Of a DNA stretch of 64,000 nucleotides, positions 1-64,000 are shown piece after piece (the first letter of the stretch is position 1; every line of letters begins with the position of its first letter). The DNA is taken from assembly GCF_028710345.1 (NCBI RefSeq), contig NZ_JAQTUH010000004.1:95183-159182 (forward strand). Direction: 5' to 3'. The notes below the pieces were generated by a model that did no database searches, was not told the origin of the DNA, and saw only the letters and a list, made by a program, of their open reading frames with translations. Both the position numbers and the translations under genes were made by a program. This stretch comes from Sulfuricurvum sp. (GTDB lineage Bacteria; Campylobacterota; Campylobacteria; Campylobacterales; Sulfurimonadaceae).

Positions 1-1
1 A

Positions 2-1408
2 GAGATGCAGTTTCCTATTTATGGAACACCATTGCCTCTCGCTATGATCGGTAACAAATTCGACGAACACCATATGCGTGAATATCGCCGTTATTTCAAC
101 CCTATCGTGAAACGTCAGCCGTACAAAATCGGAAACGATTTTGAGATTGAATGGATGCACATGACCCACTCAATCATCGACTCTTCATCATTGGCAATCA
201 CGACCAAAGCGGGAACTATCATCCACACAGGTGACTTTAAAATCGACCATACACCAGTTGATGGCTACACAGCCGATTTACACCGTCTCGCTCACTACGG
301 TGAAAAAGGGGTAATGTGTCTCCTCTCAGATTCAACAAACTCATACAACAAAGAGTGGACGCCAAGTGAGCTTACCGTTGCTCCGGGATTTGATCGTATT
401 TTTGCTAAAGCTGAGGGGCGTGTCATCATGTCTACCTTTAGTTCGAACATCCACCGCGTCTATCAAGCGATTCTCACAGGGATGAAATACAACCGCAAGG
501 TGTGTGTCATCGGACGTTCTATGGAGCGTAACCTCGAAGTGTGTATGCAATACGATTACATCAAATTGCCGAAAAATATCTTCATCGATGCCGAAGAGGC
601 AAACCGTATGAGCGATAAAGATGTTCTCATCGTCACTACAGGAAGCCAAGGAGAACCAAGTTCTGCATTGTTCCGCATGGCGATAGGCGAACACCGACAC
701 ATCAAAATCAAACCGACCGATTTGATCGTCCTCTCTGCCCGTGCGATTCCAGGGAATGAAGGTTCTATTTCAGGGATGCTCAACTATCTCCAACGTGCCG
801 GCGCAAAAGTAGCCAATGATCGTGATATTCACGTATCGGGTCACGCCAGTATGGAAGAGCAAAAATTGATGCTCCGCCTTACTAATCCAAAATATTTCCT
901 TCCAGTGCACGGTGAATACAACCATATCATGAAACACCGTGAAACCGCAATCACTTGTGGTGTTCCTGAGCGTAATATTCTCCTTATGTCCGATGGTGAT
1001 TGTATCGAAGTGGGTACTAAATTTATGCGCAAAGCAAAAACCGTTAAAACCGGTAAAACCTATATCGATAACCAAAACAACCACCAAATCGAAGATGACA
1101 TCGTTATTGATCGTCAAAAAATGGCATCCGAGGGGATGGTGGTTCTCGTCGCACAAGTCAGCTCTGCCGATTCACGATTACTCTCCAAACCTCTTGTTAC
1201 CAGCTTCGGTCTTGTAGCCGATCGCAACGACAAAGCATTTGCTGCTGAGATGGAAGATGTATTAGAACACTTCCTTATCAATCTCAAACACGGTTTGATT
1301 GAAAATCCAAAAGCATTGGAAAATGATTTACGTCAAGTCGTCCGTAAACATATCTACCGAAAAATGAAAAAATATCCTCTTATCGTTCCTCACGTTTTTG
1401 TTATGTAA
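2..1408 (+). CDS. rnj: Ribonuclease J (5' end outside window)
   Basis: C-terminal two thirds of RNase J, the metallo-beta-lactamase/beta-CASP ribonuclease that replaces RNase E in mRNA decay in this phylum. The reading frame is open to the left edge, and the HxHxDH metal motif that every RNase J carries in its first ~80 residues is missing, so the gene starts upstream of the window. Visible family marks are the SDSTN...TPSE segment, the beta-CASP stretch with VTTGSQGEPSSAL, SGHAS followed by PVHGEY, and the C-terminal helical domain. The internal ATG at 5 is not the true start. A terminator-like hairpin follows the stop codon directly. Acts on RNA in the cytoplasm. Confidence 0.92.
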   Translation, partial: EMQFPIYGTPLPLAMIGNKFDEHHMREYRRYFNPIVKRQPYKIGNDFEIEWMHMTHSIIDSSSLAITTKAGTIIHTGDFKIDHTPVDGYTADLHRLAHYGEKGVMCLLSDSTNSYNKEWTPSELTVAPGFDRIFAKAEGRVIMSTFSSNIHRVYQAILTGMKYNRKVCVIGRSMERNLEVCMQYDYIKLPKNIFIDAEEANRMSDKDVLIVTTGSQGEPSSALFRMAIGEHRHIKIKPTDLIVLSARAIPGNEGSISGMLNYLQRAGAKVANDRDIHVSGHASMEEQKLMLRLTNPKYFLPVHGEYNHIMKHRETAITCGVPERNILLMSDGDCIEVGTKFMRKAKTVKTGKTYIDNQNNHQIEDDIVIDRQKMASEGMVVLVAQVSSADSRLLSKPLVTSFGLVADRNDKAFAAEMEDVLEHFLINLKHGLIENPKALENDLRQVVRKHIYRKMKKYPLIVPHVFVM

Positions 1409-1430
1409 AAGACGCTTTTAGCGTCTTTTA
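1406..1430 (+). terminator. Hairpin terminator after RNase J
   Basis: A perfect 11-bp inverted repeat (TAAAAGACGCT / AGCGTCTTTTA) with a 3-nt loop begins at the RNase J stop codon itself and ends in a T-rich arm. It fits an intrinsic terminator, although the U-tract is short. Confidence 0.65.
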
Positions 1431-1486
1431 CACTTCTCTTCGTTATACTTCCTTAGAATTACTACCCTATTGCATAGGAATAATAA

Positions 1487-2329
1487 ATGTCAATTACAAA
1501 AATCAATACTAAAGAAAATATCTTCGGAGACAATATTGCTTTTGTAGAAAAATGGGATTTTTCTACAGCTAATACTTCAGAAGAAACCCGTATTTTAGCA
1601 ATTACCCAAGTTGCTTCCATCTGCTACCAATCTCCAAAAGCGTTAGGAAGTGAAACTCTTTATAATCGTCTAATGGCAGAGTCCATGGGACTTCCTTCCA
1701 GCTCATTTGAGTTTGTCCCCGTACTACTTGACTACAACAACCCACAACACCAAGAACTTCTCCAAAAAGAGTACAGCAATGTCAAAAAATTTGGAGAACT
1801 TATCGAAGAGGGCAAATACTTGCTAACGAACTACCGTGCTATCGTTTATGATTTTGAAAACGATAAAGATGGGTATAGTTTTGATATCAGACAAATTTTT
1901 AATACCCTTGATGAAGCAGCAATCATCCAAAAAAACTTTCATGTGTTTTTATACAAAGTTGACTTACCAACACGATCACAAATGGTACGCCATCGTGTCA
2001 ATTGGCAAGAGCTTTCTCGCAGATACGTCTCAGGAAAACGGGTTCCATTTGATTTCTACATTAGCGAAAAAATGGTTCCGATTACGACTAATGACTTCGA
2101 TACGCAAAAAATTATAGATCTATGTGTAGAGCATTATATGAATGCCATTGATGCGGGCGTTAAGCCCCAAGAAGCGCGCAGAATCATCCCTCAAGCCGCT
2201 TATACTCAAATATGGGGAGCATTCATGCCTAATCAGCTTGCAAACTATTTCAAGCTTCGTCTGGATGAACACGCTCAATGGGAAATCAGGAAAACTGCGG
2301 AAGCGATGAAAGAACTACTCGGTCAATAA
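1487..2329 (+). CDS. thyX: Flavin-dependent thymidylate synthase (ThyX family), atypical motif
   Basis: Makes dTMP from dUMP using FAD and methylene-tetrahydrofolate. The signature region reads RHRVNWQELSRRY at residues 168-180 and is followed by the family's C-terminal segment, ARRIIPQAAYTQIW then NYFKLRLDEHAQWEIR. The protein has 280 residues, against about 200-250 for typical ThyX; the extra length lies mostly between residues 75 and 150. Only six residues separate RHR from the conserved Ser, where the family rule is seven. Start at ATG 1487 follows an AGGAA ribosome site. No folate-type ThyA gene is seen in the window. Family assignment is good; whether it has normal ThyX activity is unproven. 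Confidence 0.85.
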   Translation: MSITKINTKENIFGDNIAFVEKWDFSTANTSEETRILAITQVASICYQSPKALGSETLYNRLMAESMGLPSSSFEFVPVLLDYNNPQHQELLQKEYSNVKKFGELIEEGKYLLTNYRAIVYDFENDKDGYSFDIRQIFNTLDEAAIIQKNFHVFLYKVDLPTRSQMVRHRVNWQELSRRYVSGKRVPFDFYISEKMVPITTNDFDTQKIIDLCVEHYMNAIDAGVKPQEARRIIPQAAYTQIWGAFMPNQLANYFKLRLDEHAQWEIRKTAEAMKELLGQ

Positions 2330-2336
2330 ATATTTC

Positions 2337-2356
2337 GTATTGAGCTCGCTCAATAC
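2337..2356 (+). terminator. Hairpin after thyX
   Basis: An 8-bp perfect stem (GTATTGAG / CTCAATAC) with a CTCG loop lies 8 nt after the thyX stop. There is no strong U-tract, so it is a weak or Rho-assisted terminator candidate. Confidence 0.4.
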
Positions 2357-2471
2357 ATAACACTCAAATCACCTACAAAAAACTTCACTCAAGCCAATTC
2401 TTTTTTTACTTCTCCTAACAATATTATTTTTATGTTACTATAGTATCAGAAAATAAAAAAGGATTTTAATC

Positions 2472-2717
2472 ATGAAAAGAAAAAGTGTCATAGTTTTATT
2501 AACTTTATTAGCTATTTTAGGAGCAGGATGCACCCACAAAAGCCTAAATATTAACGGTATGATATGTCCTGAAGGGCACAGTGAAGAGATGGTCAAAGCC
2601 GATTTTAGTCAATGCCGTTATTACAATCTTGATGATGCACAAAAAGCAGCTATGGGTCAAGTGAGTGTTGAATGTAAAGAGTGTTTGGAGAAAAAAGGGT
2701 ATAAAATTCAGAAGTAA
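2472..2717 (+). CDS. Small predicted lipoprotein
   Basis: An 81-residue exported protein. It has a KRK-positive N-terminus, a hydrophobic stretch and a lipobox LGAGC with Cys20, so it should be lipidated and anchored facing the periplasm. The mature part is short and contains four further cysteines (residues 32, 48, 68 and 71), the last two in a CKEC pair, which could bind metal or form disulfides. An AGGA ribosome site precedes ATG 2472, and a TATAGT -10-like box lies about 25 nt upstream. I do not recognise the family. It stands alone between thyX and the convergent rplT. Confidence 0.7.
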   Translation: MKRKSVIVLLTLLAILGAGCTHKSLNINGMICPEGHSEEMVKADFSQCRYYNLDDAQKAAMGQVSVECKECLEKKGYKIQK

Positions 2718-2718
2718 T

Positions 2719-2790
2719 CGTCATTCCATGCCTAGACACGGAAGCTACACATCCTAGGACATTAGATGCCGTATCAAATACGGCATGACG
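2719..2790. repeat. Intergenic palindromic repeat
   Basis: A 72-nt element bounded by CGTCAT and ATGACG in inverted orientation, enclosing a perfect 9-bp hairpin (ATGCCGTAT / ATACGGCAT, loop CAA, 2766-2786). It sits between convergent genes (the lipoprotein gene and rplT) and may end transcription in both directions. The CGTCATTCC start is shared with the element at 3526-3627, so this is one member of a dispersed family. Confidence 0.6.
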
Positions 2791-2798
2791 AGAGTAAT

Positions 2799-3152
2799 TT
2801 AAAGTGCTGCTTTAGCAAGAGCCGTGAGGGCAGTAAATGCCGCTGCGTCGTTCATAGCCATATCAGCAAGAATTTTGCGATCAAGTTCGATGTTTGCACG
2901 TTTAAGACCGTTCATGAATACAGAATAGCTCATTCCGTTTAGGCGACAAGCCGCATTAATACGGATAATCCACAATTTACGGAACTCACGTTTTTTCTGT
3001 TTACGATCACGGAATGCGTATACGAGTGAGCGTTCTAATTGCTCTTTCGCTTTACGGAAGTGCTTATGACGAGCACTGTAGAAACCACGTGCGAGTTTCA
3101 ATACTTTTTTATGACGTCTGCGTCTTACGACACCAGTTTTTACTCTTGGCAT
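2799..3152 (-). CDS. rplT: Large ribosomal subunit protein bL20
   Basis: A 117-residue, strongly basic protein with the L20 N-terminus ([19 protein letters not shown]) and the [20 protein letters not shown] core. It is an early 23S rRNA-binding assembly protein. It is the last gene of the usual infC-rpmI-rplT order and lies 97 nt after rpmI, with a GAAAGGAAA ribosome site. L20 represses this operon in other bacteria, and the spacer contains hairpins that could take part. Confidence 0.98.
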
Positions 3153-3200
3153 TTTTTTCCTTTCTTGACCCGGTTCACTTTAAATATAAATGACGGGGTG

Positions 3201-3232
3201 CCGCTTTGCGGACTTGCCCAACGTACTGTTGG
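3201..3232 (-). promoter_or_regulatory. Structured rpmI-rplT spacer (two hairpins)
   Basis: On the minus strand the spacer first forms CCAAC-agtac-GTTGG and then CCGC-aaa-GCGG, both perfect short stems, upstream of the rplT ribosome site. L20 autoregulation through RNA structure is known in E. coli and Bacillus; applying it here is inference. The structures could also simply stabilise or attenuate the transcript. Confidence 0.4.
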
Positions 3233-3249
3233 AGAGTTTATGTAGAGGT

Positions 3250-3444
3250 TTAGTCTACGATCATCTTTTTGATAGCTTTAACATCAACATTCGCAACCAC
3301 TTTAGGGGTGTTTTGCTTACGACGAGTTCCAGCATCTTGTTTTGTCAAAATGTGACTGCGGAATGCAGAACCACGTTTAACAGTGCCATTTTTCTTTACT
3401 TTGAAGCGTTTTACAGCCCCTTTTACCGATTTCATTTTTGGCAT
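3250..3444 (-). CDS. rpmI: Large ribosomal subunit protein bL35
   Basis: A 64-residue basic protein with the L35 pattern [20 protein letters not shown], then a [14 protein letters not shown] segment and a KKMIVD C-terminus. It lies between infC and rplT in the conserved order and has an AAAGGA ribosome site. A TATAAT -10 box about 40 nt upstream suggests it can also be transcribed apart from infC. Confidence 0.97.
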
Positions 3445-3485
3445 CGACTTGATCCTTTCGCAAAAATTCTCTAAACGAGACGCGG

Positions 3486-3491
3486 ATTATA
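3486..3491 (-). promoter_or_regulatory. -10 box for rpmI-rplT
   Basis: TATAAT on the minus strand, about 42 nt before the rpmI start. It lies downstream of the infC-rpmI palindromes, so rpmI-rplT could keep its own supply if infC transcripts end in the repeats. No clear -35 box was seen, which is normal for this phylum. Confidence 0.45.
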
Positions 3492-3525
3492 CCATAAAAA
3501 ACGTTATGTCTTGATTTTATTTTTT

Positions 3526-3627
3526 GTCATCGTGCCACGACATGGAATTTACAGCGAACAGAGAGGTTCCGAATCAAGTTCGGAATGACGAAAATAAGTT
3601 ACCGTCATCCTGAACTTGATTCAGGAT
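3526..3627. repeat. Tandem palindromic repeats between rpmI and infC
   Basis: Three palindromes in a row: TCGTG-c-CACGA (3530-3540), TTCCGAA-tcaag-TTCGGAA (3567-3585) and ATCCTGAA-cttga-TTCAGGAT (3607-3627). The last two share the core GAACTTGATTC in opposite orientation, and the flanks read GTCAT/ATGAC as in the element at 2719-2790. They are dispersed repeats rather than gene-specific signals, though they would fold in an infC-rpmI transcript. Confidence 0.65.
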
Positions 3628-3647
3628 CCAAATAGGAGAAGAATCTT

Positions 3648-4178
3648 TTATTTTTTATCGTCTTTTTTCGGATGGATCATCATGTTACAATAACGACCTT
3701 CCATAGCAGGGGTTTTATACATCATCCCAACATCTTCAACCATTGGCCAAACACGCTCTAATACCGCTACCGCAGCTTCAGGGTGCGCCATTTCTCGTCC
3801 GCGTAAAAATACACGGAAGTGGACATGTTTTCCCTCTTCGAGAAATTCACGGGCGTGTTTCACTTTGTAACCGACATCATTATCCGCAATTTTTACCGAA
3901 AGCTTGATCTCTTTGACCTCAACTTTGGTTTGTTTTTTGCGCGCCTCTTTTTTCTTCTTCTCTTCTTGATAATGAAACTTACCGTAGTCCATGATCTTCG
4001 CAACCGGTGGTTTCGCATCCGGAGAGATCAATACGAGGTCAAGCCCCAGTTCGTTGGCTTTAGCCATAGCCTCTTGGATCGTAATGATCCCTAATGCTTC
4101 ACCACCATCTACCACACAACGTACCTCAGGAACGCGGATATCCTCGTTCATTTGGACTCGGTCTTGTTTTTTAATCAA
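3648..4178 (-). CDS. infC: Translation initiation factor IF-3
   Basis: IF-3 binds the 30S subunit and checks start codons. The protein is 176 residues with the IF-3 N-domain ([20 protein letters not shown]), a lysine-rich linker near residues 73-86 and the C-domain with [12 protein letters not shown]. There is no ATG at the natural position. The frame opens with TTG at 4178 followed at once by ATT, and the TTG overlaps the thrS TGA stop. An AGGTG ribosome site lies about 8 nt upstream of the TTG. A non-canonical start is the basis of infC self-control in E. coli, where it is AUU. TTG and ATT cannot be told apart from sequence; coordinates given use TTG. Confidence 0.95.
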
Positions 4179-5983
4179 AAATGCACCTCATTAATTTTTT
4201 GTTTGATCAAAGTTAAAAATTGCTCTTCACTTAGATTGTACTGTTCTCGCGATCTTCTATCTCGCACCGCAACACTTTTTGAGCCAACCTCTTCATCACC
4301 TAAAACGATGATCATCGGAACGCGCCCTTTTTCCGCCGTTCGGATACGTTTATTAAGAGAATCGTTTTTATCGAATATCTCATAGTCAGCACCCATATCG
4401 ATCAGTTTATCTCCCAACTCACGGGCATACGCGACGTGTGATTCGGCAATCGGAACGATAGCGACTTGCGTCGGAGCGATAAACATTGGGAATTCCCCAG
4501 CGTAATGCTCCGTCAATATACCAACAAAACGCTCAAAAGAACCTAAAATGGCACGATGAATCATTACAGGCTGTATTTTTGCGTTCTCTTCGCCGTTATA
4601 CTCAAGCTCAAAACGTGACGGAAGATTAAAATCGAGCTGGATTGTTCCACACTGCCATTCACGTCCGATAGCATCGGTAATTTTGATATCAATTTTAGGA
4701 CCGTAAAACGCTCCGCCCCCCTCATCAATTTCATAAGAAAGGTTATTTTTATCCATCGCCGTTTTCAATGCATTGGTCGAAATTTCCCATACCGCATCAT
4801 CACCAACCGCTTTTTCCGGCTTAGTCGAGATCATCATTTTATAATTAAACTCAAATGTTTTCATGATTTTATCTACAAAATCAACCACTTCTATAATCTG
4901 TTGTTCGATTTGATCGGCAGTACAAAAGATATGGGCATCATCTTGGGTAAATTCACGAACACGGAATAAACCGTGGAGTGCCCCAGTCATCTCATGACGG
5001 TGAACAATCCCGTACTCAAAATATTTAAGAGGAAGGTCGCGGTATGAACGTAAATCGTGTTCATAAACCTTGATGTGACCGACACAGTTCATCGGTTTTA
5101 CTCCAAACTCAATCTCATCGATATTGGTGAAATACATGTTTTCACCATAATTTTGGTAATGCCCTGATACTTTCCACAAATCACTTCGTAGCATCTCAGG
5201 ACCGCGAACCGGCTCATAACCACGTTTACGATGAGCTTTAAAAAGGAGTTGCTCTAAACGTGAACGCATACGCGCACCCGCAGGGAGCCAGATTGGGAAT
5301 CCCGCACCGACCTCTTCACGAAATGTGAAAAGTTTCATTTCGGCACCGATTTTACGGTGGTCACGTTTTTCGGCTTCCGCCATTTGATCGAGATATGCTT
5401 TTAGCGATTCTTTATCAGCAAACGCGATACCGTAAATACGGGTCAACATCTCGTTTTTGCTATCACCGCCGAGATATGCACCGGAGATTTTGGTCAATTT
5501 GAAATAACGGATCAAACCAACACTTGGTAAATGAGGTCCACGACAAAGGTCTTCAAATTGACCTTGTTTATAGATCGTTACCGTTTCAGATGGAATACGA
5601 TCCATAACCGCTTGTTTCAGATGATCGTTTGCAAATTTAACACGTGCTTCGTCTTTGGTGATCTCGTAACGCTCGATTTTCTCTTTGCCTTTGGCAATAT
5701 CGAGCATTTTTTTCTCAATCGTTTTGAGATCCTCTTCACCGATTGTTTCATTCACTTTAAAATCGTAATAAAACCCCTCTTTTACCGTTGGACCGACGAA
5801 AAATTTAGCGTCTGTATAGAGTGCTTTGATCGCTTCTGCCATCAAATGTGCACAGGAATGTCGAAGCACTTCGAGAGACTCAGGAGAGTTGTCATACACA
5901 ATCTCCTTGCCTGTAATTCCAAGTGCACCAGCGGTTTGTAAATCGATTATTTGATCGTCATGCATGAATGCAATAATATCCAT
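4175..5983 (-). CDS. thrS: Threonyl-tRNA synthetase
   Basis: Charges tRNA-Thr. The 602-residue length is the Campylobacterota size: the TGS-like N-terminus is only about 35 residues. The editing domain follows, with [11 protein letters not shown] at its start, and then the class II core with the zinc-ligand region KPMNCVGH, motif 2 (VHRHE...[12 protein letters not shown]) and motif 3 near [13 protein letters not shown], ending in an anticodon-binding domain. Its stop overlaps the infC start by 4 nt, so infC translation is probably coupled to it. A TATAAT box lies about 30 nt upstream of the start. Confidence 0.98.
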
Positions 5984-6013
5984 AGGGGTGCCTCGTATGA
6001 GAAAATATCGCGA

Positions 6014-6019
6014 ATTATA
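6014..6019 (-). promoter_or_regulatory. -10 box for thrS-infC
   Basis: TATAAT on the minus strand, 30 nt before the thrS ATG. It would give a leader of roughly 20-25 nt, too short for a T-box or a tRNA-like operator. Confidence 0.45.
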
Positions 6020-6092
6020 CGGCTTTGTTGATTGGTTTGAGTTTAAAAGAACTTTTCAAACCAAAAATAGCACTTATTTTGAAGTGGTTTAT

Positions 6093-6977
6093 CTATTTTA
6101 ACGAAACAATTACTCGATTACGACCCTCTTTTTTTGCTTTATAGAGAGCTTGATCGGCAAGATCAAGTAAATGAGTCACCGATTCAATTCCTTGATGGAA
6201 TTGAATCACTCCAAAGCTGGCCGTTACATCAAGACCCTGTGGATAATATTTCTCAATCTCTTTTCTCAGCCCTTCAGCTTTAATTTTTGCATCTTCGAGT
6301 GTGCAACTATCAAGTACCAATATAAATTCTTCCCCCCCAAAACGGGCAGCTATATCTTCTTGACGTGCTTTTTGACGAATCAAGCCTCCAATTTCACGCA
6401 ACACTTCATCACCAACGATATGTCCATACGTATCATTAATACTTTTAAAATGATCAATATCGATTATAATAATCGATAAAGGGTCGTCGTGACGCATTGC
6501 ATGTGCTACTTTCGAAGCAAGTACATCACTAAGATAATGACGATTATAAAGACCTGTTAATTGATCATGTACCGCTATCTCTTTTAAAAGATCATACTGA
6601 CGCTTGAGGGTAACATGAGTTTTTACCCGTGCTTTAACAATAGAGGGGTGAATAGGCTTAGTGATATAATCCACCGCACCCAAGGATAATCCATACCCCT
6701 CTTCCTCGATAGAATCTTTCCCCGTAACAAAAATTATGGGAATATTCGCTGTTTCACTATCTTCACGAAGCAATCGACAGACATCATATCCATTCACATC
6801 AGGCATCTCAACATCGAGCAAAATCAAATCAGGAGTTGGGTCTTGTGTTGCCAATTCTACTGCACGTGTCCCGTTATGAGCAATTTTTATAATATACTCA
6901 TTTTTGAGAATATGTGCCATCGTTTGAATATTTAACCGAGTATCATCTACAATCAGAACTACCGCTTTTTTGCTCAT
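6093..6977 (-). CDS. Response regulator with diguanylate cyclase (REC-GGDEF)
   Basis: A 294-residue cytoplasmic protein. Residues 1-120 form a receiver domain: acidic pair D11-D12, phosphoacceptor D55 in LILLDVEMPD, T85 and K107. Residues 130-294 are a GGDEF domain with GGEEF at 214-218, so it should make cyclic di-GMP. RQED at 205-208, five residues before the GGEEF, is a canonical inhibitory I-site, so product feedback is likely. Its start overlaps the stop of the upstream SPOR-HPt gene by 4 nt, which suggests that the HPt protein passes phosphate to D55. No histidine kinase is adjacent. Confidence 0.93.
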   Translation of the reverse strand: MSKKAVVLIVDDTRLNIQTMAHILKNEYIIKIAHNGTRAVELATQDPTPDLILLDVEMPDVNGYDVCRLLREDSETANIPIIFVTGKDSIEEEGYGLSLGAVDYITKPIHPSIVKARVKTHVTLKRQYDLLKEIAVHDQLTGLYNRHYLSDVLASKVAHAMRHDDPLSIIIIDIDHFKSINDTYGHIVGDEVLREIGGLIRQKARQEDIAARFGGEEFILVLDSCTLEDAKIKAEGLRKEIEKYYPQGLDVTASFGVIQFHQGIESVTHLLDLADQALYKAKKEGRNRVIVSLK

Positions 6978-8134
6978 TGAATCATCTCTTCAATACGTTC
7001 TATTAATTCGAGTGCTTTCTCATACTCAAGCTTCTCAATACTTTTTTTAAGCTCTTCTAACACAACGGCAATTTTTTCATCCGTAGCTTCATCAAAAGCA
7101 CCTAAATATCCTGCATCAATAAACAAACTTTTGTTTATATTTTGTCGTAAAAACTCAAGTTGTGTCCGAAGTTGTGTCTTCTTATCAATAAACGGGTGTG
7201 GACTTTTGGGATTCACAACGCGTTCTTTAATCAGCACTATCGTTTTATTTAAAATAGTTTCGCATTCGACAAAGACCGTCTCAACCAATAGATGATTTTT
7301 TTCCCGCGCCGCAACTTCCAATTTTTTAGAGCTCAACCGTAATGTTGTCGCTGAGACGCTAGCCGATGCACTTTTTAGCTGATGGGTTTGTTTTTGAATC
7401 TCTGCAAAATCACCTTTATCCATTGCTTCTTTAATATTATTTATGAGCCTTTGGGTATCGCGCAAAAATAAATTGATTGCACTATTTAGATTCTCCTCAT
7501 CTCCCCCTGCACGCTTAAGTGCATCTTCATAGCTCCAAGATACAAAAACATCAAAATTTGCTTTTAATTCCTCTTTATACTTGATAATTTGTTCTTTTAA
7601 TCTATCGGTTTTTTTTCCTTTACGGGTCAAAAAAAGGACTCCGATACCAACAAATACTAAAAAACCAAGCGAGACCCATATCCATGCATGACTCTTATTA
7701 TCCTCAATAGTTATTTCTATCGGAAGAGGAGTAGGAATACTCTTGGGAAGCACTTCATTTTTTATTATTGTTGGCTCAACGCTCTTATTTTTCCAAAGTA
7801 TAGAACCGTCAGTGGGTCCAAAATAACCATTAATATATGCATCAGGATATAGTTTTTTAAATTGCGTTAAAACAACCGTTGCCGATTCTTTTTTATCAAA
7901 CGGTTCTAGTGTCACGATGAATGCTTTACCCGATGGTCGCGCAAGAACTTCAAAATGGTATGCTTCTTGAAGGGCTAATTCTTTACCGCTAAATGTAGAA
8001 GCAAATAAATCCAACTTCTCTTTCGCCTCATCAAATGTACTAAAAGAGGCTAAAACAACCTTATAACCTTGTTGTTCATTGGCATATATCGTGCTAAAAG
8101 TGATTAAAAAAAGGAAAATAAAAATAGATCTCAC
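6974..8134 (-). CDS. Membrane protein: periplasmic SPOR-like domain plus cytoplasmic HPt
   Basis: 386 residues. A signal peptide occupies 1-18. A SPOR-like repeat spans about 23-104, with YKVVLASFSTFDEA and AFIVTLEPFDKKESA forming its two beta-alpha halves. One transmembrane segment lies at about 151-170, and a cytoplasmic HPt domain at about 195-300 has phospho-acceptor His251 in THQLKSASASVSA. A second helical region covers 318-386. SPOR domains usually bind denuded peptidoglycan at division sites; HPt domains relay phosphate. Joined to a diguanylate cyclase by a 4-nt overlap, this looks like a cell-wall-sensing input to c-di-GMP. The SPOR call rests on pattern only. Confidence 0.75.
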   Translation of the reverse strand: MRSIFIFLFLITFSTIYANEQQGYKVVLASFSTFDEAKEKLDLFASTFSGKELALQEAYHFEVLARPSGKAFIVTLEPFDKKESATVVLTQFKKLYPDAYINGYFGPTDGSILWKNKSVEPTIIKNEVLPKSIPTPLPIEITIEDNKSHAWIWVSLGFLVFVGIGVLFLTRKGKKTDRLKEQIIKYKEELKANFDVFVSWSYEDALKRAGGDEENLNSAINLFLRDTQRLINNIKEAMDKGDFAEIQKQTHQLKSASASVSATTLRLSSKKLEVAAREKNHLLVETVFVECETILNKTIVLIKERVVNPKSPHPFIDKKTQLRTQLEFLRQNINKSLFIDAGYLGAFDEATDEKIAVVLEELKKSIEKLEYEKALELIERIEEMIQ

Positions 8135-8256
8135 TGCACCAATGACCTTTCAAAAAAATTAGTGAAAAAGTTTACTTGCTTATCGAGAGGAAAATATGCG
8201 CCATTATATCATGGTATTTAAAATTATTTGATAACAAAGAGGATTATTTTAAAAAA

Positions 8257-8332
8257 TGGTGGTCCCAACAGGACTCGAACCTGTGACCACTACCTTGTCG
8301 AGGTAGTGCTCTACCAACTGAGCTATAAGACC
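8257..8332 (-). tRNA. tRNA-Val(GAC)
   Basis: A 76-nt cloverleaf with encoded CCA. The acceptor GGTCTTA pairs with TGGGACC (two G-T pairs), the D stem is GCTC/GAGC, the anticodon stem CTACC/GGTAG, and the T arm ACAGG-TTCGAGT-CCTGT. The seven-base anticodon loop is TCGACAA, giving anticodon GAC at 34-36. Position 33 is therefore C, where U is almost universal. The gene stands alone between the SPOR-HPt gene and lspA. Confidence 0.93.
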
Positions 8333-8382
8333 ACTGTGTGAGTGAAGGCTGAAATTATAATGAGGTGGAAGTTAAAAGGGAC

Positions 8383-8826
8383 TTAACTTTCACACATCTT
8401 TGGTTTAAAGTTCAAAATCATGAGCCAAAGAACGGCAAAATCAATCATCATATCGGCTGTATTAAACACCGCAAAGTTAAATCCGCAATGCCAGTAGACG
8501 AAATCTACCACCCCTCCGTGAACAAATCGATCCGCAACATTGGATAAACCAGCCCCTACCATAATCCCTACAGGGATGAGATAACATTTTTGTTTAAGCC
8601 ATAGAGTGTATCCAATAACTCCTGCCAAAAGGGCAAGCTGTATCCATTTAAGGGACTCTGCCAAAAAGGCAAACATCGAAAATGCAACCCCTTTGTTATA
8701 CACTAAAATCAAATCAATACAAGAGGTATAAAGGCGAAACCCATCAAGAAAAATCGATTTTATTGCTTGGTCGATAAGCAAAGCACCGCTCAGTGCTAAA
8801 ACTAAAACGATAATCGATCTAACCAT
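8383..8826 (-). CDS. lspA: Lipoprotein signal peptidase (signal peptidase II)
   Basis: Inner-membrane aspartyl protease that cleaves prolipoproteins before the lipidated Cys. It has four hydrophobic segments and the catalytic motifs [10 protein letters not shown] and FAVFNTADM, whose aspartates form the dyad. ATG 8826 is chosen over the in-frame TTG at 8841 because AAAAGG lies 6-7 nt before it; this gives 147 residues. The start overlaps the glmM stop by 8 nt, so the pair is probably co-translated. It serves lipoproteins such as the one at 2472. Confidence 0.96.
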
Positions 8827-10159
8827 TAAGTGCCTTTTCAAAAAAAGCGACCAATTTTTCCATTGCTTTTTCCATCACTTTGGCATCTTTCCCCTCTAAA
8901 AGGAGTCGAAGTTTGTTTTCTGTTCCCGAATAACGGATGAGATGGCGCATATGTTCTGCATCAATCTTTGCAAGCTCTTCACTTAATCCCTCTATCTGAT
9001 CGAGCGGTTTTTTCACTTTTACTTTTATGTTGACCAATTTTTGGGGATAAAGTTTAAAAGGACGAAGTACTTTGCTCGCTTTTTGTCCCGATACTAGGAG
9101 CAGGGATAACGTCTGCAATGCACTCATCAAGCCATCCCCTGTTTTGGCATAATCGTGTAAGATTATATGACCGCTTTGTTCACCACCGAAGTTAATTCCC
9201 TTCTCACGCATCATTTCTAACACATATTTATCTCCGACATTGGAGCGAAAAAGCTTAAGACCGTTTTCATTCATACAATCCTCTAGCGCTTGATTACTCA
9301 TCACAGTCGAGACGATTCCATCCCCTTTGAGTTTTCCGCTTTGATGTAAGAAAAGTGCCAAAGCACCAAGAATCTGATCCCCATCAACTTCATCCCCTTT
9401 TTCATCGACCACAATCAGACGATCTGCATCTCCATCAAGAGCCAAACCGATATCGGCACGGTACTGCTTCACTGCTTCACGCAAATCTTTGGTATGTAAT
9501 GCGCCGCATCCCTCATTAATATTAAATCCGTTAGGCTTATCGTGCAATACAATTACTTCAGCACCCAATTCATCAAGTACCGTTGGCCCCACTTTATACC
9601 CTGCCCCATTAGCGGTATCCAGTACGATACGCAACCCTTGCAGTGTCAATTCACGGCTAAAAGAGTTTTTGAGCTGAACGATATAGCGACCGATAACGTC
9701 ATCAATCCGTTTTGCCGCACCGATTTTTTTACCGGTTACTTGCCCCTCTTCCAAACGAACTCTATCGTGTGCTATTGCTTCGATTTGCGCTTCGATTTCC
9801 TCGGAAAGCTTATTCCCCTGAGCATCGAAAAACTTAATCCCGTTATCTTCAAACGGATTGTGACTTGCCGAAATCATAATCCCCGCATCACAACGCATGT
9901 TCAATGTCAAAAAAGCGATAGCAGGAGTCGGCATCGGACCAATCTCTATCACATCATATCCTACCGCCGTCAAACCACTGACAATGGCATTTTCAATCAT
10001 ATAACCGCTTTTACGGGTATCTTTACCGAGCAAAATCTTTTTTGTTCGAGCATGTGCACTAAAATAGATACCGGCTGCCATCGCTACGCGCATCGCCAAT
10101 TCTGCCGTTAAAAATGATCCAGCTTCACCTCGTACTCCATCTGTTCCAAAAAGTTTCAT
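8819..10159 (-). CDS. glmM: Phosphoglucosamine mutase
   Basis: Converts glucosamine-6-phosphate to glucosamine-1-phosphate on the path to UDP-GlcNAc for peptidoglycan and lipopolysaccharide. 446 residues, full family length. The catalytic phosphoserine is Ser99 in [11 protein letters not shown]; the metal loop DGDADR lies near residue 240, the sugar-binding GGEQSGH near 325 and the phosphate-binding [10 protein letters not shown] near the C-terminus. The glmM-lspA pairing is typical of Campylobacterota. The gene ends in an 8-nt overlap with lspA. Confidence 0.98.
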
Positions 10160-10286
10160 AAATTTTTTCTTCCTTTTATTAGTTAATTTTTCTTTTTTAT
10201 TTCTATTTCTATAAATTTTAACTTAAATTTAATTTTCTTTAAGGTAATATTTCACCCTAAATTAAACCTCGACAAGGATAAATGCC

Positions 10287-10550
10287 ATGGCAAACCATAA
10301 GTCAGCATTGAAACGTATCCGTCAAACGGAAAAACGTACTGAGCGTAACAGATTTTACCGTACACGTATTAAAAATATCGTTAAAGCGGTTCGTACTGCT
10401 GTAGAAGCAGGAGACAAAGATGCTGCACGTGCGGCTCTTGTTATTGCTAACGCTAACTTGCACAAATATGTTAGCAAAGGTGTCTTGAAAAAAGAGACTG
10501 CTGCACGTAAAGTAAGCCGTCTTCACCTAGCTGTTAACAAACTAGCCTAG
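10287..10550 (+). CDS. rpsT: Small ribosomal subunit protein bS20
   Basis: An 87-residue basic helical protein that binds 16S rRNA. It has the S20 N-terminus [20 protein letters not shown] and the C-terminal HKNTAARKKSRL-type region, here [25 protein letters not shown] lies 8 nt before the ATG. It is followed by the structured 83-nt repeat and then prfA, matching the rpsT-prfA order of the phylum. Confidence 0.98.
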
Positions 10551-10559
10551 TTTCTTACA

Positions 10560-10642
10560 CACTAAAACGAACTCGTCCGTTTTAGTGGCAAGGACTAAAG
10601 TCCTTTGCAATCCCCTAAAGCTACGAAAACTTTGTTTTCGAG
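10560..10642 (+). repeat. 83-nt structured intergenic element, copy A
   Basis: Three consecutive hairpins between rpsT and prfA: CACTAAAACG/CGTTTTAGTG (10-bp stem, 8-nt loop), CAAGGAC/GTCCTTTG (one-base bulge) and CGAAAAC-ttt-GTTTTCG. Copy B at 36261-36343 has the same length and differs at seven positions: three in the first loop, two in the third loop and two that form a compensating pair in the third stem. It could terminate rpsT transcription or be a mobile REP-like element. Confidence 0.8.
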
Positions 10643-10697
10643 ATTTATGGTGTATGTAATACTTCACTGCTTTCAACTCCTCTTTTAGGAATCACTT

Positions 10698-11765
10698 ATG
10701 TTATCCGACAAACTCATCCCTTTTATTAACCGCTATAACGAACTCACCGAACTTCTCAGTTCTCCCGATATTGGAAATGATATTAAGCGCATGACCGACC
10801 TCTCTAAAGAGCAATCCTCACTTTTAGCCATTTATACCAAAGCGACCGAATACAAAAAACTTCTCGATGATATCGAAGAGAATAAATCTCTCGCCTTTGA
10901 TGCGGAGCTCGGAGAGTTGGCAAAAGAGGAGATAAGAGCATTAGAACCTCTCGTTGAACCACTCGAAGAGGAGATCAAAAAACTCCTCATCCCAACCGAT
11001 CCCAATGATAAACGCAATATTTATATCGAGTTGCGTGCCGGTACAGGTGGAGATGAAGCGGCAATTTTTGTCGGAGATTTGTTCAATGCCTACGTCCGTT
11101 ATGCCGACCTCAAAGGGTGGAAGATAGAGCTGATGAGTGCAAGTGCCTCCGATGCGGGGGGATACAAAGAGCTCATCGCCCTCATCAAAGGAGAAGGTGT
11201 CTACACCCGTCTCAAACACGAAGCGGGGGTTCATCGCGTTCAACGTGTCCCTGCTACCGAGTCCCAAGGACGGGTTCATACCTCAGCAATTACGGTCGCT
11301 ATCATGCCTGAAGTAGACGATGTCGAGGTCGTTATCAATGAAAATGACCTCAAAATCGACGTTATGCGCTCATCGGGTTCTGGGGGGCAAAGTGTTAACA
11401 CCACCGATTCGGCGGTACGGATTACCCATATCCCAACCGGAATCGTCGTCACCAACCAAGATGAAAAATCGCAACACAAAAACAAAGACAAAGCGATGAA
11501 AATCCTCAAAGCCCGTATCTACGATATGCAGATGATTGAAGTCAAAGAAAAAGAGATGAGTGAGCGCAAAGAGCAAGTAGGATCAGGGGATCGATCGGCT
11601 CGTATCCGCACCTACAACTACCCTCAAAATCGGATGTCGGATCACCGCATTACGTTGACACTGTACCGTTTAGAGGAGATTATGCAGGGGGGATTGATGG
11701 ATGATATTATCGAGCCTCTTATTGCTGATGAGCAAGCACGGTTGATGGAGAGAAACGGGTTATAA
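10698..11765 (+). CDS. prfA: Peptide chain release factor 1
   Basis: Reads UAA and UAG stop codons and releases the peptide. 355 residues, full length. The stop-codon tripeptide PAT sits in [16 protein letters not shown] near residue 184, which separates it from RF2 (SPF). The catalytic GGQ is in [12 protein letters not shown] near residue 230. Starts at ATG 10698 behind AGGA and ends convergent with dapF, overlapping it by 6 nt. Confidence 0.98.
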
Positions 11766-12512
11766 AAATCTCCAAGTGGTCTCAAAAACCCCTTGCACTT
11801 CCCCTTTAAAGGTAATCACACCCTCGTCTAATCCGAGATACAGCGTCTCTCCACTTTTCGGATAGACACGTGCACGATCCGCAACCAAACTTTCAATAGA
11901 TGCACGGTAAAAACAGGCCGCCATCCCTGTTCCGCAGGCTAACGTCTCATCTTCTACACCACGTTCATAGGTTCGCACATGGATTGCTCCATTGCTTTGA
12001 ACCGATGCGATGTTTACATTTGCGTTGTACTTGTGACGTAATTCCCGCGCCATATCAATATCAAAACGCTCCATATCAGCATCAAACGTTACCAAATGCG
12101 GAACTCCCGTGTCAATAAGCCACCATCGCATATCATACTCAACAATTTCATCATTGACAACATAGGGAGGGGTCAAATCGCTTTGCACCATATCCCCCTC
12201 TACACTCGCTTTAATCACACCTGCACCGGTTAGAAACTCCATCTCAGAGTGAGCTAAACCAAAACGGTGAGCATAGTGAGCACATGCACGAGAGCCATTT
12301 CCGCACATCGATGCAGTTGATCCGTCAGCATTGTAAAACTCCCATTCAAAATCATACGTTTCATGGGGCAATAGTACAATCAAGCCATCGGCACCGATAC
12401 CTCGCTGGCGGTCACATAGCACTTTTGCCAGTTCGGAGCGCTCAGCACCGTGCAGGGTGTGAAAGATGACAAAATCATTACCGCTTGCGCAATATTTAGC
12501 AATTTGGAGCAT
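11760..12512 (-). CDS. dapF: Diaminopimelate epimerase
   Basis: Converts LL- to meso-diaminopimelate for lysine and peptidoglycan. The two catalytic cysteines are Cys70 in [11 protein letters not shown] and Cys193 in LACGTGMAA. The protein is 250 residues, somewhat shorter than the ~275 of E. coli but usual for this phylum. GASGND-type N-terminus (here [11 protein letters not shown]). It is followed by coaE 29 nt upstream on the same strand. Confidence 0.97.
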
Positions 12513-12541
12513 GGTAATCCTTTGGGATTAAATTATCGTAA

Positions 12542-13147
12542 TTATACCTTAGGTGCGGGGTAGAGTCTTTTAATTTCTTCCACAAACCGTTCACACTCAT
12601 TCTGCAAATGTTTAAGATTGGAAGAGTTATCAATAACCCATGTTGCGCGGGCTTTTTTCTCTTCAATATCCATTTGGCTCTCGAGTCGGCGCAAAGACTC
12701 CTCCTCGGAAAAACCGTTACGCTTTATAAAGCGTTCTAATTGTAACGATTTAGGAGTATAGACCACTACACATTTCTCTATCGGATAGGAAGCAGTCTCA
12801 AAAAATAGGGGAATATCAATGAGATAGGGGTATTGAAAAGTATCCTGTTTTTCACTCTCAGCTTCGATCGCAGCACGAATTTTTGGGTGCAAAAATCCTT
12901 CAAGCTCTTTTTTGGCTTCAGGATGAGAAAAAATCATTTTCCCAAGTTCAGGACGATTTACCGTTGAACCTTTGATAAATTCTTCTCCAAAGTGTTCTCG
13001 AATCCATCCGCTATTTTCATCTAAAATACGGTGAGAAATCATATCGGCATCGATAATGCGTAAACCATTAAGCCCCAAAAGTGTCCCTACCGTACTTTTG
13101 CCCGTAGCAATCCCCCCGCTCAATGCTATTGCATATTTATACGCCAT
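12542..13147 (-). CDS. coaE: Dephospho-CoA kinase
   Basis: Last step of coenzyme A synthesis. 201 residues with a P-loop GGIATGKST at 10-18, the DAD segment (IIDADMISH) at about 33 and the lid region RQLERFIKR-like (LQLERFIKRNGFSEEE). The ATG directly abuts the stop codon of the SpeE-like gene, so the two are translated together; the coaE-speE order is also found in Helicobacter pylori. Confidence 0.96.
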   Translation of the reverse strand: MAYKYAIALSGGIATGKSTVGTLLGLNGLRIIDADMISHRILDENSGWIREHFGEEFIKGSTVNRPELGKMIFSHPEAKKELEGFLHPKIRAAIEAESEKQDTFQYPYLIDIPLFFETASYPIEKCVVVYTPKSLQLERFIKRNGFSEEESLRRLESQMDIEEKKARATWVIDNSSNLKHLQNECERFVEEIKRLYPAPKV

Positions 13148-13702
13148 TTAGTTACGGATAATGCCCAAATAATTTTTACGAACATATTGCGGCATCGCAA
13201 ATACTCCAACATGAACATCACAATTGTAAAACTGCTGCCCTTCGAGCAAATCACTGCGTTGTAAAATAATATCGGCGGTCGGATGGTACTCGCGTGAACA
13301 AAGAAGCAACGTTGTTCCATCTCCAGCGTAATATGGCATTATAATTTTAAAATAATTTCCTAGAATATGCATCAATACCGTATTTCCGATTACATCATCA
13401 AGTGATGGATGCTGTAGCACAAGAACCCCATCTCCTTTTAATATACGACCAATATGTGCAATAACGGCTGCATCATGAGTAAGGGTATCCATTAAAACAA
13501 CATCGGCACTTTTATCCTCAACACTACGGAGGGAATCGAGTAGATTATTAACACTGATAGTGCTAACCGATGTGTTACGATATCTCTCAAGTTCTCCCAT
13601 CAAAAGAGCACTATTATCACTCGCGAGCAAAACCGCATTTGGTTGTTTGTGGGTACATAAGGCCACATGGACCATCATTTCAGGATAAATAAACGTTTTC
13701 AT
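13148..13702 (-). CDS. SpeE-like protein lacking the N-terminal beta domain
   Basis: 184 residues that match the C-terminal two thirds of Campylobacterota spermidine synthase: an N-terminal PEMMVHVALCTHKQP block, a Rossmann-like core with SADVVLMD, and the end FYNCDVHVGVFAMPQYVRKN, which resembles the H. pylori SpeE C-terminus. The usual ~75-residue beta-strand domain is absent, and an in-frame stop lies just upstream of the ATG, so this is not a missed start. The Rossmann glycine motif is also weak. It may be a degenerate or repurposed SpeE. It abuts coaE. Confidence 0.7.
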   Translation of the reverse strand: MKTFIYPEMMVHVALCTHKQPNAVLLASDNSALLMGELERYRNTSVSTISVNNLLDSLRSVEDKSADVVLMDTLTHDAAVIAHIGRILKGDGVLVLQHPSLDDVIGNTVLMHILGNYFKIIMPYYAGDGTTLLLCSREYHPTADIILQRSDLLEGQQFYNCDVHVGVFAMPQYVRKNYLGIIRN

Positions 13703-13819
13703 GCTCTTAAAACTCTTTTACTGGTTAATTTGAAAGCGATTGTAACATGCGCAGATTAAACCTCATTGAAACGCATAATCAAGTTATACTCGCTTAAGAA
13801 TAGTGCAACTACTTTTTAC

Positions 13820-13825
13820 TATAAT
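13820..13825 (+). promoter_or_regulatory. -10 box for the small membrane protein
   Basis: TATAAT, preceded by a T-rich stretch as is usual in this phylum. It predicts a start site near 13832 and a leader of about 27 nt with AGGA before ATG 13859. Confidence 0.45.
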
Positions 13826-13858
13826 GGCATCAAATTATTACTATAAGCAGGAAATCCC

Positions 13859-14059
13859 ATGTGTGCTGAAAGAATTCAACGTTTTTTGATGGCAATTGTA
13901 CTGACAATAGCTATGTTACTCTTTGCAAACGGACAAATGTTTTATGCAATGATTATCCAAACTTTTGTAATACTCATGGTCATAGTATGGGCACTAACCG
14001 ATTTTTGCCCATCCATTTGGATTTTTACCAAACTTTTTGGAAAATGCCCTAGTAAATAA
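13859..14059 (+). CDS. Small inner-membrane protein, DUF2892-like
   Basis: 66 residues with two hydrophobic segments (about 10-28 and 30-48), ending in CPSIWIFTKLFGKCPSK. This resembles the DUF2892/YgaP-tail group of small membrane proteins, which are often found with rhodanese or sulfur-handling domains. Two cysteines lie in the C-terminal tail and one near the N-terminus. Clear promoter and ribosome site. Function unknown. Confidence 0.75.
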   Translation: MCAERIQRFLMAIVLTIAMLLFANGQMFYAMIIQTFVILMVIVWALTDFCPSIWIFTKLFGKCPSK

Positions 14060-14082
14060 ACTTCTCCTAACGGCTCTTGCGT

Positions 14083-14088
14083 TATAAT
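14083..14088 (+). promoter_or_regulatory. -10 box for purM
   Basis: TATAAT about 29 nt before the purM ATG, preceded by CTTGCGT. No purine-operator-like palindrome was seen next to it. Confidence 0.45.
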
Positions 14089-14116
14089 TGCACTATTAAA
14101 TTTTAGTGGAGTTTCC

Positions 14117-15112
14117 ATGAGCCAAATCAGCTACAAAGATGCCGGAGTCGATATCGATGCAGGTAACAGTTTTGTCGAAAATATCAAACCCCTTGTCAAA
14201 TCGACGACCATTCCGGGAGTTTTAGGTGGAATCGGATCATTTGCCGGTGCGTTTGAACTTCCTACTGGATACCGTGAACCCGTTATGCTTGCAGCAACTG
14301 ATGGAGTCGGAACCAAGCTCAAACTCGCTATCGATTCGGGTATCCACAACACTGTCGGTATCGATTTGGTTGCTATGTGCGTAAACGATTTGATTTGTAA
14401 CTTCGGAACCCCCTCTTTCTTCCTCGACTATTATGCTACAGGCAAACTCGATGTAACTGCTGCTACCGCTGTTGTAAGCGGTATCGCAGAAGGATGCCGT
14501 CAAGCCGAATGTGCCCTAATCGGTGGAGAAACGGCGGAGATGCCGGGGATGTACCACTCAGATGATTATGATTTAGCAGGATTCGCCGTCGGTATCGGTG
14601 AAAAAAGTGAACTTGATCGCTCTAATAAAGTAGCGGCGGGTGATATCCTCATCGCATTGCCAAGCTCAGGGCTTCACTCCAACGGATTCTCTTTGGCACG
14701 TAAAGTATTGTTTGAAAAAATGGGGATGAAGTTCGACGATCAGTTCGAAGGGAAACCACTCATTGAGACCCTTTTGACCCCTACACGTATCTATGTCAAA
14801 ACATTCAAAGCACTCAAAGATAAAATCCAAGCACTCGCTCACATCACGGGAGGTGGAATCGTTGAAAACTTCCCGCGTGTTCTTCCTGAAGGTCTACGCG
14901 CCGTTATCACCGAAAGCTCTATCCGCGTATTGCCGATTTTCGAGCTTATCGGTCAACATGTTGAACGTCATGAGATGTTTCGTGCATTTAACATGGGTGT
15001 CGGAATGATTCTCGTAGTCAAAGAATACGATGTTGCCGATGTTCTCGCCGCAACTGATGGCTATATTATCGGTCATCTCGAAGAGGGAAAACGCGAAGCG
15101 ATCCTTGTTTAA
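14117..15112 (+). CDS. purM: Phosphoribosylformylglycinamidine cyclo-ligase (AIR synthetase)
   Basis: ATP-dependent ring closure that makes aminoimidazole ribotide in purine synthesis. 331 residues, normal length. Family marks are [13 protein letters not shown], the ATP-binding [23 protein letters not shown], and [11 protein letters not shown] followed by [22 protein letters not shown] ribosome region before ATG 14117. It is monocistronic by appearance: the next gene is 78 nt away with its own ribosome site. Confidence 0.98.
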
Positions 15113-15190
15113 CCCTTTGTTTTTATTGTGTTAACACAATAACTCATTTTTTATACTATCATTTCATTGTAATTCGCACAAGGAGACTCA

Positions 15191-15625
15191 ATGAATTTGA
15201 AAGTACTCTCTATCGCGGTCGTTGTAACGGCTGTCGCTATACAATTTATCCCTTATGGAAAAGAGCATACAAACCCACCTGTCGTAAGTTCACCTCTATG
15301 GGATTCTCCCCGCACTCAAGAGCTTTTTAACCGCGCTTGTGCCGATTGTCACTCCAATCAAACTAAATACCCATGGTACAGCAATATCGCCCCTATTTCA
15401 TGGCTTGTAATGCATGATATCGAAGAGGGGCGTGAGAAATTGAACGTCTCTATGCTCGGTGTCCAAAAGAAAAATAAAGTCAAAGATGCAGCAGATGAAG
15501 TAAAAGAGGGAGAAATGCCGATACCTCCGTATTTCATTGCCCATCCTGAAGCACGCCTCAGTGATACAGAGAAACAAGAGCTAATCAGCGGTTTGGAAAA
15601 AACATTCGGAAAAGAAGAGAAATAA
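15191..15625 (+). CDS. Exported haem-binding (c-type) protein, Haem_bd family
   Basis: 144 residues. An uncleaved or cleavable N-terminal hydrophobic segment (4-22) is followed by a single CxxCH site (CADCHSNQTKYPWYSNIAPI) and then HDIEEGREKLN. This pattern belongs to the Haem_bd family of periplasmic mono-haem proteins. It probably carries or senses electrons or haem at the membrane. It is convergent with ccoG, which serves a c-type oxidase, but they do not share a transcript. Confidence 0.85.
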   Translation: MNLKVLSIAVVVTAVAIQFIPYGKEHTNPPVVSSPLWDSPRTQELFNRACADCHSNQTKYPWYSNIAPISWLVMHDIEEGREKLNVSMLGVQKKNKVKDAADEVKEGEMPIPPYFIAHPEARLSDTEKQELISGLEKTFGKEEK

Positions 15626-15628
15626 GGG

Positions 15629-15669
15629 GGGCGTGAGCCCTTAATGTTGCCCATCGGAAGTTCCGATGG
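15629..15669. terminator. Double hairpin between convergent genes
   Basis: GGGC-gtga-GCCC (15629-15640), then CCATCGGAA-g-TTCCGATGG (15651-15669), in the 47-nt gap between the haem protein and ccoG. The second stem is symmetric and could end transcripts from both sides. Confidence 0.6.
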
Positions 15670-15672
15670 CAT

Positions 15673-17148
15673 TTATTTGAGTAAATCCGCTCGAGGGAAA
15701 GTAAATGTTGATTGTCGAATAACCGCAACTTTATCTTTTGCATCGGTTGCGTACGCTTTAATCGTAATCGGAATAACGGTATCTTTACGATCATCAGTGA
15801 CTAAAGTCTCATCCGTATACAAAACAACCACTTTTTTCTTCACAACACCTGGTTTCACTTGGAATGGTTCAGTCGGATTACCAATTTTGATTTTACCTTC
15901 CATCCCTTGTGGAGCAACTATATCAAAATAATAATCATGGTCTTCATTTAATGTATTTTGCAACAAGAACGTATACGCATTATCAACACGTACTTTCCCC
16001 TCATCCAATTGATGAATCGAATAGAGACGATTTTCTTTATTGATGTTGAGGAGCATATACTCTTTTTTACTTCCCATCATTACCAAAATAACCGAGACTA
16101 TTACCAAGATTACCATATAACCGATAATTTTCGGACGGAGATAATGGGTTTTCCCTTTCATATAGAGAGTCTCTTTTTCACTCGACCACTCAACCAATGA
16201 AGGTTTACCAAGTTTACCCATAACCTCTGTACATGCATCAACACACTCTAAACAGTTGATACACTCGAGTTGCAACCCTTTGCGAATATCGATATGGGTA
16301 GGACAAACCGTTACACAGCTCTCACATGTCGTACACTCTGCATTGGTATTGACAGCAAGAAGATCTTTTTGTTTGGTAAACATTTTCTCTTTTTGGTCAT
16401 TATAAATCTCACCGCCACGGTTTGGATTATAGACTGCCATAACCGTATCATCATCATAAAGAACCGATTGAATACGAGAATAAGGACAAACATAAACACA
16501 AAAATTCTCTTGCAAGAAAATAACATCATAAACTAAAAATAGGACTATTCCTACAATCGCACCCACAAGAACGGTATGTTCCATCGGGTTTTGGATGTAC
16601 GCCAAGAAATCCTCAGGAGGGACAAAATACCACATCAAATCGGCAGCAGCGATAAACGCCAATCCCGTCCAAATCAAAATCGCCACAAGACGTTTAATTT
16701 TATTCTCTACTTTTGAGTAATCAGGTTCTTGTTGCTTGTTTTTAATCCGCTTGCGAAGACCTAAAATCGTTGTTTCAATCAAATCACGGTAGACAACACG
16801 AAAGATAGTCTGTGGACACATCCATCCACAGAAAACACGTCCGCCCAATACCGTAATACCGAAAATTCCGATGAAAAGAATCATCAGCAAGAACGGCATC
16901 AAATAGAGCTCTTGCATATCAAATTGAATGAACATCAAATGCAATTTCAATTTATCAAAACTTAGCAAGAAAAGATGGTTTCCATCAATGGTGATCCATG
17001 GAATCACTAATGCTATAACTGTTACGATCCCATAAAACCAGTAGCGCTTAAGACGCCACGACACCCATCCTGCCAAATACTCTTTCCCTTTTGGGGATAC
17101 AGTTTCTTCACTCATTATACGACCTCCATCATATTTTTGATTAATCAA
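15673..17148 (-). CDS. ccoG: Cytochrome oxidase accessory protein CcoG (RdxA/FixG)
   Basis: Membrane iron-sulfur protein needed for copper handling in cbb3 oxidase assembly. 491 residues with about five transmembrane segments, the FCGWMCPQT motif in a membrane loop, and a cytoplasmic double [4Fe-4S] ferredoxin region (CTTCESCVTVCP and CINCLECVDAC). The last ~120 residues form the periplasmic Ig-like domain common to the family. Its start overlaps the stop of the resolvase-like gene by 8 nt, so that protein is probably made together with it. The ccoNOPQ operon is outside the window. Confidence 0.95.
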   Translation of the reverse strand: MINQKYDGGRIMSEETVSPKGKEYLAGWVSWRLKRYWFYGIVTVIALVIPWITIDGNHLFLLSFDKLKLHLMFIQFDMQELYLMPFLLMILFIGIFGITVLGGRVFCGWMCPQTIFRVVYRDLIETTILGLRKRIKNKQQEPDYSKVENKIKRLVAILIWTGLAFIAAADLMWYFVPPEDFLAYIQNPMEHTVLVGAIVGIVLFLVYDVIFLQENFCVYVCPYSRIQSVLYDDDTVMAVYNPNRGGEIYNDQKEKMFTKQKDLLAVNTNAECTTCESCVTVCPTHIDIRKGLQLECINCLECVDACTEVMGKLGKPSLVEWSSEKETLYMKGKTHYLRPKIIGYMVILVIVSVILVMMGSKKEYMLLNINKENRLYSIHQLDEGKVRVDNAYTFLLQNTLNEDHDYYFDIVAPQGMEGKIKIGNPTEPFQVKPGVVKKKVVVLYTDETLVTDDRKDTVIPITIKAYATDAKDKVAVIRQSTFTFPRADLLK

Positions 17149-17779
17149 TTGGACAACGAATCGTCCCTATCACCATAGCTTCAGCATCTTCATTCTCACC
17201 CAATCCGATGACACCGTTAACGACCTCTTTTAGTTCACGCGATTCAATATAATCTTTAAGGGAACTCCGACTAACCCCCATCACGCGGGCAATTTCACTC
17301 ACACTTTTCCGTTTTTTCAACAAATCAATAATCTGTTCCAAATGAACATCAAATTTTGAAGAAGATTTAGATCCACGTGGTCGTCCAATCCCTTTTTTTG
17401 CATCATCCTGAAGAATCTGTCGTAATTGATCGATAAGTCCTAAGACTACCATTGTATCACTATTACGGTCGATTATGACTCCTTGTTTTACAAAATGGAT
17501 CGTATTATTATTTTTCAAAAGACAGCTAAACATTTGAACAACGTCTTCGATACAGTTACTGAGCGTCCAAGTATCGTAAACCAATAACGTATCGCCATTT
17601 AAAGAACGAAAAAATCGTACTACTTCATGCCGATCTACTAACCGTTTATTTTGGGACGTCTGATCAACAAGCTCTTCATTGATCATAATCTCTTTTTGGT
17701 CAGCATAACCGTTAATTAATTTAAGCTGTTCATAGACACCGTCAAAATCTTTATCCGGACGGATGTAACTTACAACCAT
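17141..17779 (-). CDS. Serine-recombinase-like DNA-binding protein, catalytically degenerate
   Basis: 212 residues. The N-terminal half has the resolvase/invertase fold (SYIRPDKDF; GDTLLVYDTWTLSNCIED; QLRQILQDDAKKGIGRPRG) and the C-terminal part a Hin-like helix-turn-helix (SVSEIARVMGVSRSSLKDYI, 159-178). The catalytic serine of the YxRxS motif is Asp9, and both arginines of the DRLGR motif are gone (DTWTLSN, 69-75). It should bind DNA but not recombine it, so it is more likely a regulator. It overlaps ccoG by 8 nt and has an inverted repeat over its own ribosome site, pointing to autoregulation and control of ccoG. Confidence 0.8.
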   Translation of the reverse strand: MVVSYIRPDKDFDGVYEQLKLINGYADQKEIMINEELVDQTSQNKRLVDRHEVVRFFRSLNGDTLLVYDTWTLSNCIEDVVQMFSCLLKNNNTIHFVKQGVIIDRNSDTMVVLGLIDQLRQILQDDAKKGIGRPRGSKSSSKFDVHLEQIIDLLKKRKSVSEIARVMGVSRSSLKDYIESRELKEVVNGVIGLGENEDAEAMVIGTIRCPID

Positions 17780-17781
17780 AG

Positions 17782-17841
17782 CGATTAAATTCCTTTATCT
17801 ATTGAATTTAATCGTCATAATACCCCATATAGACGATTAAA
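17782..17841. promoter_or_regulatory. Candidate operator of the resolvase-like regulator
   Basis: CGATTAAATTC at 17782-17792 and GAATTTAATCG at 17804-17814 form a perfect 11-bp inverted repeat with an 11-nt spacer, so the arms are 22 bp apart centre to centre, two helical turns. A third box, CGATTAAAG, lies at 17833-17841. The first arm covers the ribosome site just before the regulator's ATG. The layout resembles resolvase-type sites and would allow self-repression. Confidence 0.7.
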
Positions 17842-17866
17842 GTCAATATAAAAACTATTTAAAGCG

Positions 17867-18652
17867 TCAGTTCTTATAATTTATGAGGACAATTTCGCAC
17901 TGAAGCTCAATATTAAATATCTCGCTAACCCGTTTTTGAGCTTCATTAATCAAGTAAAGAGCATCCTCATAGGTACCACCCCCATAATTGACCAAAAAAT
18001 TTGCATGAACTTCACTGAAACTCATTGCCCCTTTTCGCTCCCCCTTTAATCCAACCGCTTCGATTAAACGTCCGGCATAATCGTTCGGAGGGTTTTTAAA
18101 ACAACTTCCCGCGCTGGGCTCATGTGGCTGATTTGAACGCATTTGGTTAAACAGCTCATATCGCTCAACCGAATACCCACGATCAGCTTCAAACACCGCT
18201 TCAAAGATTACTTCATTGATAGAGGTTTTGCGATAACCGTATTCAATTTCACTTTTTTGCTTCCAACCGCTTTGGGTGCGAACGGCAATAAGATGGTTAA
18301 AAATCTCATACTCTTTCAGCCCTGCATTCATTTTGAGCATTCCCCCGAGTGTTCCGGGGAGTTTGGAGAGGTATTCAAAATGGGCGATATCGTTCTTTTT
18401 ACAAAACGATACGACACGCCCTCCAGGAGTTGCCGCACCAATATGGAGACCATCCTCTTCGAGAGCGATAAAATCATACTCTTTAGAGAGAATCATGAGC
18501 GGCGGTGGGGTGGGAGAGATAAGAACGTTATTCGCCGAACCGATGATTAAATGCCCATCGGGGACAACATCATTTTCGATGAGGGCAACGTCTACAACAG
18601 GACCGATACGGATAGAGGCAAATTTGGAGAAATCGATGGTTTTGGTATTCAT
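17867..18652 (-). CDS. murB: UDP-N-acetylenolpyruvoylglucosamine reductase
   Basis: FAD enzyme that makes UDP-N-acetylmuramate. 261 residues, the short form of the phylum. Marks are the FAD-binding IGSANNVLISP, the GLPGTLGG equivalent (KLPGTLGGMLKMNAG), the YGYRKTSI substrate tyrosine region and SAGSCFKNP with the catalytic Ser. Its ATG overlaps the fliQ stop as ATGA. Same order as in Campylobacter. Confidence 0.96.
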   Translation of the reverse strand: MNTKTIDFSKFASIRIGPVVDVALIENDVVPDGHLIIGSANNVLISPTPPPLMILSKEYDFIALEEDGLHIGAATPGGRVVSFCKKNDIAHFEYLSKLPGTLGGMLKMNAGLKEYEIFNHLIAVRTQSGWKQKSEIEYGYRKTSINEVIFEAVFEADRGYSVERYELFNQMRSNQPHEPSAGSCFKNPPNDYAGRLIEAVGLKGERKGAMSFSEVHANFLVNYGGGTYEDALYLINEAQKRVSEIFNIELQCEIVLINYKN

Positions 18653-18918
18653 TGCATAAAAGTAGGAATCATATTGAACATACGGATCGTGAAATCTTGC
18701 ATCTCATTCATCATCCACGGCATGGTTAAAATGATGATGATTACAATTCCGATAATCTTGGGGATAAAACTGAGGGTCATCTCATTGATTTGGGTAGTGG
18801 CTTGGAAAATACTTACCGCAAGCCCTAAAAACATCCCCACGAGCAATGCGGGTAATGATAAAATCAATGCGATTTTAAATGTCTCGATTCCTAAACCAAT
18901 CAATTCCGACTGCATCAT
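18649..18918 (-). CDS. fliQ: Flagellar export apparatus protein FliQ
   Basis: 89 residues with two transmembrane helices, part of the FliPQR export gate of the flagellar type III system. FKIALILSLPALLVGMFLGLAVS-type first helix and FIPKIIGIVIIIILTMPWM second helix are typical. Its ATG abuts the mqnD stop, and its stop overlaps murB. Confidence 0.96.
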   Translation of the reverse strand: MMQSELIGLGIETFKIALILSLPALLVGMFLGLAVSIFQATTQINEMTLSFIPKIIGIVIIIILTMPWMMNEMQDFTIRMFNMIPTFMQ

Positions 18919-19782
18919 TTAACTATTCCTCAAATCGGTGTATTCGAGAGGGATGGTGAAATCGTTAGCATCGATTTGAGCATCAAAAAAACCGTGTGCA
19001 TATCCGAGCTCAAAAAGTTTGTTGATTGCACGGTATTGTGTCTCATTCAAAGAGATAGAGTCATCATTGGCATACAATTCCAAATATTTTTCTAACGTTT
19101 CACCATCGATTCGGACTAAACTTCGCTCCAACAACATTTTAGAGAGGAGCTCTTTATGGTCACGCGCCACTTGAACGGCTTGCGTTAATGTTTTTTCATA
19201 CGCTATCGCTGAGGTAATAGGAAGTGAACGTCGAATCGCCATCCCCCCTAGCGGAAGAGGTAAATCACCACCGCTAAGTTCACACCACACATCCCATAAC
19301 TCTCTCTCAACGACCAATGAGCTGTCAAACCCGAGAATACTCTCATGAATCAAAACACCGGCATCGACCACTCCGTCCAAAACCGCTTGTTCAATCTCTA
19401 AAAAGTTCATGTAGACGATTTTTGCTTCGGGATAAGCGATGCGAAACAGTAGAGCATTGGTGGTGTATTTTCCACTCAACGCTACTTTAAAACGGCGCTT
19501 TAGCTGTGTGTCGTGTTTGCGTATCAGCTTTGGTCCATAACCGCTACCGAAACTCACGGCTGTGCGAAGTAGGGCGTAATCGTTACGGATATGGGGATAA
19601 AGTCCGAAACTAATTGCACTGATATCGTAGGTTCCCGCTAATGCTTCAACATTCAGCGTCTCGATATCGAGGGCAATATTCTCAAAAACGGTCTCTTTTT
19701 TCCCTACCCATCCAAACTTAATGGCGTAATACATAAAAATATCATCGGCATCAGGGGAGTGGGCTATTACCATCTTTTTCAC
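18919..19782 (-). CDS. mqnD: 1,4-dihydroxy-6-naphthoate synthase
   Basis: Futalosine-route menaquinone enzyme that releases dihydroxynaphthoate from the cyclic intermediate. 287 residues. The N-terminal AHSPDADDIFMYYAI and the later LPLPLGGMAIRR are diagnostic of MqnD. GTG at 19782 is preferred because TAGGAT lies 7 nt before it. First gene of the mqnD-fliQ-murB run; divergent from recA. Confidence 0.95.
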   Translation of the reverse strand: MKKMVIAHSPDADDIFMYYAIKFGWVGKKETVFENIALDIETLNVEALAGTYDISAISFGLYPHIRNDYALLRTAVSFGSGYGPKLIRKHDTQLKRRFKVALSGKYTTNALLFRIAYPEAKIVYMNFLEIEQAVLDGVVDAGVLIHESILGFDSSLVVERELWDVWCELSGGDLPLPLGGMAIRRSLPITSAIAYEKTLTQAVQVARDHKELLSKMLLERSLVRIDGETLEKYLELYANDDSISLNETQYRAINKLFELGYAHGFFDAQIDANDFTIPLEYTDLRNS

Positions 19783-19880
19783 AAATAATCCTACTGTAGT
19801 ATATGAGAGCGTATAGCTAAATTTTAACCTAATAACGCTAAAATAACTCCATAAATATTCATAAAGAATATATTGTATTG

Positions 19881-19923
19881 CAATTTGTCATATTTTCGCT
19901 GAACTATTTCAATTTGTCATATT
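19881..19923. promoter_or_regulatory. Direct repeat in the mqnD-recA divergent region
   Basis: CAATTTGTCATATT occurs exactly twice, at 19881-19894 and 19910-19923, 29 nt apart, in the 183-nt region upstream of recA. It could be a tandem operator. It does not match a LexA box, and LexA is generally absent from this phylum. Confidence 0.55.
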
Positions 19924-19965
19924 ATTGTCTAATTTTATATTTCACCCTTTTAGGAGAGCACGACA

Positions 19966-22270
<2,305 letters not shown>

Positions 22271-22271
<1 letters not shown>

Positions 22272-22588
22272 TGAATACCGAAGAGCACCAAGAGATTTTA
22301 GACGGCGATGGAGCATATCAAAGCTTTACCGAACGTCGTTTTGGGCTCTCAACCTCTAAGTTTATTGCCGTATCGACTATTGTTATTGTCATCTTTCTTT
22401 ATCTTGGGCTTTTGATATTTGGAGATAATTCATTATCAGTTCTTCTCAGCCTAGAAGAGCGCCAAGATTTTTTAACACAGGATATTGAACATTTAAAAAG
22501 TGAGAATGCTGCCCTTCAAAAACAATATTTTGAGCTTAAAGAGATCGATGCTGACTCTGCGACAGTCCAAAAGGAAAGACAACCATGA
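22271..22588 (+). CDS. DivIC/FtsB-like septum protein
   Basis: 105 residues: a cytoplasmic N-terminus of about 28 residues, one transmembrane helix (about 32-53) and a periplasmic coiled coil (EERQDFLTQDIEHLKSENAALQ). This is the topology of FtsB/DivIC, which bridges FtsL and FtsQ at the septum. It sits in the recA-eno-divIC-AMIN order seen in Campylobacter and overlaps its neighbours on both sides. Confidence 0.82.
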
Positions 22589-23202
22589 TAAAATCGATTT
22601 TTCTTGTATCAATCGTAATCGTTAGTGCATTCTCTCGTGAAAATCCATTTTTTGCAACTTCTGAAAATCCAAATTCATCGGTTACTTCAGAAAAAACATT
22701 TAACAAACCACCGCTACAATCGATGACCTATAATTTTCCCGATCAAGCACGCATCTTACAAGAGGTTACTTTTAAATTTAAAAATCTTGATGGCTCCATT
22801 GAAACACGTCGTCTTGAAGTGGATCAAAGTATTGATTGGCGCTCTCCTATAGTGTTGTCTCAATCTAATAATAAAAAAATAGAAACGCCTATTACCACAA
22901 AAGAATCCACCAACCAAGAGAAATCTTTTGTACAAATAGTCCCATCGGGGAATCAGGTATCCATCCTCATTAATGAACCTATGATTCGCCATTTTACCCT
23001 TAGTGATCCCAATAGCGTCGCTATCGACTTCAAACATAATGAGGTGTTTCAAGGATTTGAGAAACTCATCAATAGTGCCCCTTTTACAAAAGCTAAAATA
23101 ACCAATCATGGGAAATTTGCACGTGTTATACTTATTTTGGATGGACGACATGAGTGCAAAGTGAATAAAACGGCTCAAGGTGCGCAAGTAATTTGTAAAT
23201 AA
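22585..23202 (+). CDS. Exported AMIN-domain protein
   Basis: 205 residues. Signal peptide 1-15 (MIKSIFLVSIVIVSAFS), a low-complexity linker, and a C-terminal AMIN domain from about 110 (FVQIVPSGNQVSILINEP...RHFTLSDPNSVAIDF). AMIN domains place proteins at peptidoglycan, often with amidases or secretins. No enzymatic domain follows, so it is probably an adaptor. The Campylobacter gene in the same position is an exported glycoprotein. Overlaps the DivIC-like gene by 4 nt. Confidence 0.85.
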   Translation: MIKSIFLVSIVIVSAFSRENPFFATSENPNSSVTSEKTFNKPPLQSMTYNFPDQARILQEVTFKFKNLDGSIETRRLEVDQSIDWRSPIVLSQSNNKKIETPITTKESTNQEKSFVQIVPSGNQVSILINEPMIRHFTLSDPNSVAIDFKHNEVFQGFEKLINSAPFTKAKITNHGKFARVILILDGRHECKVNKTAQGAQVICK

Positions 23203-23231
23203 GAGAGCTAAAGGAAGAGATTGTGAGAAGC

Positions 23232-23254
23232 TGATTCCCATTCAATGGGAATCA
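23232..23254. terminator. Bidirectional hairpin between AMIN gene and tpx
   Basis: Perfect 11-bp palindrome TGATTCCCATT-c-AATGGGAATCA in the 56-nt gap between convergent genes. The practical form is a 9-bp stem with a 5-nt loop. Confidence 0.6.
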
Positions 23255-23258
23255 ATAA

Positions 23259-23762
23259 TTACGCTACTGCAGCCAATGCAGCGTCGTAGTTAGGCTCTTC
23301 TGTGATTTCAGGAACGATTTCTTTATAAGTAACCACACCCTCTTCGTTTACTGCGAAGATCGCGCGACATGTTACACCTGCAAGAACTGAACCACCAAGC
23401 AATACGCCATACGCGTTTGCGAAATCTTTGTTACGGAAGTCTGAACATACAGTCAATTTGTCAATACCTTCTGCTTGACAAAAACGTCCTGCTGCAAAAG
23501 GCAAGTCCAAAGATACGATAGTTGCTTTTACACCTTCAAGAGAAGCCGCTTTTGCGTTGAAGTTACGTGTTTCAGTAGCACAAACACCCGTATCGAGTGA
23601 TGGAACAACAATGATAAGTTGTTTTACACCTTGCGCACCGCCTACAACTACGTCACCCAAGCCAGCTGAATTTACAACTGTTACTTCAGGAGCTTTATCT
23701 CCAACTTTAACTTCGTTTCCAAGAAGTTCTACGTCTGTACCTTTGAATTTTGTCGTTGCCAT
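23259..23762 (-). CDS. tpx: Thiol peroxidase (atypical 2-Cys peroxiredoxin)
   Basis: Periplasmic or cytosolic reduction of hydroperoxides using thioredoxin. 167 residues. Peroxidatic Cys61 in PSLDTGVCATETRNF and resolving Cys95 in GRFCQAEGI, the spacing typical of Tpx. AAGGAG ribosome site. Convergent with the AMIN gene and separated by the hairpin. Confidence 0.97.
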   Translation of the reverse strand: MATTKFKGTDVELLGNEVKVGDKAPEVTVVNSAGLGDVVVGGAQGVKQLIIVVPSLDTGVCATETRNFNAKAASLEGVKATIVSLDLPFAAGRFCQAEGIDKLTVCSDFRNKDFANAYGVLLGGSVLAGVTCRAIFAVNEEGVVTYKEIVPEITEEPNYDAALAAVA

Positions 23763-23863
23763 ATTGGCTCCTTATTTGTTTTTTTTATTTGATAGAAGAA
23801 GTATATTTTAAATCGGATAATTTAAGTCTGAATTATGAAAGAGGTGTAATGCATTAAGCATTC

Positions 23864-24841
23864 CTAAAGTTTACACCGAGGATTAATAGCAATATCCGAA
23901 AAGGAGACAAACGCTTTTAACGCGTATGCTTCGAGGGCGGCACGTCCGATCATAGCGGCGTTATCGGAGCAGTAGGTGAGTTCTGAGAGGAAAAGTTCGG
24001 CTTTATGGGGTTTTAATAACTCCATAACACGTTCACGCAAATAGAGGTTGGCACTTGCTCCGCCGACGATAGCGAAACGCTTTGGAGGGTGTGTTTTGAA
24101 ATACTTTTTGAGTTTTTGAATCAGATGTTCGGTTGCCGTTTTTTGAAAAGCGGCAGCGATGTCGGGATAAGCGGATGATTCGTTGGCTTCGACCGCTAGG
24201 CGAACCTGATTTTTAAGTCCCGAATAGCTAAATGCGATGAGAGGTGATTGCCAGAGAGGGACGGTAAAGGCAAATTTGGTCGCATCGCCCTCACGGGAGA
24301 GTTGCTCAATCAACGGCCCTCCCGGATAGCCTAGATGCATCATTTTCGCTACTTTGTCGAAGCTCTCTCCGTAGCTGTCATCCATCGTGGTGGCAATGGT
24401 CTCCATCTCCGTGTACGACTTAACTTCTATGAGTTGGGTATGACCGCCTGAAACTAACAATACGGTTATAGGAAGAATCGATTCTTTTTCGATAAAAAGA
24501 GAATAGATGTGCCCTTTTAGGTGGTTGATTGGGAGGATGGGGATACCCAAAGAGATACTCAGTGCCTTTGCCATGATTACCCCTTCGATGAGGGTAACGC
24601 CCAATCCCGGCTCATTGGTGACGGCAACGGCTTTTAGCTCTTTAAACCACGGCTCACACTCTGCTAGAATACGGGGCAACACTTCAGCGTGGAGACGGCT
24701 AGCGAGTTCTGGGACAACACCGCCGTACACTGAGTGCTCTAGCTCTTGGGAAATCTTTTTGTGGTAGATGAGTTTTTTAGTTGCTATCTCTATAATAGCA
24801 ATTGAGCTATCATCACAACTGCTTTCGATACTAAGGATCAT
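23864..24841 (-). CDS. tsaD: tRNA N6-adenosine threonylcarbamoyltransferase
   Basis: Transfers threonylcarbamoyl to A37 of ANN-reading tRNAs. 325 residues from ATG 24841, which is chosen over an upstream start because it makes an ATGA overlap with the preceding hydrolase gene and yields the standard [14 protein letters not shown]-terminus. Metal ligands are His107 and His111 in [16 protein letters not shown] and the C-terminal CSDNAAMIG are also present. Last gene of cdsA-dxr-hydrolase-tsaD. Confidence 0.97.
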
Positions 24842-25371
24842 TGCAGTAGCCACTCTTTGACAAATGGCCACTCACCGAATCCTGAGGCGGTGTTAATGTG
24901 CCCACCATCCTCGATGATCCTCATCTCTACACCCAAAGCCTTTTGAAGTAGTGATGCCTCTTCTGTGCTCATGTAGGGGTCATTTGTCGAGGTGACCAAC
25001 AATACCTCTTCGGCAAAAATATTTTTAGGTGCTTCGAGAGGGAAAAAGGTTTTGAGGGTTTCGATACTGCACGTCAAATGAGGGGGGGCGACGAGTAATA
25101 GCCGCTTTACGGGAGATATTTCCCTTTCATTACAAAGATGAAACCATGCGATATTTGCCAACGAATGACAGATGACGACATCGGGTTCAAAATCGGCAAG
25201 AATCGATTTGATCTGTTTCATCCATCTATTTTTACTCGGGAAATGGGGGTTATCTAACAGTGGAAACGCCACTATCCCATAATCTTTGGCGATTTCACCT
25301 GCGAGCCACGCTTGCCAATGAGGGTTATCCGATCCTCCCCAACCGTGAAGCAATAATGTTTTAGAGCGCAT
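24838..25371 (-). CDS. RBBP9/YdeN-type alpha/beta hydrolase
   Basis: 177-residue serine hydrolase. N-terminal [18 protein letters not shown] is the RBBP9/YdeN hallmark. The catalytic triad can be read as Ser70 ([10 protein letters not shown]), Asp131 (STNDPYM) and His158 (DGGHIN). Substrate unknown. Overlaps dxr by 1 nt upstream and tsaD by 4 nt downstream, so it is fixed in a housekeeping operon. Confidence 0.88.
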
Positions 25372-26441
25372 TACATCCCCCTTACATAGTGGCGAACACG
25401 TTTGTCGATTTCGAATATCTCCTCAACCGATGTGGGAATATCCTCAAAATATTCATACGCGTTTAAAATGCGTTTGGAGAGCTCTAAAAAGGTGATTTGC
25501 CCCACAACAAACTGCTCAATAGCCACTTCGTTTGCTGCGTTTACTACAACACCCCGTGCAGGATTAGCCAATAACTCTTGTCGTAGTTCCCATAGCGGGT
25601 ATCGATCCGTTGTAATTTCGCGAAATTCGAGAGAACCTATTTCGAGAAAGTTTGCCGGTTTTAATATCGGCTCATCCACTTTGCCCATAAGCGCATACGC
25701 AATCGGGAGCTTCATATCGGCGTGGGCAAAATGGGCGGTTGTCGAACCATCGACATAATCGATGAGGGCATGGATAATCGATTTTGTTTCGATTACAGCG
25801 TCATATTCCCCTTCTCCAAACAACCAACGTGCTTCGAGAAGTTCAAACAGTTTATTCATCATCGAGGCACTATCAATCGTGATTTTTTGCCCCATCGACC
25901 AATTGGGATGCTTTAGTGCATCAGAAAGTGTTGCAGAGGATAATCGCTCAATCGGCCAATCCCGAAATGCTCCGCCACTGGCGGTAATTACCATACGTGA
26001 GATAGGACGAGGGGTTTGATTAAGATACCATAATCCAAAATGTTCACTATCGATGGGAACAATGTTTGTGGTATCGACAAAAGCCCCACCCACCACTAAC
26101 GACTCTTTGTTGGCTAATGCTATACGCTTACCACACTCTAATGCTTTGAGAGTAGGACGAAAACCTGCGAATCCAACAAGAGCATTCACCACAAATTGAG
26201 ATTCAGATGCTTCGATGGCGTCTAAAATCGCGGCTTCACCTGCGCGGACATGAGGATGATTGACGTGTTTAATATCTTCCTCATTTAAGACGACGACACG
26301 CTTGGGAGAGAATTTTTGGATTTGTTGATTGAGAAGTTCTATGTTTCGCCCCGCAACGAGGGTATCAACATTAAGTGAAAACCTCTCGGCAATTACGAGA
26401 GCATTAACACCAATAGAGCCTGTAGATCCTAAAAGGATCAA
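25371..26441 (-). CDS. dxr: 1-deoxy-D-xylulose 5-phosphate reductoisomerase
   Basis: Second step of the MEP isoprenoid route, NADPH- and metal-dependent. 356 residues, short compared with ~395 in E. coli but standard for this phylum. N-terminal GSTGSIGVNAL binds NADPH; ALANKESLVVGG, PIDSEHFGLW and TASGGAFRDWP form the active site. Overlaps cdsA by 4 nt. Confidence 0.97.
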   Translation of the reverse strand: MILLGSTGSIGVNALVIAERFSLNVDTLVAGRNIELLNQQIQKFSPKRVVVLNEEDIKHVNHPHVRAGEAAILDAIEASESQFVVNALVGFAGFRPTLKALECGKRIALANKESLVVGGAFVDTTNIVPIDSEHFGLWYLNQTPRPISRMVITASGGAFRDWPIERLSSATLSDALKHPNWSMGQKITIDSASMMNKLFELLEARWLFGEGEYDAVIETKSIIHALIDYVDGSTTAHFAHADMKLPIAYALMGKVDEPILKPANFLEIGSLEFREITTDRYPLWELRQELLANPARGVVVNAANEVAIEQFVVGQITFLELSKRILNAYEYFEDIPTSVEEIFEIDKRVRHYVRGM

Positions 26442-27199
26442 GCAAGACCCCGTAATAGAATGAGCATAATAATCGCGCCGAAAAGATAACCATCTATGCG
26501 ATCTAATATCCCGCCATGACCTGGGAGGATATTACCGCTATCTTTGACCCCTGCTTGACGTTTGAGATAACTCTCAAACAAGTCGCCAAATACTGCCGAA
26601 ATAGAGACCATCATGGAAATCATAACTGCTTGCAACATATTTTCGACGATACTGATACCGACAAAAAATCCCGCAACCGTTGCCACAACAATACCGCCGT
26701 ATACCCCTTCGCGTGTTTTACTCGGACTTGAGACGGAAAATGGAGTGCGCCCGATACTTTTACCGACAAAATAGGCACCGATATCTGCCGCGGCAACAAC
26801 GATCAAGAGCCATAGCAATGCACTAATACCATACTCTTGATATAAACTCAAAAGATAGAGCATCCCCGCCGTAGGATACATAAAGGGGAGAAAATTTTTA
26901 AATGGAATATTTTGGGTATAAGCAACTGCTGCTACAAAAATAAGTCCTGAAAGGACAAGCAAATCTTCACTATACGGATATATGGATGCCATAATCCACA
27001 AAATCACCGCGTACACATACAAAGAATTGTTGTTGATGTTGTAAAGTCGAAGAGACTCATGAAAAGCGAGGAGATAAACCACACCTAGAACAATCCAAAT
27101 AAGCCAAAAATTGTTTATTAGACCAACAGCAAGAGCCGCAAGACCGAGAAAAACAGCGGTGATAATACGCGTTTGAAGCGCATTTGAGGATGGTTTCAT
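26438..27199 (-). CDS. cdsA: Phosphatidate cytidylyltransferase
   Basis: Makes CDP-diacylglycerol for phospholipids. About seven or eight transmembrane helices. The family signature near the C-terminus reads SYLKRQAGVKDSGN then LPGHGGILDRIDG, with the metal-binding aspartates. ATG 27199 is chosen over the TTG at 27226 because AGGAAAA lies 5-6 nt before it; this gives 253 residues. First gene of the cdsA-dxr-hydrolase-tsaD operon. Confidence 0.95.
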   Translation of the reverse strand: MKPSSNALQTRIITAVFLGLAALAVGLINNFWLIWIVLGVVYLLAFHESLRLYNINNNSLYVYAVILWIMASIYPYSEDLLVLSGLIFVAAVAYTQNIPFKNFLPFMYPTAGMLYLLSLYQEYGISALLWLLIVVAAADIGAYFVGKSIGRTPFSVSSPSKTREGVYGGIVVATVAGFFVGISIVENMLQAVMISMMVSISAVFGDLFESYLKRQAGVKDSGNILPGHGGILDRIDGYLFGAIIMLILLRGLA

Positions 27200-27340
27200 C
27201 ACTTTTCCTGATGGAAGATGTTTCAAAAATGGAATTATAGCATTTTATTGTTGAATTGAGATCTGAAAGAGGCTATTACTTCCTAAGAATCGAAAAATGG
27301 CTCTTCAAAAAGGAAAAACCATTTAAGAAAAGAAGAGATT

Positions 27341-30300
27341 TTAGAGTACAGTAGCAATACTATACGTAAATGAACTTACATCGCTACCATAGATGCTTTG
27401 CAATGCTTGTGCATCATTACCTGGATTGTCAGTATAAGTGAGAATCCAAGTTGCACTCGGAGTATCAGTGATTGATGGATCGATACTAAGTGTTACCTTA
27501 TTACCTAATACTGAAACAGCTGTAGCTGCAAATTTTAGCAAAGCATTCCCGTCAGTAAGATCAGGAGTAAGGGTTCCATCGGTTACAAAAAACATACTAT
27601 TTGGGGCATAAGTACCTTCATCTAAAGAAGAGTTAAAAGTAATTTCGATCGTACCCGTACTGGTGTGCCCTACCACATCTGTAATAGGAGCTGAAATCAA
27701 TGGCGCTTTTGTCTCTACTATGTAGTTACCAGTACTGCCTCCAGCACCTGCATTCCCTGCCACATCCGTATACGACAAATTAGTGAGTGTGATTGCATTT
27801 ACTACATCTGCTGCTATTCCTGCAGCTGGGGCAAACGTTCCTGTATAGGTGACTCCGCCATCACCGCTAAAGAGATTATTAATTGTTCCATTTGCATTAG
27901 ATAAATTCAAATCACTTCCATCAAATCCTAAAACCGCTTCACTAAATGTGAAAGTAACAATAGGAGCATCTCCCGCAGTAACTACCGCATCGTTCATTGA
28001 GATAACGACCGTAGGTGCTTTCATATCTACCGCTTGTATCGACTGAAGGGCTACGGTGCTTGAATTACCGAACAAGTCCGTGACTGCACTAGCAGCAACA
28101 TCGACCGTCATATTCCCTGCAACACCTGCAGTAGGTGTTATATCCAACGTGTAGACAGAAGCACTAACTGTGGTCAGTACACCCGCAGGAACTCCCCCTA
28201 CAATTGTAATATCTTGGAGGGTAAAGCCTGTAACGGGTTCACTAAAGGTAAATGTATATTTCACGCTAGTTCCAGCTATATTAGCAACAGCAGCCGGCTC
28301 ATCATCGGATATAGCAATACTTGGAGCACGAGTATCGACATCATAGGTATAGTCATAGAGACTCGTTGCTGGTGCTACTATCTGACCAGCAAGCCCATTG
28401 AGGTCATGACAATCAACAACGCTAAACGTATTAGAGGTATACTCTACGTTTGCACCTGCAGTAAACGTTGCCGTCCAAACACGTGCATCAGCCGTAGCAG
28501 CAAGACCTGTAAGCGTTCCATTTTCAAAACTCACAATAGCATCTCTGACTTCTTCAGAAAAGGTGATAGTCACAGGAGAACTTTCTCCGATACTCAAAGC
28601 CGAATCATCAAAAAAGATACTTTTAACAGTAGGTGCAGTATCATCAGGTTTAAGATAGGTGAACGAAGTGGCATCATTTCCCGCTAAATCCTGAATAGCT
28701 GGTGTTAAATCTGTGGTTACATCTTTGTACACAACCCGAACACTTTCGATATCTATCCAAGAGTCTGCAGCTGCTTTAGGCATGATCAGCGTCACCGTAT
28801 CACCTAGCATAGAAACCGCTTCCACATCGATCAAATGAGTATTTATATATACGTCAAAGCCTCCCGGATTGCTCATATTTACCGCTTCCAGCTGTGAATC
28901 GAGTTTAAAACTGATGGTTTTGTTAACATAATCATACACCCAATTGGTATCCGAAGCATTGATAACGCCGTCACCATTAGTATCATCATAGAGTGTATCC
29001 ATGAGCACCGGTGCAATCATATCAACCGCTTGCGGTGTAGAATCAGTCATCGATGAGGCGCTTGCGCTGTTTCCTGCAATATCGAAATATGCTGTACTAG
29101 GAACATTAACCGATAGAATTCCCTCAATTCGATTTGGAATCACTTCAAGGGTATATTCAGATTGTGAAACTTGCGTAAAAGTTTTAGCGGTTCCGTTAGT
29201 GATCGTAATATCACTAATCCCAAAACCGGTAACAGCCTCCGCAGCGCCGGTACTATCGGTAAATTTGAAAGTATAAGTAATATTCCCACCATCCAAATCG
29301 GTTGTGCCATCACTGTTGCTTCCATCCATGTTCGAGATAGCTGTAGGTTCATTATCGGTGATAGTTAAAATAGGAGGATTAACATCGATCGTAATCGCAT
29401 CAGTATTTTTAGTAACTACACTGACATTTCCAGCTGCATCTGTTTGGCGAAGTTGTATCATATTGATACCATAGATTGTATTATTTGCCAAATTAAATGA
29501 TGTGCCACTGCCTACCGTCCATGTACCACCGCTATCAAGGCTATATTCCCACGTAGCACCCGATTCTACACCACTAATATTTATCACTTTACTACTCGTA
29601 ATATTATCCGATGCATTGATCCCCGTATCTGATGCCAAACTCATCACCAATGCTGATGGTACTGCCAAATCATACGCTTGAGTTGCTGCAACCACTGCAA
29701 TATTTTGGGCACCGCTCGAATCTACAGCAACTCCTGCATCAACATTCACCGATATATTTCCAGTGCTCCCAGCTGGGGGAGTAACCGTAAGCGTATATAC
29801 TGTTCCACTTCCACTAAGAGTCCCTTTGGTACCTCCGGTTACTGTTATATCACTGGTCGTAAATCCGGTAACCGCACTATCAAAGGTAAAAGTATAGACA
29901 ACGCTTCCATTCGCTGTTCCATCCGTATTATCAGTAATCGTCAATCCAACCGGAGAAGGTGGTGCCACATAGGTATCTACTGTATAATTTGCACTTTTCC
30001 CAAAAACACCAAGATTCCCAGCAACATCTGAATAGGAACCTGCTGCAATAGTAATAATATTACTGGTATCCGTAACCGATGCCGTCGGGGTAAAAGTAGC
30101 TGTCCATGTAATATTATCGGCTGTTGTAAGATTACTCACCGTACCGTTTTGCGCCACAATATCTGCAAGGGTAAATCCGGTTACCGCTTCGGTAAATGTT
30201 ATCGTCACATCGGTCGTTTCACCGCTGTTAAGGACAGTATCAGTTAATACAATCCCTACTGATGGTGCGGTTGTATCATTAACTATTGTTTGCAATTGAG

Positions 30301-31207
30301 TCGTTGCGGTTGCTTCTGACACCAATGTAACACCAGAGGGAAGTGCTGCTTGCAACACTAAATCACTCGCTGTTTGAACCGTAACAGATGTCGTAATCGC
30401 ATCACGTGTTGCCTGCGTGATATTAATCCCATCGGCTGGATTACTATTATCATCCAATGATTGTAAAAACTGCGCAATATTAATAGCTGCAGAATCTGTC
30501 GTATTAGTACGGCTCACCCCAGCCATATCTTGTGGATAAATAACACCATCGGAGGGGATCGCCATATTGGTTGCTAGAGTAGCAGCCCCAATTTTTAAGG
30601 TAATCGTATCTCCAGTATTATAATGAAATGATCCCACGGAACCCGCATCACCCGTTACTCCCGTAATACCGCTACTCGTTGTGTAGGAGATACCTGAGAC
30701 CAAACTATCGATAACGACTCCAGTTTGCGTACCTGATGTAGTAGTAGTTGTTGTGGTAGTTGATGAACTACTACTCCCTCCACCTCCGCCGCCACCTGCT
30801 GCTGCCGCTACTCCACCCGCAACTGCGAGGATACCAACACCCCACCATGCACTGCTCGACATAAAACTACCATGATTTTCAGCAACCGGTAACACTGCTG
30901 GAGTCGATGAGAGTTCCATACCACCTGAATTTGACATCGCATAATTATAGTACGATCCGTTTTGACCGACCCCTTGAATCTCTACGGTAGATGAATAATC
31001 CGTATAATCAATTAATACCGCAGAAGCATCTGTTGCTCCGTCTGCAAAAATATGTAGATCTTTCCCCACCATTTTAGTGCTTACATGCTTGGGCGGTTGT
31101 CCTGTAGTGGCATCTACCAATAGGATCTTGTCTCCACTTAATACCATTAATTGTGTAGTTTTGACAACACTGTTTGCTTTTGCGCCGATTGTGATTGTTT
31201 TAATCAT
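27341..31207 (-). CDS. Large Ig-repeat adhesin, type I secretion substrate
   Basis: 1288 residues, no Sec signal peptide. Residues 1-110 resemble the BapA prefix-like N-terminal domain; 111-165 are a hydrophobic-to-Gly/Ser/Thr linker (AVAGGVAAAAGGG, then runs of G, S and T). A separate globular domain follows at about 165-310, and then eight or nine bacterial Ig-like repeats, many with the ITFTEAVTGF/DITITNG pattern. DTNGDGVINASD near residue 742 is an EF-hand/dockerin-type calcium loop. The C-terminus ends SSFTYSIATVL, a plausible uncleaved type I signal. It is divergent from the TolC-ABC-HlyD operon, which should export it. Likely role: surface attachment or biofilm. Confidence 0.88.
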   Translation of the reverse strand: MIKTITIGAKANSVVKTTQLMVLSGDKILLVDATTGQPPKHVSTKMVGKDLHIFADGATDASAVLIDYTDYSSTVEIQGVGQNGSYYNYAMSNSGGMELSSTPAVLPVAENHGSFMSSSAWWGVGILAVAGGVAAAAGGGGGGGSSSSSTTTTTTTTSGTQTGVVIDSLVSGISYTTSSGITGVTGDAGSVGSFHYNTGDTITLKIGAATLATNMAIPSDGVIYPQDMAGVSRTNTTDSAAINIAQFLQSLDDNSNPADGINITQATRDAITTSVTVQTASDLVLQAALPSGVTLVSEATATTQLQTIVNDTTAPSVGIVLTDTVLNSGETTDVTITFTEAVTGFTLADIVAQNGTVSNLTTADNITWTATFTPTASVTDTSNIITIAAGSYSDVAGNLGVFGKSANYTVDTYVAPPSPVGLTITDNTDGTANGSVVYTFTFDSAVTGFTTSDITVTGGTKGTLSGSGTVYTLTVTPPAGSTGNISVNVDAGVAVDSSGAQNIAVVAATQAYDLAVPSALVMSLASDTGINASDNITSSKVINISGVESGATWEYSLDSGGTWTVGSGTSFNLANNTIYGINMIQLRQTDAAGNVSVVTKNTDAITIDVNPPILTITDNEPTAISNMDGSNSDGTTDLDGGNITYTFKFTDSTGAAEAVTGFGISDITITNGTAKTFTQVSQSEYTLEVIPNRIEGILSVNVPSTAYFDIAGNSASASSMTDSTPQAVDMIAPVLMDTLYDDTNGDGVINASDTNWVYDYVNKTISFKLDSQLEAVNMSNPGGFDVYINTHLIDVEAVSMLGDTVTLIMPKAAADSWIDIESVRVVYKDVTTDLTPAIQDLAGNDATSFTYLKPDDTAPTVKSIFFDDSALSIGESSPVTITFSEEVRDAIVSFENGTLTGLAATADARVWTATFTAGANVEYTSNTFSVVDCHDLNGLAGQIVAPATSLYDYTYDVDTRAPSIAISDDEPAAVANIAGTSVKYTFTFSEPVTGFTLQDITIVGGVPAGVLTTVSASVYTLDITPTAGVAGNMTVDVAASAVTDLFGNSSTVALQSIQAVDMKAPTVVISMNDAVVTAGDAPIVTFTFSEAVLGFDGSDLNLSNANGTINNLFSGDGGVTYTGTFAPAAGIAADVVNAITLTNLSYTDVAGNAGAGGSTGNYIVETKAPLISAPITDVVGHTSTGTIEITFNSSLDEGTYAPNSMFFVTDGTLTPDLTDGNALLKFAATAVSVLGNKVTLSIDPSITDTPSATWILTYTDNPGNDAQALQSIYGSDVSSFTYSIATVL

Positions 31208-31458
31208 GGGTGAAATCCCTTTTTGTTACATTCTATTACATTTAAATTTCTGAGCTTGATTATCTCCACATTAAACTTTAGTTTCAATTAAGTTCTATGA
31301 AAGCATCAAAATATTCTTGGGTAAATCGACATTATTGTTAATATCTGAAATCTTTAAACAAAAAAATAGCATCTTTCTACAAATAGTAACGGTTAATTTA
31401 ATCTTCATCAGTGTAAAATAGCCTAAATATCAATTTCAACAATGACGGGCATTACTCT
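31208..31458. promoter_or_regulatory. Divergent promoter region of adhesin and secretion operon
   Basis: 251 AT-rich nt. On the plus strand a TAAAAT -10-like box (31414-31419) precedes the secretion operon. Near the adhesin start there is a short direct repeat (TTACATTC / TTACATTT, 31226-31243), and GGGAT serves as the adhesin ribosome site. No sigma-54 site and no long inverted repeat were seen. Confidence 0.4.
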
Positions 31459-32700
31459 TTGAAACCTATTTTTTATCTTTTCCTCGTATTTTTTCCATTT
31501 TTAGAGGTATCTGCCGATAACCAGCCTACTGGACTGGAAAATCTTATCAGTCGTGTACTGGAAACTCACCCAAAGCTAAAAGCGTCAAAGATGCAAATCA
31601 ATGCATCAAAAAATGGTGTTGAAGCTGCTAAGTGGGGATATTATCCCTCCCCCTCCGTTGACGTTGGTACCGGTAAAAACCATAGTACTCTTGCACGGCT
31701 CGAACAACCTTTATGGGCGGGAGGAAGGATCGATGCAACCTATGACATGAGCCTCTCACGACAACATGAAGCAGAGGTAACTTTGGATGAAAGTGCGTAT
31801 ACGCTCATCGAAACATTACTAAAAGTGTGTCAAACTCTAGCACAAGCACGAGGACGAATAACTGCACTCGAAGATGGACAACACCAACTTAAAACATTTG
31901 GTGATCTCTTGGATAGACGAATCGATGCAGGAGTCTCCTCATTAGCTGATAGAGAACTGATCAAATCTCGTATAGCACAAATTAATACCGATCTAACCGT
32001 TGCTAAAACGTCTGAGGCAACTGCATGTTCTCAGCTTCGACTTATTACCAATCAATCCGATACCTCATGCGAAATTGATGCACCCACCATCCCTGAATCA
32101 ACCATTGAGGCATCCATAGAACCAATGATCGAAAAGATGCGCCATTCCCACCCAAGTATTCTCAAATCAGAAATACAAATACAAACGGCTATACATCAAA
32201 AAGAAAAAGATCAAGCGGCTCTATGGCCAACTCTCTCTGTGCGCGCTGAATATCAAAAGGGGTCTGTCTATAATGACTCAAATATGGAACAAAGCTTAGT
32301 CTATCTCTCTATGCAAATGAATCCTGGTTCAGGACTCTCCGCTCTCTCTACAATCGAAGCTTCTGAAGCTAATGTTCAACAACTACGTTTTAATAAACTC
32401 ACTTTAGAACAAGATCTTACCGATGCGTTATTGCGTGATTACGATGATTATCACTCCTCTCTAAGCCGTGTGCAAGGGAGTACTCTCGCCATCAATGCAT
32501 CTCAAAACGTACTAGAGTCCTATTCTCGTCTTTTTCTCGCCGGAAAACGGCAGTGGCTCGATCTGGTCAATTCATCAAAAGAGGTAACACAAAACAAACT
32601 CTCTCTTTCCGATTTATTGGCAACAGCCTACATAGCAAAATATCGGTTAAAACTTAAAACCGGTGAACTTATCTCACCTCTAGGTGCTACGCATGAATAA
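31459..32700 (+). CDS. TolC-family outer-membrane channel of the type I system
   Basis: 413 residues. Signal peptide MKPIFYLFLVFFPFLEVSA, then two copies of the TolC helical repeat; KASKMQINASKNGVEAAKWG and LARLEQPLWAGGRID are typical of the type I secretion (LapE/AggA-like) subgroup. It forms the outer-membrane exit duct. The only start that keeps the signal peptide is TTG 31459, with a poor ribosome site; it overlaps the stop of a six-codon ATG mini-frame (31442-31462), which may couple translation. The next gene overlaps its 3' end. Confidence 0.9.
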   Translation: MKPIFYLFLVFFPFLEVSADNQPTGLENLISRVLETHPKLKASKMQINASKNGVEAAKWGYYPSPSVDVGTGKNHSTLARLEQPLWAGGRIDATYDMSLSRQHEAEVTLDESAYTLIETLLKVCQTLAQARGRITALEDGQHQLKTFGDLLDRRIDAGVSSLADRELIKSRIAQINTDLTVAKTSEATACSQLRLITNQSDTSCEIDAPTIPESTIEASIEPMIEKMRHSHPSILKSEIQIQTAIHQKEKDQAALWPTLSVRAEYQKGSVYNDSNMEQSLVYLSMQMNPGSGLSALSTIEASEANVQQLRFNKLTLEQDLTDALLRDYDDYHSSLSRVQGSTLAINASQNVLESYSRLFLAGKRQWLDLVNSSKEVTQNKLSLSDLLATAYIAKYRLKLKTGELISPLGATHE

Positions 32701-34759
32701 CCCACAAATACAATGGCTCTTAGAAGAGAGTATGCTTGTCAAAATATCAGGTCATCACCTCCCTCAACATACAAAAGCAGTTTTACAAGAACAAACCCTT
32801 TCTAAAGCTTTTTATAAAAAGCTTTTAGAGACATTTGGTCTTGAAGCTCCACTTTGGCAAAAGGAGCTTTCATCTTCAATGCTTCCGATGCTTGCATTTT
32901 TACCTGGAGGCGAAGCCGAAATTGTTTTTGCACAAGAATCAAACAACCACTGGAGTGTAGAAAGTTTTCACGTTATTGACAGTCGAGAAAAGTTCCCTGA
33001 TGGAACCTTGTTTACCCCTCTTAAACTTCGAAAGCAGACAGGAAAATTTAGTACTGCAAAAGAGATGTTTAAAAATGTCGCTTATCAGCAAAAAAGTTTT
33101 TTGATTTATGCGGCTATTGCCTCTTTAACCATCAACCTACTAGCATTGGGAACCTCGTTTTACAGTATGCAAGTTTATGACCGTGTTATCCCTACACAAG
33201 GGATTTCTACCCTTATAGCCCTCAGCATTGGTGTCTTCATTGCTATCTTTTTAGAGATGATGGTCAAAATTTCCCGCTCCTCAATTTTAGATCATGCCTC
33301 CAAAAACATGGATATAGCTTATTCACACGTTATTTTTCAACGATTACTAAAAATACGATTAGATAGTATGCCCCGAAGTATCGGAACACTCTCAGGACAA
33401 CTCCAAAGTTATAACGCAGTACGAACTTTTATCTCTTCAGCCGCGATGTATGTTTTAATTGATTTCCCTTTTTCACTCCTATTTTTAGCTGGTATTATGT
33501 TAGTGGGAGGGATGAAGCTAGGAATTATCGTTATCGCCTTTATGGTTGTTTCCATCTTAGTTGGAAGTATGTTCCGACATAAAATCGATCAACTCTCTAT
33601 CACCTCTTCAAAAGCATCTCATAAAAAACTTGGATTACTTGTAGAGACAGTAGAAGGGGCAGAAAGTATCAAAGCAACCGGTTCAGGGTGGAGCGCTCTG
33701 AATCGTTGGAATGCCCTTACCAAAGATTTAATTGATGATGATATCGCTATTCGTCATTACAGTGAATTATCAGGGTACCTCTCTGCATTTTTTCAACAAC
33801 TTAGCTATATAGCTCTCGTCGCTATAGGGGCGTATACCGTAAGCACAACGAATGAATTAACCATGGGGGGATTAATCGCTATCACTATTTTATCAGGGCG
33901 TGTATTGTCCCCGATCTCAATGATTCCCAATTTATTTGTCCAATGGGGAAGAGCAAAAATTTCTGCTAAAGACCTAGAAAATATTTTTTCACTTCGTAGT
34001 GATAACCACCAAATTGACCATCCACTTTCACCAACCATTTTTACCCCGTCATACGTTCTTAATAATATAAAATTTGAGTATCAAGAAAATACCCCGACCG
34101 TTGTTCTTAACTCCCTTATCATCAATGCAGGGGAAAAAGTAGGTATTGTAGGTGTTATAGGGTCTGGTAAATCCACGTTGCTTAAATTACTAGCCGGATT
34201 ATACGCCCCTAACGAGGGGAAAGTTTTTTTAGATGGATTAGATTTACAACACCTTTCTCGTGAATGGCTCGTCAAAAACATAGGATATCTTCCTCAATCG
34301 ACAAAGCTTTTTTCAGGGACGATACGTGATAATCTCGTTCTTGGAGTCGTAGGGGTTAGTGATGAACAAATTACCGAAGCATGCAAAAAAACAGGCTTAA
34401 TGCAACTCGTCAGTTCTTTGCCACATGGCTTGGACAGTATCATACCTGAAAGCGGTGAGAGTGTATCCGGTGGGCAAAAACAGCTTATTGCTCTCACTAG
34501 AATGGTTCTCGCACAACCAACTATTTGGTTACTGGATGAACCAACAGCCAGTATGGATGAAGGGAGTGAAAAGAGGTTGATTGAACTTCTCCTTACCCTC
34601 ATGCGCCCTACAGATACGTTAATTCTCGTAACACATAAACCATCACTTTTGAGACTTGTCGGTCGTCTCATCGTAATGACTCCACAAGGAATCGCTATTG
34701 ATGGGCCACGTGATGCCGTATTACAAAAAATAAGTACCCCACAAGGAACTCCATCGTGA
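32693..34759 (+). CDS. Type I secretion ABC exporter, LapB-like
   Basis: 688 residues from ATG 32693, preferred over GTG 32684 because TAGGTG sits 7 nt upstream; it overlaps the tolC stop. Residues 1-125 occupy the place of a C39 peptidase domain but contain no cysteine, so it is a non-cleaving C39-like domain that would recognise the substrate. Then come a six-helix membrane domain and an ATPase with Walker A GVIGSGKST, signature SVSGGQKQ, Walker B IWLLDEPTASMD and a switch His in VTHKPS. Inner-membrane motor for exporting the divergent adhesin. Confidence 0.95.
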   Translation: MNNPQIQWLLEESMLVKISGHHLPQHTKAVLQEQTLSKAFYKKLLETFGLEAPLWQKELSSSMLPMLAFLPGGEAEIVFAQESNNHWSVESFHVIDSREKFPDGTLFTPLKLRKQTGKFSTAKEMFKNVAYQQKSFLIYAAIASLTINLLALGTSFYSMQVYDRVIPTQGISTLIALSIGVFIAIFLEMMVKISRSSILDHASKNMDIAYSHVIFQRLLKIRLDSMPRSIGTLSGQLQSYNAVRTFISSAAMYVLIDFPFSLLFLAGIMLVGGMKLGIIVIAFMVVSILVGSMFRHKIDQLSITSSKASHKKLGLLVETVEGAESIKATGSGWSALNRWNALTKDLIDDDIAIRHYSELSGYLSAFFQQLSYIALVAIGAYTVSTTNELTMGGLIAITILSGRVLSPISMIPNLFVQWGRAKISAKDLENIFSLRSDNHQIDHPLSPTIFTPSYVLNNIKFEYQENTPTVVLNSLIINAGEKVGIVGVIGSGKSTLLKLLAGLYAPNEGKVFLDGLDLQHLSREWLVKNIGYLPQSTKLFSGTIRDNLVLGVVGVSDEQITEACKKTGLMQLVSSLPHGLDSIIPESGESVSGGQKQLIALTRMVLAQPTIWLLDEPTASMDEGSEKRLIELLLTLMRPTDTLILVTHKPSLLRLVGRLIVMTPQGIAIDGPRDAVLQKISTPQGTPS

Positions 34760-35925
34760 CAAATGAGAATCTCCCACTACTCGCTCGAATACACCCTTTA
34801 TTTATTGTTTTGGGCACTCTATTACTGGTTATTGTCCCTTTTATAACATGGGCATCTTTTACTTCTATTGATCAAATTTCTCATGCGACAGGACAAGTGA
34901 TTGCCGCTGCAAAAACACAAGAGATTCAAGCATCTAACGACGGGGTTATCGAACATGTTTACGTAAAAGAGGGACAAAGTGTCAAACAAGGGGAGATATT
35001 AGCAAGATTGGAAAAATCGCAAGCCCAAGCTGCTCACGATGATACTATCGGTAAAGTTGCTGCACTGCAAGCTACTCTTGTTCGATTAAAAGCTGAAGTA
35101 TTTGGTCGCCCGCTACAATTTCCTCCACTGGTTCAACAATACCCGGATTTTATAGCTAATCAAACTGAACTCTTTCATCGACGACAACAAGCGCTCAACG
35201 ATGAAGTTTCTGCACTCAATGAATCCCTCACACTTGCACAAGATGAATTAAATCTCAACCTCCCACTTCTCCAAACCGGAGATATCGGAGCAACAGAAAT
35301 AATACGGCTTAAACGGCAAATTGCCGATCTTAAAGGTCAAATTTCCAATAAAAAGAATAAATATTTTCAAGATTCACAGGCAGAAATGACCAAAGCAGAA
35401 GAGGAACTTTCAACCAAAGAACAAGAGCTTGCTGATCGTACCGTTACACTAGAGCGAACCGATATTACCTCTCCGATGAATGCTATTGTTAAAAATATTG
35501 TGTTAACAACACAAGGAGCACGGGTACGTCCAGGAGATGTTATTATGGAGCTTGTCCCCTCTGATGATACCCTTATTGTAGAAGCAAAACTTGCCCCATC
35601 GGATCTATCATTTGTAAAAAAAGGTCAAATTGCCGCTATCAAACTTGATGCCTATGACTATTCAATTTATGGAATTTTTCATGGGAAAGTTGCCTATATC
35701 AGCCCCGACACACTCGTAGAAAAAACACCTCAAGGCGAAAAATATTATTTTCGCGTTCTTATCGCCCTTAAACCGGATGAACTTATCTCAAAATCAGGTA
35801 AAAAGATATCTCTGTCAGCTGGTATGACAACACAAGTCGACATCACAACAGGCGAGAGGAGTGTCTTGAGATACCTCACAAAACCTCTGACTAAAACATT
35901 CTCTGAATCATTACACGAACGCTAA
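34756..35925 (+). CDS. HlyD-family membrane fusion protein
   Basis: 389 residues. Short cytoplasmic N-terminus, one transmembrane helix (about 17-39), a lipoyl-like half motif (VIEHVYVKEGQSVKQGEILARL), a long coiled-coil hairpin (about 95-225), a second lipoyl half (DITSPMNAIVKNI) and a beta-barrel with GDVIMELVPSDDTLIVEAKL. Bridges the ABC exporter and TolC. GTG start in a GTGA overlap with the ABC gene. An intrinsic terminator follows. Confidence 0.95.
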   Translation: MTNENLPLLARIHPLFIVLGTLLLVIVPFITWASFTSIDQISHATGQVIAAAKTQEIQASNDGVIEHVYVKEGQSVKQGEILARLEKSQAQAAHDDTIGKVAALQATLVRLKAEVFGRPLQFPPLVQQYPDFIANQTELFHRRQQALNDEVSALNESLTLAQDELNLNLPLLQTGDIGATEIIRLKRQIADLKGQISNKKNKYFQDSQAEMTKAEEELSTKEQELADRTVTLERTDITSPMNAIVKNIVLTTQGARVRPGDVIMELVPSDDTLIVEAKLAPSDLSFVKKGQIAAIKLDAYDYSIYGIFHGKVAYISPDTLVEKTPQGEKYYFRVLIALKPDELISKSGKKISLSAGMTTQVDITTGERSVLRYLTKPLTKTFSESLHER

Positions 35926-35929
35926 TTGT

Positions 35930-36238
35930 TTACACCTTCACATCTAAAATGTGAAGCGATTTTTTAGGAATATTCTCCTCTTCTTCCGGAAATTCTTCAC
36001 TCGCTCTACGCTCCTCCTGATCGGCTTGTTCCCTCTGGTGTTCGCGGTCAGGATCGACACCTTGATTCTCTTCGGTCGGTCGAACCTCTTGAACCTCTCT
36101 TTTTTGTATTTGTGATAGATTTTGTGCCGCTAAGGCTTGGAGTTCCGTCCGATTATTCATCGCACCCACTTCAGAAGCAATTCCCGCCATTTGTTGATTT
36201 GCGTAAATTACACCACCGACAGGGGAAATTGCCATCAA
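35930..36238 (-). CDS. Small acidic protein of unknown function
   Basis: 102 residues. The first 35 are neutral (AISPVGGVIYANQQMAGIAS), while the rest is very rich in Glu, Asp, Gln and Arg with no predicted fold. AAGGAG precedes the start at 36238. I do not recognise the family with certainty; short proteins with a similar ISPVGxxxYxNQ start occur near motility genes in this phylum. Its 3' end carries the terminator of the converging operon, so those codons serve two roles. Copy B of the structured repeat lies 23 nt upstream. Confidence 0.6.
   Translation of the reverse strand: MMAISPVGGVIYANQQMAGIASEVGAMNNRTELQALAAQNLSQIQKREVQEVRPTEENQGVDPDREHQREQADQEERRASEEFPEEEENIPKKSLHILDVKV
35936..35965 (+). 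terminator. Intrinsic terminator of the type I secretion operon
   Basis: CTTCACAT-ctaaa-ATGTGAAG (8-bp stem, 5-nt loop) followed by CGATTTTTT. It starts 11 nt after the HlyD stop and lies inside the last codons of the opposite-strand gene 35930-36238. Confidence 0.8.
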
Positions 36239-36260
36239 AAACTCCTTATTATAATTTATG

Positions 36261-36343
36261 CACTAAAACGAATGCATCCGTTTTAGTGGCAAGGACTAAA
36301 GTCCTTTGCAATCCCCTAAAGCTACAAAAACTACGTTTTTGAG
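36261..36343 (+). repeat. 83-nt structured intergenic element, copy B
   Basis: Same length and same three-hairpin plan as copy A at 10560-10642. The third stem is CAAAAAC/GTTTTTG here against CGAAAAC/GTTTTCG in copy A, a G-C to A-T pair exchange that keeps the pairing. The first-stem arms and the whole second hairpin are identical. Located between a small acidic protein gene and the 3' end of the NFACT gene. Confidence 0.8.
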
Positions 36344-36360
36344 AATTTTAGAATTACTAA

Positions 36361-37683
36361 TCATCTATTTATTGCTAATGTTTTGTAATTGGTATAGAGG
36401 ACATTCGCCCCCTCTTGGACCCGAACTTCTCTACGGGGAGTATAATCGACCAAATAAGATCCTTTTTCAAATACAGAGAAATCGACACACAGTTTTGCCG
36501 CTGTTTCGAGAATTTTTTCGGGAAGTTGCTGTTTATCGGTCGAGATGATGACGTGAGCGGAGGGGCGATCTTTGAGATGCATCCATATATCGCGTGCTTT
36601 CGCGTTTTGGAGGAGCTCGATATTCCCTTTTTCACTTTTTCCAAGCGATACTTTTACCCCCTCTATCCAAAACTGTGCGATAGAATCGGAGGTTTTAAGA
36701 CGGCTTTTTTCCCCTTTTTGAGGAAAAAGAAGGGTAATCTCTTCGGGAGTAGTAGCACTGCTCACCGTTTGGATAAAAAGCTCCAAATGGCGAATTTTCT
36801 CCTCAAGATTATGACGTTCACGGTAGAGTCCTATCGCTTTTTGTTTCCCTTTTTTAGAGCGTTTAAAGAAATGTTCTGCCTGAGATGAAGGGGTTGGGCA
36901 CCGTGGTGCCAAGATTATCCTTAACGGTGTTCCATCAAAATCGTCTAATACAATCTCCGTATCATAAGGGCGGATGGAGGCAAGATTTGCCAAAATCAGA
37001 TGACCGATATGTTGAGAGTGTTGAGCTTCTTCGAGAAGCAATAACTCATTTTCCAAACCATTTAGATGTTTTTTAAGCTGTATCAGACGTTTATTTAACA
37101 ACAGTAATTTCTCTTTTTTTAAACGTTCTAAATTGCCGTTATTTCGTCGATTAAATTCATCAACTAAAAAACCTCGAACGTCCTCTAGCGGGTACTCTTT
37201 CGGTTCATACGGAATCGGTGGAGGATCGAGGAGAATTTGACCTACACGAACACTGCGAGAAGAGACCTCTTCATCGATATGGCGAAGGGCTTCGAGAACC
37301 CTCCCCTCCTCATCAAGAATAATTGCATTGGTATGTTTGCCGGTAAACTCTAGCTGCAATGTAGTAGTAAGACTTTTATACGAACCGCTCATCCCTGCCG
37401 TGAGACGAAGTATCTTGTCGCTATTGTGCATCGATATACTTTGAACAGTAGAACGATTAAACCGTTTTGCGAGGAGCATATCAAAAGGGGCTTGATACAT
37501 TTTCCCTCGAGATGCCGACTCCCCGATACTAATCCCTGAATCCCCTCCATTGAGCTCAAAATTCCAACTGTTCTCACGATTAAAAACAATACGGAGTGAA
37601 CTGTCGTTTAAACGATACGCAGCGACAATATGATCGAAGTGTTGCATGTATAATACAATCTGTTTAAAATAAGAAAATTTCAT
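36361..37683 (-). CDS. NFACT-family protein, RqcH-like
   Basis: 440 residues. NFACT-N domain (HDHIVAAYRL-type start; LQLEFTGKHTNAIILDEEG), a central coiled coil (about 190-300) and a C-terminal NFACT-R domain with ARDIWMHLKDRPSAHVII. In Bacillus RqcH binds stalled 60S subunits and adds alanine tails; the family was earlier called fibronectin-binding protein. At the place of the RqcH Asp-Arg pair I read Asp89-Lys90 (NSDKILRL), so tail synthesis may be altered. Stands alone on the minus strand. Length is shorter than the ~570 of Firmicutes members. Confidence 0.85.
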   Translation of the reverse strand: MKFSYFKQIVLYMQHFDHIVAAYRLNDSSLRIVFNRENSWNFELNGGDSGISIGESASRGKMYQAPFDMLLAKRFNRSTVQSISMHNSDKILRLTAGMSGSYKSLTTTLQLEFTGKHTNAIILDEEGRVLEALRHIDEEVSSRSVRVGQILLDPPPIPYEPKEYPLEDVRGFLVDEFNRRNNGNLERLKKEKLLLLNKRLIQLKKHLNGLENELLLLEEAQHSQHIGHLILANLASIRPYDTEIVLDDFDGTPLRIILAPRCPTPSSQAEHFFKRSKKGKQKAIGLYRERHNLEEKIRHLELFIQTVSSATTPEEITLLFPQKGEKSRLKTSDSIAQFWIEGVKVSLGKSEKGNIELLQNAKARDIWMHLKDRPSAHVIISTDKQQLPEKILETAAKLCVDFSVFEKGSYLVDYTPRREVRVQEGANVLYTNYKTLAINR

Positions 37684-37761
37684 ATCTTTACCTTCCCTTT
37701 AGAAAAAGAAACTTACAATAGAGTTATGACATGGTCACAACTAATATACTAGGTAGCATTC

Positions 37762-39333
37762 ATGGATCTATTTAACACCATTAAGTCAAAGTTTATTCTG
37801 AACCTCGTTGCAGCAATAGGAGCTATCCTTATTAGCGTGATTGTAGCATACTTCATTGCCGTAGGCTCAATCAAAGAGATCATGATCAGTGATCTTAATA
37901 CTGTTGCCGATGCACTCGAAAAGAATGTGAACTATATCGCCAACATAGAGCCCAAAGCGTATCAAGAAGTAGGGTTTAAAGAGGAGATCAAAAAGATTAA
38001 AATCGGAAAAAGTGGTTATGTCTATTTTATCAATTCGGAGGGGGTAATGACGATTCACCCCAAAGATGAGGGGAAAAATAAAGCTGGGCATGATTATATT
38101 GATCATATCCGTTCCGATAAAGCGGGAGGGATATATGAGTATGTCTCCGCTACTACGGGACAGGATAAAATTGCCGCTTACCGTTATATCTCCGCATGGG
38201 ATATGTGGGTTATCCCCGGAATCAATAAAGCCGATTATTTTGATGAACTTCGATCAAGTTTTTTTAAATGGTTTCTCCTCTTGGGGACTATTTTAACCGC
38301 TATTTTAATAGCTATCAACTATATTTCAGGAACCAGTATCCTCCGTCCTATCGAAGAACTCGATCGTGTTTCCAGCGATTTGGCACACGGAAATGGAGAT
38401 CTTACAAAACGTCTTCCGATACGTAATGCTAATGATGAAATCGGGGTAGCGAGTAAATATCTCAATAGCTTTATCGATAAAATCCAAAATACGATCAATG
38501 ATACCAAAAATATAACTTCATCTGCTGTCGGGTCCACCTCAAGCCTTAATGCTGCGGCAGAAAATCTCTCAGTTCAATCTGAAAAAACCAACACCATTGC
38601 CCAAAATACCAATGCCACTGCTGCTGAAATCGGAACAACACTGGAACAAAGCGTACAAATGGCACAAGAGAGTCTTAAAAATAGCCAATCAACCGAACAA
38701 GAACTGGGTCATGTACGTGAAATTGCCAACGCTATTACTACCGAGATTCACAACACCACCCAAATGAGCAATGAATTAGCAGAACGCTTTGCACAACTCT
38801 CTTCGGATGCAGCCAGTGTTAGCGGAGTACTCAGCATCATTAGCGATATCGCTGATCAAACCAACCTTCTCGCTCTCAATGCTGCTATCGAAGCGGCACG
38901 GGCTGGCGAACATGGACGCGGATTTGCCGTCGTTGCCGATGAAGTACGTAAACTCGCAGAACGTACCCAAAAAAGCTTGACGGAGATCAACTCGACCATC
39001 TCTATCGTGATCCAATCAATCTCGGATTCTTCGGACATGATGAGTGCAAACGGTAAAAATATCGAACGTCTTGCCGATCGAAGCGAGGAAATTGATCTTA
39101 AAATCAATTCCGCATCTCAAGTGCTTCGCGCCAATGTAAATGCAAGCCGACAAAGTGCCCAAGAGGCTGAAGCAATGGCAAATAAAATCAAAGAGATTAT
39201 CGCAAAAGTTTCTACCATGTCGGAACTCTCTCAGCATAACCAAGAAGATATTCGTAAAATATCCTCGATTGCCAGTGAACTCTATACAGCTGCGACCAAC
39301 CTTAACGCTCAATTAGGACAATTTAAAACCTAA
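37762..39333 (+). CDS. Methyl-accepting chemotaxis protein with Cache domain
   Basis: 523 residues. Transmembrane helix about 12-34, a periplasmic single-Cache-type sensor (35-165; [21 protein letters not shown]), a second helix about 170-188, HAMP about 190-245 and a signalling domain with the conserved tip [20 protein letters not shown] near 367-386. The tip lets it recruit CheA/CheW. The sensor pattern is that of small-molecule (often carboxylate) receptors, but the ligand cannot be told. No CheR/CheB tether pentapeptide at the C-terminus (ends LGQFKT). Confidence 0.95.
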
Positions 39334-39394
39334 TACAGCGTTGATACGCGATAATCTTACAGCATGTTTTACTTTAATCCATAGGAATTTTTAT

Positions 39395-40201
39395 ATGAAA
39401 CAATCATCATTACTACTCCCTCTTTTTGTATGTGGCTCACTCTATGCCGAAATTCTCCCATTTGATAGCAACGGATCAATTCATACACCTACTGTTGTCA
39501 CTACAGTACCCCAAGAGGTGATTATCACCAATAAAGAGCCATTCAGTGTAAATGTTGCCAATTTCCCTACCGATACTGTCCAAAAGGTAAAATTGGATTC
39601 CAACGATACAATCAAGGTCAAACTCGATTCTAATGACATTATTAATGTCATGATCTCCAATCCCGTGAAATTGGTCGAAAAAGAGAAACCAAAAATTACT
39701 TTACTCAATGATAGTAAAAATGTTCTAACGGTTGAAAACAGCTCACTATTAGGAGAGCTAAGCACCTCTCTTCAAGCAATATCTATCAATAAAGTAGCGG
39801 TAAAAAATAAATATGGAGAAACCTTAGGGCTCAAAATTCGATTTGTAGCAGAAGATAAACTGGAAATCTCCAAAGATTTTAAAATTTTGGTTGACAATGA
39901 GATATACATGGATGATGACGAAGTAAAACAACTTCAAAATGCTATCGCGAAAATGATCACTATCGGAAGTACCCCAGCCGAAGAGAAACAATTTAAATTA
40001 AGTTTTAAAACAACCGGTGATTTCGAGATGAATCTCTATAGTGTTAAAAAGATGTTTGGTATGAGCAAAGGGGTAGAGGTCTCTATTATTATCGCTCAAG
40101 AGAAAAAATACAGCTCAAAAGCGATTCTCTCTCTCAAAGAACTGATAGAGCTTAAAACTATTTTAGACAAATATGAGACGACCAAAATCAACCCTATCTA
40201 A
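39395..40201 (+). CDS. Exported protein of unknown function
   Basis: 268 residues from ATG 39395, chosen because AGGA lies 8-9 nt before it and it yields a clear signal peptide (MKQSSLLLPLFVCGSLYA). An upstream in-frame ATG at 39341 would bury it. The mature part has a short internal duplication (KVKLDSNDTIKVKLDSND, residues 68-85) and a C-terminal mixed alpha/beta region. I do not recognise the family. It follows the chemoreceptor gene by 61 nt and may be co-transcribed. Confidence 0.65.
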   Translation: MKQSSLLLPLFVCGSLYAEILPFDSNGSIHTPTVVTTVPQEVIITNKEPFSVNVANFPTDTVQKVKLDSNDTIKVKLDSNDIINVMISNPVKLVEKEKPKITLLNDSKNVLTVENSSLLGELSTSLQAISINKVAVKNKYGETLGLKIRFVAEDKLEISKDFKILVDNEIYMDDDEVKQLQNAIAKMITIGSTPAEEKQFKLSFKTTGDFEMNLYSVKKMFGMSKGVEVSIIIAQEKKYSSKAILSLKELIELKTILDKYETTKINPI

Positions 40202-40230
40202 TCTCCCCGTTTACTTTTCCCCTTTTTTGC

Positions 40231-40236
40231 TATAAT
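40231..40236 (+). promoter_or_regulatory. -10 box upstream of the 54-codon frame
   Basis: TATAAT after a T/C-rich stretch, predicting a start near 40243 and a short leader before AAGGGGAATAGGG and ATG 40266. Confidence 0.45.
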
Positions 40237-40265
40237 TTCGAAAAAGACGAAAGGGGAATAGGGAT

Positions 40266-40430
40266 ATGCACGCACCTCGCGGGTTTGGTAAAAGCTATTT
40301 CTCTCTTGTCGCTATCCAAGCCTATGCTTCGGAAGTTCGTTTAGCTAAAAACATCACTCGTATCGAACTCGTTGTTCCTGTTTGCCCCATCTATATCTAT
40401 TCAGCTATCTCCCCTCCCCCTAACGATTAA
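40266..40430 (+). CDS. Possible small protein (54 codons) before the TonB receptor
   Basis: ATG 40266 to TAA 40430, behind a strong purine-rich ribosome site and a TATAAT promoter. The product starts MHAPRGFGKSYFSLVAIQAY and ends SAISPPPND, with one Cys and no clear signal peptide. I know no homologue. It is the only frame in the 274-nt gap. It could be a real small protein, a leader peptide or chance. The receptor gene has its own TATAAT box after this frame. Confidence 0.35.
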   Translation: MHAPRGFGKSYFSLVAIQAYASEVRLAKNITRIELVVPVCPIYIYSAISPPPND

Positions 40431-40455
40431 TTTTATTTTCGTCACAACACACTAT

Positions 40456-40461
40456 TATAAT
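40456..40461 (+). promoter_or_regulatory. -10 box for the TonB receptor
   Basis: TATAAT 15 nt before ATG 40476, giving a predicted leader of only about 8 nt that still contains TAAGGA. Such a short leader excludes a cobalamin riboswitch on this transcript. Confidence 0.5.
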
Positions 40462-40475
40462 CGTTAAGGATACCT

Positions 40476-42269
40476 ATGTTCAAACACACCCTGTCACTTG
40501 TTGCATCCGCAACACTCGTTGCCTCATTAGGGGCTAATACCCTCCAACTCGAACCTATCGTAGTCTCCGCTTCTAAAAGTGAACAACCCCTCAAAGAGAT
40601 AACCGCTAACATCGATGTTATTACCGCTGATGAACTCGAAGAGAGACATATAACTTCGGTTATCGATGCCCTCAAAACCCTCAGCAATATTCCGATAGCC
40701 CAAAATGGGGGAATTGGGGAAACAAGCTCTTTTTTCCTTCGGGGATTCAGTTCTGAAAACGCTGTTGTGTTAGTAGACGGTATCCGCTACAACGATCCTA
40801 CCACACCAAAGGGACAATCCCAACTCGAACACCTTATGGTCAATGATGTCGAACGAATTGAAATCCTAAAAGGGGCACAAAGCGGTGTTTGGGGGGCAAA
40901 CGCCGTCGCCGGTGTGATTAATATCATTACCAAAAAAGCGACCGAAAAACTGAGTATCGCTACATCGACAGAGTACGGCAGTTACGCAACCACCAAACTA
41001 GGAGCTAACATCTCCCAAAAAATCGGTAATCTATCGTACTATTTCGGAGCAAGCCAGATCAAAACAAACGGCTTCTCTTCAAATGTTCCCAAAGGGAAAA
41101 ATCCGGAGGATTACGAAGGAGACGGTTATAAAAATGAGACCGTAAACAGCAAAATCAGCTACGATGTGACCTCATCGGATACCCTTCATGCCCAAGCAAA
41201 TTTTATCGATGCTTTATCACAATACGATGCCTACGCGCAACCTAACAGTGAAGCGAATGAGATTCATCAGATTAACCGACTAGGGAGTCTTAGCTATGAG
41301 CACCGCTTTAATCAAGAAGACTCACTTAGTGCGACGTACAGCATCTCCAGCTTTGATAAAAAAGACCCCCTCGGATACACCAAAGCATTTATAGGGACAA
41401 ACAAGGAGGGGTCAATCCAAGGAAACTATCACTATATGCCAAACGCTTTTTTGGTCATAGGGGGAAATGTGCTCCATACCAAAGATACTGTTAGTGCTAA
41501 TGAGCTTAACTCCAAGGGAGTTTTTCTAACGAATACGAACCGTTTGGACAACCTTGTGCTAACCGAATCTATTCGCCATGATAGTTATGATACGTTTGCG
41601 GATAAAACAACCGGTAAAATCGGAGCTAAATATAATTTTACAGAGGAGATTGCACTCAGTTCTAATTACGGAACTGCTTATCGTACCCCTTCCCTCTTTG
41701 AGCTCTATGCAAGCTTCTACGGAAACCCAAATCTCCAGCCCGAAACCACCAAGAGTTTCGACATTACCGGAAGCTATAAACATCTAAGTGCAACGTATTA
41801 TAATAATTTGGTTGATAATCTCATCGGTTCTAACCCATCCACTTATGTCTACGAGCAAGTGAGCGGAAAATCACGTCTCAAAGGATATGAACTCTCGTAT
41901 AAAAACACTATAACAAGCGATCTCGTGTTAGACCTCGGATATAACCGTCTTTGGGCTAAAAATCAAAACAACCAAGAACTTCAACGACGTTCAAAAGATA
42001 CGCTCCGTAGTACACTGGATTACTACGGAATCAGCAAATTACATATAGGATTTAATGCTCATTACATCGGAACACGCTATGATGATATTGCCCAAACAAA
42101 ACAAACAGGACGTTATACCCTATGGGGAGCGGTCGTAAATTATGATGCGACCGAGAGTCTCAGTTTCTATCTCAAAGGAGACAATTTGAGCGATAAGCTT
42201 TATCAAGAAGTTGACGGATACGGAACCGCAGGGCGCACTCTCTATGTTGGTGCAAATGCTAAATTCTAA
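40476..42269 (+). CDS. TonB-dependent outer-membrane receptor, probably for corrinoids
   Basis: 597 residues. Signal peptide about 1-20, a TonB-box-like stretch (EPIVVSASK), a plug domain to about 150 (SSFFLRGFSSENAVVLVDG; GAQSGVWGANAVAGVINI) and a 22-strand barrel ending in Phe. The plug pattern and size match the BtuB group. Because cobyric acid synthase lies two genes downstream, vitamin B12 or a precursor is the best guess for substrate. Siderophores remain possible. Confidence 0.88.
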   Translation: MFKHTLSLVASATLVASLGANTLQLEPIVVSASKSEQPLKEITANIDVITADELEERHITSVIDALKTLSNIPIAQNGGIGETSSFFLRGFSSENAVVLVDGIRYNDPTTPKGQSQLEHLMVNDVERIEILKGAQSGVWGANAVAGVINIITKKATEKLSIATSTEYGSYATTKLGANISQKIGNLSYYFGASQIKTNGFSSNVPKGKNPEDYEGDGYKNETVNSKISYDVTSSDTLHAQANFIDALSQYDAYAQPNSEANEIHQINRLGSLSYEHRFNQEDSLSATYSISSFDKKDPLGYTKAFIGTNKEGSIQGNYHYMPNAFLVIGGNVLHTKDTVSANELNSKGVFLTNTNRLDNLVLTESIRHDSYDTFADKTTGKIGAKYNFTEEIALSSNYGTAYRTPSLFELYASFYGNPNLQPETTKSFDITGSYKHLSATYYNNLVDNLIGSNPSTYVYEQVSGKSRLKGYELSYKNTITSDLVLDLGYNRLWAKNQNNQELQRRSKDTLRSTLDYYGISKLHIGFNAHYIGTRYDDIAQTKQTGRYTLWGAVVNYDATESLSFYLKGDNLSDKLYQEVDGYGTAGRTLYVGANAKF

Positions 42270-42276
42270 AAATTTC

Positions 42277-42341
42277 TGCCACAAAGTGGCAAGCTTTAGC
42301 GTCTTAGCGACTAGCGTAGGCAAAGAGATTGTATTTCTTTG
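42277..42341 (+). other. Hairpins in the receptor-membrane protein gap
   Basis: TGCCAC-aaa-GTGGCA (42277-42291) and CAAAGA/TCTTTG (42321-42341, 9-nt loop) lie right after the receptor stop. They could end part of the receptor transcripts while letting some pass to the next gene. The first has no U-tract. Confidence 0.4.
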
Positions 42342-42354
42342 GCGTTCTAAATAA

Positions 42355-42915
42355 ATGAAACTTTCTTTTCGCCCCTATCTGCACTATAAATTTTTCAACG
42401 CCCTCTTCACCGGTATGGTGGGGGGATCGGTCTTTACGATTTATGCAACCCTTAGCCCCTCGACATTTTCCATCGGGGGAATACTCCTTGCACTGGGGAT
42501 GATGGGGATGGCATACGTGTACCATCGTCTTATGAATATCCGTACTTTTTTCCGATTTACGCTGGTGAGCGAGCTTATCATGCTCCTTATGCTGGGATAT
42601 TATCTGCTGTTTTCCACCCACATCATGAGTGCCTTAATCATTTACGTCGCCTATCAGTTCTCTTTTGTCTTCGGAGGATATTTGGTGCGCGCCGAAACCC
42701 ATTTCGCCCGTCATGCACGGGTGATGGGATGGATTGATGTCGCCAAACAGCAAGGCTCTCTCGCAGGGCTGGCTCTCTCGTACGGATTTTACAAACTTAT
42801 AGAGCATTATGGTATCACTAAAGCTGCCGAACAAGTCTATGATTTGCATTTTGTCCTGTTCGCACTGGAATGTTTGATTATCCTCTCGTTGCTTCGTGCA
42901 TTTCGAGGAAAATAG
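42355..42915 (+). CDS. Integral membrane protein of unknown function in the corrinoid block
   Basis: 186 residues with about five hydrophobic helices (roughly 13-33, 38-58, 66-86, 89-110 and 163-183). A charged, His/Arg-rich loop (RAETHFARHARVMGW) faces one side. It looks like half of a larger transporter but I cannot place the family. The stop lies directly before the cobyric acid synthase ATG, so the two are co-translated. A role in corrinoid or metal transport is inferred from position only. The ribosome site is weak. Confidence 0.65.
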   Translation: MKLSFRPYLHYKFFNALFTGMVGGSVFTIYATLSPSTFSIGGILLALGMMGMAYVYHRLMNIRTFFRFTLVSELIMLLMLGYYLLFSTHIMSALIIYVAYQFSFVFGGYLVRAETHFARHARVMGWIDVAKQQGSLAGLALSYGFYKLIEHYGITKAAEQVYDLHFVLFALECLIILSLLRAFRGK

Positions 42916-44253
42916 ATGAAATCTATCTCTATTTTCGGCACCTCATCTGATGCAGGAAAATCGACACTCACGTTTGTAATCGGGAAACTCCTCCAAGAAC
43001 GGGGGATCAGCGTCGGGGTGTTCAAAGCCCAAAACGTCTCCAACAACTCTCATGTCTGCGACGATGGGTCTGAAATCGCCATCGCCCAGTATTTTCAAGC
43101 CGAGGTATTGGGTATCCCAACGAGCTATCATCTCAACCCCGTGTTGCTCAAATCGGGGCACGGGAATAGCGCCTCGCTGATCGTAAAGGGGCGCGTTGTC
43201 GCCGACAAAGAGGTTCGCGAGTATTACCGTGATTTGGATCTTCTTAAACCTGCTGTCGATGAGTGTTTCGACTATCTGCGTAAACGTTATGAGTGTGTCA
43301 TCTGCGAAGGGGCGGGAAGTCCCGTCGAACTCAACCTGATGGACAAAGACCTCTCTAATATCTACATCGCCGAAAAATACAATACCAAGATTATCCTCGT
43401 CGCCGACATCGAACGCGGAGGGGTTTTCGCCTCGATTTGGGGGGTCTATAATCTTCTCCCAGAACAACTACGGAAGAATGTCATCGGAGTGATCGTCAAC
43501 AAATTTCGGGGTGATCGAAGCTTGTTTGATGATGGGGTACGTATCATCGAAGAGCGCTTCGGCATCTCCGTTCTCGGTGTCCTCCCCTATACCCCGCTCA
43601 ACCTTGGATTCGAAGACTCCCAAAGCCTCAAAAATTTCGTCCAAAACAAACCCAACCCAGTGAAAAAGATCGGGATCATCAACTACCCCACGATGAGCAA
43701 CTATAACGATTTCGAGCCGCTTATCGCCGATGAGGCAATTACGGTCGAGTTTATCACTACTAACGTTTCGTTAGAGAGTTATGAACTCATTATCCTCCCC
43801 GGAAGCAAGCGGGTGATCGAGGATTTGCGATGGCTCAAACAGGTGGGACTTTTTGATGCTCTCCAAACGAGGAAAAAAGAGATACTGGGGATTTGCGGCG
43901 GGTATCAGATGATGTTTGCAGCCATCATCGATGAGGGGTGTGTCGAAACCTCAGAACCGAGTCGCGAAGAAGCCCTCGGATTTATCGATGATGTGATCGT
44001 ATTTCAGCGGGATAAAGTGCTCAAAAAAGGGAAATATGAAATCTTTGGACGCACGATAAACGGGTTTGAAATTCATCACGGGGTGAGTGAAAAATATCCC
44101 CTTTTCTACGAAAATGAGCACATCAAAGGGACGTTTGTCCATGGGCTTTTTGATGATGAAGCATTTGACGCGTACAAGAAAAAAACGATTGATGCGTTTA
44201 TGGAGACGATGCGGAGCGAAATCGATGTGGAGAGGATACTCAATGTCTTATAA
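42916..44253 (+). CDS. cobQ: Cobyric acid synthase
   Basis: Amidates side chains of adenosylcobyrinic acid diamide (CobQ/CbiP). 445 residues, somewhat short against ~490. N-terminal dethiobiotin-synthetase-like ATPase with P-loop GTSSDAGKST (8-17) and KAQNVSNNSHV; C-terminal class I glutamine amidotransferase with nucleophile Cys near 327 (ILGICGGYQMM) and catalytic His near 408 (TFVHGLFDD). It starts right after the membrane protein and overlaps the Cys-rich gene by 11 nt. Local codons are more G+C-rich than in the type I block. Confidence 0.95.
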   Translation: MKSISIFGTSSDAGKSTLTFVIGKLLQERGISVGVFKAQNVSNNSHVCDDGSEIAIAQYFQAEVLGIPTSYHLNPVLLKSGHGNSASLIVKGRVVADKEVREYYRDLDLLKPAVDECFDYLRKRYECVICEGAGSPVELNLMDKDLSNIYIAEKYNTKIILVADIERGGVFASIWGVYNLLPEQLRKNVIGVIVNKFRGDRSLFDDGVRIIEERFGISVLGVLPYTPLNLGFEDSQSLKNFVQNKPNPVKKIGIINYPTMSNYNDFEPLIADEAITVEFITTNVSLESYELIILPGSKRVIEDLRWLKQVGLFDALQTRKKEILGICGGYQMMFAAIIDEGCVETSEPSREEALGFIDDVIVFQRDKVLKKGKYEIFGRTINGFEIHHGVSEKYPLFYENEHIKGTFVHGLFDDEAFDAYKKKTIDAFMETMRSEIDVERILNVL

Positions 44254-44665
44254 ACAGTGGTTCGACACTCACGCTTCCAAACACCGTGTTATTATGGATA
44301 AACTCTCCGCTCTGAGCGACGACGAAGTGATAGAATATTTCCGATTTGAAAACATGGTTGAAAAAGAGAGTGATTTCTGTCCCCTCTACGCGGAACAGAA
44401 AAAATGTCACGATACAGAAGAGCTGAACTGCTATCTCTGTGCCTGTCCGAACTTCCGCTTCAACGATGCGGGGTTTACTCTCGAAGAGGGGAAAACCATC
44501 TTTAGTATCTGTTCTATCGATAGCCCCGATGGGGATCGTTTTATCACCGATACGGCGATTCATCAAAATTGTACTGGGTGTCTTGTTCCCCATAAAGAAA
44601 ATTACATCCGTAAAATATTTTCTCGTGATTGGCTCAATATTATGAAAAATGTCCCCGGCTTATAA
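44243..44665 (+). CDS. Cysteine-rich, probably metal- or Fe-S-binding protein
   Basis: 140 residues from ATG 44243, which overlaps the cobQ stop by 11 nt; a longer frame upstream is only cobQ read out of phase. Eight cysteines at 46, 55, 63, 66, 68, 90, 110 and 113, with the groups CYLCAC and CTGC, suggest one or two metal centres. No signal peptide, so cytoplasmic. Tight linkage to cobQ suggests a role in cobalt or corrin handling, for example a reductase or chaperone. Family not recognised. Confidence 0.75.
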   Translation: MSYKQWFDTHASKHRVIMDKLSALSDDEVIEYFRFENMVEKESDFCPLYAEQKKCHDTEELNCYLCACPNFRFNDAGFTLEEGKTIFSICSIDSPDGDRFITDTAIHQNCTGCLVPHKENYIRKIFSRDWLNIMKNVPGL

Positions 44666-44695
44666 CCTTTTGATTCGGATTTTCCACCTTTAAGA

Positions 44696-44701
44696 TATAA
44701 T
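44696..44701 (+). promoter_or_regulatory. -10 box for tamA-tamB
   Basis: TATAAT 26 nt before ATG 44727, in the 61-nt gap after the Cys-rich gene; AGGGGAGA then serves as ribosome site. Confidence 0.45.
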
Positions 44702-44726
44702 AAGAGAGATTATAAGGGGAGATGGG

Positions 44727-46415
44727 ATGCGTATTTTTCTACTGTTTATCGCCTACTCATCCCTTCTCTTTTCTGCCTCACTCCCATTACTCTTTAGCGG
44801 TAATGATCGCCTCTCTTCTCGCGAATTATATGATGTTCTTGGGCTTCGTCTCCCGTATGCCATCGAAGTATGGGAAAACCAACCAACCTTACAAAGCAGT
44901 GCCATCTCTCAAAGTATTACCGCCCTTACAAGCTACTACCGCGCCAAAGGGTATTTTGAGAGCCGTATCACTGCTGATGAGACCAACCAAAGCATCACCT
45001 TTACGATTCATGAAAATCTTCCGATACGCGTTGCGACAATCCAAATCAACAGTGAGATTGCTGTTGAGAGTGTCATTGAACTCTCCACGGATAAGCTGTT
45101 CGATCAAGATAAATTCGCCGCAACCAAAACAGCAATCAAAAAACGCTACGGAGACGCGGGATATTGTAATGCAACATTTAATTCCAAAGCGTGGGTCGAT
45201 CTCGAAGAGCATCAAGCCCATCTCTTGTTTGAGGGGACACCCAACGAGCCGTGTACCTTTGGTGCTATTGCCGTCTCTTCAACTCCCAATATAGATGGAA
45301 ACCTCACCACCTCTATGCTTCAATTTAAAGAGGGGGATCCCTACACTCTTGAAGCTATCCAAAAAAGCTATGAAACTTTATATTCGCAAGAGGGGATTTC
45401 TCGCGTCTCGATTAACGATATCGATCGTAACGGCAGTATCGTCCCTATCGCAATCGATATCGAAGAGATTGATAAACCGGTACGTTTCAACATCGGTTTA
45501 GGATACAGTAGTGATGAGGGTATAGGGACTCAGATAGGGCTTAAACACCGAAATTTTTTAGGCGACCTCAAGACTCTTTCACTCGATGCTAAATACACCC
45601 AAGTCAAACAGGAAGCTTCCGGTATCCTCTCCATCCCTCTCCAAGAGCGTTTTACGGCAAGCGGTGAAGTGGGGTATTCTAATGAACAATTCAGCGGATA
45701 CCGTTCCGAAAGTGTCTTTGAAAAACTCACCCTTAAACACCAAGATATCCCAACCTCTCTCCTTACATCGGTGTTGTTTGACCAAGCAAAAACCTATGAG
45801 AGTACCAACACGGAAACATTTCCCAATAGCAACCTTTTCATCCTCTCACCCATGCTAGAAATAAACTACGACACTCGCAATAAAATGCTCGAACCGACCA
45901 AAGGGGATTGGATTAATGCGAAAGTTCAAGGCTCTATGCTCTCCTCTATCTCAGATGCTACCTACTTTAAATCTTCCCTCTCAGGAGCCCATATCCAAAG
46001 CTTTGGAGAGCATGTTATCGCCGGCAGACTTCAGTGGGGGACACTCAGAACGTATGAAGGTGAAGTACCGAGTGCCTACCGTTTTTACGCAGGGGGGATG
46101 AGTTCAAACCGTGCCTACAGTTATCGGGAACTCGGACCAAAAGATACCAATGGAGACCCTATCGGATTTACATCACTGCTTGAGGGGACACTCGAGTATC
46201 GATTCCCTATTTACGATCCAATCCGAGGTGTCCTCTTTAGTGATCTCACCTATGGCTCAAATAATTATATCCCCGATTACTCGCTCCCCTACTGGGGAGT
46301 CGGAGCAGGATTGCGTTACACGACCCCTATCGGTCCTATCGCCATCGATGTCGGGGTTAATCCCACCGATTATTCTCAATATACCTTTCATTTCCGTATA
46401 GGAGAGCTATTTTGA
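44727..46415 (+). CDS. tamA: Outer-membrane assembly protein TamA (BamA/Omp85 family)
   Basis: 562 residues. Signal peptide 1-16, three POTRA-like repeats (to about 250) and a 16-strand barrel. Barrel hallmarks include GLGYSSDEGIGTQIGLKHRN and, near the end, RFYAGGMSSNRAY with later GVGAGLRYTTPIGPIAIDVG. With TamB it moves autotransporters or lipids to the outer membrane. It overlaps tamB by 4 nt, the classic pair. Confidence 0.95.
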   Translation: MRIFLLFIAYSSLLFSASLPLLFSGNDRLSSRELYDVLGLRLPYAIEVWENQPTLQSSAISQSITALTSYYRAKGYFESRITADETNQSITFTIHENLPIRVATIQINSEIAVESVIELSTDKLFDQDKFAATKTAIKKRYGDAGYCNATFNSKAWVDLEEHQAHLLFEGTPNEPCTFGAIAVSSTPNIDGNLTTSMLQFKEGDPYTLEAIQKSYETLYSQEGISRVSINDIDRNGSIVPIAIDIEEIDKPVRFNIGLGYSSDEGIGTQIGLKHRNFLGDLKTLSLDAKYTQVKQEASGILSIPLQERFTASGEVGYSNEQFSGYRSESVFEKLTLKHQDIPTSLLTSVLFDQAKTYESTNTETFPNSNLFILSPMLEINYDTRNKMLEPTKGDWINAKVQGSMLSSISDATYFKSSLSGAHIQSFGEHVIAGRLQWGTLRTYEGEVPSAYRFYAGGMSSNRAYSYRELGPKDTNGDPIGFTSLLEGTLEYRFPIYDPIRGVLFSDLTYGSNNYIPDYSLPYWGVGAGLRYTTPIGPIAIDVGVNPTDYSQYTFHFRIGELF

Positions 46416-49264
46416 TCTCTAAAACGGGTTTGAAACGTCTTAAAAGAGGGTTAAAACATATTTTTGTTGCCCTTCATACGTTATTGATTTTAGGGATACT
46501 TTTAGCTTCAGCCCTCTTTTATATCGCCTTTCGGCCCGATGGACTTCAGCTTGTCAACACTTTTATTCTTACTCCGCTGGGAATCGAATACAAAAGTGCC
46601 GAAGGTTCACTCAAAGACGGTCTATCCCTCCATAATATCCATACCGAAACCATCGATATTAAGACGCTAAAACTCGACTATAACCTTACTAAAATACTCT
46701 ACGGTAAGCACACCATCGACAGCATCCATATCGACGGATTACGGGTACATCTCGATGATTTTATCAGCGAAGGGGAGAGCTCGTCTCTCCCTCTGCCCAC
46801 CTTTGCTCTCAAAGAGGTTAATCTTACCAATCTTCAACTCATCAGCGTCTATCCCATCGAACTCGACATTCACGCCAAAAACGGCAGTTTTGATGGAAAA
46901 AATCTCAACTTTCAATCTCTCACGGCCTCTGTCCGAACACAATACGCCAGCGGTGCATTGCAGGGAGTTCTTAAAAATAATGCTATTCAAGGTGAGGGAG
47001 TAGTCTATCCTAACGCCAAAGAACTCGACCCCTATGTCGCCGATTTTACCACCCTTCCCACGGCGCAACGTGTTGAGATACTGGAGCTTTCCGATTCCAA
47101 AGTGAGACTCGCGACACAACTCTCATCACTTAACGCCGCCTTTGATGAAAAAATGACATTAAACACTATTTCAATCGGGATGAATTATCACTACAGTGAT
47201 CATTATCTTGACTTTAACGCACACTATCTCCTCAAACGCGATGATAACCAAATGCTCACCACCCAAACACTCCGTTATAACCTCAACGGAACGACGACAA
47301 CAACGTTTAACGGTATCTTAACGACACCGCAGATCCCCCTTCCCACGAACATCGTTACGGGAAATTTTAGAGATGATCGCGCAGGGCTTGCAGGGAATAT
47401 CTCCCTCGCAAATTCAACCTTACTGCTCCAAAGCAGTGATTATCAACATTACAAATTTCATACCGAAATCTTTCAACGTTCATTAGATTTTCTCCACTTT
47501 CTCCCAAAAACACTCCAAGATTCACCACTCAGCGGTAAATGCGACGGAATATACTCTCTACACGACAAGCAAGCAGACGGAAATTTTACAATTGATCACA
47601 ACCATGCAAAATTAAGTGGAAAATTTCTCTTTCAAAATAGCACATTAAAACTGAATGCGGATACGATCCTCCCCTCTGATGCACCGACATGGAATAACTG
47701 GAGTATAAAACCCCCATCACAGCTCGAACTCTCACTCACCTACAGTGTTCTCAAATCACACCTTTCACTCAATGGAAAAGATTTAGCCCTCTCTCTTGAA
47801 CGATATAACGAGCGTGTCGAAGGTTCAGGCAACTACCTAGGAACTTTTTTTGATATTACAGGTTCTCATAATAATGAGCAAACTGATGTTACAATTACCT
47901 CTATCACCCCATCTCTTTCAAAAACACTTAATTCGTTACCCAACTTCACCCCTCCGAATCTTCGCTATTACGATGCTGAAGTACGCACTTCCACCCACAT
48001 CACCTACGACACAACATTACACATTGCAACCGATATCTCTCTGCCGTGGTATGCTATTATTATGGATTCTGCTCGGCAATACAGTGGGGTAAATTCCCAT
48101 GCAAACCTTCGCTACGATGAAAACAATATTACCCTTATTAACTATACCGTTGATATTGCCAATCATCAAATCACCTCCAATAAACCCTCCTCCTTACATA
48201 TCGATCAAGGACACCTCTTTATTGATGAAGCATGGATATTTGATGCCCTACGGCTAAATGGAGATATAAATCTCGATACTCTGGCAATCACATTACATCT
48301 AAAATCGGATCGGTTTAGCTACAATGGACCAGAGGGGAATGCTCATATTGCCTTGGATCTCCAATATATTCGTGATGAGAATCTCACACAAAAGCTCGCA
48401 GGACAAATCACCCTGCTCGATGGAGAGATCACCTATTTACCACTCCAGCAATTTAAAGTAATGGATGATGATGTCATTATCGTCCAAGATGTAGCCGCTC
48501 CAAATAACGGTTCATTAGCTATGGATGTTAAAATTATCGCCGATCAACCGCTCCATTATCTTACCAAAGAACTCGATCTCTACATCACTCCCAATATCAC
48601 CCTTTGGAAAGATCCACTGGATGCTATGGAACTGCTTGGCATGATTACCATTCCAAAAGGGAAGATGACAACGACAGGAAAAACCTTCACTCTCCGTCCC
48701 AGCTATATCTATTTTGGAGGATCAGTTCCTATTAATCCGTACCTCGATATCACTGCTGATTATGAAGTCGATTACAAAAAAATCGAAATTTATGTTACCC
48801 ACAGACTCGATTCTCCGATGTTTTTATTCAACTCTGACCCTTTTATGAATCAAAACGATATTATGAGCTATATCATTTTCGGTGCACCTGCATCCACCGC
48901 ACTCTCTAGTAACAGTGGTAGCGATGTGAGTGCCCGCGCCGATGCGACCAACTTTATGTTAGGTGCAGGGCTCAAAGGGCTTATCGGAGGGGCAACCAAA
49001 ATTCAGATTGATACTATGAATATTCTCACGACCAAAGAGGGGGGAATGGGATTTGAAGTGGGAGCACGCCTCAATAAAGACTTGCGTGTTGTTTATAAAA
49101 ACGATACCGTATCGAGCGTCCTTGTTCAATACACCGTTAATCGATGGTTACGACTCGATGCCGACATTCATGCGCTAGGGCAAGGGATCAATGCTATCTA
49201 TATCAAAGATTTCCGTGATTTTCTCCCCCATAATGAAGCGACTCACAAAGTTCGAGATAGATAA
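46412..49264 (+). CDS. tamB: Translocation/lipid-bridge protein TamB
   Basis: 950 residues, shorter than the ~1260 of E. coli. One N-terminal anchor helix (about 18-40), then a long beta-rich AsmA-like groove that spans the periplasm and a C-terminal DUF490/TamB domain (ITIPKGKMTTTGKTF; SPMFLFNSDPFMNQNDIMSYIIFG). It works with TamA at the outer membrane and may carry phospholipids. ATGA-type overlap with tamA. Confidence 0.94.
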   Translation: MISKTGLKRLKRGLKHIFVALHTLLILGILLASALFYIAFRPDGLQLVNTFILTPLGIEYKSAEGSLKDGLSLHNIHTETIDIKTLKLDYNLTKILYGKHTIDSIHIDGLRVHLDDFISEGESSSLPLPTFALKEVNLTNLQLISVYPIELDIHAKNGSFDGKNLNFQSLTASVRTQYASGALQGVLKNNAIQGEGVVYPNAKELDPYVADFTTLPTAQRVEILELSDSKVRLATQLSSLNAAFDEKMTLNTISIGMNYHYSDHYLDFNAHYLLKRDDNQMLTTQTLRYNLNGTTTTTFNGILTTPQIPLPTNIVTGNFRDDRAGLAGNISLANSTLLLQSSDYQHYKFHTEIFQRSLDFLHFLPKTLQDSPLSGKCDGIYSLHDKQADGNFTIDHNHAKLSGKFLFQNSTLKLNADTILPSDAPTWNNWSIKPPSQLELSLTYSVLKSHLSLNGKDLALSLERYNERVEGSGNYLGTFFDITGSHNNEQTDVTITSITPSLSKTLNSLPNFTPPNLRYYDAEVRTSTHITYDTTLHIATDISLPWYAIIMDSARQYSGVNSHANLRYDENNITLINYTVDIANHQITSNKPSSLHIDQGHLFIDEAWIFDALRLNGDINLDTLAITLHLKSDRFSYNGPEGNAHIALDLQYIRDENLTQKLAGQITLLDGEITYLPLQQFKVMDDDVIIVQDVAAPNNGSLAMDVKIIADQPLHYLTKELDLYITPNITLWKDPLDAMELLGMITIPKGKMTTTGKTFTLRPSYIYFGGSVPINPYLDITADYEVDYKKIEIYVTHRLDSPMFLFNSDPFMNQNDIMSYIIFGAPASTALSSNSGSDVSARADATNFMLGAGLKGLIGGATKIQIDTMNILTTKEGGMGFEVGARLNKDLRVVYKNDTVSSVLVQYTVNRWLRLDADIHALGQGINAIYIKDFRDFLPHNEATHKVRDR

Positions 49265-49277
49265 TTACTTCTAAACC

Positions 49278-49625
49278 CTATTGTCGGGTATTAACCAATA
49301 CTTTACGCTCACATTGACAATCCTCAAAATAGACCATCCGTTCTTCATAGTGTGAATTTACAGAGAGATCGACACCATCATCATTTTGGATTACTACTGT
49401 TTGAGGAGCGGTTGTATACACTACCGTTGGTGAGGGTTCATAGATCACTGCTGGACGGGAAGAATAGCCGATCATACTGCCAAAAACAAATGGGGCGATC
49501 CACCCACCATATCCCCAACCTCTATAATAGTGCTCACCACTATAGTGATGACCACCGCCTCCTCTAGCTTCAACAGAACTTACCATCAATAACATCACAA
49601 GTAACCCTATGCGTACTTTATCCAT
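49278..49625 (-). CDS. Small exported Gly/Tyr-rich protein
   Basis: 115 residues. Signal peptide 1-20 (MDKVRIGLLVMLLMVSSVEA), a Gly/His/Tyr-rich N-terminus (RGGGGHHYSGEHYYRGWGYG) and a C-terminal part with a CQC pair. It resembles short envelope proteins with no known function. AAGGAG ribosome site. Convergent with tamB, 13 nt away, and 22 nt downstream of the glycine-zipper gene, with which it may form an envelope operon. Confidence 0.65.
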   Translation of the reverse strand: MDKVRIGLLVMLLMVSSVEARGGGGHHYSGEHYYRGWGYGGWIAPFVFGSMIGYSSRPAVIYEPSPTVVYTTAPQTVVIQNDDGVDLSVNSHYEERMVYFEDCQCERKVLVNTRQ

Positions 49626-49647
49626 CTGTATCTCCTTCTGGATAGTA

Positions 49648-50178
49648 TTAGAAACTAAACGAATTTGTAACCTTTATCTCTTTTAACGGTTGTGAGCTTG
49701 TTTTCGCAATATCTCGTCCACGATACTTTGCATAATTCATATAGCCCGTAATAACATTATCGGTTTGCATATCGTATTGAGTGTAACAACGACGGACTGT
49801 TTGGTAGTTGGTTTGAGTCGGACGATCGGCATTTTGCCCCAGCATAGTACCTATTGCCGCCCCCCCGATAGTCGTTGCAACTTTACCGCTTCCACCACCT
49901 AATTGATGTCCGAGTACTCCCCCTAATGCAGCTCCGACGAGTCCTCCCACAACATTGCTATTCCCCCCTTGTTCTTGCACAGCTACTTGCTGATCTTCAC
50001 ATACTTCATGGGGAATCTTTTTACTAACCGTAGAATAGATCGGCTCAGATCGTGTTACCGATACATATTCGATATCGCTGATTATCGTATCTGATGGCGA
50101 AGTCCCATATCCCCCTGATTGTGCCATCAGGATCGATGTACTCAACACCAAAGAGATTGAGATAAAAACTTTTTTCAT
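49648..50178 (-). CDS. Exported glycine-zipper (2TM) protein
   Basis: 176 residues from ATG 50178, chosen for its AAAGGA ribosome site and clean signal peptide (MKKVFISISLVLSTSILMA). The open frame runs further upstream but only through the tRNA-Ser gene. A glycine zipper at about 82-128 (VVGGLVGAALGGVLGHQLGG) matches the 17-kDa antigen/SlyB-like group, which sits in or against the outer membrane. No lipobox Cys at the cleavage site. Role unknown, probably envelope integrity. Confidence 0.8.
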   Translation of the reverse strand: MKKVFISISLVLSTSILMAQSGGYGTSPSDTIISDIEYVSVTRSEPIYSTVSKKIPHEVCEDQQVAVQEQGGNSNVVGGLVGAALGGVLGHQLGGGSGKVATTIGGAAIGTMLGQNADRPTQTNYQTVRRCYTQYDMQTDNVITGYMNYAKYRGRDIAKTSSQPLKEIKVTNSFSF

Positions 50179-50347
50179 AGTGTATCCTTTAGTATATATC
50201 CCATCATAAAGATGTTCTATAGTGAAGTATGACAGACATATACTAACAATTTGTAACTTGAATTTTAACAAAATTTGTATGGGGTAGATAATTAAGATGA
50301 TGATTTTCTTTAAATCTTTGTAAAATACCGTAAATAGGGGATTTTGA

Positions 50348-50435
50348 TGGCGGACACCTAGGGGTTCGAACCCTAGATAGGTTGCCCTATACACGCGTTC
50401 CAGGCGTGCGCCTTCGACCACTCGGCCAGATGTCC
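50348..50435 (-). tRNA. tRNA-Ser(GGA)
   Basis: 88-nt class II cloverleaf with encoded CCA. Acceptor GGACATC pairs with GGTGTCC, discriminator G73, anticodon stem CACGC/GCGTG with loop CTGGAAC giving anticodon GGA, a long variable arm (TATAGGGCAACCTATC region) and T arm CTAGG-GTTCGAA-CCCTAG. U33 is normal here, in contrast to the tRNA-Val. Confidence 0.96.
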
Positions 50436-50481
50436 ATTTATAATGCAGAGCGAAATTGTACCCAATCTTGCTTAAATGCTC

Positions 50482-50919
50482 TTAGTACCCTTTTCTGGAT
50501 TTATTATTTTGTCGTTTTTTCTCACGGTTGTAACGGTTATGATAATGGTTGATCCATGCCAAAAAGATAATAATCAACAGTAAAACTGCACTCACTTCAT
50601 AGCCGATTGCCCAAATAATAAAATAAGAAGAGAGATTAAATGTTAAAAAGCTCTCATAATTTGCACGCGCTACAAACATAAATAAAAAACCAAGCCCTAC
50701 AAGATAGGGAAGCGTTAAGAAATATATGAAAAACATTAACCCCTCATATCCTTCAGGGGCAAAAACAAAATTTCGATAATCGACTTCTTGGTTTAAAAAA
50801 TCCTCTTCCTGTTCTCTTCGCTTTGCAAGACTCTCTTGTGAGAACTGTTTACCACCGCTTCGATAGTCATTGGACAAAAATGATTTGGAGTCGTGTTTTG
50901 TCTTATAATCCATCTGCAC
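50482..50919 (-). CDS. Membrane protein of unknown function
   Basis: 145 residues. A charged N-terminus (about 1-55, rich in Lys, Ser and Glu) precedes two transmembrane helices (about 60-84 and 97-121), and the protein ends in a strongly basic tail (NRYNREKKRQNNKSRKGY). Both termini are likely cytoplasmic and could bind nucleic acid or phospholipid. I do not recognise the family. AGGTAG ribosome site. Stands alone between tRNA-Ser and the divergent dgt. Confidence 0.65.
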   Translation of the reverse strand: MQMDYKTKHDSKSFLSNDYRSGGKQFSQESLAKRREQEEDFLNQEVDYRNFVFAPEGYEGLMFFIYFLTLPYLVGLGFLFMFVARANYESFLTFNLSSYFIIWAIGYEVSAVLLLIIIFLAWINHYHNRYNREKKRQNNKSRKGY

Positions 50920-51092
50920 TACCTTAGTAAGATCGTATTAAATTTTATTATTGTAGCTTTTTTTAAGAAAAAATCAACTAAAGAGACGAAAACTCTTTCT
51001 ACGCGTGGTCAAATCGCGCAGAAGTATATGCTTTGAAGGAAGTTAGAGTACTATTGTAGAGTATCAATGTTACAATTGTGTTAAGTGAATTG

Positions 51093-51098
51093 TATAAT
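51093..51098 (+). promoter_or_regulatory. -10 box for dgt
   Basis: TATAAT 40 nt before ATG 51138. It lies downstream of the in-frame ATG 51078, which supports the later start. Confidence 0.5.
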
Positions 51099-51137
51099 TT
51101 TGCATCATTTCTCAAAATTTTTATAAAAAGGGTATTT

Positions 51138-52238
51138 ATGTCTCCTGAAGAGCGATTCTTTTCAATAAGCAACGATTTCCGATCCCCATACGCTCGTGAT
51201 CGTGACCGGATTATCCATTCAGGAAGCTTTCGTCATCTTGAATACAAAACTCAAGTATTTTTAAATTCTCAAGGGGATTTTTTCCGTACACGCCTTACTC
51301 ACAGTATCGAAGTGAGTCAAATAGCCCGCTCAATCTGCTCCCATTTAGGGTTACAAGAATCGCTTGCAGAGTCTATCGCCCTCTCTCACGATTTAGGTCA
51401 CACACCATTTGGTCATATCGGAGGAGACACGCTCGATGAATGTTTAAAAGAGAGGGGATTTAGCCATGGATTTGAACACAATTTTCAAAGTTTTCGTGTC
51501 GTTACCAAACTCGAACAGCGTTATAAGGCATTTTTAGGGCTTAACCTCACTTATGCGACATTGGAGGGGATTTTAAAACACTCTTATCCCTACAACAAAC
51601 CGTTTTTACCCCAAGATATCCGCGACGCTTTCGCGTTAGATACTCACCCTAGCATCGAAGCGATGATTGTCGATCGTGCCGATGAGATTGCCTATATTAG
51701 TCACGATATCGATGATGGTATTGCATCAGGACTTATCTCTTTTGAGATGTTAAAATCGTCCGAACTTATACAAACGATTCTCCAAAAAGTATACGATGAG
51801 GGGATTTATGAAAACGAAGATGAGATGTTCCGTTACCGTTTTAGCTCTCACCTCATCAACCATTTAGTCTACTCACTCCTCGAATTCTCACGCGGGAAAA
51901 TTGATAATAGCCGTGTGTTAGCTTCGCTTATCCCCGCATCCGAAGAGATACCGATAGGGTTCGAGCTAGAACTTGAAACACAAATCAAAAAACTCAAAAA
52001 AATTCTCTACAAAGAGCTCTACCAACATAAAAGCATTATGCGTAAAATGTTTGCCGGAAAACAAGCCGTTATCGGTCTCTTTAATGCCCTAATGGAAGAG
52101 CCGAAAATGTTACCACGTTATTATCTGCAACAGCTCGATATTCGCAATACTCACCGCGTTATTGCCGATTATATTGCCAGTATGTCAGATCGGTATGCGA
52201 TGGAACTTTATAACGAGTTATACGGAAGAGAGGGGTAA
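51138..52238 (+). CDS. dgt: dGTP triphosphohydrolase family protein
   Basis: HD-domain enzyme that splits dNTPs to nucleoside and triphosphate. 366 residues from ATG 51138. The HD ligands lie in RLTHSIEVSQIARSI and LSHDLGHTPFGHIGGDTL, and the distal Asp in VDRADEIAYISHDIDDG. It belongs to the shorter dGTPase-like group. AAAAAGGG ribosome site. It may balance dNTP pools or guard against phage; no defence gene is directly beside it. Confidence 0.94.
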   Translation: MSPEERFFSISNDFRSPYARDRDRIIHSGSFRHLEYKTQVFLNSQGDFFRTRLTHSIEVSQIARSICSHLGLQESLAESIALSHDLGHTPFGHIGGDTLDECLKERGFSHGFEHNFQSFRVVTKLEQRYKAFLGLNLTYATLEGILKHSYPYNKPFLPQDIRDAFALDTHPSIEAMIVDRADEIAYISHDIDDGIASGLISFEMLKSSELIQTILQKVYDEGIYENEDEMFRYRFSSHLINHLVYSLLEFSRGKIDNSRVLASLIPASEEIPIGFELELETQIKKLKKILYKELYQHKSIMRKMFAGKQAVIGLFNALMEEPKMLPRYYLQQLDIRNTHRVIADYIASMSDRYAMELYNELYGREG

Positions 52239-52412
52239 ATTGTTATAGAAAACCGAAACATATAGATGATATTTCGGTCAAACTATCGAAGGAGAATCGA
52301 ATCACCATTGTAAAACAGTTGTGTAAATTTAGTATAAATATTTAGATAAATACGAATAATAATCCCATAAAGATGCTCATAGGTGTGAGGAATCATATAA
52401 CAAACATATCGC

Positions 52413-52418
52413 TATAAT
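52413..52418 (+). promoter_or_regulatory. -10 box that predicts a leaderless mRNA
   Basis: TATAAT ends 6 nt before ATG 52425. With the normal 6-7 nt spacing the transcript would begin at or next to the A of the start codon. No ribosome site is seen before this ATG. Confidence 0.45.
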
Positions 52419-52424
52419 ATCTTT

Positions 52425-53645
52425 ATGAAACACATAGCAATTATCGGCGGTGGCGCGTCAGGACTTATGGCGGCACTCTTTGCAGCAAGGACGGGGGCTG
52501 ATGTCACCATTTATGAGCATAACAACAACGTGGGAAAAAAGATACTCGCTTCGGGTAATGGACGGTGTAACATCATCAACACCACCGCATCTTATGAAGA
52601 TTATGCGGGGGCTGATCCTCAGTTTGTTACCTATGCCCTTAAACAGCTCAATTTCTACTATTTTGAAAAGTTCTGTCACTCCATCGGACTCGTGTTAGAT
52701 ATAAAAGAAGACGGCAGATGTTATCCCCTCTCCAATGAAGCCAAATCGGTCTTGATTGCCCTCAAAAGTGCCGTGAGTGAAACGGGGGTAAAAATCATCA
52801 CCGATTCCAAAGTCATCGCTATTACCAAACATGATTCACGCTTCAACGTACAAACGGAGATGGACAAACACAATTATAACAACGTTTTAATCGCTACAGG
52901 CTCAGAAGCGGCACCACAATTAGGAGCTACAGGAGATGGCTACACTTTCGCCCGTGCATTCGGACACGAGATACTCCCCACCTACCCAAGCCTCGTACAA
53001 CTCCATCTAAATTCCAAAAATCACCCTAAAATGGCGGGGGTTAAAACCGTTGCCGAAGTCACCCTATTTATCGATAACAAAAGCTACATAAAAGTAACAG
53101 GGGACATCCTCTTTGCTGCGTATGGGATTTCGGGACTCGCCATCCTCGACATCAGCCAACGCGCTTCGTATGCTCTGCTACACAAACAACGCGTTAGTAT
53201 CTCCCTCAATCTCCTCCCCCGCTATGAGAGAGAAGAGCTTGTGTGTGTTATCGAAAAGCTATTTGCCTCCATCCCAAAACATGACGCTCATACCGCACTC
53301 TGCGGTCTACTCCCTGCTAAAATCGTTACCTATCTCCTCGAAGATGCCGCTATCACACAAAACACACCTGTATCTTCTCTCAACCAAAAAGATGTAAAAA
53401 AGCTCGCCCACTTGATCGGTGAATGGGAGTTTGAAGTGACCGATACCCACGGTTTCAAACACGCCGAAGTAAGCGGCGGCGGTGTCTCTACGGCACAAAT
53501 CAATAACAAAACGATGGAATCAAAACTGATTGAGGGGCTTTATTTTGCGGGAGAAGTAATCGATATTGTCGGTCGTCGCGGGGGATATAATTTTAACTTT
53601 GCATGGGCTAGTGGAATGATTGCGGGAAAAGAGATGGGGAAATAA
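52425..53645 (+). CDS. YhiN/HI0933-family flavoprotein
   Basis: 406 residues. FAD-binding GGGASGLMAALFAARTGADV with an acidic end, then ASGNGRCNIIN, a substrate-like insert domain (about 190-330) and the C-terminal GLYFAGEVIDIVGRRGGYNF. The family resembles BaiN and other NAD(P)/FAD oxidoreductases; its physiological reaction is not settled. The start has no ribosome site and a -10 box too close for a leader. Convergent with the Doc-type gene. Confidence 0.92.
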   Translation: MKHIAIIGGGASGLMAALFAARTGADVTIYEHNNNVGKKILASGNGRCNIINTTASYEDYAGADPQFVTYALKQLNFYYFEKFCHSIGLVLDIKEDGRCYPLSNEAKSVLIALKSAVSETGVKIITDSKVIAITKHDSRFNVQTEMDKHNYNNVLIATGSEAAPQLGATGDGYTFARAFGHEILPTYPSLVQLHLNSKNHPKMAGVKTVAEVTLFIDNKSYIKVTGDILFAAYGISGLAILDISQRASYALLHKQRVSISLNLLPRYEREELVCVIEKLFASIPKHDAHTALCGLLPAKIVTYLLEDAAITQNTPVSSLNQKDVKKLAHLIGEWEFEVTDTHGFKHAEVSGGGVSTAQINNKTMESKLIEGLYFAGEVIDIVGRRGGYNFNFAWASGMIAGKEMGK

Positions 53646-53658
53646 GGTGAATATTTAG

Positions 53659-54096
53659 CTATTCACTTATCGCCTCATAAATACGAAACTTAATCTCTTC
53701 AGAATACTCATCTTCTTCTATAATTGATTTTATTATGTCAAACAATAAATCATCCTCGATTTTACCCTCGGCCAACCAAACAACAATATTTTCCATTTCT
53801 AGCACAAATTTTTTTACACAATAGCCATAACCATTAAGCTCTAAAAAATAAGCACCAAGTGTTAGGCTTGAACGCTTATTGCCATCCATAAAAGGATGAA
53901 ATTTATTAACCGCATAAACCAGATGTTTGAGTTTTTCCTCAAATGATGGATAATACATATCATTTTGTATATGCTCTAACGCACTATCAAGTAATCCTAT
54001 CTCTCGATATCCATGCAATCCACCACTATGTTCTATAATCCAGTCATGAACTAAAATGGCATGTTTGGTATCAAAATAAAAAATTTGAAGTTCCAC
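53659..54096 (-). CDS. Doc/Fic-type toxin (death-on-curing family)
   Basis: 145 residues. The Fic-fold motif reads HPFMDGNKR at 67-75, with catalytic His67. The Lys in GNKR is the Doc form, which phosphorylates EF-Tu in phage P1, while AMPylating Fic has GNGR. The N-terminal helix has GLHGYREIGLLDSAL, normal for Doc. Its start overlaps the upstream 337-residue gene by 1 nt. No small Phd antitoxin is beside it. The gene lies in an AT-rich island. Confidence 0.88.
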   Translation of the reverse strand: MELQIFYFDTKHAILVHDWIIEHSGGLHGYREIGLLDSALEHIQNDMYYPSFEEKLKHLVYAVNKFHPFMDGNKRSSLTLGAYFLELNGYGYCVKKFVLEMENIVVWLAEGKIEDDLLFDIIKSIIEEDEYSEEIKFRIYEAISE

Positions 54097-55109
54097 TATC
54101 TATCTTTCAAACGTTTCAAAACCGCAAGTGTTTCAGGGTCTGATAGTCGCTCTTCTAAAGATTTGCTTGTTTCGCCCAAAAATTTATCAAAATCACCTTG
54201 TGGAACGGATTGAATATAGCTTTCCAACTTATGATGAAGTGCATCACGAAAACATAAATCACGACTTGCCATTTTTGCTCTTGCATCATTGATATGCGGT
54301 AATAAATAGGGATTTTGAGAAGCTTTTGTAATAAGATTGTCGAGTTCAGAAGGAATTAATTTTCTACCCAATTTTTCATACTCTTGCTTCATCTCAACTG
54401 CTAACCCATGCTCAAAACTGGCGATTGCATTTAAGACTTCAGAGTACATAGTCTCTCTTACATTGTCTTTATCTGTCAAATCCAGTATTTTTTTATATTC
54501 TGCTGCATTTTCTAAAAAAATCACTTCATATATTTTGTTGGTATACCGTGAATACTTCCATTTATCAACGGGTAAGCATTCATCCAAGGCATCGGTAAAC
54601 TCTCTACGATAACTATGTTCTTTATACGCAGACGGTAAATAGGCTTCATCTCTTTGATTTATGTATTTGGTATGACCACCTGCTTTTTGAGCCACTACAT
54701 CGATAACAATGTCTAAAATCTTACCTCTTATTGCTTTTGCTTTTTCACTTTCGGTAACAAGCATAGCGATATTGAGTACTGCTCTAAAAGAAAACACCCC
54801 TAATGACGGAGCTTTAGCTATGTCGGCGACATGAATGTCGTCGACATAATCTTTAAAGTCTTTCAGTTCTTTACCCTTTAAAACTCTGTATCCATTTTTA
54901 GCAAGTTCTTCTTTGTTGCTTTCTAAATATCTATCAATAGTCCGTTCATCTATAGTTAATAAACTTGCTACTTGTGTTTTTGTAAACACATTGGCATCTC
55001 TCCAAAAAGCACCACCTAAAGATAGATTCGATTCTATCTGTTCTAATGCATAATTATTATTTAAAATATTTTGTCTGCTGACTGTTGATGATGTTAAATC
55101 TTTGGTCAT
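54096..55109 (-). CDS. DNA-binding/antirepressor-like partner of the Doc toxin
   Basis: 337 residues. An N-terminal part with a probable helix-turn-helix (VFTKTQVASLLTIDERTIDRYL, residues about 41-62) is followed by a segment that resembles BRO/RhuM/antirepressor proteins (SFRAVLNIAMLVTESEKAKAIRGKIL), and the last 130 residues are helical. Genes of this kind are often found just upstream of Doc-type toxins, so it probably serves as antitoxin and repressor. It is far larger than Phd. One-nt overlap with the toxin gene. Confidence 0.75.
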   Translation of the reverse strand: MTKDLTSSTVSRQNILNNNYALEQIESNLSLGGAFWRDANVFTKTQVASLLTIDERTIDRYLESNKEELAKNGYRVLKGKELKDFKDYVDDIHVADIAKAPSLGVFSFRAVLNIAMLVTESEKAKAIRGKILDIVIDVVAQKAGGHTKYINQRDEAYLPSAYKEHSYRREFTDALDECLPVDKWKYSRYTNKIYEVIFLENAAEYKKILDLTDKDNVRETMYSEVLNAIASFEHGLAVEMKQEYEKLGRKLIPSELDNLITKASQNPYLLPHINDARAKMASRDLCFRDALHHKLESYIQSVPQGDFDKFLGETSKSLEERLSDPETLAVLKRLKDR

Positions 55110-55367
55110 ATTTTTTCCTAATGTCCATTGTAATCAAAACATTCTACCTCTCGTTTCGTTTGTTCAAGATCATAGCTTCCCATATAATCAATAAGAATCA
55201 ATTTTGATAGTTAAAACTTTTTGAGAATAATAGATGATATTGTAGATAATGTATAAGTATTATAGCAAAACCGAGTGAGATGGAGAGATAGGTTTTCATC
55301 ATTCCGTACTACCGAAATGTAAGCTATCGTATATACACAAATATAATTATTTTCAATAATTTAAAGA
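55110..55367. other. AT-rich gap upstream of the Doc module
   Basis: 258 nt, strongly AT-rich, with no open frame of note. CATTCCG...CGAAATG near 55302-55320 looks like a worn copy of the palindromic repeats at 2719-3627. Promoter sequences for the Doc operon must lie at the left end, but no clear TATAAT box was found. Confidence 0.4.
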
Positions 55368-56120
55368 TCAAAAGTCACTGTATATTTGTTCAGTGGTAAT
55401 AATTCTTCTAGTTAGCCTTTCTACGTCATGGAGACTATAATTTTTACCTTTAACATGTCTCAAAAAATCAATAAACTCTCCGATTTCTGATTCATCATTA
55501 ATTATGATATATTTTATATCATTTGGCTCAAACATTAATTTTAAATGTTTGATTCGATCATTGTAATAGGCTTTTTGTTCTGGTGTTTGAAATTCTTTTT
55601 TTGATGGAAAAGAAAATCTTTTTTCCTCATCATCAAATGCATCACTATATGAAGGTATATACCGCCACTCACGTTCATCTGAAAAACGATAGTTGCGTTT
55701 TGGCTCTTTGTTTTTCCGAAACAAATCACTCTCATAGTTTTTTATATGGCTAAATACTTGCAAACCATGTGTGGCTTTAGTTTCATGCATTTGTGCATCA
55801 TAGGTTGATCGAAATAATTCTAGTAAACTTTCTGAAAAGAATGATTTTTTTTCTACGTATACTACTGGGTTAAGTCTTTGCTTAATTGCCCATTCTTTAG
55901 ATAATCCAATGCCATAAGAACCATAATTTTCAATATGGTTTTTGACTTCAGATAAAGGAATATCACAAAAACTAACCATAGGTGCAATATAGGTTGTATT
56001 TTTATCACCTAAGATGACATCTTCAATACAGTATTTGACGTGAAAATCATTAGACAAGATTCCTTTTAAACTATCTTTTGTACTCGTAAAATGAATGATC
56101 GAATTTGAACTAAGTCCCAT
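55368..56120 (-). CDS. AbiGi-like abortive-infection protein (lone)
   Basis: 250 residues. N-terminal HFTSTKDSLKGILSNDF, then PMVSFCDIPLSEVKNHIENY and GSYGIGLSKEWAIK are the conserved blocks of the AbiGi family, which forms a phage-abortive pair with AbiGii in Lactococcus. No AbiGii-like gene is next to it on either side. The HFT and FCDIPLS blocks resemble nucleic-acid ADP-ribosyltransferase-like folds, so it may be active by itself; that is inference. AT-rich. Start at 56120 has no strong ribosome site. Confidence 0.75.
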   Translation of the reverse strand: MGLSSNSIIHFTSTKDSLKGILSNDFHVKYCIEDVILGDKNTTYIAPMVSFCDIPLSEVKNHIENYGSYGIGLSKEWAIKQRLNPVVYVEKKSFFSESLLELFRSTYDAQMHETKATHGLQVFSHIKNYESDLFRKNKEPKRNYRFSDEREWRYIPSYSDAFDDEEKRFSFPSKKEFQTPEQKAYYNDRIKHLKLMFEPNDIKYIIINDESEIGEFIDFLRHVKGKNYSLHDVERLTRRIITTEQIYSDF

Positions 56121-56175
56121 CCTCTAATCCTTATGCTTCTAAATAATTGTTTGAAAACAGATGATCGCTTCATCA

Positions 56176-56490
56176 TTAAACATAGATAGTCTTTTTGAGG
56201 ATATGCTCACCGCTACGCCCACGTAAGCCTGTCTTATCGGCGAGATCGACGGTACATGCAAACTGGTGTGAAATCTTTTCGCGAAGCGCTTGTAAGATAC
56301 TAAATGCTCTCAGAGGATCGGTATCTTCTACAAAGTGCGGAGTTGTTTCGATTAAAACGTCGATGTCACTATTTTCGCTCGCTTCATCTCTCGCAAATGA
56401 TCCGAAAATTCCGTGGATAACAATCCCCTCTTTTTCATGGCTAGATTTGATACTTCGAAGATACTCTAAAACTGCTTCTTTGGTAATCAT
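56176..56490 (-). CDS. MNT-type nucleotidyltransferase (antitoxin-like), no HEPN partner
   Basis: 104 residues. Minimal nucleotidyltransferase domain with GSFARDEASENSDIDVLIE (residues 30-48): the GSF turn and the paired aspartates Asp42 and Asp44 are intact, so AMP transfer is possible. In MntA-HepT modules this protein inactivates a HEPN RNase. No HEPN-like frame is adjacent here. It is 55 nt from the AbiGi-like gene on the same strand. Confidence 0.85.
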   Translation of the reverse strand: MITKEAVLEYLRSIKSSHEKEGIVIHGIFGSFARDEASENSDIDVLIETTPHFVEDTDPLRAFSILQALREKISHQFACTVDLADKTGLRGRSGEHILKKTIYV

Positions 56491-56580
56491 TTTAAAACCT
56501 TAGGTTTATAACTTTGAATATTATAACAAAAGCAAGTAAAATAGGAGATGGAAAATGAGTTTTCATGGGGGAAGTGCCCA

Positions 56581-56606
56581 CCCTTCGACAAGCTCAGGGC
56601 GAACGG
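56581..56606. repeat. Palindromic CTTCGACAAGCTCAGG-type repeat
   Basis: CCCTTCGACAAGCTCAGGGC followed by GAACGG, an imperfect palindrome known as a small dispersed repeat in many bacterial genomes. It lies 8 nt past the typA stop and could act as its terminator. Confidence 0.55.
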
Positions 56607-56614
56607 TCTATTGT

Positions 56615-58420
56615 TTACTTTTTAACGCCGTTACGTTTACGATCACTTGGATCTAACCAACGTTTACGGATACGGATAGTAAGAGGGGTAACTTCGAGAA
56701 GTTCATCATCTTCGATCCATTCCAATGCACGCTCAAGGTTCATATCACGTGGTGGAATGAGTTTAATCGCTTCGTCTGCACCTGATGAACGGACGTTTGA
56801 TTGTGCTTTACCTTTGATCGGGTTAACGTCAAGGTCGTTTGAACGACTGTGCTCACCGATGATCATCCCTTTGTACACTTTGGTTTGAGGGGCTGTGAAA
56901 AGGACACCGCGATCTTGGAGGTTGAACAATGAGTACGCTAACGCAACACCGTCTTCCATAGAGATCAACGCTCCGTATTGACGGCTCTCAACGTTTCCTG
57001 TGTAAGGGCGGAATTCCAAGAATGAGTGGTTCATTACACCCTCACCTTTGGTATCAGTCAAGAACTGACCACGGAAACCGATCAATCCGCGCGCAGGGAT
57101 TTCGAACTCTACGCGAGTAAAGCCCTCACCCATCGGTACCATTGCTTTCATTTCCGCTTTACGGCGACCGAGACGCTCGATGATAGTCCCTGCATTGTCT
57201 GCCGGAAGGTCAACAACAAGGTGTTCGAACGGTTCACATTTGACCCCTTCGATCTCTTTTACGATAACTTCTGGACGTCCGATACCGAATTCAAACCCTT
57301 CACGACGCATGTTTTCTGCGAGAATCGTGATTTGAAGCTCACCACGACCGGAAACGATAAATTTACCTTCTCCAACCGTTTCGTAACGCATTGCTACGTT
57401 GGTGTTCATCTCTGCATCAAGACGCTCACGGATTTTGTTTGCGGTAACGTGTTTACCCTCTTGACCAGCAAGTGGAGAGTCATTAACCGAGAAAACAACG
57501 GTCAACGTCGGCTCTTCGATGTGCATAGGATCAAGTGGCATAGGATTTTGTGGATCACAGATAGTATCCCCAACGTCTACGGTTTCGATACCGGCAACGG
57601 CTACGATATCACCTGCTTCCGCTTCTTGGATTTCCATACGGTTCAAGCCCATAAATCCGATCAATTTAGAAATTTTACCTTTTACCATCTCGCCATCGGC
57701 TTTTGCCAACAAGATGTTATCCCCTTTAGCGATTTTACCGTTGAAAATACGGGCAATACCGATTTTACCAACGTAGTTATCGTAGTCGAGGGTGAAAACT
57801 TGCAACTGAGTCGGGTTTTCAGGATCACCGGTAGGCTCAGGTACTTTTTCGAGAATAGTGTTGAACATACACGTGAAATCACCGTCCGGTTCAGCCATAT
57901 CCATTTTCGCGATACCATCACGCGCTGCGGCGTAGATAATCGGGAAGTCAAGTTGATCTTCGGTCGCGTCCATCGCAACGAAAAGGTCGAATACTTCGTC
58001 TACTACGCGCTCAGGATCTGCGGAAGGTTTATCGATTTTGTTGATAACAACGATTGGTTTGATTCCAAGACCGAGCATTTTTTTAACAACGAATTTGGTT
58101 TGAGGCATAACCCCTTCATACGCATCAACGAGCAACAATGCACCGTCAACCATTTTGAGTACGCGCTCAACTTCTCCACCGAAATCGGCGTGACCCGGAG
58201 TGTCGATGATGTTAATTTTGTGCTCACCGTAACGGATAGCGGTATTTTTAGAGAGAATAGTAATCCCGCGCTCTTTTTCGAGTGCGTTAGAGTCCATTGC
58301 TCGTTCATTGACTTGCTCGTGGCTGCCAAATGTACCGGATTGTTTGAGCAATCCGTCAACTAGTGTCGTTTTACCATGGTCAACGTGGGCGATGACGGCG
58401 ATGTTACGAATTTTTTGCAC
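56615..58420 (-). CDS. typA: Ribosome-associated GTPase TypA/BipA
   Basis: 601 residues, full length. GTPase motifs [32 protein letters not shown] and [10 protein letters not shown], then EF-G-like domains II, III and V and the TypA-specific C-terminal domain ([38 protein letters not shown]). Involved in 50S assembly and stress growth. The opposite strand is open over 445 codons, a mirror effect of codon bias and not a gene. Confidence 0.98.
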
Positions 58421-58528
58421 TGAATGTCCTTATAGGGAGGCAAAGATTTTCGCGGATTATATCTTTTTTTATTTTAAGGTTTCGTTAAGTCAAAATGGGC
58501 TTTGCGCATTTGGCGTTATTACTGTATG

Positions 58529-58545
58529 TGGCACATTTATTGCTT
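58529..58545 (+). promoter_or_regulatory. Sigma-54 promoter of fliK-flgD-flgE
   Basis: TGGCAC-ATTTA-TTGCTT, an exact match to the sigma-54 consensus with the required GG-to-GC spacing. It predicts a start near 58556 and a leader of about 23 nt with AAAAGGA before ATG 58579. Hook genes of Campylobacterota are known RpoN/FlgR targets. Confidence 0.92.
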
Positions 58546-58578
58546 GATATTACTACTTAATTCCGAAAAGGATTTTCT

Positions 58579-59919
58579 ATGGTTGTGCAAAACAATGAAA
58601 CTAAAGCACCAACATCACTCATAGATCTGTTGGGCGGTAGTGCAAAAACCAATAATTCTAAAGTGAGCGATCTCTTTGCAAATCTCCTCTCCTCACTCAA
58701 ATCCGCTGGAAATGAAAAATTTAACGTTGTTGTTGACCCAAAAGTGGTTAAAACTGCTGAAGCAACCTCATCCGCAACAAAAACTCTTAAATCTACCGAT
58801 GCTACCAAACTCGGTACCAAAACACTCGAAGACCTTCTCGGCAATGAAGAGACAAAAATGCTCCCAAAAGAGCTCATTAATGCACTCAGTAATGATCAAG
58901 TACACTCTCTCATCAATAAAGCCAAAGAGTTTCTCAAAAACTCCATCACCGAAAAAGCTCCGGAATACAAAGCTGACTCTAAATCACTTCCAAAAACACT
59001 GATGGGACTTGTTGAACTCGCCGATAAAATGGGGGTCAATCTCAGTGAAATCACCCTCTCAACTCTCGACGATGGACAAAAATCGCTCACAAAAGAGCTT
59101 CCTTCATCCCTTGCATCTAAAAGTATTCTTGACCTTAAAGAGCGTACGAAACCAACTGAAGCACCGCAATCTTCTTTAAGTGCGTTACTCACTGAATCAA
59201 AAAATGAGACTAAAGTATCAAAAGAAGAAGAGAAAACAACCAAATCCCAGCAACCGCTTCAATCCCTCCTAAAAAGTCTAAATGAGTCGGCAACAAACAC
59301 ACCCGACACATCCAAAGAGTCTCCTAAAGAGCTTTCACAAATCGTTCCAAAAACAGCGTCCCTAACCGATGCACTCAGTACCCTCTTACGCGGAAACGAT
59401 GAGAGCGACAAGAAAGAGAAAAAAGAGAGTATTAAAGTTTCTGATGAACCGTCTAAAACTATTCAAACACCAAAAGCTGATTCACTCGAAGTAAAAGCCA
59501 AAGAGGCGGCTCAAAGTATGCGCCATTTTGCTATCGATCTCAAAGAGGCAGCAGAAAACTACAAACCCCCTTTTACCCGTGTCACCATGAAACTTAACCC
59601 TGAAAAACTCGGTGAAGTCGAGGTAACACTCGTTCAACGCGGAAACAACGTTCATGTCAATATTCAATCTAACAATGCCTCTAGTGTTGCCTTTTTGGCG
59701 CATAATGCAACCGAATTGAAAGCCCAATTGGCACAACAAGGGGTCACTAACGCAACGATGAATTTTATGTCGGGCGGAGAAAATCAATCTCAAAATCCCA
59801 ATCAGCAACAACAGCAGCAGCAACCTAACCGATTTCAATCCTATCAGTCGCTCCAAGAGCTAGAATCCAATAATGAGCAGTTAAGTGCTCTTGAAATCAT
59901 CTTACCTCATTACGCGTAA
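58579..59919 (+). CDS. fliK: Flagellar hook-length control protein FliK
   Basis: 446 residues. A long Ser/Thr/Lys-rich, poorly conserved N-terminal part (about 1-300) serves as the molecular ruler. The conserved C-terminal domain follows (about 305-395; TRVTMKLNPEKLGEVEVTLV) and then a Gln run (NQQQQQQQPNRF) and tail. Identity rests on the C-terminal domain and on the fliK-flgD-flgE order. First gene after the sigma-54 promoter. Confidence 0.9.
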   Translation: MVVQNNETKAPTSLIDLLGGSAKTNNSKVSDLFANLLSSLKSAGNEKFNVVVDPKVVKTAEATSSATKTLKSTDATKLGTKTLEDLLGNEETKMLPKELINALSNDQVHSLINKAKEFLKNSITEKAPEYKADSKSLPKTLMGLVELADKMGVNLSEITLSTLDDGQKSLTKELPSSLASKSILDLKERTKPTEAPQSSLSALLTESKNETKVSKEEEKTTKSQQPLQSLLKSLNESATNTPDTSKESPKELSQIVPKTASLTDALSTLLRGNDESDKKEKKESIKVSDEPSKTIQTPKADSLEVKAKEAAQSMRHFAIDLKEAAENYKPPFTRVTMKLNPEKLGEVEVTLVQRGNNVHVNIQSNNASSVAFLAHNATELKAQLAQQGVTNATMNFMSGGENQSQNPNQQQQQQQPNRFQSYQSLQELESNNEQLSALEIILPHYA

Positions 59920-59933
59920 TTAAGGAGTTTATT

Positions 59934-60611
59934 ATGGCAATCGACGCATACGGCAACACATTATCCTCTACCTCCACGACAGCATCAACATCCACGACAA
60001 CCACCAATCCCAATGGTGTACTTGGAAAAGATGACTTTCTAAAGTTATTATTGTTGGAGCTCAAATACCAAGACCCGACATCTCCGATGGACAGTGAAAA
60101 GATTTTGGCTCAGACATCTCAGCTTGCAACACTTGAATCGAGTGAAAATACCAATAAAGCACTCTCAACGCTAGCTTCCTCTTTGACTGCCTCTTTACAG
60201 TATACAGGGATATCGGCTATCAGTAAAATCGCTGATACCGGAAGTAATGCCGTTGTCTTGGAAAAAGGGAAAACGGTAGACTTTGAACTCTATTATCCTG
60301 ATGCAGTCACAACCGGAAAGATCAATATTTTAGACAAGAACGGGAAAATTTTAAAAACTATGAATGTCGGTGCAACGGATGCAGGGGTAGCAAAATTTTC
60401 GTGGGATGGGACAAATGCGGCAAACAGTGCCGTAGATGCAGGAATTTATTATGTTGAATCAACCTATACCAAAGCAGACAACACCACAGCAACAACCCGT
60501 GTAGGGCGTTATCCGATCGAATCAATCAAATTTGATAGCGGTAAAACTTATGCGAAACTCGGATCAAGCTATATCGATTTTAGCACGATCAAAGAGATAA
60601 CAGCGAATTAA
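59934..60611 (+). CDS. flgD: Flagellar hook scaffolding protein FlgD
   Basis: 225 residues. N-terminal Ser/Thr-rich start, the conserved LGKDDFLKLLLLELKYQDP and DSEKILAQTSQLATLES, then the FlgD Ig/Tudor-like domain (about 95-200). Caps the growing hook and is then discarded. 14 nt after fliK with AAGGAG; 15 nt before flgE. Confidence 0.96.
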   Translation: MAIDAYGNTLSSTSTTASTSTTTTNPNGVLGKDDFLKLLLLELKYQDPTSPMDSEKILAQTSQLATLESSENTNKALSTLASSLTASLQYTGISAISKIADTGSNAVVLEKGKTVDFELYYPDAVTTGKINILDKNGKILKTMNVGATDAGVAKFSWDGTNAANSAVDAGIYYVESTYTKADNTTATTRVGRYPIESIKFDSGKTYAKLGSSYIDFSTIKEITAN

Positions 60612-60626
60612 AGATAGGGAAATAGC

Positions 60627-61967
60627 ATGTTTCAAGGTTTTTATAGCGGTATTTCAGGAATGCAAACCAACCAATATGGGCTAGATATCATATCTGATAA
60701 TCTAGCAAATATCTCAACTACAGCTTTTAAGGGATCGACTACTGAGTTTTCAGATATTTATAGCTCTGCTTTAACCAAAGGAAGCACTGGGTTACCCACT
60801 AGTAATGATATCGGCTTGGGTTCAAAAGTACAAGCTACGACGTATCAGTTTCAACAAGGTGACCTTACCCCCTCTGATCGTTATAACGATTTGGCGATTG
60901 AGGGAAATGGGTGGTTTGGCGTCACCAGCAAAGGAATTGATTCCTATACACGCGATGGACACTTTCTCTTTGATACCTATCAACAATCATCGGGTGATGT
61001 AGATTCTTCAGTAGCCCGATTAGTCACCGCTGATGGAAAATATGTCCAAGGGACAATGTTGAGCAATTTTTCCTATAATCCTACTTTTGACTATACGAGG
61101 GCGGGAAGCACCGGAATAGCAGGGGCATATGTCATCAATAATCCCACCTTTGATGTACCTATGAGTACACCATCTGCACAAGGGGTGATCGAATTTCCTA
61201 CCCAATTGGCGTATCCTGTTGAACCGACCACCCAAGCACAATTTCTCGGTAATTTAGGATTAGACAATGTACCTCGAACCATAAGTGCCGATGTTATCAG
61301 TGCGGCTAATGATCGGAACCGATTAAAGCTCACCTTTACCAAAAGTGCAACCCAACCCGCGCAAGGCATTACTTGGGATGTTGCTGCTTCTATCACATCT
61401 GCAGATGGTACAATCACCTACGATACTCAAAATGGTCAAGCTATTTTTGGGCCATCTGGAGATCTGAGTAGTTTTTCTATCAGCTCACTCAATAATGACG
61501 GTACGCAAGTTAATGTAGATTTAGGGAGTGGATTTAGTGGCGTCATCTCCACTGATGGAATTGCGGTCAGTGGAGGATCAACCTCCAATGGAATGACGGG
61601 CGGAACACTCACAAAATACGGTATTAATGCCGACGGAGTTGTAATCGCCGACTTTTCCAATGGTCGCCAAAGCGCTATTGCCCGAGTAGCTGTGTACCAT
61701 TTTCAAAATGATCAAGGTCTTAACCGCGATGGTGGAACCTACTATCACGAGAGCGCTGATAGTGGGAAACCTCTCTTTTGGAAAGATGCCAATGGAAACT
61801 ATACCGCTGGTGCAACTGTTCGAAGTGGAATGCTTGAGGCATCAAACGTACGAATAGAAGTGGGGCTCACCGATATGATCGTCACTCAGCGTGCCTATCA
61901 AGCCAATGCTAAAACAATTACGACTGTCGATGAGATGATTCAAAAAGCTCTTCAGATGCACCGTTAA
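60627..61967 (+). CDS. flgE: Flagellar hook protein FlgE (short form)
   Basis: 446 residues. N-terminal rod/hook domain (FQGFYSGISGMQTNQYGLDI, then NLANISTTAFKG) and the C-terminal domain (LEASNVRIEVGLTDMIVTQR, AYQANAKTITT). These two coiled-coil ends pack in the hook core. It is the shorter of two hook-type proteins encoded in tandem and shares the fliK promoter. It may be the main hook protein or a hook-like junction protein. Confidence 0.88.
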   Translation: MFQGFYSGISGMQTNQYGLDIISDNLANISTTAFKGSTTEFSDIYSSALTKGSTGLPTSNDIGLGSKVQATTYQFQQGDLTPSDRYNDLAIEGNGWFGVTSKGIDSYTRDGHFLFDTYQQSSGDVDSSVARLVTADGKYVQGTMLSNFSYNPTFDYTRAGSTGIAGAYVINNPTFDVPMSTPSAQGVIEFPTQLAYPVEPTTQAQFLGNLGLDNVPRTISADVISAANDRNRLKLTFTKSATQPAQGITWDVAASITSADGTITYDTQNGQAIFGPSGDLSSFSISSLNNDGTQVNVDLGSGFSGVISTDGIAVSGGSTSNGMTGGTLTKYGINADGVVIADFSNGRQSAIARVAVYHFQNDQGLNRDGGTYYHESADSGKPLFWKDANGNYTAGATVRSGMLEASNVRIEVGLTDMIVTQRAYQANAKTITTVDEMIQKALQMHR

Positions 61968-61970
61968 TAT

Positions 61971-61987
61971 TGGCATAATTTTTGCTT
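61971..61987 (+). promoter_or_regulatory. Sigma-54 promoter of the second hook gene
   Basis: TGGCAT-AATTT-TTGCTT, with GG and GC at the same spacing as the fliK promoter; one change from consensus in the -24 element. It starts 4 nt after the first flgE stop and predicts a start near 61998, with AAAGGA before ATG 62027. Confidence 0.88.
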
Positions 61988-62026
61988 TATCTTCTTACTA
62001 ACATAATGTGACACAAAGGATTTTCC

Positions 62027-63916
62027 ATGTTACGATCACTCTTTGACGGTATTACCGGTCTTCAATCACATCAAATTGCAATGGACGTTGAGTCTAATAA
62101 CATTGCTAACGTTAATACGATCGGTTATAAATACTCACGTGCTAACTTTTCTGATCTATTAGCACAAACCAATCAAATTGCAACGGCTCCCCAAGGTGCT
62201 CTTGGAGGAAAAAATGCCGTTCAAGTTGGATTAGGGACAACCGTAAGTTCAATAACACGTATCATGTCTCAAGGGTCTATTCAAAATACCGATAAAAATA
62301 CCGATGTCGCTATCCAAGGGGATGGATTTTTTATCGTCAGTTCCGATGGAGGAAATACCTATAAATATAGCCGTTCCGGAGATTTTAAATTTGATGCATC
62401 CGGAAATTTTGTCGATAATAATGGCTTTATCGTCCAAGGATGGGTGCGTGATGCCAATACCGGTCTCGTCGATTCTACAGCTCCAATCAGTAATATTCAA
62501 ATCCCACCAGGGTTGACCACGCCGGCAAATGCAAGTACCGAAGTAGTCATCAAAGCCAACCTTAGTGCCAGCAGTAAAATAACCCAATATTCACCAACCT
62601 ATGAAACTGACACCACCGGTGCTTTTGTCAATACCAATGGGGCACCTGTCGCTGCTGAAGATATGGGAATTATGTTTAATGGAAGCGGTACAGCATTCTC
62701 TCTCACTTCAGCAGCAAACGGTCCCGGAACCGGAGGTGATGGTATTTTTATCAGTACTGATGGTGGACAAACCTATGCAGAATTTCGTTATACCAGCAAT
62801 ATTGCCGATATCAATACTACCGGTACGGGTGCAGCCGGTGCAGCCACTTCACCATTACAAAGTGATGGTACTGCTTCCGTTAACGCTAATGTCTATTATT
62901 TCAATACAACCGAAGATTTTCGTGCAGCCGTTGCCAATTGGGCAAGCAGTAATGCCCTCAATGTTGGTGCCTCTCCGGGAGCAACAGTCAACTATAATAA
63001 CCAAGGTAAGCTGCAAATTATGAACAATGGAACAGGGGCGACCAGTCTCAGTATCCAAGTTGCTGGAATTACCGATGCCGCAACAGCAAAAAATGATATC
63101 TTTACCTCTAATTTTTTAACACTCTCAGGAAATATTGCAGCAGGCTCTGCTTCATCTAAACAATCACAAGCCGTTAATGCCGCTACACACTCCGCCAGTA
63201 TCGATGTGTATGATTCACTCGGAAGTAAACACACTCTCAAAGTTGACTTTCGTAAAGAATCCAGCAGCCCCACCAGTGGAACATCTTGGAGCTATTCCGT
63301 ATCGGTCCCAAAACCGGCAGATATTGGGGGAGCAGCCCCTTATGAAAACATACTCAATCCAGCAGGTTTAATCTCTTTTGATACGGCAGGGGCATTGGCA
63401 GGGTACAATATTCCAGGGATCGATTTTACTGGGAATAACGGATCTACTCCCAATCAAGCCATTACTCTTAATTTTGGTAATATTAATAAATTTGATGGAA
63501 TTACCAGTTTTGACAACCCCTCAACTACTAGCGGTATCTCTCAAGACGGTTATCCTGGTGGAGATCTCGTCGGTATCCGAATAGACCAAAGCGGAACACT
63601 TATAGGATCGTTTTCCAATGGTCGCTCCTTTGGTTTAGCTCAAATTGGAATGGCTAAGTTTTCAAATAACGAAGGGCTCGTAAGTGATGGAGGAAATGTT
63701 TATCTCCAATCGGCAAACTCAGGAGATCCAATCATCGGAACGGCGGCAACAGCAGGACGCGGGTTTATGCAATCTTCAGCACTCGAAGCATCCAACGTCG
63801 ATTTATCTAAATCTCTTACGAACCTCATTATCATTCAACGTGGTTATCAAGCAAATGCAAAAACCATTACAACATCCGATACATTATTGGAAACATTATT
63901 AGGAATTAAACGATAA
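62027..63916 (+). CDS. flgE2: Flagellar hook protein, long form
   Basis: 629 residues. N-terminus MLRSLFDGITGLQSHQIAMD with NNIANVNTIGYKYSR and C-terminus ALEASNVDLSKSLTNLIIIQ plus GYQANAKTITT mark it as a hook/basal-body protein. The middle (about 170-520) is a large surface-exposed insert of Gly/Thr/Asn/Ser-rich beta domains. It has its own sigma-54 promoter and is followed by a terminator-like hairpin. Campylobacter also carries two hook genes, though not in tandem. Confidence 0.92.
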   Translation: MLRSLFDGITGLQSHQIAMDVESNNIANVNTIGYKYSRANFSDLLAQTNQIATAPQGALGGKNAVQVGLGTTVSSITRIMSQGSIQNTDKNTDVAIQGDGFFIVSSDGGNTYKYSRSGDFKFDASGNFVDNNGFIVQGWVRDANTGLVDSTAPISNIQIPPGLTTPANASTEVVIKANLSASSKITQYSPTYETDTTGAFVNTNGAPVAAEDMGIMFNGSGTAFSLTSAANGPGTGGDGIFISTDGGQTYAEFRYTSNIADINTTGTGAAGAATSPLQSDGTASVNANVYYFNTTEDFRAAVANWASSNALNVGASPGATVNYNNQGKLQIMNNGTGATSLSIQVAGITDAATAKNDIFTSNFLTLSGNIAAGSASSKQSQAVNAATHSASIDVYDSLGSKHTLKVDFRKESSSPTSGTSWSYSVSVPKPADIGGAAPYENILNPAGLISFDTAGALAGYNIPGIDFTGNNGSTPNQAITLNFGNINKFDGITSFDNPSTTSGISQDGYPGGDLVGIRIDQSGTLIGSFSNGRSFGLAQIGMAKFSNNEGLVSDGGNVYLQSANSGDPIIGTAATAGRGFMQSSALEASNVDLSKSLTNLIIIQRGYQANAKTITTSDTLLETLLGIKR

Positions 63917-63926
63917 TAGGAGATAG

Positions 63927-63953
63927 ATACTCAGGATACACCTTCCTGAGTAT
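63927..63953 (+). terminator. Hairpin after the hook block
   Basis: ATACTCAGGA-tacacct-TCCTGAGTAT, a perfect 10-bp stem with a 7-nt loop, followed by GCTTTGGTCTT. It lies 11 nt after the flgE2 stop. The last 47 nt of the window hold AAGGAG and an ATG at 63980 with only five codons, so no further gene can be called. Confidence 0.65.
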
Positions 63954-64000
63954 GCTTTGGTCTTAAGGAGTTTGGAAGAATGAAAACTCCCCTTTGATGT

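Follow-up and report, generated by a model that had tools for sequence, protein, structure and literature searches.

We propose that a protein encoded in a 64,000-nt stretch of Sulfuricurvum DNA (the window), here called R, is a domesticated serine recombinase that no longer cleaves DNA and now probably acts as a one-component transcription factor, co-controlling the assembly of the cbb3 oxidase and a set of alternative respiratory genes. R lies between murB and ccoG, and the three genes are read from the same strand:

15673-17115, minus strand: ccoG, cbb3 oxidase assembly gene (FixG/CcoG; domains Fer4_18, FixG_C and Fer4_5), probable start ATG 17115
17141-17779, minus strand: R, a 212-residue protein of the serine recombinase fold without the catalytic Ser10, Arg68 and Arg71 (open reading frame, Pfam, alignment, Foldseek); Arg7, Gln18 and Arg50 are retained, a GRPRG linker spans residues 132-136 and a helix-turn-helix (HTH) about 148-185, and Cys86 and Cys209 are near-invariant
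17867-18652, minus strand: murB, the upstream neighbour of R (open reading frame)

Fold and loss of the catalytic residues

The resolvase fold and HTH claimed in the original prediction are borne out. The Pfam Resolvase domain scores just over its cut-off, and HTH_7 and several other HTH models give matches below theirs. An AlphaFold model made with 18 close sequences as input is weak (pLDDT 57.5), and the best solved structures found for it by Foldseek, at this low confidence, are the Tn3, gamma-delta and Sin resolvases. As a fold, R is thus predicted to be a serine recombinase, with a Resolvase-type N-terminal domain followed by the HTH. The NCBIfam model for the Mpi invertase (NF009949), with a cut-off of 272 bits, scores R at only 45, which places R outside that family. 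Genes for R are likely to be annotated as recombinases at present.

Alignment to gamma-delta resolvase and Hin agrees with the proposed replacement of the catalytic serine by Asp9 and of the DRLGR arginines by DTWTLSN: Asp9 stands in the Ser10 column, and Thr and Asn stand in those of Arg68 and Arg71. The helix-E region is shorter by about 14 residues, and the equivalents of Arg45, Gln19 and Arg8 are retained as Arg50, Gln18 and Arg7. Across Campylobacterota, 88 distinct orthologues lack both Arg68 and Arg71, and 87 of them lack Ser10; a single one aligns a serine there, and position 10 is Asp in 31 and otherwise mixed. Arg45 is present in all 88, whereas Arg8 is found in 70 and replaced by Lys in 16. 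No DRLGR-like motif occurs in any of the 88, even at a shifted place, so that homologues with an intact serine and displaced arginines are absent from the R family and an active recombinase with shifted residues is ruled out. In a tree, R forms one clade (support 100/100) separate from intact recombinases. Strong purifying selection, with dN/dS of 0.02-0.07 where dS could be estimated, excludes a recent pseudogene, and together with the counts at positions 10, 68 and 71 it indicates that the loss of residues is neither chance nor local decay.

The most conserved parts of R are the HTH and the DNA-binding linker. The linker residues GRP.G..S.S..D and the HTH residues R171, S173, D176, S180 and R181 are invariant among the 88 orthologues; Cys86 is kept in 87 and Cys209 in 86. 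The loss of the catalytic residues is old and selected, and the predicted DNA-binding parts have been kept.

Linkage to ccoG

CcoG acts as a cupric reductase in the assembly of the cbb3 oxidase (PMC8267372). Orthologues of R (E below about 1e-20) are found in about 100 of 397 sampled Campylobacterota genomes and ccoG in 381, and this far wider spread makes R an optional partner of ccoG. Among 88 loci with R, 87, which represent eleven families, have ccoG directly downstream on the same strand, mostly no more than some tens of bases away. The neighbourhood survey therefore upholds the predicted linkage in other genomes, and we reject chance association. The only unlinked locus belongs to G052 (L057, G052:C144), where another gene neighbours R; R itself is truncated there, stopping at a TAG before the C-terminal cysteine tail. 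At another locus (L086, genome G191; about 5300-6020 and 6850-7760, R on the plus strand) the ccoG beside R looks frameshifted, by a real event or an assembly error; the genome holds another FixG_C match, and a flavoprotein resembling sulfide:quinone oxidoreductase (SQR), similar to that of the second target described below, follows ccoG.

The 8-nt overlap of R with ccoG that had been described is doubtful. It requires a TTG start at 17148, whereas ATG 17115, preceded by GGAGG at 17123-17127, is the most likely start of ccoG and leaves a gap of 25 nt. Overlaps of 1-11 nt are found in relatives.

An inverted repeat over the R promoter

The region upstream of R carries the following elements:

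17831-17869, minus strand: putative operator O1, a 39-bp inverted repeat TGACG...CGTCT (model match, E 1.8e-6)
17841-17846, minus strand: -35 box TTGACT inside O1
17817-17822, minus strand: probable -10 box TATTAT, read from the sequence (TATAAT-like in relatives)
17779-17817, minus strand: putative operator O2, another 39-bp inverted repeat, starting at the -10 box and ending on the first start-codon base (model match on the other strand, E 1e-4)

A 39-bp inverted repeat, TGACG-N29-CGTCA, lies over the -35 box of the R promoter; its right half overlaps the box and the -10 comes after it. The sequence TGACGAAAAAA ... TTGACTTTnnTCGTCA recurs upstream of R through the phylum. In the window, O1 has one mismatch in its last half-site, and O2 begins 52 bp downstream of O1, an arrangement also seen in relatives of the window's family. 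The 150 bp before R contain the degenerate form TGRCG-N28-30-CRYCA at 80 of 88 loci, with 0.0026 expected per locus and 14 occurrences elsewhere in the same loci (817 kb), part of this conservation being the -35 box itself. The repeats occupy fixed positions in R promoters. Crossover sites of known recombinases measure 28 bp, and the 39-bp spacing of the operator is longer, a point against the model proposed here.

Inverted repeats over the -35 and -10 boxes of a gene's own promoter are the layout expected of an autorepressor. Together O1 and O2 span the -35, border on the -10 and run as far as the start codon, so that a protein bound there should keep the R-ccoG operon repressed. R is probably an autorepressor; we infer both that R itself is the binder and that it represses rather than activates.

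Recurring target operons

An operator model, using sequence only and built from 42 R promoters, was run on whole genomes, with stricter filters in the scan covering the genomes with R. Strong sites fall most often, by a wide margin, at the R promoter. Two further targets recur, and all of their sites lie outside the training set of the model. The first comprises a Pyr_redox_2 flavoprotein resembling SQR, a FeMo-Co-like protein (PF02579) and DUF6858, and in three loci (L145, L173 and L175) cydAB is part of the cluster. In these loci (L175 4672-7131; L173; L145 1726-3935) the genes behind the operator encode the FeMo-Co-like protein, a lipoprotein, DUF6858, the SQR-like flavoprotein, a c-type cytochrome and CydAB. 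The second target is an M48-peptidase operon in several genera, where the sites have weak model scores. The best-scoring operator of the whole scan lies in another family, before the FeMo-Co-like gene and cydAB of G052.

In the window's genome, the flavoprotein site (G000:C1:430919-430957) is matched by model and pattern and the M48 site (G000:C2:222553-222591) by pattern only, at the same promoter as in other genera. The genome-wide model scan found no strong operator in this genome beyond the R and flavoprotein promoters. The bare pattern TGACGN{27,31}CGTCA is not enriched there (7 matches against 9 in the backward control), and the evidence therefore lies in conservation at orthologous promoters. 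Matches within coding sequence in L143, L169 and G215 were judged to be chance.

Do the sites follow the presence of R? Within the window's family, 20 of the 37 genomes that have R, and none of the 19 that lack it, show additional strong sites (E < 0.005, assigned by hand; Fisher 2e-5). Genomes lacking R still have the M48 gene, and no operator was seen at the ten of their M48 promoters that were read; the resulting contrast (6 of 6 with R, 0 of 10 without) is biased because the six loci with R were picked from motif matches, and the 20/37 versus 0/19 comparison is fairer. The Sulfuricurvum genome G018 has neither R nor its promoter nor any strong operator, and murB is followed directly by ccoG there. 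Over all genomes scanned, a strong site occurs somewhere in 58 of 63 with R, mostly at R's own promoter, and in 1 of 25 without, where it falls inside a ribosomal-protein gene; the former count is partly circular, as the model was trained on R promoters. The sequences themselves show that regulator and sites are absent together; they also show the loss of the catalytic residues, the conservation of R, its linkage to ccoG, the conserved operator and the recurring target operons. That R regulates transcription, as first suggested, is a computational inference supported by the conserved operator at its own promoter, copies of this operator before further operons, among them the cytochrome bd cluster, and the missing operators of genomes without R.

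Against the regulon stand the low scores of the M48 sites (in the window's genome matched by pattern only), the genomes with R in which no second target is seen, and G052, whose R is cut short and away from ccoG although its cydAB genes are preceded by the best operator. R might then control only itself and ccoG, in a local, autogenous manner, the other sites being due to chance or to another regulator. The predominance of the R promoter among strong sites, the several genomes with R that have no second site in the genome-wide model scan and the weak M48 scores would fit such a role, but second sites recur before orthologous genes, in the window's family they occur only in genomes with R, and the top site of the scan precedes cydAB in another family; we consider this restricted role unlikely. 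The operator could instead belong to an unrelated factor, for example one responsive to oxygen or redox state, with R a non-catalytic partner or architectural protein whose main job lies elsewhere near CcoG. Genomes without R that retain ccoG and the M48 gene have no sites, and the strongest conservation in R falls on its HTH and DNA-binding linker, which makes this explanation very improbable. That R remains a recombinase which inverts or resolves DNA in the vicinity of ccoG through an unusual active site or an active partner subunit, is scarcely credible: the Arg45, Gln19 and Arg8 equivalents are retained and some genomes of the genus hold intact Mpi-like invertases (L061, L062), but the family has no conserved nucleophile at position 10, no DRLGR-like motif and a shortened helix-E region, the repeats sit at fixed promoter positions, and intact invertases match in few genomes of the genus.

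A model for R

How would a recombinase without catalysis control respiratory genes? In our model of R as a transcription factor, strand cleavage would have been lost from an invertase- or resolvase-type ancestor and sequence-specific DNA binding would remain. A dimer of R would sit on the 39-bp inverted repeat through its HTH and a GRPKG minor-groove arm and block RNA polymerase. A redox, sulfide or metal signal may be received through Cys86 and Cys209 or the relic active-site pocket, all of which are candidates only. R is kept beside ccoG and a matching 39-bp site stands at its own promoter and before other operons with respiratory and membrane functions, and so R is very probably a gene switch. 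Given similar sites before the flavoprotein/cyd cluster and the M48 operon, it probably adjusts cbb3 oxidase assembly in concert with a set of alternative respiratory genes; as CcoG serves cbb3 assembly and the second targets include the flavoprotein and cytochrome bd, R may balance two oxidase branches.

Relation to known systems

The closest parallel is TnpR of Tn3 and gamma-delta at res, which has the same fold and domain order. TnpR binds inverted repeats overlapping its own promoter and represses it, as R is presumed to do; Tn3 resolvase autoregulates tnpR and tnpA (PMC7157771), and Sin represses a promoter over which it is bound (PMC2428073). The principle is therefore not wholly new, Tn3 resolvase being already both recombinase and regulator. 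TnpR is, however, an active transposon recombinase, whereas R lacks the catalytic residues, is chromosomal, has been retained next to ccoG by vertical descent and has further putative targets. By sequence, the Mpi-type invertases (NF009949) and Hin provide the best family model, from which R differs in its low score, the loss of Ser10, R68 and R71 and the shorter helix E. Two genomes of the genus carry intact Mpi-like invertases (RVST, SRLGR) on small contigs (L061, G035:C31; L062, G025:C68); their HTH and linker (SKxD...SR) are similar to those of R, and invertases of this type are candidates for the ancestral type.

A second degenerate group of serine recombinases (L060, L196-L201, L203, L204, L206, L207 and L212) is found in one other family of the phylum. 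Its Ser10 is mostly Asn and Arg68 is Val, Arg71 and helix E are kept, and it has a conserved chromosomal place away from ccoG, between a ubiX-coaD-tmk side and an rplI-hslVU side. This group may represent a parallel domestication.

Recruitment of DNA-binding proteins from mobile elements as host transcription factors is a general idea that R shares with a review (PMC8987985), in the consulted part of which the recruited regulators are of Xre or RHH type and the serine recombinases are active invertases or integrases. A review of respiratory regulation in Campylobacterota (PMC6682613) mentions neither ccoG nor a resolvase. Within open-licence papers, we found nothing relevant linking ccoG or Campylobacterota with a resolvase, and no earlier account of a catalytically dead recombinase that serves throughout a phylum as a dedicated regulator and is encoded next to a respiratory gene.

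What are the implications for respiration in this phylum? Tentatively, and with rather less confidence than we place in R as a regulator, we speculate that, in much of Campylobacterota, a family of dead-recombinase transcription factors coordinates cbb3 assembly and bd-type respiration, sensing redox state, sulfide or copper via the relic pocket or the two near-invariant cysteines. If our model is true, R would found a new transcription factor family, derived from a resolvase that lost catalysis, chromosomal and conserved through a phylum. It would be a candidate regulator for cbb3 assembly, with a directly testable operator and regulon, for which the genomes without R would serve as a natural control.
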